Below, in pieces: positions 1-64,000 of a stretch of 64,000 bases of DNA. Made by a program: the position numbers and the translations under genes. Location: NCBI GenBank assembly GCA_034509425.1, contig JAVTVJ010000794.1, positions 953,496 through 1,017,495 of the forward strand. The letters are read 5' to 3'. Source of the stretch: Eopsaltria australis. Lineage: Eukaryota > Chordata > Aves > Passeriformes > Petroicidae. A model generated the notes under the pieces. The model worked only from the letters and a program-made list of their open reading frames with translations, had not been told where the DNA came from and made no database searches. The number at the start of each line of letters is the position of its first letter. The first letter of the stretch is position 1.

Positions 1-3000
1 ACTAAATGCAAGAGTCCTAGCAGAAACTGCTGACCTTTTGCATGATTACAGACTGCCCTGCTGAAGAACTGTAAATGAATCATCCTGCAGTGAAATATAA
101 ACAGGATGCTGCCCTTCCATTGCTGCTTTGTTTACCAAGATGTGCTCATCAAACTGCAATGGTATCAAATTAGGTGACAACAGCAGTTTGTAGCAATACA
201 GGAATCTAGGGTCAGAACTGTAGGAGGGGGTATTGCTCCCCTTCCCCATCTCCTAACTGCAAGCACGGACTGAAGCAGTGGAGACTCATCCGCTGCTACC
301 AGGTCTGAATAGTCCTGTTTTGAGACTGGTTAGAGTAAAAGGTACTGGTGATGTCTGAATTGCATGGAGGGCTTCATTTGGGACTCCCTTCCTTTTGTTC
401 AGGTTTCACCTGGAGCCACAAAACTCATCTAAATCTAGGAGTGAAATGAGAGTCATTGCCTCTTTTCTCCTGCCAGGTTTCTTGCCCACATGAAAGTGAA
501 TCAGCAAGATGCCAAAGCAAGTCCTAAAGTTCAAAGAACGTGAAACAGGGTAGCCAAAATAACCCTGCTGGTTTGGTTCACATTCAGGTTGCCTGAATAT
601 TCCTATTTTTTTCCCAATGATGCTTTTTTTTTACTGCTTTGTATAAGAGAAGCCATGGAAATCCAGATTTGCCCTCTGTTTTCTCTAACAGCACAAGGAA
701 AGCAACCTGATGCTGGACTGGAGCAAACCAAGTAACTGCTGAGTGCTAAGATGGTTCAAGAAGTCCTTGGGCAAATCAATGGAACATGCAAACTCTGATT
801 CAGGAAAGTCAGTAGGTACAATGATCACAGAAATTATCACTATGGTGCCATTCTTCTTGCACTCATGCTTCTGTTCCTGACTGCTGGGGAGGCAGGGTGG
901 CCAAACATGAAATTTTTCTTATAGGTAGATTTGGTGAGTTTTAAATTCATAAAAATTGCTTCTGTTTTTTGTGCTTAGTTGACTCTATGGTATTTTTGAA
1001 ACCTATCATATTTGTGTCTAGTATAACTAGGATTTAGAAAGAGGCACTGATTTTTATGCTCTGAGCATCCTGCAACTGTGCCAAGGTCTGAGGTTCTTAA
1101 AATAGTTTGCTTGGTATGAAAGCCAGCATGAATACATAGCAAAATGATAGTACAGTATGAAGGGAAGTGAAGAGGAGAGAGACTATTTAAGTCCATGGGA
1201 GAAAATTATTTGGATATGCTTTAGGGAGTAAAGAGCAAAAGGGTGGAAGGATATGACAATAAATGTCAATGTCTGCACAACTGAGTTCTCAAATTCAGCT
1301 GTAGTAGGTCCTGGCAGTGTCTGTGCCTTTTGCTCCTTTTATGTCACTGCCATTTACTCCCTTTTGGACAGTCTTGTATTATATGACCTCTGTTTTTGTA
1401 AGTGAAGGTGATTGAAAGAAGTTTGAAATATGGTTGTGGGACTCAACACACAGGACAACCAGAGTTCAAAGATTATTAATGATCCTTCTGAATCAAAATA
1501 GCTCATGTTTGTTTTGGGATTTTTTATTGAAATCAGATAATCCTGGAGATAGTTCCTTTAGGATGCTTGCATTTGACTTGGTTTCTTGCCCTGCTACTTT
1601 CCTCTTTGAAGCAAATTTAGCTACAAAAGACAGCTACTCTAATTTCCAAATTAAGCATAGAATTGAAAGGGATAGCAGGATCTGGACAAAGGATTCTGCA
1701 ATAAGTCTGAAGAATTAGGCCAGCTCATGTGAGATAAGGACACTTGCTGATGAGCCCTCCCCTAGTCCTGCTTGTTGTGTGTCTATTTGTTTAATTATGG
1801 ACTTCAGTTTGGTTGTCACAGCAGGTGCACTGGAAACTCTCTGTCTCTAAAGGTATCACAGGGTGGATATAAACAGCTGAAAATCCTGCTTGTGGAGTTG
1901 TCACTTGCTCAGTCAATAGAAAACTTGGGAATAGAGGCACAGAAATGAGTCTTTTCTCCACTGCATTTATAAAAATGATCAAATCTCCACAGAAAACTTC
2001 AGGTTATCTTTTTTAAACTCTGTCATCCTTCCTTGGATGGTGGGAGCAGGGGAACTCTGTATATTTGGGTTTTTTTATTTATGTAAGTGAATGCTAGAAA
2101 CTACATTGAATTCTTTGTAAAATATGATTTATGCTGAGACTGCAGGATTACTGGAATGAATCTGAAGAGTTTGAACTCAAATTAGGTCTTTTTTTTTCTA
2201 CATTATTTTTCAAAATTTGCATGTTCAAGGGAACAGGTGTATGCCATAGACTCCTCCTAGCAAGGGAGGCACTTGCCATTTGTGAAAAGGAAAATAATGC
2301 TCTGAAAAGGCTCTTTAAATGACTTAAAACATCGAGTTGCAAGGAAGATTTGGACTATGAAAAGCTAAGGTCAAGTCTCCTATGCCTATCAAAGGACAGT
2401 TTTGGATTTGAAAAGTTTAATGATTTGTTATGGGATGCTTCTCAAACACTGATCAGTGAGTCCTAATTTCTGCAAAAGTGGAGCTAGGGAAGGGAAAGGA
2501 CACCTCAGGCAACTGCAAAGACAGTTCCACTGAGGCTGGGAAAGGACCTTATTTCTGTTAATATGAGAATTAATAGTGTAATTTTTTCCAGACAGGTCCT
2601 ATTGTGCACATCAATGCTTATGTGTGCTCTATGATTCCTGTTGTCTGTGGTCCAGGTCCTCTGTACCAGAAAACAGGAAAATAACACTGATTTAGTGTGC
2701 TACAAAGGACTGTAAGTCCTAGTGCTGCTAATCATGCATGATGCAGACACCTTCAAAATTTTATTGTCTATTTAGGTTTGCCTTTTCATCATTTCTTCAC
2801 AAAACAGACAGTTTGCAGAGAGGCAGCAAACATTTTACCTGTTGCTGTATGCCTCTGCTTTGTGGCAGTAGTTGTTCTGAAGTTACCTGTATTGAATACT
2901 GCCCAGGAAAATCCTTGCTTTGTGCTGATCCTTCTGTCTCGGACTGCATGATTAACCATCCTCCTGGATCAGCCAGACTTTGCTGTTTAGAAGATAGCCC

Positions 3001-6000
3001 CTTATCTTTCATCCATTCACTGGCCAAAATTATCTCTGCTAGTCTGAGTTTATGATACAATTGGGGGTGGAAGTTCATGGTGCTTGCAGGGCACATCTAC
3101 CAGATCACTGCTATCAGGAAAGGGTTTTACTTCTGGAGAAGTTGCCTGCTGACTGTATGGTTCTCCATGCTCCAGTGCCCCTGGCTGAGCCCCATGGCTC
3201 AGATGCCCTTGATCCCTTGGTAAGCTGATTCAACTTACTGAATTGGGAAAAAAACACTAAGCCTATTTGATTTTTTCTGAGAAAAGTGAAACTCTTGTCT
3301 TTCGATGAGTGTGAGATGTTTGCTTGACCCATCTTTTAAAATGCCTCCCTGGTTTTCAGACAATCTGTTTACATGAGGTTCCTGCTGAACTTTCTTTTCT
3401 TTCTGAAAAGAGGTTGTTGGCATGGCTCTGCAGCTGTTCCAAATGCTTTCATGTTAGCATGACCAGTCAGTGTAGCATCTCATAAATCACCAGTGTATCT
3501 GAAACCAACTGAGCCAGAAGGAAGCATACCAAGTGCACACAAATAGCGTGTTGTTTGGAAATTGTATGGTTGATGGAAATAAAATGGTCTTTCGTGTGCA
3601 TCTTATCCTGACAAAGCTCATCACTTGTTTGTTTGGACTCAAAGTCAGGCTTTTTAATATTATGCAATGAAGTAGTTAAAACCAAACAAAGCAAATATGC
3701 TTCACTTTTCCAGAGCTCTTTGCAATTAGTGAAATCGGGGTTATTAGGAAAAATATGTGGTGGGAAGTCAGAGGACAAAAGCACAGCATATAGTAATTTC
3801 ATCAATGTAATAATCATGTCTGTGAAGAGCTCTCTGCCAGTGGAACAGACTACTTGATATTCATCCTTTGATCTGCCATAACTTCCATACCAGTTGCCTG
3901 ATGCAGTCAGTTGTTATGGGGCTCCAGGTGCTTATGTGACCCTCTTTGGCCCTGCTCAAACCTCTCAGTGCCTGTGACTGATCCTTGTGCTGAGCTCAGC
4001 AGAACAGGGAGCAGGTGGTGGAGAACGTGCAGGGGTCAGTGCTTGTGATGGCCTCTTTTCTGAACACAGGATTGAAGTCCTGCTCTCCTGCAGGCTGGCC
4101 CTCCACAGAGGAGAACACTGACCCCCAGCCCTCAGGTTTCATAGTGAAAATGAATATTGCAAATGATGTTTTCTAAATGGTTACCATGTTTTGCAAATGC
4201 CACTTGCACTCATTTCCTGTTTTGCCCTGGTTCTGGTACCTACTGGGCTCAAGGTGGAGTGTTAATCTTGCTTCAAAGCTTGCACCCTGCTGGGTCTCTA
4301 CACTTGCAGGATTTTTTCTTGCAATGCACTATTTATGCTGATTTACCTTTTCCATCTTAATGTTCTGTATCTGAGCCCTTAAATTTACAATAACTTCTGT
4401 CACTATTAGATGTCCCTTAGTTCACACCTGTACACTGGAAATTATTTTCAAGCCTGATTTCTGAGTTTTGGATTTTTAGTAGATATGTCAGGGTCTCAGA
4501 ATTTCTTTGCACACTTTTATTTTGCAATTGCTAACTGAGTTCATGGAGCAAAGCATGTCTTTTCTGTTTTGGAGATGATGAACTGTTTGGTTCACATGTG
4601 CTTCTAATACCTTTCTAAGGTGGGAATAAAGGTGTGGGAGTGAGCAACTTCTGTGGATGTTTACCATTGTCCGGGTAGTTATCAGCACACAGCCCTTTAA
4701 TTAAATCAGATAACAACTAATTGCCCAGAGTAGGTATTTTTCTAATCTATCACCCCCAAGGACACTTTTTAATGAACATAACAGCAAGATTTGAAGATGC
4801 TGGAGCAGCCTTGTCTCCTAGGTAGCAGCAGGTCACCAGTTGTGCTGTGCTGTGTGTGCTGCTGTATTCCAGAGATGGCAGAGCTTCCTTCAAATCTTCA
4901 CTGTAAAGGAGAAGGAAATTTTTATCCTGCTCAGGTAAAATATAAGTTAGTCTATATTCCTAAAAGCCATGAGCTAATTATAAATAGAAGAGCTGACATC
5001 AGTTGCCATGACTTCCTGGATACCTAAGCTTGCTCTTGAGATGGCACAATGAGTTCTCATTCACAGAAGAAGAGAGTGAGTCAGGCCTTGGTCTGTTTCG
5101 ATGAGATTTTGCTGAAAACATGGCAGGGAACACAAGATACTAAAGGAGTGGGAGGAAGCACAGTAAACACATGTAGGAAGAGAGGCAAAATGTGGGAAAA
5201 TGCTCTCTAAGAAGGGGAGTCAGGTTCATGTTGTAGAAAGTCTGTTTCCTCCTTCAGCGGCAAAAAAAAAGCTGTTTAGTGCTTTCCATTAGAAGACTTC
5301 TAATTTCTTTTAAACTATGTTTCTTATTACTCTGATAGACTTTGACTGCATGGGCTGAAATAATGGGTGTCGTGAGTCTGTCTCAGGTTGACTAGCATAC
5401 GTGTTTTTGAAGGGGGTTGATGGAGTGTATAGAAGGCTTTGCCCATGGCTACCTGAATGCTACAGGCAGGTAATGCTGGATGGGAAGAGGTATGAGCGAC
5501 TGGGGACAGCTCCACTTCTCCAGGTTTCTGGTTTTCCATCCCAGCCTCTGTCTCTGCAGACTTCAGTGAGTGATGGTTACCTTGGCTTGGGAAATAAAAA
5601 TAGCCTTATGATGAGCAGAAAGAAGTGAAGAAGTGGCTTTGAAATGGTGTTAAAGTTATATCTGGGGCAAGAATATGTTGACTGTCGTAGAAAAGGGGAG
5701 GTCACAGCTAGGCAAGGTTATGCAGAAAGGTCCAGGACACTCCTGTGGAGCCTGGGAAGGGGCAGTGGGGATGAGGAACACCACGACAAAGTTCAGTGTC
5801 AGAGTAACAACATAATTATGTTGTCTGAGTGTGGTCAGAATAGTTGGCAGTAAATAATATCAACCACTGGGAGAACCAGAAATACCAATTGAGCAAAAAC
5901 ATTTGTAGGGAAAGAGCTGGTTTACAGCATCTTCAAATCAGTTCTGGGCAAAAACTTCAAAAATTGCCCACAACTGTCCCTTTTCTTTTTTCTTTTCATT

Positions 6001-9000
6001 TAGAGACAAAACTTTTATTTGGAGTTTTGTATTTGTTTTCTTTTTTTTAAAGTGCAAATCAATGTAACTCTAAACAGTTACTTTTAATGAAAGAATTCAT
6101 GAATGTAAAGGGCAAAGTTAGAATAAAATGTTCTGAAAATATTAAAACAAAACAAATAATAACGTAATAGTAATATTCAGAACACCAGCTTTCACCCTGA
6201 ATTCAGGGTGAGAACCAATTCCAAAGCAACAGACTTGTAATGACTAGGTAAAAACATTTGTGTCCCAACTACATTTTGAATGCAACTCTAATTCTGGTGT
6301 TCTCTACCTTTCACATGATGGCTTTTCACTCTTAATAATAGTTTTCTGCTGCAGTTTAGTGTGATCTGGAAGGACACTGTGCAGGTGGAGATCTGGGGGC
6401 TGTAATTCTGGCTGTGCTGAAATTACGGGGCTTGGCTTCTTTCAGCTTTTCACAGCAAATGTCTGCTTATCTCTTTTGTCTGTGAAAGACAGAAACAGAA
6501 TGGAAATACAGAGTGGAGGTGGAAAACACTGTGTGAGAGCCTCCAGCCCAGGGCAGATGGCAGGTGATAAAGACTTGGCCCTGATGCTTGGCTAACGAGC
6601 TCCTTTCTGAAAGGCACAGGAGGACCCATGAGAATCCCATGGTGCACTTGCAGCTGGAGCTGAACAGGCAGGAGACTTCTTTCAGAGATGTCTGAGGACT
6701 TTGTTGTTGCCAAAGTTGCTTTGCCATAATAATTGGTAGCAAAGCAGTTTCGACTAAGCAGAAGCCAGTAACTGTATGCAGCCCAGCATTCAACTTGCAT
6801 TGGGTATTTTAATGAAATGTTTTCCCAGGCTGCCAAACGATGCCCCTTCACTAATAACATATAAAGCAAAAGGCCTGTGGCTTCTTTTATAAGCCTATGT
6901 TTATATTTGTTCTGCTGAAAGGACCTAGTTTTGACACATTTAATTAGTGGTAAGAACCCAGAATAAAAGCGTGCAGGTCTAAAGGATACTTCAGCTCTTC
7001 ACAAGCAGCTACTAAATATCTGCTCTCAGAAACTTGCTGCGGTTGATTTTGGTTCAGGTAATACTTCAGTGTGTGTATGCTTTCATCTGCTGGGCTGTGG
7101 TTCTAGAAAGCCCTGACCAGGCATGCAGCTGCTAAATCCCCAGATATATATGTGATACTTAACTGTGATGCACTCTTTACTTGCCTGAAGTTTCATTTCT
7201 CTTGGGCCAGTGCTGTATAGGTGCTTGAGTACAACGAAACCACTGCACCTTGCTGATAGGTATTCACCCTTGTAATTGTGTACAGCAGCTGCTTAACCTT
7301 GTAGAGCAATACTAAATTTCAAATGAGCGTGTGAAAGGGAGAAAAGTAATAAAACTTCAGGACTAGTTCTAAGGCAGAATATGGCAAATTTGTATCAGAT
7401 AGTTCAGTCATTCTAATTCCTCTGGAAAGTAAATTTTTGTTAAGAAAGGGATTTTGTTTGCTTTGTGTTCTTTCTGTTAAATGGAACATATCTAGGCTGA
7501 AGCTGCTGAGATGCAATAAATCCACACCATAAACAAACAACTCACAGTGTTGCTTTTCAGGCTAGGAGGGGATCTCTGAGGAAAATCTGTTGAAATTCAT
7601 TTTTACCCAATCCATCTGGCAGTGCTGGCATGTCTTGTGGTGACTTTTGTTGGAGATTGTTGTGAAATGTTTACTTTATTGTTTTTCTCCTTCTTTCCAC
7701 ACATTCTCTCCTAACTCCCACTCCTACACCGTGACCTCACAACAAAGAGATTAACCAGTCTACCACAAGTGCTCTGGAGCAAAAAGAAAGTACATGTTTT
7801 GCTTTGTGAGGAGAGAAGGTTGGCAATGATCCTTGGCTTTCATTTTGCAAGTGCAGATGAATGCAGTTGTTTTCCTGGAATTTCATATGTACCAAGTTAA
7901 AAGAGCTACTTGTGTGAACAAAATTAAACACTTACCTTGATTTACAGAATTGAGGCTATGCTATCAGACATTTTGGTGTTTGTTCACTTTCAACAATTAA
8001 TTACAAATGATGGAAAACTGCTTTTAATGTGCCATTATGCAAAACGTCATTAGGACTGGTAATCTACAAAAGGCATTTAGGTCACGGATAATTTCCAGAC
8101 TGAAACTATTCTCCAGCATTTTAATGACTCTGCCCCTTGGTGTGCGTTCTGGCAGTTCCACAGATTCTATTGGGTTGTTCTTGTTTCCTTGTCTTGCTGC
8201 TGCTGCTTCTGAAAGAGACTTCCAGAGAGATCACAGGTGATGGCGACGTGGGTAGAGCTCTACTGACGTGCTCTTTAGGTCACTGAGGTAACAGTGCATG
8301 GCAAATGTATTTAACTTCCAAGAATGGAATAATAAGAATGAGGACAAATAACTTGTACTCGGTAGCCTTGCATTTAACAGATACTCTATCATTCTGTTAT
8401 GATAAAGATTTCTCTTCCAGTGGTGCCCGACGAGACATTGTAAGATAAAAAGCTCTTGTTCCACTGGATTACTACAGAGAAGGGAAAATGCAGACTGCTT
8501 CCTGATTGCGTATAGTAAGAATTCAATGCTCTGGACTGTAAATCAGAGAAGACACCAACATGACATGCAGCTCAGATGAGAGCTCAGCTACAGCAGTTTT
8601 CTAGATTCCTGCATTCCTTCCTTATCAGCCTGTAACACAGTGGCATGAGCAGATGCACTGACACTGTTGAATAATATCACTTACATGTATGTCTTGCCAA
8701 CAAGAAAAATAGAGAAGGTTCAGCTGCCCTGCTATCTTCACCCTGTTAAACACTCCTGTTACAGTGGGAAGCACTCTTCCTGTTTGGAGCATTTTATTTT
8801 TCATTAAAAATAGTCCCTAAGTAAGGAACCAAGACTCAGAAGTGACTAAGGTTTTCCTGCACTGGCTAGTGTTCACATCAATGTAGGTGCTGCAGAGGTA
8901 CATAATGCTGAGCCACAGGCTCTGGTTCCCTGTGCAATGAGAAGGAGAAGGGTGTGTGGGGGGATCCTTTCCGTGTGCTCCCACTCCCATCTCAGCTAAA

Positions 9001-9545
9001 TCATGCGGGCTTCAGCCAGTACATGGACACTGTGAGGACAGTAAAACAATTGATGTGTGCTGTGCTCTGTGAACAAAATAGCAATCAAGTCATTAGAAAA
9101 AGAGAAAAGTTTAAGACATTTCAATACTGGGCTTGAAAGAGACATTTTCTTGCCAGATGTATAGTGTGGTAGATGCCAAATAACCTGAAGGATGGGCATA
9201 CCCAGGAATTTGTCATCTCTTCCCCAAGTATGGTGTTTGATTTAATGAGGTATTATCTCTCCCTTCAGACTTTGGCTAGCCAAATTGCATCTTTTATGAT
9301 TAATGCTACAATGCCCTTCCTGGACAGCCAGCCCCAAATGCCTTTTCTGAGTTGCCTGGCAGATGCAGTGCCTCTGTCCCTGCGGGGTGTCATCTTTTTG
9401 CAGATCTCTGTAATTGTCTTCCTCAGTAGTTTCTTTTTCAGACTCAGGGCTCTGAAACAATAAAACCCCAAAGTTTTGTTTCTTAGTGGGAAACAATCCA
9501 CACTTTTGAATACCTTTTTTTTTGTGTCCCTGCTCTGAACCCTTC
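1..9545. other. gene-free stretch, no repeat recognised
   Basis: I see no exon, RNA gene or recognisable transposon here. Open frames stay below 140 codons, occur on both strands and show no family motif. Base composition is ordinary AT-leaning avian DNA with short homopolymers. The only local structure worth noting is a 20-base perfect palindrome near 6.2 kb, listed separately. Very old repeats or conserved non-coding elements could be present but cannot be identified without alignment. Confidence 0.6.
6192..6211. repeat. 20-bp perfect palindrome
   Basis: The sequence TCACCCTGAATTCAGGGTGA equals its own reverse complement over 20 bases, centred on an EcoRI site. It lies in AT-rich single-copy-looking DNA. 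The palindrome is seen directly; no function is implied. Confidence 0.9.
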
Positions 9546-9559
9546 CCAATTCTATTATG

Positions 9560-10290
9560 TGCTGCTGACGATGAGAGTAATGGAATTGCACACAGTATTC
9601 AATTTATGGATAAACACTGGATTTATATAGGGACATAATGATCTTGATTTTGGTCTCTGTTCCTTTTCCAAGAATTCTTATTATTCAGTTTGCTCTTTTG
9701 ACTTCTACTAAGCACTAAATTGTATTTATGTAACTATTTATCATAATCTCAAAATTTTGCTTGAGTGGTAATGGTCAGCTTGGAAAACATCATCAAACAT
9801 TTGAAATTAGGATATTTTTTCTCCCTCAAGACTCACTTTATTATTATGAATTTCAGCTGTGTTATTATCTATAGTCATTCAGTTTCATGAGGTTCTCTTG
9901 AAATTGTTGAAGATTGCCCTTTTCAACCACCCTGAAAAATAAACATCAGCAATATCACCCCACTGGTGTTTCTACATCATTCTAAATTTGTTGTACACCA
10001 CAAATTCCAGAGAAGAACCTTGGAGAATGTCACTTGTCTAGAAATCCTTGGTGGATGACCTTGTTGATAGTGTTAGAAATGCAGAGAGATTACCTGACCA
10101 TCAGACATAGATCTCCACACAACTGCATATTTGTCCAGACAGCTCAGAGAGTTTTGCAGAGGAGGGTGTGCCTTTGTGAAACAGTGCTGATGTTTTCCAA
10201 ATCATCTTCTCTCTTCCCATGGTTGGTTAGTGTACACCCATCCTTCTTGATTCCAGATATTTTCATGTTTCACAAAACAGGAAGGCATCC
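9560..10290 (-). mobile_element. ancient diverged CR1/L3-like LINE fragment
   Basis: Read on the minus strand, this stretch is collinear with the 3' half of the reverse-transcriptase region of old amniote CR1/L3-like LINEs. On the plus strand the recognisable landmarks, in order, are a block around 9,580-9,640 (antisense of the 'QLWGP'-type region), GATTTATATAGGGACATAAT near 9,620, GCTTGAGTGGTAATGG near 9,760, a TTCAGTTTCATGAGG block near 9,880, and GAGAAGAACCTTGGAGAA near 10,011 (antisense of the 'PQGS' region). Divergence is high and no frame is open. Both ends are approximate and more of the element may continue toward 11.4 kb. The call rests on remembered consensus order, not on an alignment. 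Confidence 0.55.
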
Positions 10291-11763
10291 TTAAGGCTGT
10301 GAAGTCAAGGAAATGCCGAGCTGGAAGAGTCAGTTTTGGTTACTCAAGCTGCGAGACCTCCTGCTTCTTGAAGTGTGTCCTGCTGCTTTTCTCCTATTCC
10401 TCAGGTTTGTATTGAGTTAACCAGTGGAGTCCTCCTACCTACATGCTTTATCCCAAGGCCATTAAAGAGACTGTGAAATGGATGCCCTAAGACACAAGTA
10501 AGGGGACAGTCCCTCCAGAGTGACAGTTCTCCTACAGCTTGGCTTACAGTCAGCTCTCCAGAAGCTGCCTGCACATTTCAAGACTTCTTGCAATAATCCC
10601 TCCTCCAACTGAGCATGTAGTCTTCCATAAATTTTTACCTGGTGTTTACCAAAGTTTGTTTCCTTTGTGTGCTTTTTAAGAAACTTTTAGGTTTAGTTTC
10701 TTTAGGAAAATGAATACTTCAGCCTTTTGATACTCTTGTGCTTCGCAGTTTGTTTAACTCTGTCTTCCTTAGACTGCTTTTCCTAATTTACTCTAAAATC
10801 TTAAATGTCATTTAGGTTTGGCTAATACAGGTTGTTTCTAGTTCACTTTGTTTCCCTCTTCTTTCAATATGGATGCTTTTTTCCTATTATCCACTCATAT
10901 TGTGCCCTCACTGACTCAAGAAGTTTGTAGAAAATATTTGCTATCAAAGCCCCAAGATTGCATAGAGGAGAGCCTTTATAAGTTTTGAGATTAAGTTTGC
11001 TTCAGTCAATCTTTTCCTTCAATCAAGAATGCACAAAATCTTTCAGTTGTGCTTCCACTTTGTTTGAGGTAATTTGAATTTTCCTACCCTTAGTCCCATC
11101 TTGTCTTTGCTGCCTGTATTAGAATTTTCCTTAACTGATATTTTACTTCTGATTTCAATTTGTTTTAGGTCCTATCTATTCTTCCTTGTAGTATTAGAGG
11201 TTTTCTGACTTATGTAGCTGAACATAGTCAGTTGTTTAATTGCTGTTAAAACGTCACACTTATCATAACCCTCAAAACTTCACACATCAACACCATGCAT
11301 ATTTACTTCTAAAACATTGTTTCCTCTCCAGTCTTTTCTCTTTCTTGCCAGCTTCTTTGACTAACTATGAAATTATTGATACATAACTCATTCCTTTGTA
11401 CATGCTGAGCGCATGTTTGGATGTGTGTTGATTCCTGCCAATAAACTGCTTTACTATGCATTAGCTTGGTCCAGTAATAATTTCTCAGAGTTCAGTATTT
11501 GTTCATGCTTCATGCTAATTTATAGAAGTTCAGCCTTGAGTAATACACTTACTCAGCCTTTGGAGTATGTAAATATTTCCCTTCACTGTAACTCTGCGTT
11601 GCTCTGGAGAATGGTAAAATTACATGGAAAACGTGTTTTTTCACTTTGCTCTAAAAGGAATTAAGCTTTACTTGGTTCATATAGGATGTGAACTAAATTT
11701 TTTTCCTATTTAAGTATGATCACTCTTGCAGAAAAGTCTCTGTGGTCTTGATTTAAAGAATTA
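10291..11763. other. gene-free stretch, possibly more old LINE sequence
   Basis: No exon or clear repeat boundary is visible. The segment is T-rich on the plus strand and may contain further degraded antisense LINE sequence continuing from the element at 9.56 kb. I could not match it confidently. Confidence 0.4.
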
Positions 11764-12935
11764 CAGAGTCACAGAATAGTTAGGGTTGGAAGGGATCTCA
11801 GGAGATCACCCTGTCCAACTCCTGCACCAAAGTGGGGTCACCTAGAACCAGTGACACTGGAACACATCCAGGTGGGTGTTGAGTGTCTCCAGAGAGGGAG
11901 ACTCCACAACCTCCCCAGGCAGCCTGCTCCAGTGCCAGTCTCAATGTAAAGTTCTTCCTTTTGTTTTAGTTTATGGACATTGCATCTTGTCCCGTTTCTG
12001 GGCACTACCAAAAAAAAAGTCTGGCACTATCCCCTTTGCACCTGCCTTTGACTTATTTATGTGCATTCACAAGATCCCCTCTCAGTCTCCTTGAGAGTAA
12101 ACAGACCCATCTCCCTCAGTGTCTTTTCATGAGAGAGATGCTACAGACCCCTCATCATCCTTGTGATCCTTCTCTGGACCCTCTCCTATATCTCCTTGTC
12201 TTTCTTGAACTGTGGAGACCAGAACTGGGCACAACACTCCAGATATGGCCTCATCAGGGCTGACTAAAAGTGGAAAAATCAGCTTCCTCTACCTGCTAGC
12301 CACACTCTTCCTGGGCCTCCAGGCGACGAGGACACACTGCCAGCTCATTATCAACTTGTCACCCATCTTGGGAAGTCACCCAAAACTTCCAGGTCTTTCT
12401 TAGCAGAGCTGCTCTTCCTTGGGGCAGCCCCATCCTGTGCTGATATTTGGGTTTACTCCTCCCCAGGAGCAGGGCCCTGCACTTGCCCTTGTTGAACCTC
12501 ATTAGGGTTCTCTCCACCCAACTCTCCAGCCTGCCAAGGTCCAGCCAAAAGGCAGCAGAGCCTTCAGGTGTATCAGCCACTTCCCCAGTTTGCATCATCA
12601 GCAAACCTGCTGAGGGGATCCCTTTGCCCAGGTCATTGATAAACAGGTAGAATAAGGTTGGATCCAGTATTGATCCCTGGGGAACACCACTGACTGCAGG
12701 CCTCCAACTGGATTCTACTGCCCTGATCCTGACCCTCTGAGCTCTGCCATTCAGCCCATGCTTGATCCACCTCACTGTCCATTCATCTAACCCACATATC
12801 TTTAGCTTACCTCTAAGGATGTTGTAGGAGATGTCAAAAGCCTTGCTGAAGTCAAGATAGACAACATCCACTGCTCTCCCATCACCAACCCATCCTGCCA
12901 CGGCATCATAGAAGGCTGTCAGATCTGCCATACAA
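11764..12935 (-). mobile_element. CR1 LINE, 5'-truncated, minus strand
   Basis: On the plus strand the element begins with the antisense of a CR1 3' terminus (ACAGAGTCACAGAATAGTT, then GGTTGGAAGGGATCTC). It runs through the antisense C-terminal region and the reverse-transcriptase domain. The 5' end is lost just upstream of the conserved LTAFYD segment, at about 12,935, which is the usual outcome of incomplete CR1 reverse transcription. CR1 is the dominant avian LINE, and its 3' octamer tail is how its own reverse transcriptase recognises template RNA. The coding frame is damaged (see the pseudogene at 12,359-12,976). The 5' edge is approximate. Confidence 0.9.
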
Positions 12936-12976
12936 AAAATTACCTGCTGATGCAGTAGCAGAACACATCTCATCAC
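12359..12976 (-). pseudogene. CR1 reverse transcriptase fragment, disrupted
   Basis: This 205-codon minus-strand frame covers part of the CR1 ORF2 reverse-transcriptase domain. Residues 40-48 read YLDFSKAFD (motif A, holding the first catalytic aspartate) and residues 96-104 read SGVPQGSIL (motif B). Downstream, GKCRALLLGRSKPKYQHRMG matches the CR1 thumb region. The catalytic FADD motif is missing from this frame near residues 122-130. The codons for it are present one base out of phase, while the flanks on both sides are in phase, so a compensating pair of indels crosses the active site. The first 16 or so residues probably come from flanking DNA, not CR1. The product could not be active. 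The family is certain; the exact indel positions are inferred. Confidence 0.85.
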
Positions 12977-15900
12977 TGAAGGTGCCTGGGGTTTCTGCTG
13001 TGTGTAACAAATGAAGAGGAAACAAGTTTGCTATGGGAAAGGTCCTTCTGCTGCTTGTATGGGACTCAGCCAGGCTCAGGGACTCAGCTGCTGCACTCTG
13101 CGGGCATGGGGCGTCATGCAAAGCTTTAATTTTGAACAGCACTTCTTTTCTGCAGTGATATTAGCCAGGGAAGGTCATAACCTGCCCTTACAGTGGTACA
13201 CAAGCAGAGCACTGTTGTTGGTGCCTGGGACAGAAAGGCTTAATCACAGCCCTGGGCAGGTGTCATAATGTTGTGTGGTGGTCCCTGACATACAGGCTGC
13301 CAAAGCCCCAGATTAGATTGTTACATTTCCTCTTATTCAAGATCTATTCTTGTTGCTTTTATCCACAGACTAGAAGATTGACTTAGCTACATGCAGTGCT
13401 TTGTTTCAGAAATAAAGGAAATTGAGATTTATGCTTACGTAGGATGGGAGAGGAGGAGCAAGGGAACACCATTATGTACCTCCCCTGGCTGCATCACCTC
13501 CACCTGTCTCAGGTAGTACCTGGATCCTTCACCTGCAAGGATAAAGCACTGCTGGACATTGGCAACGTCCAGGCTTCACCCCCAAGGACCACATCTGCAA
13601 AGATTCTCAGGCATTGTGAACCCTTTCCACCTAGCTTTTTTAACATTTTTAAGGTTTTTTAAAAAATTATTTGCTTGTTCTTATTTTGTTCTGAATCGTG
13701 CTGTGTACAGAATTGCTAGAAATCTAGGAATTACAGCAAAATAATTGTTTCCCTTGTGTGTGCATGCATGTGTGTATAAGTGAACTTCTACTCCTGATAT
13801 TGTACAAAGCGTTGCTACAGCATACTGGTCTAGATAGAATCATTATGAGCACTGCATAAAATATACATCCTTCCAAATCTAGCATGTATATTGCATTTAT
13901 TCCTGTTACAATGAGATATTGTGACAGTCCAAGAGTTTGGGTTAATTGCTCTCCAGTGCTAACTTGAAGAAAAGGACTATTGTTTTCCCCATCAGATTAT
14001 ACAACTCAACCCCATGACGTGGAACAACGTATTGACTTGACATCGTTTGCCTCAGACTAATTTAGGGTACAAAGCAAAAATATTTGATGTAAGCAATACC
14101 CTAGCTGGCACAATGTTTAGGCTCAGGCATAAAAAGAGCAGAACACATTGAAAAATGTCTGACAGCTGGTATTAATTGAACAGATCCAGGGGATTACACA
14201 AAATTGAGCCAGCCTGAGAAGAACTTCTGCTTCAGTGAAGATGTTCAGTTCTGCTCAAGGGTGATCTGACTGAATGACATGCTAAAAATTTTTGAACAAG
14301 AAAGTCTAATTCCTTCTGCTGCTTTTGCCTAATAGTGGGAGACCTCTGTGCTCTCTATAGCACCAAGCTTAGGAGCAGGACTCATTCTTCTCTGTCCACG
14401 CCTTACAGTTTACAACCAGACCCCCAAAGTTAAAGTTCACAGCCATCCCTGCTAAAGAAATGACAACCTCATTCCACAGTATTTCTAAGGTAATTCACGC
14501 TTTGCTAATAATTCCCAGCTCCTCCCTGGGTCACCAACTCTGTTATCCATAATGCATTCCCCAGGCAATACCACTGACCTCGGTTATTAGCACTTAGATA
14601 GTAGTAGATCGAGGTATTTTCTATACATAACAGTGCACTGACACTAAAACTATGTAAAAAAGAGATATTAAGAAATACCTAGGTTGCAAGATTAAATATT
14701 TACAATGAAGGGATGCCAAACTGAGCAATGTTTTGAGCCGCCTTATTCAGCATATGCAGTATAAAATCATCCTCTTTAATTACAAGACAACATATCCTAC
14801 TTTTGGACCAGACACACAGCCTTCTCTAATATGGAGAGCTCAGCTGCTCTGAATCCTCACTGAAGATGAAGACCAGATGAGGCTCATTTTTCTAGGATCA
14901 GCCTTATTTACATTGCTTTAGGGGATGTCCTAACAGGCCAGATATGGAAATGCTCTGGCAAAGCAGGACAAAGTTGCTGTCCTGGTCAGGTCCCCTTGTC
15001 TTTCATCTGATGGAGCCTCTCCAACTGCCTGCTCCAAACCTTGCTTCTTCCAACTCATGTGAGGATCAGCAAGGTGGTCCACTGGTGACTGCCACCTCTG
15101 CCTGATGCCTGAGAGTCCAACTCCCCAGCCAGGGCAGGCAGTGCCCTGTCCCAGCCTTGTTGAAGGCAGCAGAGAGGTCAGCTGCTCCTGGGCCAGCAGC
15201 TGGAGCTCTGAGCAGCCACAGCATGTCAGCAAGCCTCTGGTGCGTAAGCTGCTCCAGTCTGGACAGATTTTTATGTGAACTCTAAAGACATTCTAAATAA
15301 CCAAGGTTCATCCTCTCTTTATCTCTGTCTCATATTTGGCTCTGATCCTAGGTGTCTTCTAAGAAGGAGTCACCGGTTTCTAGTGATTTCTTTGACCCTG
15401 ACCTCTCTTCTCAAACCAAAATAGCTGATTTTACTGAAAAATTCCAGAAAGACTGTAACAGCTATCCAGTGCGGAGGACTTAAGTTGGAACAGGCTGTCT
15501 GGGAAAGCTGAAATGGGGAGCATAAGCATGCATTGTTTTCTACAGGAGGGTTAGTAAGGTAATTAAGCACATGGTATGCTAGTAGTCATTTATGGTATCT
15601 TTTAAGGAGAGGAGCAGCAGCTGATACTGGGATTTTGGGACTGCTATATAAACAATGGTGATGCACTCTTTCCATTCACATAAGGATTTTTCTAACACCT
15701 CATTAATTTATTAAAATGGGATAGCAAATCTTGAATAAAATAATGGCAGTGATCCCAGAATAATTAACCACAGATGGCAAAGTCTGTTTAGTTAAAAACA
15801 CACACACACAAAACAGGGTACCATTTATTGTGACTGTTGCTGTCATCTCTGAATGTGCATGTTGACTTATTAACGATTTTGGGGCATAGTGAGTGGTTAT

Positions 15901-18662
15901 GTCTTCTCGCTATGATTAGTATTTATTTTCAGCAGCTGCTGAAAGTTGTTTTTGTGATAGTGAATAAATCATTTTAGGTACAGGAAACATTAACAGTGAA
16001 CCATCTGTTTTGGGATACATTAAGATCTCATTTAAAGATGACATTGAATAATCACATTTGCATTTTGAACTTTTACAAGGAGCACTTATTTTTTAAGCTG
16101 TGATTGCTTGTGCTAATGTTTTCTCCCCGTACAGAATCAATAGTTTTTCTCTGCAAAAGAAAAGGATTTTGTCACTTTGAAGTAATTCAAACTTTCAAGC
16201 TTCACTAAATCATATACATTCCCCCAATCCCTGGAACGTGCAGTAATACAGTTAGAAGGATTATCATGGGCAGGTGCAAAAGTTTTTTGAAGTATCTTTA
16301 TAATCCCAATAATTTAAAAAAAATGATGAAGCAGTTATAAAATTGCAATGCATACTTTCATAGGCCAGATGTTCCCCTTTATTAGGGTGCTGGATAACCC
16401 TCAGGATTTCCTTCTCATCCGGCCGGGCTTGTTCCCCAATGGATGAAGCCAGTGGATGTCTCCATTGCTGCAGGGGTGGCACAGGATCCAAAGCCTCTGA
16501 AAGCCATTCTGTGCAGATTTTGGAGCTGGGAGATATTTATACAGCATGTATGTCATGTGCACAGCATGCCCAAGTGTACTGGCACCACATAAACCAATAT
16601 CTGGAAGGGTGTAAGGATTTGAGGAGGATGTGCGCTCCCTGTGATCCTGGAGGAAGCAAGTGGCAAGGGTCTCACAGAGATGAAGGCACAACAAGCAAGA
16701 CCAGGTGAAGATAAAGCTTTCAGCCATGCAGATCATCTGAACACTCCCTTTGTTACCAGTACACAAAGCCAATTCAGCAAGTTAATTAGCTCCTCCTAAG
16801 ATACATAGCCTGAACAGGCCTTTGGAGATTCCAGAGGCCCTTATCACTAACTGCAGAGGAAACCTTGGAAAGCCTGTCAAGATTGGACTGTTACATTTTA
16901 GGCGACTGTAGGCAGAATGAATGTCACCCAACACAGTGCAGCTCCACACCTCTCACCTATGAGTGCTGATTACCTTGTCTCATTTGGTTCAGCTTGCCCT
17001 TTTTACATACTTTTAAAAACAAACACACACTGGTTTGAGCAGGCAGAGTTTCCCTGTACTTCCTATAAAGGAGATGAGTAGTTTCCATGTACACTGCTCT
17101 CTAAATACTACTTTTCTATATTGCATCCTAGTGCGTCTCTCATTATACACAAAATTTAAGAAATGAAATACAAGTTTTTTTTTCTATTGCATTAATATCC
17201 ATAGATATGCTAATATCCCCAGTGCTCCACAGCTGCGATTATCCATCTCTTCAGTATTAACATCGCAGCAAAGAGCAAAAGATATCTCCATTTGACTGAC
17301 GATAATGAGGACTGTACCAAATTTTCTTTTTTATGTTTTTACTCAATAAGATATGCAGTTTTCAAATAAGTAGATTTCATAAACAATTTTGAACAAGGGA
17401 GCTTTCATCTGTTTCTTCTTTCAAGAAATCAGAATGATATATTTCTACTGACTACCAGGAAATACTATTTATAATCTATACTATGTGGCTCATAATTTGT
17501 GGGTAGCACCACATCTTATGAAAGCAGACTAACTGCACATGTTCACTTAAGCCCTATAATATTTAATCTCTCGTGGAAAGCAAAAAGTTATGGTGGTTTG
17601 TGATAGATTTTTATATAATTTAATCTGCAAAAAATGGAAGTAGTCTTCTTTGTACGAACGCTCTCACTGCATAGCTACAAATACTTTTCAACAGTTGCTC
17701 CCTCTCAGGCTTTATCTGCGTGGTAGTTTTTATCAAAGTCTCCATGTATAGACTGCATGTGAAGTGAATATGCAGTTTTCTTCGTAAAAAGTAACAGGGG
17801 AGCCCTTGCTGAGCCTGGCCTTCTATGTGTCTACTGTCCTGGGTGCATGAGCATGATATCACTGGCTTTATCCTCTAATGTTCATCCCCAAAATCTCCTC
17901 CATGGAATGGATTTTCTTTCTCAAACCAGCTAGGAGCAAATCTAAGACCCTGGTAATCTCAATAAAAATGGTGCCTGGTGACTTGTTCTCCAACACACAG
18001 ATTACTCCAAGAACTGAAGATATAGGCTTCCCTTCTTTGGCATTTGGGGAATCTCTGGTGCCTCAATACCAGTCGTGCATTATAACTGCCTATTTTAAAT
18101 TTATCATTACTAATGCTTTGTGGTGATACTACCAATGAATGTGGTTACAGATGGCTGGTAAGCACTGAAGAAAACTTGGGTAGCTCTCTCAAGTAACAGG
18201 CCTTATGTCTCTGAAGAAAATGGGACAACAAATTAGGGCTTAGCAGATCACGTCCTGCAAAACAGTAGTCAGTTAAGAGGAGAGAGCTAAAACTGTAGCA
18301 ATTTTTTTTCTTTAAAATGCAAACAAATTCTCCATTAAAGCAGAATATTTTCAGACTCAGAAGATTAAATAATTTCTTGCTGGGAGTTTTAATAGCAAAA
18401 TCTTATTAAATCACAATGATATACTGTGAATAAAGATGTTGCTATCAAACTTCCTTGAATAAATACTAGGGAAGAAAAAGTTATTTACGCTTTCCTCACA
18501 ACATTTCCTGAAAAACGGAGTTTTGGAATTTAAGAACCAATACTCTTCTGGTCAGAGAGATTGTGTTTTTAGTGAATGAAAAGTATAGGACTTAGAAGAC
18601 CTGTAGCATAATTTAGAAAATTGATGCTGGAAATTACACAGCTGCAAGCTTAAAACATCAAG
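12977..18662. other. gene-free stretch
   Basis: No exon, RNA gene or confident repeat is seen. A short (AC)n run occurs at 15,799-15,811. Overlapping frames at 16,264-16,772 on both strands have no recognisable domain and no flanking signals that would make them genes. Scattered TG/CA-rich runs near 13,755-13,780 are too short to annotate. Confidence 0.55.
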
Positions 18663-18806
18663 AGTCACAGAATCACAGAATATTCTGTGTTGAAAGAGAC
18701 CCACACAGACCATCCAAGTCCAGCTCTTAAGCCAATAGTCAGTACAGGGATTGAACCCACAACTTACGGCATTATTAGCACCGGGCTTCAACCAACGGAG
18801 CTACAA
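18663..18806 (-). mobile_element. tRNA-Ile-derived SINE with CR1-type tail
   Basis: Read on the minus strand from about 18,806, the element opens with a tRNA-like head. It has an A-box-like GTAGCTCCGTTGG, then GGTGCTAATAATGCC, which corresponds to the anticodon arm of tRNA-Ile(AAT), and an intact B box GGTTCAATCC (antisense at 18,748-18,757). After a short linker it passes into a CR1-like 3' segment ending in an ATTCTGTGATTCTGTGAC-type tail (antisense at the left edge). A tRNA-Ile head with a CR1 tail is the design of the songbird SINE family known as TguSINE1. Such elements are transcribed by RNA polymerase III and mobilised by CR1 enzymes. The head is diverged, so this is not a functional tRNA gene. 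Its presence is the best clue that the host is a passerine. Confidence 0.85.
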
Positions 18807-21800
18807 TTAAAGACAGTATTTTGGCCACTGAAAGCAGACATGAAGAAAACTGCATCATAGCATGGTGCAGTAATCAGTACAGAAGACCTTAGCCTGGAAA
18901 CCAGTGTACCCCGACATGTTGACCTTATAAACAAACTTAGCAGTCTTATGGTCAATACTCCATTCAGAAGTGATCTACAAAACCCTACTATGCTTCTATG
19001 ATTTGAACATGCAAGTCAAAAATGGAAAGTGCCTGTTACAAAATGCCTTAGTATGAAAGCACATATTGGAGAAACCTGATAGCTCTTTTCTTGTCTTGTC
19101 ACCTTTGCTTGTCTTAGTTTTCTTCCACTTTTGTATTTTAAGTACCAAGTTTTCCATGAGATTTGCTTTAAGAAAAAGGATAACTTTCTAATGCTGTTTT
19201 TCTTTATTGAATTCTATCGTTCCACCTGAACGTTTCCTTTAAATGGAAATGGCCTTTGTTTTTGCATTGAGAGTTAATTTTGTGTAATTTTCTCTGACTT
19301 ACACTTATAATTTATAGTCCTGAAGAAAAAAAGTCTCATTTTGGAAAATGAAGATACGTATAACCATTACCCCCCACAGCTGAACATTATTTTGGAAGAG
19401 AAAAAGAAAGGCAAATGTTTTATGGCTATAAAAAGCAGCCAAAGCTTTAAAAAGTTTCATTCTGTCAATTTTTTGTTTGTTTGCTTTTTATTTTTAAATT
19501 AATGAGCTCACCTTTAAGTGGTGTCTGTTCAGTGGCTCCTGTCACCTTGTAAGAGTGGTCTCCAGCTATGTCAGCTCTTACTATACCGCTATGCCTGAAT
19601 CTCCTAGTTTGGTACCACCAGTAAGGGTACGTAGAAAAGTGCATCCTGCAAAGGTTGCCCAGAATATCCAAGATTTTCAGAATTTCTTAAGTTACTGATT
19701 TATCAAATTCAAATTTGCATAAGTGTTTCTGGCAATTAGGAGCTCTGAAGGGGATCTTCCTGTATTTAGAGGCTCCAGGTTAGGCCAAAACAGGAGAGAT
19801 CACTCTGTAACTGCTCCGTGTTTTACGCATCTATCACAAATATTGCTTCAAATAGGTTAGTAAAAAAGGCGAATTGTTATTTTGACCTAATGCTCATGCC
19901 ATTTTTTTTCACAAAGGGTCTACTTATTTCTGACAAAAATCGTAGTAATAGGAGAAAATCCTGTATTTTTTTTTAACCAGCAGTCATTAATATATTAAAA
20001 TCTGATCTGGCTTATAGTACATCTTTTTGAATAGAGCTAGGATAAAGATAGGAATGCAATTTTAAAAATTGAAACAGAAATATGAGTTTTGTTACTAAAA
20101 CAAAATAAGAGATAGCTAAGCCTTGTTTTCACCTGTCCATTTAGGACTGAGTGAAGTCTGAATTCCTCATTTTATTTCTCTCATCCCTCTAATGAAGAAA
20201 CATGAATGATGGCAGCTTGTAAAAGTTTATTGTCAAAGTGTTTGTCTACAGAAAACTAAAAGGAGGGTAGTCTGGTCTGGATTGTTAGGTTAGCACTTGG
20301 AATCAAGCATTCCACTTTTGAGCCAACCCTGAAACCTAGGTGAGGTCCTTCCTTACGGTGTGAGGCAATGGGCAGAAAGTTTGACTGAAAAAGGACCATG
20401 GTGGTGGCGTTAAGGATTCAGTTCAACATTAAAGCAGGATGCATAGCAGGGCTGCAGGATGCTCGTGTGTGCAAGGAGGAGTGGAGGGAAGGAGTGCGAG
20501 TAGGAAGGTGCTGGAGGGTACCCAGGAAGTAGAAATGAGAAACTCAGCAAGGCAAAAGGGGCAAGATGGTGAGGTGAATCAGAAATGGAAAGATCTGCCT
20601 GGGGAGAAAGTGGAGGGTTGGGACCATGGGGACACTGTACCCTAACGACATAGGGGCTTTTGGAAGTAAGAGTAAAAGCTGTGAAAAGCCCTGTAGAGAG
20701 AGATAAGGCCTTCCCTGCTTGCCACCAAGGTCATCTGCAGAGGGGTCTGTCTCAGCCTGTTTATCTGGTAGCCCTGTGGTTCAAGCACAGTGAAAGCAGC
20801 AGTCTTGTGGAAATGATAAAGCCTACAGTCTGGCTGTGACCATAAAACAGTCGAGATTTTGAATCTAATGTTCAGAACATGTTTTTCGTACTCCAACTTG
20901 GAATGTGAAAATAAATATTTATAAATGGATTTCCATTAGAACAGAGATGAACCAGTAGGCTGCATGTTTTGGATTTTGAGCTGGCGAACAGCCTGTTAAC
21001 TTGGTATTCTTGTCATGTGATTTTTCCTAATAGAGTATCTTGAAAACTGATTGCATCACCTCCACTCTGCTGGAGAATAAACTAAGGAGATAACAGAAAA
21101 TGCATAGGTGCTGAGTTGCTCACAGCTCTGATCTTGTAATAAAGAGGCTGTATTATTGTTTACAAAACAATTGATTCATTCAGGGATGCTCTGAATGAAT
21201 TCTTTAGAAATATGACGCACCACATGTTCAGTGAGTCAGTTTCTACCGTTTCCATTGCGCTGCCTCAGACGTTATATCTCGTTCATTAAAATCTTGTATT
21301 CTGCTTCTGCTCTATCATAGTTTTTTGTTGCCTGTCTACATAAAATATTCAAAGTAGTACTTTGGAGGCAGCTGTAAGTCAAATTGCTGATAGCAATAAT
21401 AAGACCATAAGCCACCATCCCTAGGATTTTCAGTCAGGGTGAGTGATCTCTTTTATGTATTTAAAAACTTAACTGATCCAGCTGCCACTGGAATCAGCAG
21501 GAGGCTTTTTCAAAGAGAGCAACAGAGAGCTGAACTCCCTCTTTATGTATTGGTTTTCATAATGCTGGGTTTTATCCCTCAAGCCAGGAAAGAGCAGAGC
21601 ACTTTGATTTTGATAGATCAAAACCATAATGAGAAGGGCTGTTGATTTTGAGGCTGTGCTGGCTTGATCTAGCTTTTGTCCAAAACTATCAGCCTGTAAT
21701 CCTTGTTTGAAATAACTTCTCTTCATAGCAGGAGCTTGGCTGCTGTACATTTGTGGTTGTGCAAGAGTTGTGTTGTGGTTGGGACAGGACTCATCATACA

Positions 21801-24800
21801 TCCTAGGTCTTTGGGAGGCAGGAGAGAACTTCTACCTTCTCTTTGCTGGGCATTTATCCTGGAGTGAACAGTGATCTAGTTTTCTAATAAATACATCAGA
21901 GACTTGGTATTTAGAGGAAGAAATACATACCTCAGCCACCCATTAAAGTAAGATTTTCAATCAGTAGCCATTAATTACAGTTAATTTTTAAAAGGTCCTT
22001 TGCACATGCCCCAACATTTTGTCCAAGCAGAGAATGTTATATCTTCTTCCTGACCAGGAAACTTAAAAGCACAAAATGTTGCTATTTTATTAAATATACT
22101 ATTGGTAAATTTATGCCCAGTATATTTTTGTTGTTTAAGTCAGTCATTTGCAGCTTAATGGTGATATTTAAATGTCAGAACTGCTTATTTTATTGGAAAA
22201 TTCTGTCAGTCTATCCTTTTTGGTTAGACTTATAGGTTTTAGAAGCAGAAGTACATTGCTAGCTCATTTTTTGTGCCTGTTGCCCAAGGCAACTGCAGGA
22301 GGAGATAATGTCCCATCAGCATTAACTTTTGTGCCATGACATTCTGCTCCCAGCCAGTGTGGGAGAGTTAATTATGGTGAACATATGGATGTACAAGGAG
22401 ATAGAATTTCTGTGTAAAGCCAGGCATTAAATGGGATTGAAAAAGACTTTTTGCATGGGCATTGGAAGTTATACATCCTATTTTCATTCTTGGCCCATCA
22501 AAAGCAAACCTCTAAGGGAAGGGAGCCCAGAAAATACCCTGCAGCCTGTTTGTCAGTGCCTGCTGTTGAAGTAGCTTAAGATTGTATTGTCCTCAGCTGT
22601 TTCCCCTGCTCTATCTTCCAGCTCATCTTATTCTGTGATTCTGTGATTCTGTTATTGCAGGGGCTGTGGAGTAGGACATGCACTCTATACTCCAGCTGGA
22701 GCAGGGGTAGTTTGGATCTGCCTGATTGCAGCTCCCTCTGTGTCCCTGCCCCAAGAGGAGTAAACTCAGGGGGTGGGCTGCAGGCATCAAATGGGTGGGT
22801 GGTATTTGAAATGGCATGTGAGGAAATATGTCATATTGCATGTCCTGAAGGACCAGACGAGTAAGCACTAGGTTAGGAATCAGCCTGTGAGATGCTATTT
22901 TGTGCCAGCAGCCATGAATCACCAAATCCAAGAATGAAGTTTGGTCTGTGCCATCTATGTGCCTCTCTGGGAAATTCTGTCCCAGCAGACCACACAGTGG
23001 TTAAGGAAAACATTTGTTAAAATTCTGTGTTCTTAAGTGCGGTTATACGGAATGCCATATATTAAAAACTGTGTTGTTTCATAGTGGTTTCAGCACAGCA
23101 GTTTAGCTTATGGCTTTGAAGCTGGGAACAATGTGACATGAAACATTAGGCTCTGAGTTCCCTTGAGCAGCCCTTGTTCCACCACCCACCACACCCACGG
23201 CTCTGAAGCTGTTTCATTATAATCCCTTGTTACAGAAGCTCCATTCAGCTGTTTGAAGTCTGGGATTGAATTCTGCTATATAAACTTTTTTGCCTGAGGG
23301 CATGCTTTTCCTTCTTCAAAAGGAATAATAAAGATTGTAATATTTTAGTGGGCTGTGATTGTTTCTGGTGCAATTTGATGTCAGTGAGACTGTACTAAGG
23401 CAGTCTCTGGCATAAAGATGACAGAAAAGTGATACTTGAGGTGGCTTTAAAGTTTCAATGACCAAAAAAAAAAAGAAGGTTCTATTTACTGCTTAAATGC
23501 AAATTTAAGTACCAGGAATATGGGCTGGTTTCTGGGTCAACACACTTGTGAACTAGAGTGGAAGCAGACTAGGTAAATACACATAAAGGTGCATATAGTC
23601 CACACAGGAGATGAAGTTGATCCTTAGAGATCTCATAGCAGGAGACAATGACACTGGAAGTCACAATTTGACTTTGTCTCTCTATGCAAGATATAACTTA
23701 TTAGCAATTTGCTCCTGTTACAGCACATCTTCAGTATGTTACTCATCTTTCTGCTGCGAGTGTGGTGGTGGTGGCTTTGCTTGCTCCCACACAGAGAGCT
23801 GGAGGCAACAGGTGCAACTTGCTCCCTTTATCCCCCAAATCTGCCCTTACATTGGTAGGAGACAGCACAGAAGGCTTCTTGTTTTATGGGCTGCTTCACA
23901 GGCTGGTCCCAAGCAGATTAGGTGGCTGTTGGCCCCTCTTGATGCTGTCCCACAGCTTGTCCTGTCGCTCTGGAGAGACAGCACGAGCCTCCCTCTGCAA
24001 GGCATCATCTGTGCACCCCATGCAGGCCCTTTAGACTCACTGCTTAAACCTGCTCAAGAACCACCAGCAGCTCACCCAACCACCCGTGGCAGGCAAGATA
24101 AACATGGAGCCATGAGCTTGGGTTGCACCTATAATACATCTTAAGCATCCTAAACTTCCTGCAAGATGAGAGCTGCTGTTGTCAATAGCTAAAATGAAAG
24201 TGCAAAGTGTTGAGTACTCTGGCTCTGGTATAATTTTACTGAATCTTGGCCCATGTAAGGGAAGACAACCATGAACAACACTAATAAAAATGTATTTGCT
24301 CTGGACACCTTGACAGAAATTATTAAGAATGTTTTTGAACTTGGTTTGTTTGGGTTTTTTTTAAATAATCAAAACCAGAAATATCATCCAAAAAGAAAAT
24401 AAGAGGAAAAAGAACCCCTAAGCGGGAAAAAAAAAAAAGACTACAGGGATACATGAGGGACCCAGTTAAGACTTAATGACTGGGCTTACAAAAGCAATAA
24501 TTTTATTCAGACCAGATCTCAGGTCCCCAGACGTGGGGCACTTTGGAAGACAGTGTGTGCCTGCAGCTGCATCCTCCTGGTTTGCATGGTGTCAGCTGGC
24601 CACCAGCGCAGGATCCTGGCCACCAGCTGGCCTCACCACGCTGGGGTACACTGCTGTTCCACTTACACCCCTCTGAGCAGACAAAGCAGACTTCACATGT
24701 TTTATTTTCTGTTCACTCATTCAAACTCGTGGTTAGACAGACGCAAAGGGTATTATTATTTCATGATGCTGATCTTCATACATAAATATTAGATCTAAAG

Positions 24801-25258
24801 CGTGAAAACTGGAGGTGGGGTAAAAAGGTCACTTAGTTTCTTGATCTGTTCCTGTTTTCTTTTGAAGTTAGTAGGAATTTTGTCACTGTGTCACAGTGGG
24901 AATAGGAACAGCGTCTCTTATGATCAAATGAGACTGGCTTTCATATAATTAATTTCTGAGATCTGAATACATTGTACACATAATGAATATGTATATTTTC
25001 CAAAGCTGTGTAAATTCCCATGTACTGCTTATAAGGAAACCCGAACTGTACTGCCTGTAAGAAAAGAATGTATTTCCCATTTTTGGCTAGTATTACCACA
25101 TCCTTTCTTGTCTAATGGCCGCACGTGTAGTCAAAATTATCTTCTTGACATGCACTGTTTGCTGGCTGCAATGGACATCCTCTTGAGAAAAGACATTTTT
25201 TTGGTTGTGTAATACAAACTACTGAAATGCTTTGCATTGTCTGCACAGCAGCATAGTC
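18807..25258. other. gene-free stretch
   Basis: No exon or confident repeat is recognised. A short CR1-tail-like octamer run lies at 22,632-22,655 without CR1 body upstream. A 177-codon plus-strand frame at 23,611-24,144 has no family signature and overlaps another open frame, so I do not call it a gene. Purine-rich sequence occurs at 20,450-20,640. Confidence 0.55.
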
Positions 25259-25860
25259 CTATTGTTATAAATATGTTAAGGTTAAAAGGGTTAAGGACTA
25301 ATAAAATTTCGAAATTATTAGAAAGAGTTACTAATCAAATTAATTGATACCTATATGTTCTGTGTTACTTGTTGTATTTATGATTACTAGCAGCATCTCT
25401 GTTACTTGTTACAGTCCTCATATAGTCATTGTAAAATTGTTATGGATAACACTCTGCATGGGAGGAGGGGAGACAGAGCCGTGGGTGGGGAAGCTGCAAG
25501 ATGTCCAATCAGACACTGAGGAAGGATGAAGATACTAGAAAAATGTCACCAGGAGTACATGACATCAGGACTACCAACCAGCAGCAAGAGGAGGTGGGCA
25601 CCTGAGTGAAACTGGCCAAAGACAGAATGGACTGAACTGGCTATAAAAAGCTGAGCCCTCACAGAGGGGGGGCTCTTGGTCTCCTAACTTTTGGATGGTA
25701 GAGGGTCCGGTTGCAATCCTGGGATCTGTATCTTGTCTAGATAGTTTTTTATGAGTTTGGTTGCTCTTGGATTGTTGCTCTTGCTTGTTTGGCTTTGTTA
25801 AATAAATTTTTTTGTTATTTCTTTTGAGAAAATTATTAGTAGCCCCGTCTTTTACACTAT
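25259..25860 (+). mobile_element. solo retroviral LTR, plus strand, CTAT target duplication
   Basis: The LTR occupies 25,263-25,856 (594 bp). It starts TGTTATAAATATG, ends TCTTTTACA, and is bracketed by the exact 4-bp duplication CTAT (25,259-25,262 and 25,857-25,860). Polarity is set by a TATA box (CTATAAAAAG at 25,641) followed about 150 bp later by a polyadenylation signal (AATAAA at 25,801-25,806), which gives a U3-R-U5 order on the plus strand. No internal retroviral sequence adjoins it, so it is a solo LTR left by recombination between the two LTRs of a provirus. A 4-bp duplication is typical of gammaretrovirus-like (class I) elements. It is the only LTR in this window on the plus strand. 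Confidence 0.88.
25641..25650 (+). promoter_or_regulatory. TATA box of the plus-strand LTR
   Basis: CTATAAAAAG lies about 150 bp upstream of the LTR polyadenylation signal, where the U3/R promoter is expected. It could start transcription toward higher coordinates, into the CR1 fragment and the next LTR. Activity is not known. Confidence 0.7.
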
Positions 25861-25921
25861 CAGTAAGAGATGGGATGTCTCTGCCTAATTGCCAGCATAA
25901 ATAGAACATTCCTCTTGTAAG

Positions 25922-26036
25922 GAAAGGCTCTGAGCAACCTGATCTAGTTGAAGATGTTTTTGCTCAGTGCAGGGGGGTTGGATTGGATGGCCTTTACAGG
26001 CCCTTTCCAACCCAAAAGACTCCTTGATTCTATGAA
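25922..26036 (+). mobile_element. CR1 LINE 3' end fragment, plus strand
   Basis: About 115 bp of CR1 3' untranslated region are present. The string AAGGCTCTGAGCAACCTGAT is followed by GGGGGGTTGGATTGGATGG, then CCCTTTCCAACCC and the degenerate octamer tail near 26,030 (TTGATTCTATGA). No coding portion remains. It sits between two solo LTRs of different families. Confidence 0.88.
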
Positions 26037-26324
26037 AATGTATAGTGCAAACTTCAACTCTAAAACTTGCAGAAAACATGCAAACTGTGAGGAAGTTATA
26101 ATGCTGTTAACCCCGATGGTGCAGCTGTACGACAGCCGGGAGCAGCCAGACTGGCCCCTGGTCTTCAGTGGTGTCTTGAAGGGAAAGACAGGTGTCTGCC
26201 AAGGGAGGCGGGAACCTCCCTCGGAACGGAGAATATTATCGCCTTCTCTCTGAATTACTGCAACTTTGAAATTGAGGGGCTTTCAGGCAAAGGCATGAGA
26301 AGAGGAGTAACAGTTCTTTACTTG

Positions 26325-26370
26325 CGTGTGTGTCTCTGTGTCTGTGTCTGTCTGTCTGTCTGTGTGTGTA
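26325..26370. repeat. TG/TCTG microsatellite inside LTR family A copy 1
   Basis: Alternating GTGTGT, TCTGTG and a run of TCTG units extends for about 46 bp immediately after the CAGTTCTTTACT block. The homologous position in copy 2 (42,650 onward) has no such tract, so the array expanded after the copies separated. Confidence 0.85.
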
Positions 26371-26446
26371 ACAGTGCACACAAAGCCCAGCGACGGCAGC
26401 GCCACAGCCCCAGGGGCGCCTCCCCTCGGTGCAGTTCCGCTCCCGG

Positions 26447-26518
26447 CCGGCAGGGGCGCTGTGGCTCGGGCCGGGCAGGGGCTGCGGTGGCTCCCCCCGC
26501 CTGCAGGGGGCGCTGTGG
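26447..26518 (+). promoter_or_regulatory. two CTCF-like cores in LTR family A copy 1
   Basis: CCGGCAGGGGCGCT (26,447-26,460) and CCTGCAGGGGGCGCTGTGG (26,500-26,518) match the G-rich core of the vertebrate CTCF motif (CCASYAGRKGGCGCT type). Both are in the same orientation. The equivalent pair is conserved in the other family member at 42,778-42,829. Binding is inferred from sequence only. Confidence 0.5.
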
Positions 26519-26548
26519 CGCGGGCCCGGCCGCCTCCCTGACGGGGCA

Positions 26549-26556
26549 ATGGCGGC
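26549..26556 (+). promoter_or_regulatory. YY1-like core in LTR family A copy 1
   Basis: The octamer ATGGCGGC, preceded by CA, matches the core of the YY1 recognition site. The same octamer is kept in copy 2 at 42,858-42,865, at a comparable distance downstream of the CTCF-like pair. Confidence 0.45.
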
Positions 26557-27291
26557 ACCGCCGGCGGGAGGGATGGGGAAGGGGCTTCCTTTTCGAACCA
26601 CCGGGGCAGCCGATCCTGGTGCAGGGATCCCCTCTGGATAGTGAAAGGAACTGCAGCAGGAACCTCAGAGCGGCAGCTGGAACGGCAGGTGCAACTCACC
26701 TGGAGCAACAGGCAAGAGGCAGCGGAAACTCTACAGCTGTAGCAGGAACCACGGGACATCCCAGCAGGCAGGGGGTGCGTGGCTACAGGGCAGAGGAACT
26801 GGGCTGAGGCAGCCCGGCTCCTAAACAGTCAGGGAGAGGTTCCCTGACAGGGGAAGGGGTCGGGGATCCCGGGATTTCCCCTGAGGCACCCCAGCAGATG
26901 GTGAGGGGTCCTTTGTTTGGTGAGGTAGGGTGTAAATAAGGTCCGAGTACAACAAGCAGAGCTCCAGTCACGGTAGAAGGCAGCAGAAAACAGAACCCCG
27001 CAGTGGTGGTGCATTCTTCCCACACCGCCTGCAGCCTCCTTCCCCTCCAAATGCCACGACCAAGGGCTAGCAGCTGCATCCACCCCCTTTTTCCCAACTC
27101 AATTCTCGCATTATCTTTGCCCCTCCGAGAGAAACCCTCAGGTAAGAGAATAACCAGCCGCATTCCTTCCCAAGGCAGTTTCTTTTGTCTCTCTTAAGTG
27201 CCCAGTCGTTATTGTCTCTTAGCAACAAAAAGGGAAGAAGTTCCCTAAGGGAAAGCAAGCAAAAGGAAAAACCCTAACCTCCAACAAGTGG

Positions 27292-30200
27292 TGCTATGGT
27301 ATCCACACGAGGGCTTGTGTACCTGTAATCATGTGGGGAAGGCCTCATGCTTGCGGTGTCAATTGGACTGCTGCAAGTTTTTGCTCTTTACCAAGGTAGC
27401 CATGGTACCGAGTATGCTACAGACCTCTGCTGAGGTGAATCCAGGTGAGCTCTGCCTTCAGAGGGTGATTCTGTATGATAGGGGCTGTAGCTGGCTCCTC
27501 ATTAGGTGAGGGTGTGTAACATAAAAGAAAATGCATAGGAACAAGCTGACTCACAATTACTTACAATTGAAAAACTGAAACAGCTGGGTATTTACATTTT
27601 TTTATATTTCTTAGACTACCTAATTTGTATGGAATGAATAATACAAAGGTGGCTGCTGACGGACGGAAGTTTCTCCATGGTAAGAAGAGAAAAAACCAAT
27701 TTTCTATCCATAGTTTTTCAGAAAATACCTGCAGAGTTTTGTCTTCTGTTGGTTAACAGTCAGCCTATTAATCTGTCAAACAAAAGAGAAAGGAAATGTA
27801 ACACTAGAATGAATTATAACACAAAGTGGTAAATATAGCTTATACCCAAAGATACAGCCCCCCAGTCTTTGGGAAGGATGGTAGTTAGGTTCAGATACCA
27901 CAGCTTAGATTCATTTTGTTCTTACCACCCACATCATAGAACTTTGCATATTCGTTTCCTGTATTTCTGTTTTCAGTTCTTCTAATTATAAAGACCTTTT
28001 AAAATTGAATTTTATTACAATATATCACAGCAGTACCATTCACTTGATGACAGTTTTTTTAAAATAACTTACTTATTTTTTTTCTGATCAAAAAGCCACC
28101 ACAGGAAATACGATAAAGAATCAGAGACTTCGTTCCCTGGAGTCAGTAGCACATTAATATTTTTCATATTTGTATTTGCTGTCATCAGCCACAATTCTGT
28201 TTCAGATCAAGGGTAAGGGAGCCCTTTTTAATGTGGGAGGGTAGGATTTTAGGCAAACTTAAAACAGGTACCATTTGTCTTGCTTTAAATCATCCTAGTT
28301 TTTAAAATCCCATAAAGCTTTTCATTTACTGTATGACCAGAAAATATTCAGTTCATCTCCATGTTCAAAGTGATGAACTCTGGAAAAAGCAAATTATCAT
28401 GTGGTGTTAATTCTCTATAAGCAATCACATTTCCAGCAGTCAGGTGGCTTAAATTAAGGCATTATTAAGCTTTCATGTGTAGAAAATGATATGTGCACTG
28501 CTTTGAAAATGTAGAATAAACTCAGCAGCTTTTTTATTTTTCTTGAACATAAACGCCTTTCCTGTATGCCTGTATGTGATGATTTTTTTAGATACAATGA
28601 GATTAAAAGAGGGGAAAGGCTCAGGAAGCCTGCTTAGTCCTATCAGTGTTTACTGGCCCTTCACAACACAGTGCCAGGCACCCAAAGCAGCCTCTGCGGC
28701 AGGTATTTGCACCCCTGGATGTGTGAATTGGCAGAGCACTATCAGTCTGAAGCCTTTTGCAGCTTGGCAGTTATTGTGCTGGGATTTACAAGCTCCCAGC
28801 TCTGGCTTCAAAGGAACATCATTATTTTGGGGAATAAATTCTTGTAGTGGTGGGATTTTACTCTAGTGACTGTTTTGAGTTTTTTTCAGATGTAGGGCTG
28901 AAACTGAATTAGAGCCGTGACTGTTTTTCTTCAGCTCAGTAAGGCTGAAAATGCCCCAAGAATTATGCACTGTTCTCTAATGTTAAATGTTGAAATAATT
29001 CTAATATATGAACATGAAAGAACAGGGTCTTTATTGTTTTTTAGATGTACATTTGTTAGATAAATGCGGATGCATGAGGAACTGTCATTACACTGCACCA
29101 CTTAAAGGAGAGATCTCATTCTTCATGTCTGCCCTCAGGCAATGGTGTGGGATTATCTGTGCCAAAATGAAATGTACAGCTACATGCTACAAAAAACTGC
29201 AGCTGTCTTTGGTGTGTCAGGTACTCATGAGTACCTTGCTGGTACTCATGAGCAGCTCTTCTGGGTTAATGGTGTCACAGAGGTGAAGCTGCAGCTATGT
29301 TGGGTACCTCTGCTGTGCCAGCATTTTCCTCTGTTGTCATTAATACAGTATGACACCCGTTACTGCCTTTGGGGGAAATAGAGAAGGGAAAAACAGTGCC
29401 GTCACAGCAGATGCACTCTGATCTGGCTCCAGGGGGGACTGGGGTGCTTCCACTGATTCTTCTTGTCTCACATTTGGGTATGAGTGGTGTTGGAGCTTCT
29501 CAGCCAGGGCCTGTGACCTCTTTCTGCTCAAATGCTTAGTTCTCTGCAAGTCAGTGGACTCTGAGCACTGTAGCTATGAAACAGCCTTGCCTGGCTTTTC
29601 CACATGTCTCTGCTCTCCATGAGCATCCCACACACACCCTATCAGTGTTTTTTTTCAGACAAGTGAAGCAAAGAAGTAACAAATGTGTGCCTTTGCCTCA
29701 TTTTAACAAAACCTCTTTATGAGATGCAATATGAAGATCATGAGAGCAGCCACTTGTGTGGCCACATATGTGGCAAATTGCTGCTCTTGTGCTGTACATT
29801 GGCACCTGATTCTGAAAAGGAAAGACCATCTCTACAGGGGCAGGTAGAAAGATGCAGCCACACTGCAGTCAGTGGGAGCCTTGGGTCAGTAATGAGAAGG
29901 AATTGCTGAGGGGGTTGCAGCACTTGTGCTTCATTTGTCATCAGTTCAGCAAAGTGCAGGGACAGGTGGGTTCAGCTGGAGCCAGGCTACTGCTGAACTT
30001 ACCTCCTTTTCTGGCGCTCCAACAGTTATTTGGTTTGAAATTCTTAATTATTTGATTTATTCTGTTTATTCCCTTAAGTGCTTTAGACATTATGTCTCAA
30101 TTTATGCTGGGAAATCTTTCTCTGTTTGTTTCCTGGGATTGTAAACTGATTTATTTTAATCTTGCAGTGACCTAGGTAGATTTATGTTCACACAGGCAAA

Positions 30201-30315
30201 TGAGATCGAAGCTATTTCCTTTGGAAGGACTACTATGATTTAATTTTTGTTTTCTACTTTATTTTCTTGAAAAACTACGTGTCTAAGATGACATAATTCT
30301 TCATCATACGCATGT
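27292..30315. other. gene-free stretch
   Basis: I recognise no exon or repeat. The local structure is a 16-bp palindrome followed by a repeat of its first half near 29.2 kb, listed separately. Open frames are short and overlap on both strands. Confidence 0.55.
29220..29252. repeat. palindrome plus direct repeat GGTACTCATGAG
   Basis: GGTACTCATGAGTACC (29,220-29,235) is a perfect 16-bp palindrome. After 5 bp its first 12 bases recur as GGTACTCATGAG at 29,241-29,252. The arrangement is seen directly. It could form a small hairpin, but no role is known. Confidence 0.9.
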
Positions 30316-32048
30316 GCATGTGTTGGGGTTTAGAGGTTTGGGGAATCGAAACCAGGCAGAAACACCAATTTGCAGGGGTTTTAATTTGCCTATTTGAGTG
30401 TTTTTTGGCTAAATGCCAGCACATTTACTAAAATAATTTGATTTTTGTTGTGAGATAAGGATTAATAGTAGGCAAAGTAGGTTTATACTTTAAGGAATAT
30501 AAAAAGAATTTATTAACAGACTTAAAAACGGGAATAATAATAATCAGGAATCAGAACAAAACCTTTAGAACACCTTTTTCCCCCTCCCCCACCTCTTAAT
30601 TTCTTTCCCACTGACCATACAAAAGGCAACACTTTGACTTGTAGTTAAATACCACCTCTGGAAACAGTTCTTTTCTCCGTTCACGTAGGGAGAGAAGTTT
30701 TCTCTTGCTCTATTATGTTGATTCTCCAGAAGAAACACAGTTCCTATGGTTGTCAGCCTCCCAGTAAGCAACCTCCCAAAGGAAAAGATTTGCTTTTCTG
30801 GAACCCTTCCCACTTCAGTAGCTTTCCCAGGGCTACTACAAATGGACATATGATGGTCGTTGAGGTGCTTTTTTGAGGATGAACATTTCTATTGTAGTGG
30901 CAACGAAATCCCCTTTTCTCTGTATTGGCAACACAAGTCTTCTATTATTCTCAGTGCAAGGAAATCTAATACACAAGAGTCTTAGCCCACTGCTTATACC
31001 TAGAACATTACATCCCCCTTTTTTCACCCCTTTTAGACCACTGTTCATATATTACAGGGTATATTATAGCCGAGTTTATCAACATGTTTTTACAAGAATA
31101 TTTTTCAGCCCCAAGGCACTCCTCATCTCTTATTTTTCTAAGTATAAACTTTGCTACATTCATTAACTTGGAGTCTTTATGTTGTACCTGTTGTAAGTGT
31201 CTTCATTCCTTTTCTTTTTTTGGGGGGGGGAATGGATGCTCTAAAGTCCCATCCTGATATTGAATGAAAACAGTTAATTTGTCTTTTAGCCGGGTGATGG
31301 TCACATGACCTCTGCCCGCATTGTTCAAGTGCAGTAGGTTCAGCATTCGAGCTGAGGGAGGGGAATTCGTCTGTGCCGTTCTCCATCCAAGCTGCATTTC
31401 AGCTGCAGGGGCTGGTGTGACTGTGTCCAAAATGTAGAGGGCTGGCTGGGCTCTCGCACTGAGCCACTCTGCAGAACCGGCCCAGTGGGGCCACATCCAA
31501 GCTGCAGGGAGAGGAGTTCACCTGTGCTGCTCTCCCGCACCAGGCCATGCTGCAGGGGCCAGTGGGACCTCATTGAAGCTTTACGGGGCCGGCCCCAAGC
31601 CCTTTTCCCACCGTGCCACGGGGAAACCGGCCTGGCTGAGCTAGGTGTGGGGGGGAGTTGGTAAGGCTCCTTGGCCGGGGACAGCAGAATGAAGCCTCTC
31701 TCAGCTCAAGTGGAGCCGATTTGGTTCCCTCTTGGATGGAGCCGCTCTAAGGAACTGAAAGAGTGGCCCAGGTTCCCCCTTCCCTCCCCCCTCCACACTA
31801 TCCCGGCCGACAGCCCCAGGCCACGGAGGGCCTGGGCGGACCTCACCAGATGCACGGAGGGGAGAGAAAGCAAGTCTTTCCTCAGCGAACCGGAAATCTA
31901 AAAAAAGAACTTCTCCAGGTTCTCTCCTGGTTTTATGAGTTCTGAAGGCGTAAACTCTAATACCGTCTTTTGGATACATCATTTGTGGCTCCACCTCCTC
32001 CTTTCTGTACCGAGAGTTTTTCAACTAAGGTTACTCCACGACAGCACG
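30316..32048 (-). mobile_element. long LTR-type element, near-exact 5-bp duplication
   Basis: The element spans 30,321-32,043 (1,723 bp). On the plus strand it begins TGTTGGGGTTTAGAGG and ends ACTCCACGACA. Its flanks are GCATG (30,316-30,320) and GCACG (32,044-32,048), which fits a 5-bp target duplication with one transition. A minus-strand AATAAA (antisense at 30,509-30,514) about 190 bp from the left end gives R/U5 at the left and U3 at the right. The right 900 bp are GC-rich, with a run of G at about 31,221. The pattern resembles long passerine endogenous-retrovirus LTRs that I recall only generally. At 1.7 kb it is long for a single LTR and may be composite. There is no gag, pol or env frame. 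Confidence 0.65.
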
Positions 32049-33882
32049 TTTGGTGGGGGATATAAAGACAATTTGCATGAAAAGATATATTAGTAGAGAA
32101 GGATGACATGCTATATGTACTCATTGTAGATCTGGGTTTTCTGCTTTCCTTCTGCCTCTGCTATCAAAATTTGCTATCATCATAGCTTTTTCTACATTTG
32201 TAGGCTGGCTGCAATAGGAAGAGTATTGGAAATTGCCTGTTCTCAGTGACTCTTTACCATTCTGTGGCTAAATGGCATCATAATTAATGTCACAACAGTG
32301 GATTTGAAAAGGTGAGACTGTAACGAGAGTTCAGAACTTTTTCAAAGTGGTGATTTTAAAGGGTGAGTCTCTTCTGCTAGATTTGAAATGCATGCTGTTG
32401 TTTGTCATTATATTAACAGTTTGGACGCCTGATGCCCCTTCAGGTTCAGTACCATGATATACATTAAGTCCTTTGTAGCCATGGGGCTTGGAACCTGTTT
32501 TGCAGTAGGTCTCCGTAACACAAAACTGATTTCCCCACCACAGGTGTGAGGCAAGGGTTAAGTTGTTTTTTGTAGGAAAAGTGTAGAGCAGTGTACTATT
32601 TTACAGGTGAAATAATTTCTGGCACTTAAGTGTAGAACATGCAAATATGGTTCTTGTTGTGATTATCCCCATCTCTTTCCTCCCATCTGGGATTGGCCAC
32701 ATCTGTAGCTGTTTGGTAATGGAGGGATCCACTTGGAATGATGAAAACAGCCAGGGATTGGCCAGACTACTAAGCAGATCTTGCAGTAGTGCATCCACCA
32801 AATGCATGACACAGCTCCTGGCACTCTCTCGTCTCTCATCATAAGTAACAGATATAGCTATTTGTCACCAATAAATAGTGGAGACTGGACTATTGCCTGG
32901 CCCTGAGCAATGTGTGCAGCTCTCATATGTACAGCTCTTTCCTTCTTCCTGGAAGCAAGGTGGTAATGCTGGTTGTGGGGACAGTACCTATCTCCAAATC
33001 ATGTCTGGACACTGGTGCGGGTGATGCTCTTTGGCACAGGTCAGAGTATTTTAACAAAGCCCTGGGGTTGGTGAAGTTGAATGAAATGTGGATGTGAAAG
33101 CACTAGCAGAAACAGAAACACAAGGCTTAATGAAATTAGTAGGTTAATCTCTACAGGGCATTGTAGAAGTAAATTCATTCAAAGAATTTGATAACAAGAA
33201 GGCAAAGAATAAACTAAAGCCTGAACCTACGGTAAAGAGATGAGGAGAAACTGGAGGGGTGCCATAAAACATCCCGATAAACAACAGAACAATGGCAAGC
33301 AGGAATTTGTCCTTTAAGTCACCCTGTCAGATCCCCAGAGTTCAAAAACACATACAGAACACAGTTTTGTTGTCACCAGAAGCAAACCTAAGAGCTGTCC
33401 CAGGACTTGGCAGCCAGTGGTACTGTACACACAGACTGTTTGAATGGGTGCCTGGGTGCAGATGACCCATGGGATACCAAGGAAAACTGCAGTCACTTCA
33501 TTTTTCCTGGGATGGGGTGAGCTGAAGTGTCCTCAGAATCCGACAGTAAGTGAATCACATTTTGAGTATAGGAGTCTGGTCCTTCTTACAACACCTTATT
33601 TTAAAATACCTTTGTCCACATCTGAATTAATATATTTTCAACAGATCATTGAGATTTTTAAAGAACTGTTTGCTAGAGAACAACTTTGATGACATAAAGG
33701 AAGAGAAAAAGCAAGTGGTTCTGTTAACAGTATCAGCAGCTGTCTGAGTGGCTTTTACATGCAGTAAGAAGTCATAATACGACACATATTTTTAGTGCTT
33801 GATCCTGTGCCATTATAGAAATCACGTTCCATTATCCAGGCATGCTGGTGGAGATAGAGCTACTGATTTCCAAATGTTTATC
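32049..33882. other. gene-free stretch
   Basis: I recognise no exon and no confident repeat. A frame at 32,912-33,097 contains LDTGAG, which loosely recalls a retroviral protease active site, but nothing around it supports that reading. See the rejected items. Confidence 0.5.
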
Positions 33883-33888
33883 AGAAGT

Positions 33889-34383
33889 TATCGCCTGCGT
33901 GGGGACTGTCCCGGGGACAGAGATCAGCAGCATGTCCCAGAAGTGTCCCACGGGGAGCCGCTCTGGTGGGGCTGCTTTAGCTCCTGCTGTGGACTCTACC
34001 GGTGGGCACAGAGACAAGTCCTAGCAGGTCCAGGAGTAAAGAATAAGGGAGGGATCATCTGTGTGGGTATCAAGGAGTTTATTAAAAGTTCCTCACTCGA
34101 ATGGGTCCAGGGACAGAAGACCCAGAAAAAAAGGGAGCACAGACTTTTATACAGCAGTAACTAACCAGTCAGGAGAGAGTCCAGGGGCAGGGGGGGAAGG
34201 CAGGACAATCTTACACAGTCCAGTGAGGAGAGGGAAGGGGAGGAGAGAGAAAACCACAACCAATGGAGTACCAAGTAGCACAGAACCTTCTAGATGCAGA
34301 TACATATGCATAAGGGGTGGAGAACAAACAGTCCAATCATGGGGGTACAATTAACATAGGAAGAATGCATCAGTCACGTGGAC
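33889..34383 (-). mobile_element. LTR family B, unit 1, apparently lacking its U3 head
   Basis: This is an LTR-type unit on the minus strand. It carries a TATA box (TATAAAA, antisense at 34,145-34,151), a polyadenylation signal (AATAAA, antisense at 34,078-34,083) and a GC-rich R/U5 down to the left edge. The left edge TATCGCC resembles the TGTCACC edge of the LTR at 36,959 with the terminal CA mutated to TA. In U3, GAACCTTCTAGAT (34,283-34,295) aligns with the heat-shock-like motif of the two related LTRs. Only about 90 bp lie between this motif and the junction with unit 2, compared with about 190-320 bp in the relatives, so the U3 head is missing. No internal retroviral region is present. 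Confidence 0.55.
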
Positions 34384-35126
34384 TGTAAATTTCCGCGTCC
34401 TCGGTTCCTCGTGCTAGGCTGGTTGCCTCCCGCCGCCCGTGTGTCCTCGAGTACCCAGACCCTCGGGTGGGTAAACGAGGGAACCACGCAGGTCCCACAG
34501 GAGCAGGAGGCGTGTGAGGGTTGGGGTTATCCCCCCAAGGATCGCTGGGTCAATGGCGAAGATAAAGGAGCGACTCTCAGCTCAGCAACAGAGGAAGATT
34601 TATTGCTCTCTGGAACCTGAGGCTAAGAGCCCCGAAGAAGGGTCGTGCATGAACTTATAAACGGCACAGATAACCAATCAGGGGTCGGGAGTGGGGAGGA
34701 GTTAGGGAGGGACTAGGAATCAACAACCATTGGGAAGGAAGGAGGGGAGGAGACTAGGGTGAACAACGAATCATCAGGCGTACAACAAGGAACTTTCCAG
34801 AACTGGGGAGAGATTGACATGAGAATGACAAACAACATAACCAATGAACAACAACGTGGGAGTAACAACTTAAATGGACTAAACCATGGTTGTTTCTAAG
34901 CTCGGGGGAGTTTCTCCTCTAGGTGGGCTGATCCACCAAGGGGAGGAGCGATCTAAGGCCCTTCGGGGTTTTCCCTTCAGGGAAACAACTCCAACAACGT
35001 GGGAGAAACTATTATCCTCCAGAGGGAAGGGGAGGATTTTCAGACCCGAGCAACCCTCCACACCATGGCCCCTTAGGACCTCCTGGATCTTCCTGGGCCT
35101 CAGTGGTAGCCTCAACAGCTGCCACA
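34384..35126 (-). mobile_element. LTR family B, unit 2, solo-type
   Basis: This LTR is 743 bp long. On the minus strand it starts TGTGGCAGCTG at 35,126 and ends GAAATTTACA at 34,384. In minus-strand order it carries a heat-shock-like TTCnnGAAnnTTC motif (34,790-34,802), a CCAAT-type GATTGGTTA (antisense near 34,672), a TATA-like TTTATAAG (antisense at 34,654-34,661) and AATAAA (antisense at 34,599-34,604), followed by GC-rich R/U5. This order matches the LTR at 36,959-37,575, which also starts TGTGGC. It has no matching duplication of its own. The outer flank AGAAGT (35,127-35,132) recurs at 33,883-33,888, outside unit 1. Confidence 0.72.
34790..34802. promoter_or_regulatory. heat-shock-element-like motif in LTR family B unit 2
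   Basis: The bases read GAACTTTCCAGAA, which is a perfect three-pentamer GAAnnTTCnnGAA arrangement, the DNA recognition pattern of heat-shock factors. It lies in U3, upstream of the TATA-like box on the minus strand. Function is inferred. Confidence 0.55.
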
Positions 35127-35132
35127 AGAAGT

Positions 35133-35503
35133 AGTCTTCTGTGTGGTGTTACCTGTAAAAAAAAAAGGGTATTATTTGCATTTTAAATACAATTTTTACA
35201 TGTCTTTTTAAACACCTATTATATGCAAGGCAAATATAATCAGATGATTACTTTATCAATTATTCTTCAACCAGTTGTGTAGGAAACTCCTCAAGGTTTG
35301 AAGGTTTCTTTCTCAGCTGCCGTATATTAGTCTTCAGCATGATTCGTGAACTTGAATGTTAAACGCTATTTGTGCTCAATGCAGAATTTCCAAGCTGAAG
35401 GAAAACAAAATGCAGGGTAAATATTTTTTTAAAATAGCTTTAAAGCCATGAAAAAATAAAGAAAGCGGCAGCAACAATGTCATCAAAAACACCACTGCCA
35501 CTA

Positions 35504-35548
<45 letters not shown>

Positions 35549-36778
35549 GAAGAAAAAGAAGAAGAAAAAGCAGAAAAAGAGAAGATGAAAGAAGAGAAAA
35601 ATTTGAAAAAAATCTAAACTGAAACAAGAGAAGGGAGATATCCTGTCTGAATATTACCGAGTGTTTCTACCACATGTACCTGGTGTGAACAATGTTTTTT
35701 ATATAGACATACACACAGTTTTTTGGGTTTGTGTTCCTTCTCTCAGTCAGAATGCTACCTATTCATCTTTCTTTCTGAAGAATATGCTTGTAAGTATTCA
35801 GGAGCAATTTTTTACTTTGTAAAAAAGTTGTAAATGGACCACCCTTCCTCGCCCCTAAGTTTAAGAACATACTATGAAATTGTATTATAAAATGTGATAT
35901 GGGATCAGTCAAAATAATTCATCTGTATTAAAGATCTCATTTGTAAAACTGATATTTTAAAATGTTTGTAAGACAGTAAAAAAGAAATTACTTATAAAAA
36001 CTAATTTTAAAAGATTTAATGCCAAAAGTTGTTGAAACAATTTCTAGCCAATTTTCTATCACAGCCCTATTGCTGTGTTGTTTGAATAACTCTGAAATGT
36101 ACTCACGTTTGCAACACTCTTGTCACAAAAGGGACGTTGTTATTCTCGTTTCACTGAGTTTTCACGTATGTGCTTTCAAGGAAGCACAAATACATTGCTT
36201 TTAGTCTAGAGATATGAGACAGCTGTGGTGAAGTGGGGTTTCTCATACTCCAGTTCCAACTGTCAGAGAGCTTTCCTGAGAGGGATTTTGTTCTAAGTAT
36301 GGGGAGCATATATTTGGCAACGTAAGGGCAGATTTGATTCATCTTCATAATGGCTAAAATTTCTACTCTGGTTACTGTTCAATGGTTTTCATTGCCAAGC
36401 ACTATCTTGCGGGCCCCATCAACACTTGCTGGATTAGCATTAATGCAGAGTTTGGATAATCCTAGAGACTGAACTGGTATGTCACTCTTTCAGGTATCTA
36501 AGTGCTTCAGTGAGAAGGCTGTGTTTTAGATTACACATTTTTCTAGTCAGACACTTGCATCTTCTACAACACCAGCTGTGGTACCACAGTGACTTCGTAA
36601 CTAGCTACAAGTATTCGAGGACAACTAGAGTCACAAATAAGGGCTACCTGACTTTTTTTTCTACTCATCTAGGTGTAAATTGAAATGCAGACAGAGAACA
36701 GAGAAGCTGTCCTGGAAGATGATAAATTTGTTTCCTGTGTGCTTCAGCATGATCCTCATTTAACATGATGCTTCCATG
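35133..36778. other. gene-free stretch with TAA microsatellite
   Basis: No exon is recognised. It holds the TAA microsatellite and adjoining A/G-rich tract at 35.5 kb. The rest is AT-rich single-copy-looking DNA up to the duplicated flank at 36,779. Confidence 0.55.
35508..35548. repeat. (TAA)n microsatellite
   Basis: About 13-14 uninterrupted TAA units are followed directly by a purine-rich stretch (AGAAGAAAAAG pattern) to about 35,615. The tract translates antisense as a poly-leucine run, so the open frame there is not a gene. Confidence 0.95.
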
Positions 36779-36961
36779 GGTAAAATTAGCAGAGTCAGCT
36801 CATTCCACAGCTCAGCCTTCCATAAATGTAGCATTGCCATGTATCCTTCAAAGACTAGTTTCACTTCAGCATAATTTCTATTCCTGATTAGGGTATTAAC
36901 TGAGTTGTTGAAACTTCTAAAGTGGATAGGAAACTGCTTTGACTTCTCAGCTCTACAGTGT
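36779..36961 (+). repeat. 183-bp flank duplication, left copy
   Basis: This segment is repeated at 37,576-37,758, on the other side of the LTR at 36,959-37,575. The copies differ at five positions (about 97% identity), all transitions, with C or G in this copy and T or A in the other. The last three bases (TGT) overlap the LTR terminus and may match by chance. See the first finding. Confidence 0.95.
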
Positions 36962-37575
36962 CACCGTCCGCCTTCTGTCCGGTGGTCTGGAGGGTGCAGT
37001 ACAAAGGTGGGTGCGACGGAGGGTTCCTGGTGGCCAGCCGGGTTCCCAGTCGCCGGGAGTTCCTTTCCCTTGCTCAATGCCTGCAGCTCCCAGTAAGGCA
37101 AATAATGTTGCGCACTGCTAGCTGAAAGGGGGATCTTCCGACTGGGTAAGAGAGACACTGTAGCCGATGGACTTGCAGCACTCTGAGGCACCAGAGTCGG
37201 AAGACCCCGAGCCCTCGGTGACACAGCCTTTTATTGTACAGGGTAAACCAATCACAGAGCGGCTCGGGGGAGGAACTAGGGAGGAGCAAGGGGTAAGGAA
37301 CCAACCAGGGAAGCGAGGGGGAGGAGCGGGGATAACAGACAACGGAACCATACAATCAACAACCGAGTAAACCAGAACTTTCTAGAACATGGGGGTGGCT
37401 GACTACTGATGGGCAGGTGGTGCTAACCAATCAGCCTGCGGGGCGTCCACTTGTCCAAGGTCCATCCTCCGTGGGACCAAACCAAGGCTTTGCCCCGCCT
37501 CAGGGAAGTTCTTCGTCATTCCCCCAGGGCTTCTTTAATGGAAAAGTCTCTTGGGACACCTGCACCACCGCCACA
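36959..37575 (-). mobile_element. solo LTR, family B, flanked by a 180-bp direct repeat
   Basis: This LTR is 617 bp long. On the minus strand it starts TGTGGCGGTGG at 37,575 and ends ACGGTGACA at 36,959. It has a perfect heat-shock-like motif (antisense at 37,375-37,387), a CCAAT-type GATTGGTTT (antisense near 37,246), AATAAAAGG (antisense at 37,230-37,235) and a GC-rich R/U5. It belongs with the units at 33.9 and 34.4 kb. There is no ordinary 4-6 bp target duplication; instead each end abuts one copy of a stretch of about 180 bp of host-like DNA. No proviral interior is present. Confidence 0.8.
37375..37387. promoter_or_regulatory. heat-shock-element-like motif in LTR family B
   Basis: The bases read GAACTTTCTAGAA, which is a perfect GAAnnTTCnnGAA array at the same U3 position as in the LTR at 34,384-35,126. 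Function is inferred. Confidence 0.55.
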
Positions 37576-37758
37576 GGTAAAATTAGCAGAGTCAGCTCAT
37601 TCCACAGCTCAGCTTTCCATAAATGTAGCATTGCCATGTATTCTTCAAAGACTAGTTTCACTTCAGCATAATTTCTATTCCTGATTAGGGTATTAACTGA
37701 GTTGTTGAAACTTCTAAAGTAGATAGGAAACTGCTTTGATTTCTCAGCTCTATAGTGT
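37576..37758 (+). repeat. 183-bp flank duplication, right copy
   Basis: This is the second copy of the segment at 36,779-36,961, starting at the base after the LTR terminus. Beyond 37,758 the sequence (ACGTTTTACTG) has no counterpart after the left copy, where the LTR begins. Differences from the left copy are T for C at four sites and A for G at one. Confidence 0.95.
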
Positions 37759-38317
37759 ACGTTTTACTGCTGCTGTAACAGTTACAACTGACAGAGATAT
37801 TGATAATTAAATACTTTTTGGAGATTTGCAGCAACATTGTGGTTCAGATAGGAGACAGATTTCATGCTGAAAACTCTCTTCTTTAACAAGTGCTCATACA
37901 CTTTTATGTAACTACTGATTCATACAAGCCATTAAAGTCCCTGGTTTTTAACCAAAGCCAGGTCTGCAAGTGTGTAATTATAGATAAGGTGCTAAAGGTA
38001 ATTATAGATAAAGGTGCTTGAGCTGGGGACTCTCATTTGACTGAGACACCAGCACAGAAGGCTTATTTTTGGTTTGAGGTGTTTTCTCTGTGTTTATTGC
38101 TTATGCAGGTAGCTTGCTGCTCAGGTAAGTGTCCAAGAACTTAACTTTTTGCAGGCATTATGAAGAAGAGTCTGATCCCTAACTCAGGAGCAGTAGGCAA
38201 CAGAGTAGCCAGGAGGAAAGCACTGAAGTGTGTACATATACACCTGCATCCAACTCTGTTACGAGTTGCAGTGCACTGTTGCAGTGTGTGAGCATGCAGC
38301 ACTGTTGTGTTTGGTGT
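37759..38317. other. gene-free stretch with a short tandem duplication
   Basis: No gene is seen. A 24-bp tandem duplication is present at 37,974-38,019: GTAATTATAGATAAGGTGCT, then AAAG, then GTAATTATAGATAAAGGTGCT. Confidence 0.6.
37974..38019. repeat. two-copy tandem repeat, about 24-bp unit
   Basis: Two adjacent copies of GTAATTATAGATA(A)AGGTGCT differ by a single base indel. It is a simple local duplication with no evident function. Confidence 0.85.
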
Positions 38318-38760
38318 AGTGGAGGGGCTGGAATGTACAGAGCTGCAGTTGGTGATGGCATGGTTGAGAGCCTCTGGGTAAGAATTAAGGAACAAACAAA
38401 TGCAGTGGGTGTCATCATGGGAGTCAACCACAGTCCATCCAGCCAGGACAATGACACTGGGTAGGAAACTAAGGGACACCTCCAAATCAACCCCCTTTCT
38501 CTTTATGGGGGAATTCAACCTATTGAAGGTTAATTGTGAATACCACACAGCTGGTACAAATGGCCCAGGAGATTTCTAAAACAGTAAATTGACAGTAACT
38601 TCTTGGTACAAGTACTCAGGTAGTCAATCTGGAGAGGTGCCCTCCATGCATTGTTTCCTGTTATCAGAGAGGGTCTTGTGGCTGAAGTGTCAATTGGTGG
38701 CTGACATGACCAAAGCAACCATGAAGTCTTTGAGTTTGAAGTCTTGGGTGCCTTGCCTAT
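38318..38760 (+). mobile_element. CR1 LINE endonuclease-domain fragment
   Basis: This is an internal CR1 ORF2 piece from the apurinic-like endonuclease domain, not the 3' end. The in-frame strings VESLWVRIKEQTN and VIMGVNHSPSSQDND match the conserved VESLWVRIKG and VGV(Y)YRPP(S)QD region. Further on, after frame changes, segments of the pattern 'EYHTAGTN' and 'REGLVAEVSIGG' are readable. Several shifts and stops break the frame. A CR1 fragment without its 3' end means the rest was deleted or rearranged, since CR1 copies are normally truncated from the 5' side. Both edges are approximate. Confidence 0.75.
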
Positions 38761-41700
38761 ACCTGTCTTGCTGCTAAGATGGAGCAGGTGAGCACAGCTG
38801 GAAAATGTTTTTTATTAACATGTCCATGGCAAAGCCAACCCATGTTGTCACCTTGGGACGCTGCTTGGGTTGTGAGCCAGTCACCATCTCTAAAGACTGG
38901 CTTGGTGCTGGCAGCATTAATCCTTTGGTCACGCCACCATGCAGGGTCACCAGAGCAGCTTGCGCAGAGCCTGGAGCACCTGCCTGAAGCAGGAGGGTTC
39001 AGACAGTCTGCTCACTAAGGGCTTCCAGCTTGGGAGGTGAGGGGTGGGTGGGAAACGGGCTGGGCAGGTCACATGCCAGGCGCTCAGCCCATGCCTCATG
39101 ATGGGCAGGCATGGGGATCCTCTCCTCTGCAGTACACGAGCTTTGGTCTCTGCCATCTTCTCCATGGGACAGTTCCAGGACACTGCATTTGTCCCATTCT
39201 TCCTGTTCCTTGTCCCAGGCCCCTTTCTTGGCATCTGGCACTGGCACAATTGCTTCCCTGACTGCCTCTCCCTACTGCCTGCAGGGGGCATGGGCTTCCA
39301 GCTGGCTTGGTGAGGGACTGGGTGGGCAGGAAGAGCTATGCAGGGCAGGGACCTGCTTCTCTATCCCTGCTGCTGTTGCCTGCTCACCAAAGACTGAGGA
39401 ACCGCTGCCTTTGTAGAAGAGAGAGGCGCATGGTTCTTCTCCTCCTCAGGACCTCCAGCCAGAGTGGCAGCTGCCAGCTTGGTGTCCACGGGACCTGTGG
39501 GCCAGAGATGCACTGAGCAGGTCACCTACCTCTCCTGCTGCCTCTCTGGCCATGCTGCTGGGACAGCTGGGTCACTCCTGGGGACCAGTGTGGGGGCCCT
39601 GTGAGAGATCTGGGTACAGGGGCTTGACCCAGATGGTGTGAGCTGTCAGGCATTCCCAGTTCTGTGGCAGCTCTTTCTTACTGTTGTTTATCCCTTGAAG
39701 AAACTCTTGATCATTGTGCCTGGGATCCTTTGTCTGGGAGCTAAGACATGAGTTGCAGCTGTCTTGACACAGCAGCAAGCCTGGCTTCAGCCCTCAAGCG
39801 GCTCCATGTGGTCCTGTCCCACCACTGGCCTCTCTCTCCTGCTACACCCATTCTCTGTCTTGTCTGGGAGTAGGGGTTTGCCTTCTCCTTCATAGACATC
39901 TCCAATTATTTTTCTGGAGACAGCAGCAGAAGCCAGATACCAATTCAGCTATAGGCTGCTCAGTGAAACATTATGCCTGACAGCCTTTAGAGTCTCTTAT
40001 GTTCTGTATGTAGGTAGAGGCTTTTCTGCTTAGCTGTATTCACTCCTTGTTTTCTAACTTTACCGTTTGGAGACGTAAGAGAAGTTCAACCCCAAAATTT
40101 TGTGTCTTAAGGAGAATTAAGGTGCATGTAAAACTTCGGAAAGAAGAAAGTTTCAAGCTTGGGTACTAATGTTTTACAATGGGTGATATACCTAAAGACC
40201 TAAGGGGATTAGGCAGTATACGGAGCATTACAAAAGGATCCTACTAACCAGGTCAAACTAACAGGATCACATGTGGAAAGGTAAAACTGCAAGGCAAAAT
40301 ATTTACCTCTTTAATACCTTAGCTCTGCACCTAAGTGAGCCCATGGGATCACAGTCTATTTTGAGTATATGCAGACAGTCAACTGAGCAGGAAGGCTTTA
40401 TTGATATGTAATTGTTTTCCAGAGAAAACTATACTTATTTATTATTTAAGGGCTATTTATGTCTCCCCGCAATTTTCTGGAAACATATCCAGATATCTTA
40501 AAACAACTGTATTTGTTTTCATCGTTTCCTGAGAGGAATTACAGGTTCATTTGCTCTAATTCAGCTGTGCTTAATGTTGGTACCTCTGCAGTGCCCCAGG
40601 TTCCACTGGAGTATGACACCTTTCTTCATAAACTCCTGGTGGGACCTTCAATCATTCACAGATATTAACATAATAATTCACGTCCCAGATACTTTTCCTT
40701 AGGAGCTTGCTAGTTACTGAAAGAGAGCTGGAGTGATTACATTTCCTAAATCAGTTACTTGTTTTCCTGTTCATTATGGAAATGTATTTTTATTAGGCCC
40801 CCTATAAAGCAAAACTCAAGATTGTTACTGCTGTTGAACCAACCCTGATTTATAAGTTGTTATGTTCTCACTCATGAACAAATATGGTTAGCATTGAGTC
40901 CTTCCTGTAGCTCTGACTGTTTATTTAAGGCATTTCCTAAGGGTAGGACATAATGGCAATCCATAGCAAGTTAATTTGATTATTTTATGGCCATAAATCA
41001 GGTTTTAAATTGATTCAGCAATGAACAGTATGAGGCTTTATCCTTTGGGATCCTCATGTGTTGTAACTCCCCCATGCACCAATAATTAATTGTTATTCAT
41101 TATTGCCACCAAAATTAGGATGCACTAGCTATGGTTCAGCAATGACAAAAAATTTCCTTTGCTGATTTTAGGTTGTAGATGTTGCTCTGTTTCCCGTCTC
41201 GGAATGATGCAATGGCTAAACTGGAGGACTTGGGCATGCAATTAACTCTGTTTCTGCTTAGACCAGAACATGCAACGTTGTGATGCTATTGAGTGTGGCT
41301 GCAAATTTAAAGAGGGAGATTTTCAGCTGTTGATTTTTCTCTTTCTGTTCATGCTGTTATCAGCTAAGCACTAAGAGGATGTAATGCAGCTTCCTCTTCT
41401 CTGTGCTACAGTGGAAGATGCAGGATGATAGGGTCTGCTAGACACAGTTTATTTATGATAGCTAATTTTGTGCTCCTGTTAGTTTTGCCCCTTCACTAAG
41501 TGGTCATGAACTTGTTATGCTATGGTATTGGGAACAAATACAGGACTTTATTATGGCCTCTGGATTTCATTGGGGGAACGTGGGCCACTGGATTTAACTC
41601 ATGTCAGCCTTGCAAATTCTGTGAGTCTGAAAAAGGTCTGCAAAAGGGTAAAACACTTCAAATTTTCCTTTTGCTTCTTTCCCTGTGATTTTCTAGAGTG

Positions 41701-42496
41701 TCAAGTCTGATGCAGCAGGATCCAATCCTGTTACTATGCTACTTCACGTTATTGTCTTTAAGGTGCAATGTGGTGGTCTTTCTGCACCCTGTCCCAGGCA
41801 GGGTAGGGTGATGCCTCCCCTGGGGGTCATGAGGTGGGTTACATGATGATCTACCAGTCCCATCACTTTCCTACTCACCACTCTGCTGTCATGTGGCTGG
41901 AAGTGGAGCTGTGTCGCAAGGTGTGTTCCAGATGGTTTCTTGAGTTTTCCTTGAGGGTAAGGCCACAGGGTGTTTGTGTAAGAGGTGGTGTAGTTTGGGT
42001 GGGTGGCTTTTCCTGCTGACCTGACTTCACCAGCTCACCTGTATCACTGTAGCCACTAAATCACGTGAACATGCTGAGAGCAGAAATGGATCTGCAGCAA
42101 CCAAGCTTAACCTGGTGTCGATGTATTGTACAGTGGCTTGGTGTGATGTCTGCAGACATGGGTCTACGGCTGCAGATCCGAGTACTGCTCCTCTGTTGTG
42201 TGTTATCACTGCTAAAAATGCCACTGTCTCATCTCCAGAAAGTTGCCTTGGACTCCTTTCCCTGATTGCATGAAGTGTGTATCAGAGTGAAGGTCCTCTT
42301 AGCCCAGAGTCTTGTCTCCCATGTTCACCCTTGGTGGATGCTCAGATTAATAAGAAGCTGGTAATGTACTGAGCTCTCCAGCCTCCCTCTGCATTCAGGA
42401 GGAACAGGCAAGAGTTGGCACAGATGTCAGTTGCCACTTTTGTTATTCTCTCAGTTGTGTAGTTCTTATACAGATTTGTTTTCTTAAAATATAAAA
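38761..42496. other. gene-free stretch
   Basis: No exon is recognised. The part at 38.8-39.6 kb is relatively GC-rich and carries many overlapping open frames on both strands (up to 114 codons). None has a family motif, and open frames are expected by composition. From 39.9 to 42.5 kb the sequence is ordinary and AT-leaning. Confidence 0.5.
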
Positions 42497-42777
42497 GAAA
42501 CTGGCCTGGTTTGAAAGACAGGTGTCTGTTAAGGAAGGCAGGAGCCTCCCTTGGAATGGGAAACTGTAACCCCTCTTCCTCCGAATTATTATGAATTTGA
42601 AATCAAGAGGCTCTCAGGCAAAGATATGGGAATAGGAATAACAGTTCTTTACTAATATCTAAAACAAAGCTAACAAATAACAACAGCTATGGCGTTAACC
42701 AACAAACAGAACCAGGAACCCAGTGGCAGCCTGCTCGGCTTCAGGCACCTTTCCCTTCGGTGCAGTTCCAGTCACAG

Positions 42778-42829
42778 CCTGCAGGGGCGCTCTGGGTGCG
42801 GTGATTCCCCGGTGCCTGCAGGGGGCGCT
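42778..42829 (+). promoter_or_regulatory. two CTCF-like cores in LTR family A copy 2
   Basis: CCTGCAGGGGCGCT (42,778-42,791) and CCTGCAGGGGGCGCT (42,815-42,829) correspond in order and orientation to the pair in copy 1. Retention in two separately inserted, diverged copies suggests they belong to the ancestral LTR. Confidence 0.5.
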
Positions 42830-42857
42830 CCGGCGTGAGCTCAGGTCGCACACGGCA

Positions 42858-42865
42858 ATGGCGGC
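42858..42865 (+). promoter_or_regulatory. YY1-like core in LTR family A copy 2
   Basis: The octamer ATGGCGGC is identical to the one in copy 1 at 26,549-26,556 and also follows the CTCF-like pair. Confidence 0.45.
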
Positions 42866-43427
42866 TGCCCGAGGCACGGAGGGATGGAGGAGAGCCCTTG
42901 CTCCACAGACCCTCGGGAGGGGCAGCTGGTGTCGGTGCCACAGCAGGATCCTCACAGCGAGCTGGGACAGCAGGAGGCCCTGGCGTGCAGGGGGAGCCCA
43001 GTTACAGTGTAGCAAAAAAAAAAAACTCGAGCGGGGTGGAGGAGCAGGGAAGAGACAGGCTAGTGGAAGGCAGGTCGACTCCCGATGGGGGGTAGAGGGA
43101 AAAAACTCACAGTGGAAAGATGGACAGCTCTGCGCTGGCTTCTCAGTGGCCGTGGGTTCAGCAAGCAGCAGCTCCGGCTCTCAGAGTCCCGAGCAAGAGG
43201 CCGCCCTCCACCTGCACTTGCTTTTTCAGTCTCCAAAATCTCACCTTGTCCCTGCTTCCATGAGAGCGATTCTGCCCCACCCTGCCAAAGAGAAAGGCTC
43301 TAGCCCTGTGCTTTGTTCTCTTAGGTACTCAGCCATTAGCCCAGTCATTAGTCCCTTAGCAACCCATGGGAGAAAAATTCCTGAGGAAAAAACAAAAAAA
43401 AACCTAGATCCAAACTCCAACAGAAAC

Positions 43428-44750
43428 CTTTACCAAAAGATGCACCTCCACTGGCTAATTTCCCTTCTCAGTTTTTATTTTAACCGCTGTTTTATTTGAG
43501 TCTCTTGCTTGCAAAGCTGAAGGGTGTTATTTCTTTTCAGTAGATTCCCATGTGGATATTAGTCAGCAGAGCTCTGTGGGATCAGTTTGTGTTAACTGAG
43601 AGTTTGTCCCTGGAATTATAAATGTGGTAGAGCTTCAAGGCCTGTAAAAGTTCACGAGAGGAGTTTCTCCACTCATGAGTGATGTGTTAGATTGCCCAGG
43701 TCAACTTCACAGCTATTACTACAGAGTAAAATAACCAACTTAATCTGATTAGGACCAGTGTGATGTGCATCTGTACGACTGTAGTGTGCTGATGTCTGTG
43801 CTCAGTGATTATCAGAGCAGAGCAGACCAAGTGAGAATGGATAAGATGCTACTTCTATGCTGCTGCTGTCTTGTTGTTGCAAAGGCTTTGCGATCTGCAT
43901 CCTCTAAAAGCAGGGCCCCTAATTAATTTAAATGGTACTTACGTACTATGAACTTTTTTTACTCCAGATAACCTTGGATATTTTAAAGCTTTGTGCCTTA
44001 CTGGTTTTTTTTATTACACATTTCTAGCAGTTTTGCGACTCAATTGCTCACAGCTTTTAATAGCATGATAGAGTAGAACCTCAGGTGACAGAAGTCTGCA
44101 CAGTTTTTACTAAAGCAGTGAAATTATATTGACTTATGCAAGCTGAGTGTCTGGCATTTTGGGGTTTTTTTCACACTAGACAGTGAAAATCCTTCTGATG
44201 TATCTCAACCATGCACTTGATTCAGTTTCTTCGTGAGAGTACAGTGGTACTCTATAGTATAAAGAACTGAAAAAACCTCATAGCTGTGTTACAAGGTTAT
44301 TTAGAGGAATAATCAAAACTCAAAGGTGTTTGGGTGTGCAGCCATGCAAAGGAAAGTCTAGAGGTGTCACATAACTTTACCTTTCTACTAGAGCAAGGGG
44401 AAGATATAAAGATGTTCTTGCAGGATGCTTGCAGGATACTACATGCCTGAGTGGTCCTGGCTGTCCACAGCCTCTCCTGGTGCAGTGGGTCTGTTTAGAT
44501 GGAGGTAAGGGGAGATGGCAGCCATGGTGGCTTAAAAAGGGCAGAGAACTCCCATCAGGGAACAAGAAGAAGGTGTTCTTTTGTGGATGGCTGTAGACGG
44601 TCTCCTACTGCCTCTATCCTAGCAGCTGTGCATACCACTAGAAACCAACAGCAATAGGTCAGTAGCCTCAGTAAGACTGGTCTTAAGCTTTACATCTTCA
44701 CATACAGTAACTTTCATTTTAAATGTTACAAGACTTTCCAAACTTGACTG
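43428..44750. other. gene-free stretch
   Basis: Nothing recognisable is seen apart from the adjoining repeats. Open frames are at most about 62 codons. Confidence 0.55.
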
Positions 44751-44836
44751 AAGATGGTCCTGAGAAATCTGATCCAACTGCTTTGAGCAGGACATGGAGA
44801 TCACAACCTCCAGAGGTCCCTATCAACCGCTACCTA
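44751..44836 (+). mobile_element. CR1 LINE 3' remnant, plus strand
   Basis: The stretch GGTCCTGAGAAATCTGATCC, then TGCTTTGAGCAGGACATGGA, then CCTCCAGAGGTCCCTATCAACC follows the order of the CR1 3' untranslated region. The octamer tail is lost. It is short and diverged. Confidence 0.7.
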
Positions 44837-46654
44837 CACTGCTCCATTTCAGTGGGACACTGAAGACTTCACAGTCAGTGATGCAGCAGCAGGTTTCCTG
44901 ACTCTGCAGAAATTTTGTAAAATACAGAGAATATTGGTCTGTTGTCTGTTAGATACTCAGCTGACTTGTAAAGCATACTTGGTGTTAGCACCTAGATGAA
45001 ATTAGATTTTTTGAAGCAGAAGTCTTTAGCTGAAATGTTTAGGGACAGAAGTCGTAATCTGTAAGATGTAAGAAAATACCCAGAGAAAGTGCTTACGGGT
45101 AGACAAGAATAGTGGATTTCATCTTGTCACCTACCTATAATCTCCAAGACCCAGAAATTGTCTTTTATTCCAGGCACCTCAGTTGATCAATCAGGGAGAA
45201 AGTTTTCAGATTATTTTTATAATGTGTTCACTTTCTCCTTTCTTAACATTTTTCAAAACTTCAAAAAGTGAAATTCTCCTACAACAAAAAAGTGACTTGG
45301 ATCCGCCAACTTTAACTTTGTGATTCTAGTTTAGGTAAAAGGATTTCATAGACCATATAATGCCATAGCCATCACAGATTTCTGCTAGTTCACTTGTTTC
45401 AGCTTATTTCAGAACAGCTGTAGTGAGCTGTTGGCAGCATGATGTAACCCCATTTACTGTAACCCTTTGTGCCTGACCTGTCAGCCAGTTGTTCACCCAT
45501 CACAGAATGTATTTATCTAGATGTATTTTCCCCCTAGTTTCTACTAAGCAATTTGGTTTGTGTGATACTGTATGGTTATCTCTTCTGTTTGAAATAGCAT
45601 CATACTGAAACTTGTCATAGAAGTTGCCAACTTGGAAGCACATAAAAAAAAAAAAGAAAGAAAAGAAAGAGGGAGTTTTGCTTTGATCCCGTTGGCCAAA
45701 CTTGATATACTGCCTGAGGGTGAATTAACACTTTTATTTTCAAATGTGAGATCCCACTGCTCCAAAGTCCAAATAGCTTTGTGGCGTTTTGATATTGTGA
45801 AAGAGAGTTCTGGTATGGAATGAGCAATGTAATATTTGAATGTCATGGTCTCTTCCTATGTAGTGGTAAATGGTGCCTATCAAAAGCGCTAGTTTGTTTT
45901 ACTGATTGGTTTGCAGAAGCACCCAGCATTTCAGATTAGTCCAAATTACCTTTGAACTTCTTAGGCCTGCAAAATTAGCCTAGATAATCTTGAAAGAATA
46001 AATTGCCCTTAATGTTTCCAGTAATTTCTGGTTAGACTCGTATGACGCCATGTAGTGGTTTTCTTTGAGCACTGTCATGAAACTCCCAAATCAAAGGCAT
46101 ATGAAAATGAGTAATAATTTATTAAAATAATAAAATTGGATAACTGCTGACTGCACCTGAAAATGGTGCACATCCACAATGGGTTCTTGTCCTAGGAGAT
46201 ACTTAGGTTGTTGGAGGACATGTCTTCTGCCTAGGGAGAGAATGGGAGAAGTGCTATCACCCAGTAAAAGGTGGTCAGCTTCTACAGGACGGTGTGGTAA
46301 CTTACCAATAATGGGTGCATAAGCTTCATAACAACTTACTCATACTGATAGTGACATTATTTTGATACATCTGAATTTTGTGTCTCTTCCTGAGTGCAGT
46401 CTTTGACAAATTGATTTTTATTGCTTTCTATGAAAAGGCAGTGTGTTTCTACTTACCTATTAGGTTTCAGAGGAGTTGTAGGTGACAGAAAACACATACA
46501 CTCATTATTTGCCCATGGTTTGAAAGAAAATAAAGATAGGGTCAGGTTTTGATAATGCTTCTGAAATGGAAATAAAAGAACTGGCGATGTGCAGTTGGCT
46601 TACCTGAGGACAGGTGCCTGCACCCATATTGACAGTTCAGTAATGAATCACATG
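44837..46654. other. gene-free stretch
   Basis: No exon is recognised. An A-rich AAAGAAAG tract lies at about 45,645-45,672. A possible short LTR-like interval at 46,073-46,355 was considered and not accepted. Confidence 0.5.
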
Positions 46655-47101
46655 ATAATATCTTTATTGATGATCTGGATAAGGAGATCAAGGGCACCCT
46701 CAGTCTGTTTGCAGGTGACAGCAAGTTGGGTGGGAGTGTTGATCTGCTGGAGGGCAGGAAGGCTCTACAGAGGGATCTGGACAGGCTGGATTGATGGGCC
46801 AAAGCCAATTGTGTGATGTTCAACAAGACCCAGTGCTGGGTCCTGACCTGGAGTCACAACAACCCCAGGCAATGCCACAGGCTGGGACAGAGTGGCTGGA
46901 AAGGAGCTGGGGGTGCTGGTGACAGCAGCTGAACATGAGCCAGGGTGTGCCCAGGGGGCCAAGAAGGCCAATGGCATCCTGGCCTGGATCAGCAATGGTG
47001 TGGCCAACAGGAGCAGGGCAGGGATTGTCCCCCTGTGCTGGGCACTGGTGAGGCCACACCTCGAGTGCTGTGTCCAGTTCTGGGCCCTCAGTGCAAGAAA
47101 G

Positions 47102-48012
47102 ACATTTGTTATGATCTAATTATTAAAGTTCTTTAGAGATACCTCTGCCTGAATTAAGGTACAAGCGAGACCATATGCCAATCAATAGCATGAGTTTTAT
47201 TTGATAGTAAATATGAGAGAGAGAGAGAGAAGAAGAGAGAGAAAAGAGGGAGTAGGGGGAAATAAGAGAGAGAGAGAAGAAAAGAGAGAAAAGAGAGAGT
47301 AGGGAGAAAGATGGGGGGGGCAGAGAGGGACAGGGACAAAAAGGTATCACCACTCCGTGGGTCCTGCTGGTGTTCTGATGTCCTCTTCAGCTGGTCTCGG
47401 TGGTGGAAGTCCCCCCAAAAGCACAGAATGCAATGGGTTGATATACACTCAGGCCAGGTGGAAATGTCTGGGCATGTCCCCCCGGGGGAGGGGGCAGCCT
47501 CTAGCAGCAGACTCTGCTTGCATCACGTGCAGTCCTGTGGTGCAAGGCGTCTGGGGGGCACTTTGGGGGGTCTGTGATAGATTGTGACTCCCCCTCAGCT
47601 GCCTCTCACGTGAGAGTCTCATGGATGTGGCTTGTGGGGTTGGGGAGGCTTCACAGCTGGGCCAGTTTGTGTACTGGAGGATGCGTGTGTATTGCCTCTG
47701 ACCAGAGGTTACGCCATCCTCCTCCCCCCTTCAGCTGGGGGCTAAGACTGTGCAAACTTGGCTTCTGTGAGCTGTGCTTTGTCCCCCACCCCAAACTCAG
47801 CCAGAAGCGATTCTCACTACAGCTGGTGACTTCAGCCTCTGTGGACAAATTCCTTTCCCTGAGATGATTGAACAATAGGCTTTTCCCTTTATCTAATCTC
47901 AGCAGTTTGACTCAGTTCAAAGTCCCAGTCAGGTATCTTCAGGGAAGCTTCTCTGATCAAAACTTCATATCAATGTTTGAGGCATGAACTGTTTTCAGTC
48001 TCTGACAACATT
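47102..48012 (-). mobile_element. solo LTR nested in CR1, ACATT target duplication
   Basis: The LTR occupies 47,107-48,007 (901 bp). On the plus strand it begins TGTTATGATC and ends CTCTGACA, and it is bracketed by the exact 5-bp duplication ACATT (47,102-47,106 and 48,008-48,012). AATAAA on the minus strand (antisense at 47,196-47,201), about 90 bp from the left end, sets the orientation. It contains a long GA-rich tract. Because it interrupts a CR1, it is younger than that CR1. It is not obviously related to the other LTRs here. Confidence 0.93.
47214..47310. repeat. GA-rich polypurine tract inside the nested LTR
   Basis: Nearly 100 bp of GAGAGA and GAAAAGAG units with very few pyrimidines lie in the left part of the LTR. 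Long polypurine stretches can adopt triplex (H-DNA) structure. Length variation between individuals is likely. Confidence 0.9.
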
Positions 48013-48475
48013 GAGGGGCTGGAGTGAGTCCAGAGAAGGGCAAAGGAGCTGGGGAAGGGTCTGGAGCACAAGTCCTGTGAGGAGCAGCTGAGGGAGCTGG
48101 GGGTGTTTATCCTGGAGAAAAGGGGGCTCAGGGGTGACCTTATCACTCTCTACAGCTGCCTGAAAGGAGGTTGTGGCCTGGGTTGGCCTCTTCTCCCAGG
48201 TAACAAGTGATAGGACAAGGAGAATTGGCCTCCCGTTGCACCAAGGGAAGTTTATATTCGATATTCAGAAAAATTTCTTCACTGAAAGAAGGTTAAACAT
48301 TGGAATGGACTGCCTAGGGAAGTGGCTGTGTCACTATTGCTGGAAGAGTTCAAAAAACATTTTTATGTGGGATTTTCATGGTATGGTTTAGTGGAACGGT
48401 GGTATTCGGTCAAATTGGGACTTGATTTTAAAGGTGTTTTAAACTTCAGTGATTCTCAGATTCTGTGATCTTTGG

Positions 48476-50290
48476 CAGTCAACAGGTTAATGCTGTCAGT
48501 GATCCCTTGCTACAGCTCCAAAGTGCACTTGTTTGGGCTGCGTGGGAAACAGCCTGTGCTGCATCATGTATACAACCCCAAAGACTGCAGGTTGGCATTA
48601 CTAGAAAAATCCAGATTATTCTCTTGTGCAAATGAGAGTCAGCTTTGGTGTCTGGAATTAGATTATCGAGGCTGCCAAGACAACCCTTTTAATATTTGTG
48701 AGAATATAAATTGCAAAATTTTCCGAGGGTGACTGGGGAATTCTCCCTGAATGTCCTCTGTGTGTTTTTTTAGATGAAGGAAATTTTGCATCTCGGCTTT
48801 TGCAAAGTGTTGTCTCTACTGTGTGGTTGCATTTTGTCCTGATCTCAGAACTCAATACTCTAATATTGCAAGGCCCTTGTTGAGATGGTAGTAGGAACCG
48901 TAATGATCAAAATTCATGTTCTGTTTGAGCTTTTTTATGCTTGGCAAGTGCTTCCAGACATCATTACTTAATCACTTTTTGTGGAGGTCTCAGGGGTTGT
49001 TTTCAGCCAGATTTATTTTTGGATGAAGGCAATATTTTTTTAGAAGTATCTTTGATGAAGTAAATGATAGAAAGGAACTGAAAAGCTGTAATTCAGTCAA
49101 GACATTCACTTATGGCAGAGGTTGTGATAGCAGCTTGATGGAATTAAGATTTTTCTGTTCAGTGCAGAAGCAGGTATTTTGATGTCAAGCACAAAATTAA
49201 ATTATTATTTTTTATTAGTAATGACAAGATTTATATTTTTATGTTTAAATAAATATAATGTAGAAAATAATTTGTTTCCAAATACAGATGACAAAAATAA
49301 CATACTCTTAATTCAGACATGGAATGCATCGTTTGATTATTTATGTAATTTTGGTTTTGTGTTAGTGGTTTTGGCAGTACATCTGAAGATGAAATGTTAT
49401 GGAGAAAATTAAAATCAGTGATCCTTTAAAACTTTATTTATAATGGCAGGATACAAATAATTATTGTGATTGGAAGAATGAAGTTGCTATATCAGAGATG
49501 GTGTAGCTGGAAACATCTGACCCATCTTTGTTAAGGAGAGAAGGAATAAAGCTCTGGCTAACTGCCATGAACCATTTCTGTTCCCCCACTGCTCCAGGGA
49601 AAGTTGTGACTTCCAAATTCCTTTCTTCTCTACCACAGATAGTCCCTTTATTTAAAGCACATCTGGGCCAGGGAGCTCTGCAGCTCAGGGAAATTAAATT
49701 TTGCTGTCCCAATGTGTGCAGACTGGTCAGCTTCATCTGGGGAGAAGCTCTGCAGACATGGGTGTGGTGCTGGAGCTGGGGTGCTGGGCTGGGGGTGCAG
49801 GAAGCACTGCTCCTCGCCAGGCCCATGCTCCCTCTCAGCTTGCTCTCTCGTTCCATCCCTGGGTGGCCAGCATTCTGGTGTGGAAAAAATGCCTCTTTCC
49901 TGCACTTCAGCAAGTTGCTGCTTGTAGTAGTTGTCTGCTTTGTGCATGCACTGTCAATCCAGCTATAAAATCACTTTTGGCATGATTTCTCTGTTACAGT
50001 AGATACTCACTGGCTTGGGCCTTTTTACAAGCACTTGGTTGCTCCATCTCCTAACCTTAAATGATCAGCCATTGGGTTTGGCTTGCAAGTCCCCAGATAA
50101 ATGTTTTAAAATACAGGGGGAAAAAAGCACAGGGGCCCACCCTATAATCAGGAATGGATTGAAGAGAGATCCAATTCAGTCTTTTATATAGTAACTTTAT
50201 ACTTAATAAAGGTTCATCAGAGGCAACAGATACTGAATTCCTGAGGTGGGGTCCTGTGTGAGCCAGTACATTGGTAAGCTAGAATAAATC
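48476..50290. other. gene-free stretch with unassigned overlapping frames
   Basis: No exon is recognised. Two overlapping antisense frames at 49,461-49,913 (minus, 150 codons) and 49,528-49,968 (plus, 146 codons) have no domain, and I do not call either a gene. The rest is AT-rich. Confidence 0.5.
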
Positions 50291-50371
50291 AACAAGTAGT
50301 AAAGTAGGCTATGGATTACATTTAATTATTACTGCTGGAATGCTAAATTCTTCAGTTAATCCTTTGGTTTG
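50291..50371 (+). repeat. 80-bp sequence recurring inside a CR1, copy 1
   Basis: This segment shares about 80% identity with 51,661-51,741. Shared exact blocks are AAGTAGTAAAGTAGG at the left and AGTTAATCCTTTGGTTT at the right, with TTTAATTATT in the middle. Here it lies in single-copy-looking DNA. It has no coding frame, terminal inverted repeat or poly-A tail. Confidence 0.8.
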
Positions 50372-50956
50372 CCTTTTCATGTCAGCAATTTTCTACGTTT
50401 ATTCTGTTGCCTCCTGTTTTGTATCTCATGTCCTAGATAATCCTGGCAATGTGGATAATTGCTTTTAATTTTGATAGATGATAGATTATGTCAATATACA
50501 TATGGAAACAAATGACTCCCTTGTCTTGCATACTCTCTGACCAAATAGATTTTGGGTGGAGTGGTCAGCTAGCTTGTACCCAGCAGAACTACACGATTCA
50601 TGGTGCCTGGGTGTTATATCCACTAAAGAATGGTTACACTCACAGCTACTCATCAGAACATTGTGAGTAACTGAAGTCCTTTCCCTTTATTACACCTGGA
50701 CAGATAAGAGAATTGCTGCTGGAAACTTCCTGAAGTAGTGGCCCAATAAGATGAATTTCAGCAAGAACACACTTATTCCCAGTTGAATCCAACCAACAAA
50801 TAGCTAGACAGTCTCTGTGGATTTGGCAGGGAAGCCCCACTCTTGTGGCTGTGTCTGGACTAGCTTCTATATGGAAAGAACAGAGCCAAAACTTAGATTT
50901 TGTTGATTCTGCAGTTGTTCTGACGGTTAAACAGAGCTGATTTTAAAACTGTGTTG

Positions 50957-52341
50957 CTGACCTGTCAACCTCCACTTTGTGCCTGGGAAGATCATGGAAC
51001 AAATCCTCCTGCAAGCTGTGCTAAGGCCCATGGAGGACAGGGAGGTGTTTCAAGACACCAGCACAGCTTCACCAAGGGCAAGTCCTGCCTGACCAACCCA
51101 GTGATTTTCTGTGGTGGACTGACTGCATCAGTGGACAAGGGAACAGCTGTGGATGTCCTGGGCTTCTGTAAATCCTGCTCTCTAAATTGGAGAGAGATGG
51201 ATTTGAGAAGTGGGCTGTTAGATGGAAAAGAAATTGGTTGGATGGTCACATCCAGAGGGGTCATGGTCAGAGTCCCAATGGACATCAGTGACAAGTGGTG
51301 CCCTCAGGGGTCTGTACTGGGACCAGTGTTTATTTACTGTCTTCATCAGTGATGTAGACAGAGGGGTCGAGTGTACCCTCAGAAAATTTGCAGGTGACCC
51401 CAAGCTGAGAGGTGCTGTTGACACACTTGAAGGATGGGATGCTATCCAGAGGGACCTGGACAAACTATTAAAGTGGGAATCTCAAGAACTGTAACAGGTC
51501 CAAGTGCATGGTGCCTGTACCTGGGTTAGGGCAACCCCCAATATCAACACAGTCTGGGAGATGAAGGGATTGAGAGCAGCCTTGGGGAGTAGGACTTGTG
51601 GTGATGGTGGATGGAAAGATGGGCATGATCCAACAATGAGGGCTTGAAGCCCAGAAAGCCAATAAGTAGTAAAGTAGGATGCAAATTGCCTTTAATTATT
51701 CCTGGTGAAGTGGAAAATTTCTATAGTTAATCCTTTGGTTTTTCAAAATCCAAAATACAGTTAATCGTTGGCTGTATCAAGAACTGTGTCCAGAGGATCA
51801 TGGTACATGATTCTGCCTCTCTATTCCTCTCTGGTGAGATCTCACCTGGAGTTTTGCATCCAGCTCTGGGGTTCTTAGCCCAGAAAAGGCGTGGACATGT
51901 TGAAGGGCCACAGAAATGATTAGAGGGCTGAAATACCTTCCATATGAAGACATGTTGAGATTTGGATTTGTTCAGCCTGGAGAAGAGACGGCTCCAGGGA
52001 GATCTTTTTGCAGCTTTCCAATACTTGCAGGGGGCTTGTGAGAAAGATGAGGACAGATTTTTTTAGCAGGGCTTGTTGTGTACAAGGGGTAATGGTTTTA
52101 AACTAAAAGAAGGTAGATGGATTCTAGAGGTAAGGAAGAGATTTATTACAATGAAGGTGGTAAAACACTGGAACAAGTTACCCAGAAAGGTGACCTATTC
52201 CTGGGAATATTTAAGGTAAAGCTGAATGGGACTCTCAGCAACCCGATTTAGTTGAAGATGTCCTTGGTAATTGTTGGTAGATTTAGTTTAGTCTACCTTT
52301 AAAAGTCATTTCCAACCCAAACTATTCTGTGACTCTGTAGT
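50957..52341 (+). mobile_element. CR1 LINE, plus strand, with internal insertion
   Basis: This is a 5'-truncated CR1 starting in the region upstream of reverse transcriptase (GGAAGATCATGGAACAAATC near 50,986). It encodes [11 protein letters not shown] and ASVDKG, then a damaged motif A region. Later comes a separate frame with FISDVDRGVECTLRKFAGD (FAGD instead of FADD), followed by GAVDTLEGWDAIQRDLDK. The C-terminal region and 3' untranslated region follow, ending ATTCTGTGACTCTGTAG at 52,341. About 100 bp of non-CR1 sequence (roughly 51,662-51,764) interrupt it between GCCCAGAAAGCCAA and CGTTGGCTGTATC. Multiple frameshifts make it inactive. Confidence 0.92.
51661..51741 (+). repeat. 80-bp sequence recurring inside a CR1, copy 2
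   Basis: This is the counterpart of 50,291-50,371, embedded in the CR1 at 50,957-52,341. The whole foreign insert runs to about 51,764 and is edged by the trinucleotide AAT on both sides. The extra bases after 51,741 (TTCAAAATCCAAAATACAG) do not match copy 1. Confidence 0.8.
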
Positions 52342-55300
52342 AGGGGAAAGGGTTCAGAGATGTTCTGTGTTGTGTATTGTGCTAGTCAGATCCATAACCC
52401 ACATGGAGCCACACTCTGACCCAGATCATTCCCCTTTCTCAGAATGAGGTGGAAAAGAAGCGCTGGTGTAGAGAGGGGAAATCCACCTCCACGCAGAAAA
52501 GCTTTCATATATGACAAACAAAAGATTTTCCACTGGTGGAATATCAGGATTAAAACTGAGTCATGCCATAAAAAATTCAAGCAATTCTAACAGTCTTTGT
52601 GTCCATAAAAATCATTTGTTGTTGTGTGAATTTTATAAATTCTAGCTCACTTTTAAGACTGTTTTCTGCAAGAGAAGACATACATAGTATATTGTTGATG
52701 GATTCTATTTTTGCTGCTGGTTGAGTGACAAATTGTGTCTTCTCCAAAGAATTTTGGTATATTTAGCTTAAAAATGAGAGCTGAAAAATGCGTTTTTTAA
52801 TTACAAGCTTGTTTCCAAACAATATCCAAGAAATAATTTATTTAGGTAGTTACTTCTACTGCTTAACCAACAATAAATACATGAAAAAAGTCAATTTTTG
52901 GCACGGTGGTATGTAACACATACTTTATGTAGCACAGCATTGTCAAAAGGCAAGATACATTATATTTGATATATTGTACCATTTGGTTAAGAAAATTGCT
53001 ATCAGTAAGGCTCTACTCACTTTCCATTTGCATGAATATGGAGGATTTTTCTTACTCAGGCAGGCTTGAGGCAAACAGTGTCATGGTTGCCATTTTCATC
53101 TTCATTTTGAACATCTATATTCCCTGTTTTATGCTTTTTGAAATCCCTTGGTTCTCTTCCAGCTCACATATGGGCACAAAGCACCTTGGCTTTCCATCTC
53201 CTGCTGTGCTATTGCTTAAGTACTTACCCTCATTGCATCCTAATTAACGAGAACGTTGCTGACAGGGGCGCAGACAGCAGAACTGGAGGTAAAGTTGTCT
53301 TTTGCATCAAACTGTGCATGTTAATAGATGTAAATAAGTTGTTGAATATTCTTAAAACTGTTGTGCTAGTGAAAAGCTTACTGCCTCTCTCCTGGTGGGG
53401 CTGTTATGTGTCCATCAAATTCATGTAGGTAGCTGACATGATTTGAAGTGCCTTGGCAGATACAAGGTGAACTGGGAAGCATTTGCACATAGACCTCTTA
53501 GATGACAGAAACAAGAGAGGAAGAGGAACCAGTGGCAAAGGGATTAATGGTAATTTGAGGGTTACCGCCCTCCAGCATCTCTGATGTATTGAATGCTCTA
53601 AAAACAAATTTCACAGGGCACTGAGGTGCTGTTGGGGGAATTAACAAACTGGTAGTGGTAGGAGTGGGTTTACAGCCTTGGATCCACCATGAGGCAGTCT
53701 TGGCTGTGCTTTTTCAGCCATCTGTGCTCATTTATTAACCCTTGGGGAGGCTTACAGCTCCTGTAATTTGTTTAACCAGTCATCATGAAAAAATTCCAGT
53801 TATTAGAAGCTGTAGGGTAAGACAGAATACAGAGTCTTTATTACTGTCAGTTTAAGATAATTTTCTATCATGTTTCTATATAAATTATGAGAATGATATG
53901 TTGTCATTTTTTAAAACGTTATGGAATTGGAGGAAGTCAAGCCATTCAATTAAAACAGGGGCAGACAAAACATGTAGAGAGTGTATCTGAAGAGGCTGGA
54001 GACCTGCAAAAAACTTGCTGTGGGAGGATGTTTTTCTTCCTCAATCCATTCACACATTTGCTTTCTCTCCTTTTAATGGCTAAATATTTTATCTCTTTCT
54101 TCTCCAGTACCCCAGAGCTAGGTCTTTTTTCAGGTGCAGTTTCTGTTTACAAACAGTTGCCACTAACATGCCATAAGAACAAAAATACAGGCTTTGTATG
54201 AAGTCTGTTCATCTACAATAAAGACCTGGTTAAAAGTAGGTTTCCTGAAGGGGTATCTTTATCTGACAAGGAACAATCCTATTTAAGCAATCCTATTTTC
54301 TCTGTCAAGACAATGCTCTTTTCCCCTTTTTCACTCCCCAAGTGATTTGGTACCTTTTTATCTTTTTACTTCTCAACTGTCTGAGTTTCGCGAGCTTGAC
54401 ACAGCATGAAAAGCATTTGTGCTTTGTCTGTAACAATAAACATCAGCAAAATTGCCACAAATGCTCCTGTGATAAATTGCCATTAAATACAGCTGCACCT
54501 TTTTGGATGTGGGAGGGAGGGTGGCCATTGGTCTTATCTGAGCTGAGGATAAGCCTGCTTGCTCATGGAGAAGCAAGATGAGGGACCAGATTTGCTCAGC
54601 TGTGTTTATCTTCCCTCCCACACATGTGCCCATACAAGCATCCCACCAGCCGAACGTCAGGCTAATCAAAACAACATAAAGCCGACTGAATCCCAACCAG
54701 CTGCAGCCAGGCTTGTCATGCCTCTACCATTATTATTGTTGCTTCAATTTATAAAATTAGCCTCTGCTAATGGCCCTGGTTGCAGAAGCTTTTCCTTCAA
54801 CTTCTCTGCAGCTCCTATGTCCAGGGACCATCCTGCATGTGACAGCTCTGCAATCCCACCCTAGTGTCTTCTGCAGCTCCACCCTGGGACCTGGGGTTCT
54901 GAAGGCAGTGGGTTCCCATCATACCTCCTGCCACTGGGGTCTGCTCTTTGAGCTGCAAATGAAGTCAAGAACCTTCCCAGAAACAGAAAGGCTTTTGAGC
55001 TCATCAGATGGGTCAAAAATAAAACATAATATATGCTGCTGTGTGAGCTCACTGTGACAGCATTGATCCCTTTACTAAAATTTCTGTGCCTTTTGTAACC
55101 ATTGTCTCCAGTTGGGGTGGCAGAGGGGTTTTATCCATTTCTCATAGCCTTGCAGGAATTGGCAGTGGCTGTTATGGGACCCTCCACCTGACTCATGAGC
55201 ATTTCTCAGGCAGAGTCATCCCAGTGGGCTGCTCATGGATTCTCCCACTACTAGAAAAAAACATGGTGTTGCTTGATACTGTCTGTTGACTTTTGCTGGA

Positions 55301-55839
55301 TTAAGTGGACCTGTGGAGTTCAGAGGTGATGCCATGACTCTTCGTCTCACTGTAAGAAACTGACAGCACAATTTAGGGTTTTGAGTGCAGAGACCAATGC
55401 TGTGCATGCTTCAAAACTCGTGCCAGCTTTTTGAAATGTGTCAATTAGTTCACAGAGGAAAAAGGGGTAAAAAGTGAAAAGTAAGGCATGCTGAAATGGG
55501 AACCCGGTGATACACAAAGCACCTAAACCAGGATCTGTGACTGTCTCTCCCTCAGGCAGGGCTGCTCAGAGCATTGTGTGGTCTGTCTGTTAGTCTTTCA
55601 GTGTGGGAAAGAAGATGCTGGTCCTGCTTTTAGGACCACCATACCCTGCAGTCCTTGTTCCTGCTTTTGTCAGAGGGGAGAGTAGTGTGAATGTGAGAAA
55701 TCACACCCTTTTGGTGAATCCAGGATGGGAGGTGCTACTTCCTCATGCTATCTCTGCCACTATGGCTAGGTGGTGAGGTCCTGCTGCTTTAGCTCTGCTG
55801 TGTACATGGTGTCACACTTGCCCATTCAGTCTGCATAGG
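52342..55839. other. gene-free stretch
   Basis: I recognise no exon, RNA gene or repeat. Open frames are at most about 107 codons and overlap in opposite directions. Confidence 0.55.
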
Positions 55840-56590
55840 CTGGGCTAGAGGGCAATCCAGAGGGACCTGGACAGGCTTAGGAAGTAGGCCTGTGTGAAAC
55901 TGATGGAGTTCAACAAGGTCAAGTGCAAGGTCCATCAGCTGAGTTGGGGTAATCCCAAGCACAAATACAGGCTGAGTGGAGAATGGATTGTGAGCAGTCC
56001 TGGGGAGAAGGACTTGGGGGTGTTGGTGAGGGAGAAGCTCAGCATGATCCAGCAAAGTATGATTGCAGATCAGAAAGCCAGTCTGGGCTACATCCAAAGC
56101 AGCGTGGCCAGCAGGGCGAGGGAGGAGATTCTGCCCTTCTGCTCTGCTCTGCTGACACCCCACCTGGAGTGCTGCATCCAGCTCTGGGGTTCCCAATGTA
56201 AGAATGACATGGACCTGTTTGAGCAGATCCTAAGGTGGCTGGAAGATTATCTGAGGGCTGGAGAACCTTTCCAATGGAGACAGGATGACAGAGCCTGTAC
56301 AGGCTGGAGAAGAGAATGCTCTTGGTAGAGACCTTACAGCACTTCCCAGTACAAGAAGAGAGACTGTAGGAAAGCTGGAGAGGGGCTTTTAACAAGGGCA
56401 TGTAGTGAGAGGTCAAAAGGGAATGGTTTTAAACTAAAAGAGGGTAGATAGATGTTAGGAAGAAATTTTTTTCTGCGAGAGTGGTAAGGCACAGATACAT
56501 GTTGCCCCGGGAAGTTGTCAGTGTCCATCCCTGGAACTGTTCAACATCAGGTTGGATAGGGCCAACCCAAACCATTTTATGATTCTTAGA
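55840..56590 (+). mobile_element. CR1 LINE 3' portion, plus strand
   Basis: The CR1 begins just after the reverse-transcriptase active site (AGGGCAATCCAGAGGGACCT near 55,850). It runs through the C-terminal coding region and 3' untranslated region to TTTTATGATTCTTA. A 144-codon frame at 55,894-56,328 keeps the thumb and C-terminal signature: EFNKVKCKV, EKDLGVLVREKL, SVASRAREEILPFCSAL and PHLECCIQLWGS. The frame is lost before the normal CR1 C terminus, and catalytic motifs are absent through 5' truncation. Confidence 0.92.
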
Positions 56591-59500
56591 GGGAAGGAGA
56601 AATATATGTAATAGAAATAGAAGTTAATGTCTAGCACAGCTGCTGGCACATGTTGCAGCATTTTCCCTCTCTTCCATATCTCTCCATAATTCTTTCCCAC
56701 CCATTTCCCACTGCCAAAATCCTAACTGGTGTTGTGTACAGACCTCAGCTATTACCCCACAAAGGTGACATGAAATTATACCTAATGCTTCCTTGTCCCC
56801 AAAGGCTTAGGCATTAAATGTCACTGAAGGAAAGCTCTTTGTACTGCCTTTATGCCCCCTGTATAATCCAGTATGGCTCCAGCATGTGAGGCTATTCTGA
56901 TCAAGGGTTTGGTCTTGTCACTTGTATAACCAGTATAAGAAGTGAGATCCTGTTCTAAAGAATAATTTGCTCCCCCTGCAGTTTGGTCTTATTCTGGTTT
57001 TACACTTCAGTAATGGTGCTTCCTCAGTGTTAACTCTACGTGCAAGGTTAATTGGTGTATATAAAGCAAGCATGAGGATCATTCACTTAGAAGTGCACAT
57101 GGGAACTTGTAATTTCCCTAAAGGTTTGGCCAGGTTTCATCTATATGCTCCTGGTTTGCAACTGATTTTTATTTCAGACACATGCTTCAGAACTCTCTGG
57201 ATGCTGCCTAGAAACCTGGTTTTAATGAAAACAATCATCTATACATCTCATTCTGGAGAGATCTGCTGGAAATTTTTTCTCCTCTTCCTACTATTTTTAA
57301 AAAATCTTTACAAATATTCTTTATTGCTGTTTTTCAAATTTGTAATTATAATGTGAATGGATCTTTTGTGAAACTTTTCCTTTTTCCCTCTCCTTTTTCT
57401 TTCTTGGGTGGTATTAGCAGTGCGTGGTGCTGGCCCTGCTAGCATGTCCCTGAAGGTGCTCTATCCCTGCAGTATCCCATGGCTCCACTGAGGTTAGTGA
57501 TGGGCTTTACCTCAAGCAGCTCTTTAGGAGAAGGCTTAAATTTTGGTAGATAGGACAGGACCTCAAAACTGCTTTTGTGAACTGTCTGAGACACTTCTGA
57601 AGGTACGCCCTCATCTGTGGCCGCACCCGGACTTATTCAAGTCACCATGTAATAAAACTGCTACTAAAAATCCCACTCTCATTGATGGACTTGGATTGCT
57701 CTTTCATTTGTAGGTCTGGGTCCAGAGATGTGAATTGTCTCTTCCCTTCCACTGGTCCTGAGGTAGGGTTGGAACTATGCTGTCCTCTTCTTGTCTGCTC
57801 TAGGTGATGTGGAGAGCAAGACTCACTCTTACCTTTTTGCTGATTGTGCAGTCTGCTGTCCTCAACAGCAGTCTCAGCCCCTGTTGCCTGTAGCAAGCTC
57901 TCTAGAGACTGAAGATCAGCAGGGGTTTTCTCTACAGGACAGGAGATGGTACGTCCCATTGTCCGTGGATTCAGTTAGTTGCTGAACTTCAAATCTGTAT
58001 CCCAAAAATATGCTTCAATATACTTAGCTTATTTTTGTTCTTCCTCTGATCTTTTAAAAATACCTGTTCTTTAGCTATATGTAGCAGAGCATAGTCTCCA
58101 TAGTCAGATCAGACAAACTGTGGAGAAAGTTTGCTCTTGGGTTATTTATAGAGCTCTAAGTAGCACTGTCCCCTTGCCCTTTTTGTACAAAGCTAGGGCC
58201 TTTTGGGCTGAAAACATTGCCTTATCCTCTTGGTGTGCAGATTGGCCATTCAGAATCCCTTTTTTAGCGAAGTTTGCGTCCCAAGAGGAAAAACTGTATT
58301 TGCAGCTACAAATTTCTCTATTTCCTGTGCCTGATTGAGGTAGTGTAATAAATGCATGCAGAGTTCAGGAGGCTTTTGATAAATCTTGTAGGAATTGCAC
58401 ATATTCTCCATCAATATCAATAGACTTCTGCTACATGATCTCCTCTGAGCCACAGAGCTGCTAGGATTGTCAAACAATCTAGGTCTGTAATCTTTTGGGT
58501 TGTGAATTCAATGTGAGTAGTCAATATACAATACCTTTATAAAACATGGCTACAGGAGCTTTTATCATTCATCCAAATGATGTATTTTCACTAAAGCTTA
58601 GTGCTAACATAGATGTCGTATAATTGATTAAAACGAATAGGTTTTTTCATTAAAGTATTCACAAACTATGAATAGTCTACAGTTTTCCCATGGGTCTTGC
58701 CAGATGGCTGAAATTTGAAATATTTCCTTCTTGTCTGCTAGTCTTCTCTTTTTTTCTCAATTTCTACAGCATGCATCCTTAATACTTACCATTAACAATC
58801 TTCTAGGCCCTTAAAATAGCAAAGATCAATGGACATAGGATGACATCAATTTTTGTGTCAAATTAAAAGACCTTAGGTGCACTGAACTTCATTCTGTCAT
58901 TCACACTATATTTTATTCAAAGAAAAATGTCAACATTTTCATTTACATGAGAAGGCCACCAATATATGGGAGAAAAAGCCTTGCAGGGAAATCTGGTTGC
59001 TCCAAACCCTTTATTAAAAATAGTTTAGTGATCTGTTGTGAAAGGAAGTGTAGGCTCATTGCATACGCAAGGTTGATGCATCCTTTTCCCAAGCACTGGC
59101 TCAACAGTGATATCACATATGGTTAGAAGTGTCATGCACCATGGACTGACATAGTTTTACCAGAAAATTTAAAATGAATGTTAAATACAATCAGCAGGTA
59201 AAGCAAACAAGCCTGTTGGACAAAAAATAGCTTCCTAAAACTTTTATCCAGACACAATTAAATCTTCTTAGACAAGAGAGTGCAGAGCTCACAAAAACAA
59301 CTGGTATCTGCCCTAGGAACTGGAGGAGTCATCAACACTCTTGGCAATTGCAGAACATAACTACTTGCATATCAACAGCATTCTGCAGAATAAATAGATC
59401 ACATTAATTCTTGGTGTGACTCCAGCTGAGATCAGTGATGTTATACCACTGATGAATATGAACAAATTGTGTTAATAATTACTGACTAAGTAGCAGAATA

Positions 59501-62384
59501 GTGAAAATTGCTTTCCACAGCAGGAAAATCCAGTCAGTGGAACATGGCTGAGAATTGTTGCTGAAGGAGCTGGTATTTGTGGAAAGGTGGAAAGAATGAA
59601 GACAAGAGAAAGAGCAAAAAAAATTACTTGTTTTGCATTGAGAGAATGGTGTTCACGCATGTTCCATTTCTTCTAGGGTGTTCTGTAGAGTAAGAATAAA
59701 GAAAAGGCACCCAGAGACCCTTTTAAAATGGATTTCTATTCCTGACTGCCAGCCATAAGCTTTCCCTTCTTCAAAACCTGGTACTGTAGGCAGTGCATCT
59801 GGAGAAGCATGTGTGTGTCAGAAATACATGGGATCATTTTTCCCTAATACATGTTCAGAGCTAAGACCACTGTTTATACTACTCTTTGGTGTCTGTAGTG
59901 CTGGGGCTCTCTGAGAGCCCTAGGACCTCTTTGGGCAATTACTTCTTGCAGAGATTAATTAGTTCAGCCTCTTGGGTACATGGATTTACAGCATGGTGGT
60001 CCATGGCAGGCTGTCAGGTAACCTTCCCCTGACCCTTAGCTTTCCACAACGTATTTCCTGCATACAGCATCCTCCAGGTGATCTGTATTTCTCCTTATTA
60101 TATCCTCCACCTTCTCCCTGTGGAGATAGCCCACTATTGGGAAATTAGGATAAAATTCCCTGCAGCATCAAGAGGCTTCTTGAGAGGAAATGAAAGCAAA
60201 AATTGGCTTCTTTTTTAGTGAGATGTGAAGTCAGGCATTATCTACAGTACTGAAAACAGGTAAATAAAATGTAAATTGTAATTTTTATCTAAGCTTAGAT
60301 CATAAATACCTTCCCACTTCCTAATACTTTTCTCAGAGACACCTTAGAGGTCTCCCAGCTCCTGCAGCCAGGGTCCAGACTTGCCTGCCATGGTGCTCCT
60401 TTTTTGCCTTCAGAACAGTCCTGGAAAGCTGTCACCAGCGATGGAGAAGAGCCTCCTCCAGCTCCTCCTTTCCTCCCCCCTTGGCCTTCACCTACTGCTG
60501 AAGCTCACCCAAGGAGTGTGTGACTCCTCTGTGCAGCCATCATCTCCATGATTATCATTCAGAGGGCTTTCTGGTTTTTTCTGCACCACTCATCTGGTCC
60601 CTGTTTCCTCCCAGGAAGTTTCCATGTGCAGCTCCAGCTGCTCCTCCCTGCCCAGACCAGGCATCTGTTGAAGCTGACGAGTGCTGGGAATGTCTGTGCC
60701 CCTGGGAAGCCCACACATGTCACCTCAATGGCACGAGTGGTGGGCTGCACACAAGGGTGTATCTGATCTGTCTGCATCTCTACTCCATCTATGCATTCTA
60801 AAAGAATTTTCTGTCACAGAAACTTGCAGGATTTAAAGCTGAGTAAACGTGATCTTTCAGAGAGATTTTCTGTTGTTGCATTTTGTGTTCTTAGACGTGG
60901 TCACATTATGTTTAAATCAAGTTGGCACAGATGAGGGAACTAAGCAATTATTCATCATTCTGCCAGCAGTGGCTTTCCTTAATACACACAAACTGCTTCT
61001 TTGTAGAAGATTAAAGCACATTGTTTCTGATTAGGAAACCCTTTCCTATTCACTGAAAGTCATTGCCAAATCTTGAAATAGTTGTATTTGTAGAGACTTG
61101 GAATGTCTAATTTCAGTACAATAAGCAGATCCATACTTCTCACCAGCATGCCTAAAACAACATGCTTTATTTTAGGGAGTGTAGCAAAAGTCAACAGCTT
61201 TAGAAAGTTAAATTGCTCCTTTGCTGAAAGCCTTCTGTTGCAGAGACATGGCAATAGCTCACAAGTTAGATAATGAATTACATATTGCTTTTTGATAGTG
61301 CCTTTAGCAAATTTTATAGAAAATCATCAGATTTACAGTGGGTCAGTACAAAACTGTGACCAGAATTCCTATGTTCTCTCCCTGGGTCAGTTTCCTTCTC
61401 TTACTTTACCTAACTTTTATTTTGTATCTGTAAATATACAAGTTTCTTTGTAAAAGTTTTGTAGACATAACTATCTAACTTTTATATTGTATTTGGACTT
61501 TCAAGGTTAAACATAGCAGAGAGACATTAGGGAGTATGAAGGGAATCCCATTATATCTGGATTCTCATTGGCTTTCAGGGGCTGTGTTGCTTTAAGACCA
61601 ATTTGAAACCACTAGAAAACTCAGTAATTTTCATGAAGTTTTGGTCTGGACTGTACTTTTATTGACTGGGTAAAGGTAGCATGCAGCAAAAGGGAGTTTT
61701 ATTAAGAGAAGAGAATGCACAAAAATATTATTAACTAATTCACACAACTTAGGTCCCCAAAATTGGACTAGATCTCTTAAAAGGGCAAGCTTTCTCCAAA
61801 ATGTAGATACATTTTTGTTCTAACAATGCTTGAAATGCTGTGAGATAAATTTTACTCATGGTATTTTGGTTGTTCTACATCTAGCAGCAACCAAAACAGA
61901 AGTGCAGAGACAGGAAAACTGATTGCTCAGATGAATTCAGTGGCATGTGGAAAATACAATGCACTAGAGCTGCTCTGCAGAACAAGAAAGGAGCACAGAA
62001 GCAAAAAGGATTAGAAAGAAAAAGATTTTTGTGTAAGAAAGCCCTGCCTAGCAGACCAACTTTAGTCCTTTTATTATCCCACCACACAGGTAGCAAACTC
62101 CAGCCTAATGGGGACTGGCATGCTTGAGGGCACAAAAACTGCTACCCTGCAGTCCACATAAATTGTCTTAACTTGTGTAAAAGTCATACAGAAGAGCTTG
62201 AAAATGGCATCGTACTGCTTGGTCAGGAGTCATTGGTCAAGCATGGTGGATTCTCTGGACGGTAATCCCCGTGTTCTGAGGGAATGCGTTGACAAATGGC
62301 AAAGGCTCCAGCATTTCCAGTTCAACTTTTTCTGCCTGGTGCTAGGAAAAATACAAGGATACATACAGAGCATTGCCTGCAATT
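56591..62384. other. gene-free stretch
   Basis: No exon or confident repeat is recognised. The frames at 60,520-60,801 are composition-driven. The sequence is AT-rich and single-copy-looking throughout. Confidence 0.55.
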
Positions 62385-63203
62385 TCCTGGACCAGCTTGA
62401 GAAGTGGGCCCATGGGAGTCTCAAGCAATTTAATGGGACCAAATGCAAGGTGCTGCACCTGGGTTGGGTCAGTAGCTGGTATCAACATAGGCTAGGGATG
62501 AACAGATCTAGAGCAGCCCTTGCCAAGAAGGACTTGGGGGTGCTGGTGAGTGAAAAGTTGGACATGACCCAGCCATTGGCACTTACAGCCCAGAGAGGCA
62601 AACATATCCTGGGCTGCATCCAGAGCAGTGTGGGCAGCAGGGCCAGGGAGGGGATTCTGCCCCTCTGCTCTGCTCTGGTGAGACCCCACCTGCAGTGCTG
62701 CATCAGCTCTGGGGCCCCATGATGAGGAGGGACATCGACCTGGCGGAGTGAGCCCAGAGGAAGACCACCAAGATAAAGGGATGGAACACATCTCCTGTGA
62801 GGAAATGCTGAGAGAGTTGAGTTTGTACAGCCTGGAAAAGAAAAGCTGACATAATTGTGGCCTTCCAGTACCTGAAAAGAATCAACAAGGCAAATGGAGA
62901 GAGACTCTTCACAAGGGCATGTAGTGACAGGAGAAGTGAAAATGGTTTCAAAATGAAAGAAAGTAGGTTTAGATTAAGTATTAGGAAAAAGTTAGAAAGA
63001 ATTCTTTACTGCGAGGGTGGTGAGGCACTTGAACAGGTTGCCCAGAGATGTTGCAGATGCCCCATCCCTAGAAGTGTTTAAAGCCAGGTTAGATGGAGCT
63101 TTGATCAACTGATCTAGTGGAAGATATCCCAGCCCCTAGCAGAGGGCTGGAACTAGATGATCTTTAAGGTCCCTGGTCATTCCATGATCCTATGAATCTA
63201 TGA
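62385..63203 (+). mobile_element. CR1 LINE 3' portion, plus strand
   Basis: This 5'-truncated CR1 starts near TCCTGGACCAGCTTGAGAAG. The open frame 62,198-62,722 enters it from flanking DNA and then reads EKWAHGSLKQFNGTKCKVLHLGW, KKDLGVLVSEKLDMTQ, GCIQSSVGSRAREGILPLCSALVRPHL and CCISSGAP, the CR1 thumb and C-terminal region. A frameshift near 62,705 ends the match. The 3' untranslated region continues to an ATGATCCTATGAATCTATGA tail at about 63,203. It is an inactive remnant. Confidence 0.92.
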
Positions 63204-64000
63204 TACAATGAATACTTAAGTTGTAAGAAAAGTAAACTGTTTTCAGGCTCTACTTGTCTAGGGGTAGCACAGTTTCATACTTGTTATTGGGGCTCCTAGG
63301 TGTTGCCTAGGATATATTTTTCCTTAATTACTCCCACAGTTATTTCTCTTGAAATCCTTCAGCTGTGACATCCGTGTTCCTGGGGAATATAATGAACCAG
63401 AAGTCCTGTATAGAAGTATTTCTTTCTGTCTTGGTAAAAAAATTGTGCTGGTTTCCTTCTCCTCCCTGCAAGTCTAGTTCAAACACTTTGTTTTAGTAAA
63501 TTCTTATTAGTTTACACTTCAGAAAGATCTCAGTACTTAAACAGATGTGTGTACCAGCAGACTTATTTTGTAGACTCATGGGGGCTCTCTTCCTATTATG
63601 TACATGAATAATAGTTGGTCCTGGCCGTTGATTAATAGTCCAATATTTCTACTATTACACTAGTTAAAAACTGTTCCTTGAGCAGCACATTATTCTTAGG
63701 TTGCACATATTAAAAGTAGGTACAAAAATTAAAGCAGAGTTACATGTTTCTGCTAGGGCCTTCCATAGTCCTGCATTAGCATGCATTATGTGAAGCACAG
63801 GAGGGATCTCTTTCTTGTTGCTTGCATCAGCTTTATCTAAGCTCCCCAATAGCTCCACTAGGGTAGTATTTGACAGCTCACCTGCCTGTGTGTGTGATCA
63901 GAGAAGGGTGGAGAATATGTAGTCTGTGTACACAGATAAATGGCAACAGCCAAATTTATAAAAAAGGAGATGTAGGAAAAGAAGATTTAAGGAAGTCTCC
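63204..64000. other. gene-free stretch
   Basis: Nothing recognisable is seen in the last 800 bp. Confidence 0.55.

Follow-up and report, generated by a model that had tools for sequence, protein, structure and literature searches.

A solo LTR flanked by a duplicated 180-bp host segment in Eopsaltria australis, the probable trace of an aberrant retroviral integration

The stretch that we analyzed (here called the window) comprises the last 64 kb of contig C736, in an assembly of 1.17 Gb and 5,919 contigs. It contains a solo long terminal repeat (LTR) whose two termini, TG and CA, are each adjoined by a long direct repeat of host DNA, 180 bp at 97% identity (Table 1). An initial annotation of the window had described a solo LTR flanked by a long duplication with its edges at the LTR ends, and this description was upheld by mechanical repeat detection, which returned a direct repeat at 36774-36961 and 37571-37758, and by alignment of the LTR family. 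We consider the locus to be, with good probability, the scar of one aberrant retroviral integration that left a long target site duplication (TSD).

Table 1. Features of the duplicated locus, in window coordinates
Feature	Position	Strand	Basis
Left copy of duplicated host segment, 180 bp	36779-36958		Repeat comparison; two matches in assembly
Solo LTR, 617 bp, TGTC...CACA on + strand	36959-37575	- (viral sense)	Family alignment and edges
Right copy of duplicated host segment, 180 bp, differing from the left one at 5 positions	37576-37755		Repeat comparison
Host TGT after the right copy, the same three bases with which the LTR opens (36959-36961)	37756-37758		Sequence comparison

The exact extent of the duplication depends on where the LTR begins. 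The initial annotation had the TG start directly after 36,961, at 36962, which made the duplicated segment 183 bp long. All 39 other aligned loci of the family, however, start with TGT at the base matching 36959, and 38 of the 39 end with CACA at the base matching 37575 (L009 ends with CACG); the 6-bp repeats of other family copies adjoin these same LTR edges. The host part of the duplication is therefore 180 bp, and while the reported identity of about 97% holds, the reported length does not: the TGT belongs to the LTR on the left and to the host on the right, a 3-bp microhomology that is the source of the 180/183-bp ambiguity. The U5 end of the solo LTR lies on the left and the U3 end on the right, its minus sense being given by protease and reverse-transcriptase open reading frames on the minus strand of the L071 provirus, whose LTRs are oriented as the one in the window. 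In the 1.17-Gb assembly, the 180-bp segment is matched twice, both times at this locus. The repeat is thus neither an interspersed element nor a chance similarity, and we discarded the idea that the segment is part of an interspersed repeat. A search of the assembly with the same segment found no other version of the locus on another contig.

For the purpose of establishing how this retrovirus normally integrates, we compared the LTR with its relatives in the assembly. The search with the LTR itself gave at least 41 matches, with 40 of 1,470 first-look candidates scored, and other queries gave 1,125-1,853 first-look candidates each, 40 again being scored per query; judged by these counts, the family is large. 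The 70 loci examined reduced to 64 distinct copies, the window's included, after removal of L021 and L022 (the window copy itself), L043, L044 and L050 (places fetched twice) and L041, which equals L040. Among the 63 others, a script assigned a provirus interior on a side to 25 and three were excluded by eye (L009, L032 and L046), leaving 35 solo-like copies. Of these 35, 31 carry a flanking repeat in which 5-6 of the 6 bases agree, with 24 of the 31 matching at all six (the target-repeat analysis covered 33 of the 35). The four exceptions were L003 (4/6), L004 (3/6), L060 (a repeat of 5 bp, displaced by one base) and L051, whose left end is truncated and whose flanks match at 1/6. In addition, all eight LTR pairs that bound proviruses matched at 6/6, two of these pairs representing the same insertion site. 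Taken together, the solo-like copies and the provirus pairs establish a 6-bp TSD as the rule of the family. The window LTR is the solo LTR of an endogenous retrovirus, whose kin bound proviruses with retroviral pol: protease and reverse-transcriptase domains were matched in a single 1.7-kb piece from the interior of one provirus, and two open reading frames of the gag region gave no Pfam match. Betaretrovirus-like (ERVK) elements are recognized by a 6-bp TSD, a lysine-tRNA-type primer binding site and reverse-transcriptase phylogeny; of these traits, the 6-bp TSD is present in the family.

Against this rule, the window LTR has CTACAG as its left flank and GGTAAA as its right flank, which match at 1/6, and the 6-bp repeat is absent from its edges. 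The initial annotation was therefore right that ordinary integration cannot explain the duplication, as this family makes 6 bp. Considering that the 6-bp repeat is missing and that the LTR sits exactly on the edges of the long repeat, the duplication was most likely formed together with the LTR junctions or by way of them. The termini themselves are informative as well. Unprocessed linear viral DNA would carry extra terminal bases, which 3' processing removes. In the proviral copies that we inspected, the interior-side bases beside the LTR are GC at the U5 side (9 of 11) and TC at the U3 side (9 of 10), whereas the same positions at the window joins hold AG and GG, which are accounted for by the host segment. 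In other words, the interior-type dinucleotides are absent and both joins lie at processed termini; both outer ends of the LTR are complete. These joins at processed TG and CA ends point to integrase at one or both ends.

From the observed structure, termini and family rule we infer an order of events and the enzymes involved. The two ends of one viral DNA would have been joined to the host at sites separated by 180 bp and not by 6, staggered so as to duplicate the sequence between them; repair would then have copied the 180-bp interval, and later recombination between the two LTRs of the provirus would have removed the interior and left the solo LTR. Two variants can be envisaged. In the first, end-primed synthesis, integrase would have joined the U3 end to the host where the right copy has its left edge, the 3' end of U5 would have primed host synthesis at the nearby TGT and copied 180 bp leftwards, and the copied end would have been joined by recombination, following the model of PMC5041404. 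In the second, integrase would have joined both ends 180 bp apart, and strand-displacing repair would have filled in the interval. The U5 end and the host share TGT just where priming would start (a coincidence with a probability of roughly 1/64 for each end), and this 3-bp match slightly favours end-primed synthesis, whereas the untruncated LTR ends slightly favour two integrase joins. A target-motif score may also count weakly against end-primed synthesis: the edge opposite to the one that it needs reached the 93rd percentile, as compared to the 67th, in a weak, in-sample comparison with window positions. As a variation on two integrase joins, a normal intasome with intact ends may have joined opposite strands at a distance of about one nucleosome repeat (180 bp), such as on DNA held by adjacent nucleosomes. 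We hold this to be unlikely; if true, long TSDs would be a regular minor product of integration and not a sign of damaged ends or inhibited integrase. What speaks against a long TSD altogether is that the 35 other solo-like copies provide no second example, as none of them had a long flank repeat adjoining the LTR (300 bp of flank were compared for L052-L070, where longer repeats would be missed). At L002, a flank repeat was seen away from the LTR edges and disappeared under a stricter comparison.

Long TSDs at HERV-K (HML-2) LTRs were reportedly a subject of Mamedov et al. in 2004. Long retroviral TSDs have already been published, and the window locus is a further case of that kind. For HML-2 LTRs, putative TSDs of 61, 96, 111, 206, 250 and 450 bp are listed (Kahyo et al. 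2017, PMC5488345); these are 6 of 451 putative TSDs that exceed 50 bp, two of them were checked against sequenced empty alleles, and according to the authors some of the long repeats could be later rearrangements. The 206-bp entry may in fact be a piece of a second HERV-K interior, as such a piece, also of 206 bp, is listed at that locus in PMC3625200. The HML-2 cases resemble ours in that a family with normally short TSDs (5-6 bp) has an LTR between near-identical direct repeats, there of 61-450 bp, and in that several of them are also solo LTRs (PMC5488345). They differ in that they are young human loci, polymorphic in part, for which two empty alleles were sequenced, while the window locus is avian and its copies have diverged by 2.8%. 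Also similar is a 273-bp duplication reported for 1 of 15 XMRV integrations in cultured cells, which was ascribed to uncoordinated end joining (PMC2857682). As in the window, the duplication measures a few hundred base pairs, and it came from a single integration event; unlike the window LTR, with its complete ends, the XMRV provirus had lost 5 bp, including CA, at its U3 end, and the TSD of its family is 4 bp and not 6 bp. Finally, aberrant HIV-1 and ASLV integrations are described with one integrase-joined and one host-joined end, and those of HIV with host duplications of hundreds to thousands of base pairs (PMC5041404). The mechanism proposed there starts from the viral 3' end that was left unjoined and that primes synthesis on host DNA close by. 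The priming site is usually a short homology, comparable to the TGT in the window. Those events, however, came from mutant or inhibited integrase or from mutated viral ends, and the aberrant end was often truncated (PMC5041404), while both outer LTR ends in the window are complete.

This documented route to a long TSD by uncoordinated integration (PMC5488345, PMC2857682, PMC5041404) was missing from the explanations listed in the initial annotation, although one of them, capture of LTR DNA at a double-strand break, comes close to it in outcome. Among the alternatives to a long TSD, the one that fares best starts from two insertions of the same family and orientation, 180 bp apart on different haplotypes, which recombined unequally through their LTRs. 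It predicts exactly the structure seen, the missing 6-bp repeat included, and the 2.8% divergence is not far beyond that of haplotypes or recent duplicates, single-site copies on different contigs differing by up to about 2%. We still judge it improbable, because two rare neighbouring insertions would have to coexist as alternative alleles: with approximately 1,500 unverified candidates in 1.17 Gb, a rough estimate is 0.2 same-orientation pairs within 180 bp over the history of the family. The left edge is, moreover, an unremarkable target, at the 67th percentile in-sample. When L005 served as one parent, tests for a mosaic LTR yielded p = 0.003 and 0.012, but pairs among L002, L003 and L004, the nearest relatives, yielded p = 0.131, 0.069 and 0.205, and 11 of 50 other members used as controls (50 of the 63 had enough informative sites) reached p < 0.05. 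We therefore set LTR mosaicism aside as uninformative on recombination between two insertions.

An assembly error that joined two haplotypes seems to us quite improbable. Near-identical loci do occur on separate contigs (C5312, C1553 and C1075; C383 and C20), so that uncollapsed haplotypes are possible. A wrong join, however, would have had to hit the exact LTR terminus, unless insertions at two different places are real; there are 5 differences between the copies over 180 positions, and no other version of the locus turned up in the assembly. The contigs in question gave two observations of their own. At a site with the TSD TTGGCC, C1075 has a solo LTR (L019), whereas C5312 (L010/L012) and C1553 (L011/L013) have a provirus; with outer flanks 98.1-99.8% identical across the three contigs, the site may have two alleles, one a provirus and one a solo LTR, or may have been copied in a recent segmental duplication. 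L040 on C383 and L041 on C20 are identical throughout the LTR and in the 40 bp that flank it at either end, and likely reflect a haplotype or a duplicate contig in the assembly.

It is very improbable, in our view, that the duplication is older than the LTR or stems from a segmental-duplication rearrangement, even though such a pseudo-TSD model has been published for similar human loci (PMC5488345). The LTR would have had to land exactly on the junction of the repeat, and no further copy of the segment was found in the assembly. Insertion into a pre-existing tandem repeat would have left a 6-bp repeat at the LTR edges and, as none is present there, we rejected it; the missing repeat and the exact TG and CA ends argue against both such an insertion and end-joined capture. 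Capture by end joining at a double-strand break with wide staggers, one of the explanations listed in the initial annotation, has very little left to recommend it: break repair has been held responsible for four non-classical HERV-K insertions, three of which show microhomology, but all four were truncated and accompanied by deletions of host DNA (PMC3625200), while the window LTR has complete outer ends that lack the extra terminal dinucleotides of unprocessed viral DNA, and its processed TG and CA joins point to integrase.

We also analyzed the differences between the two copies. Comparison of the two 183-bp segments confirmed five differences, at 36817, 36845, 36924, 36943 and 36956 of the left copy, with C or G always on the left and T or A on the right. 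All are transitions (C on the left against T on the right in four cases, G against A in one). The one-sided pattern is not significant (two-sided p = 0.0625), which leaves the earlier suggestion of biased gene conversion, as well as editing, unsupported. The left copy contains no CpG, and CpG decay was therefore not the cause of the differences. The divergence of the copies, 5/180 or 2.8% (CI 0.9-6.4%), can be compared with that of the eight provirus LTR pairs, which differ by 0.65-2.3% over all sites and by 0.2-1.1% without CpG-prone columns: as a point estimate it exceeds all eight, and its interval overlaps theirs. The terminal branch of the window LTR measures 0.055, or 0.043 without CpG-prone columns. 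The separate dating of LTR and duplication that had been proposed yielded relative ages. As the terminal branch gives only an upper bound on the age of the insertion, a duplication formed at insertion and one formed afterwards both fit.

With both outer ends of its LTR intact, the locus is an avian addition to the short list of long TSDs; among the titles and abstract openings listed from the open-licence literature, we found no title on such a case in birds. A survey of bird solo LTRs sought repeats of 4-6 bp within 10-20 bp of the ends (PMC11009239), and would probably have counted a locus like this one as having no TSD. Looking for long adjoining repeats at solo LTRs classed as TSD-less would gauge how frequent uncoordinated integration is in the germ line.

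Elsewhere in the window, Rfam gave 0 matches, and a weak RVT_1 match, just below the Pfam cut-off, lies at 12362-13030 on the minus strand. Four stretches (46979-47074, 51765-51860, 56083-56178 and 62609-62704) share a 96-nt motif and are 60-90% alike; together with the RVT_1 match, we take them to be fragments of CR1-like LINEs. Matching stretches, collinear and 77-80% alike, occur as two pairs 16.3 kb apart at 26183-26322 and 42513-42653, and are probably two copies of an unnamed interspersed repeat. Finally, a purine-rich tandem repeat with two copies of a 47-bp unit is located at 47218-47309, and 35502-35601 consists of a (TAA)n tract followed by purine-rich repeats.
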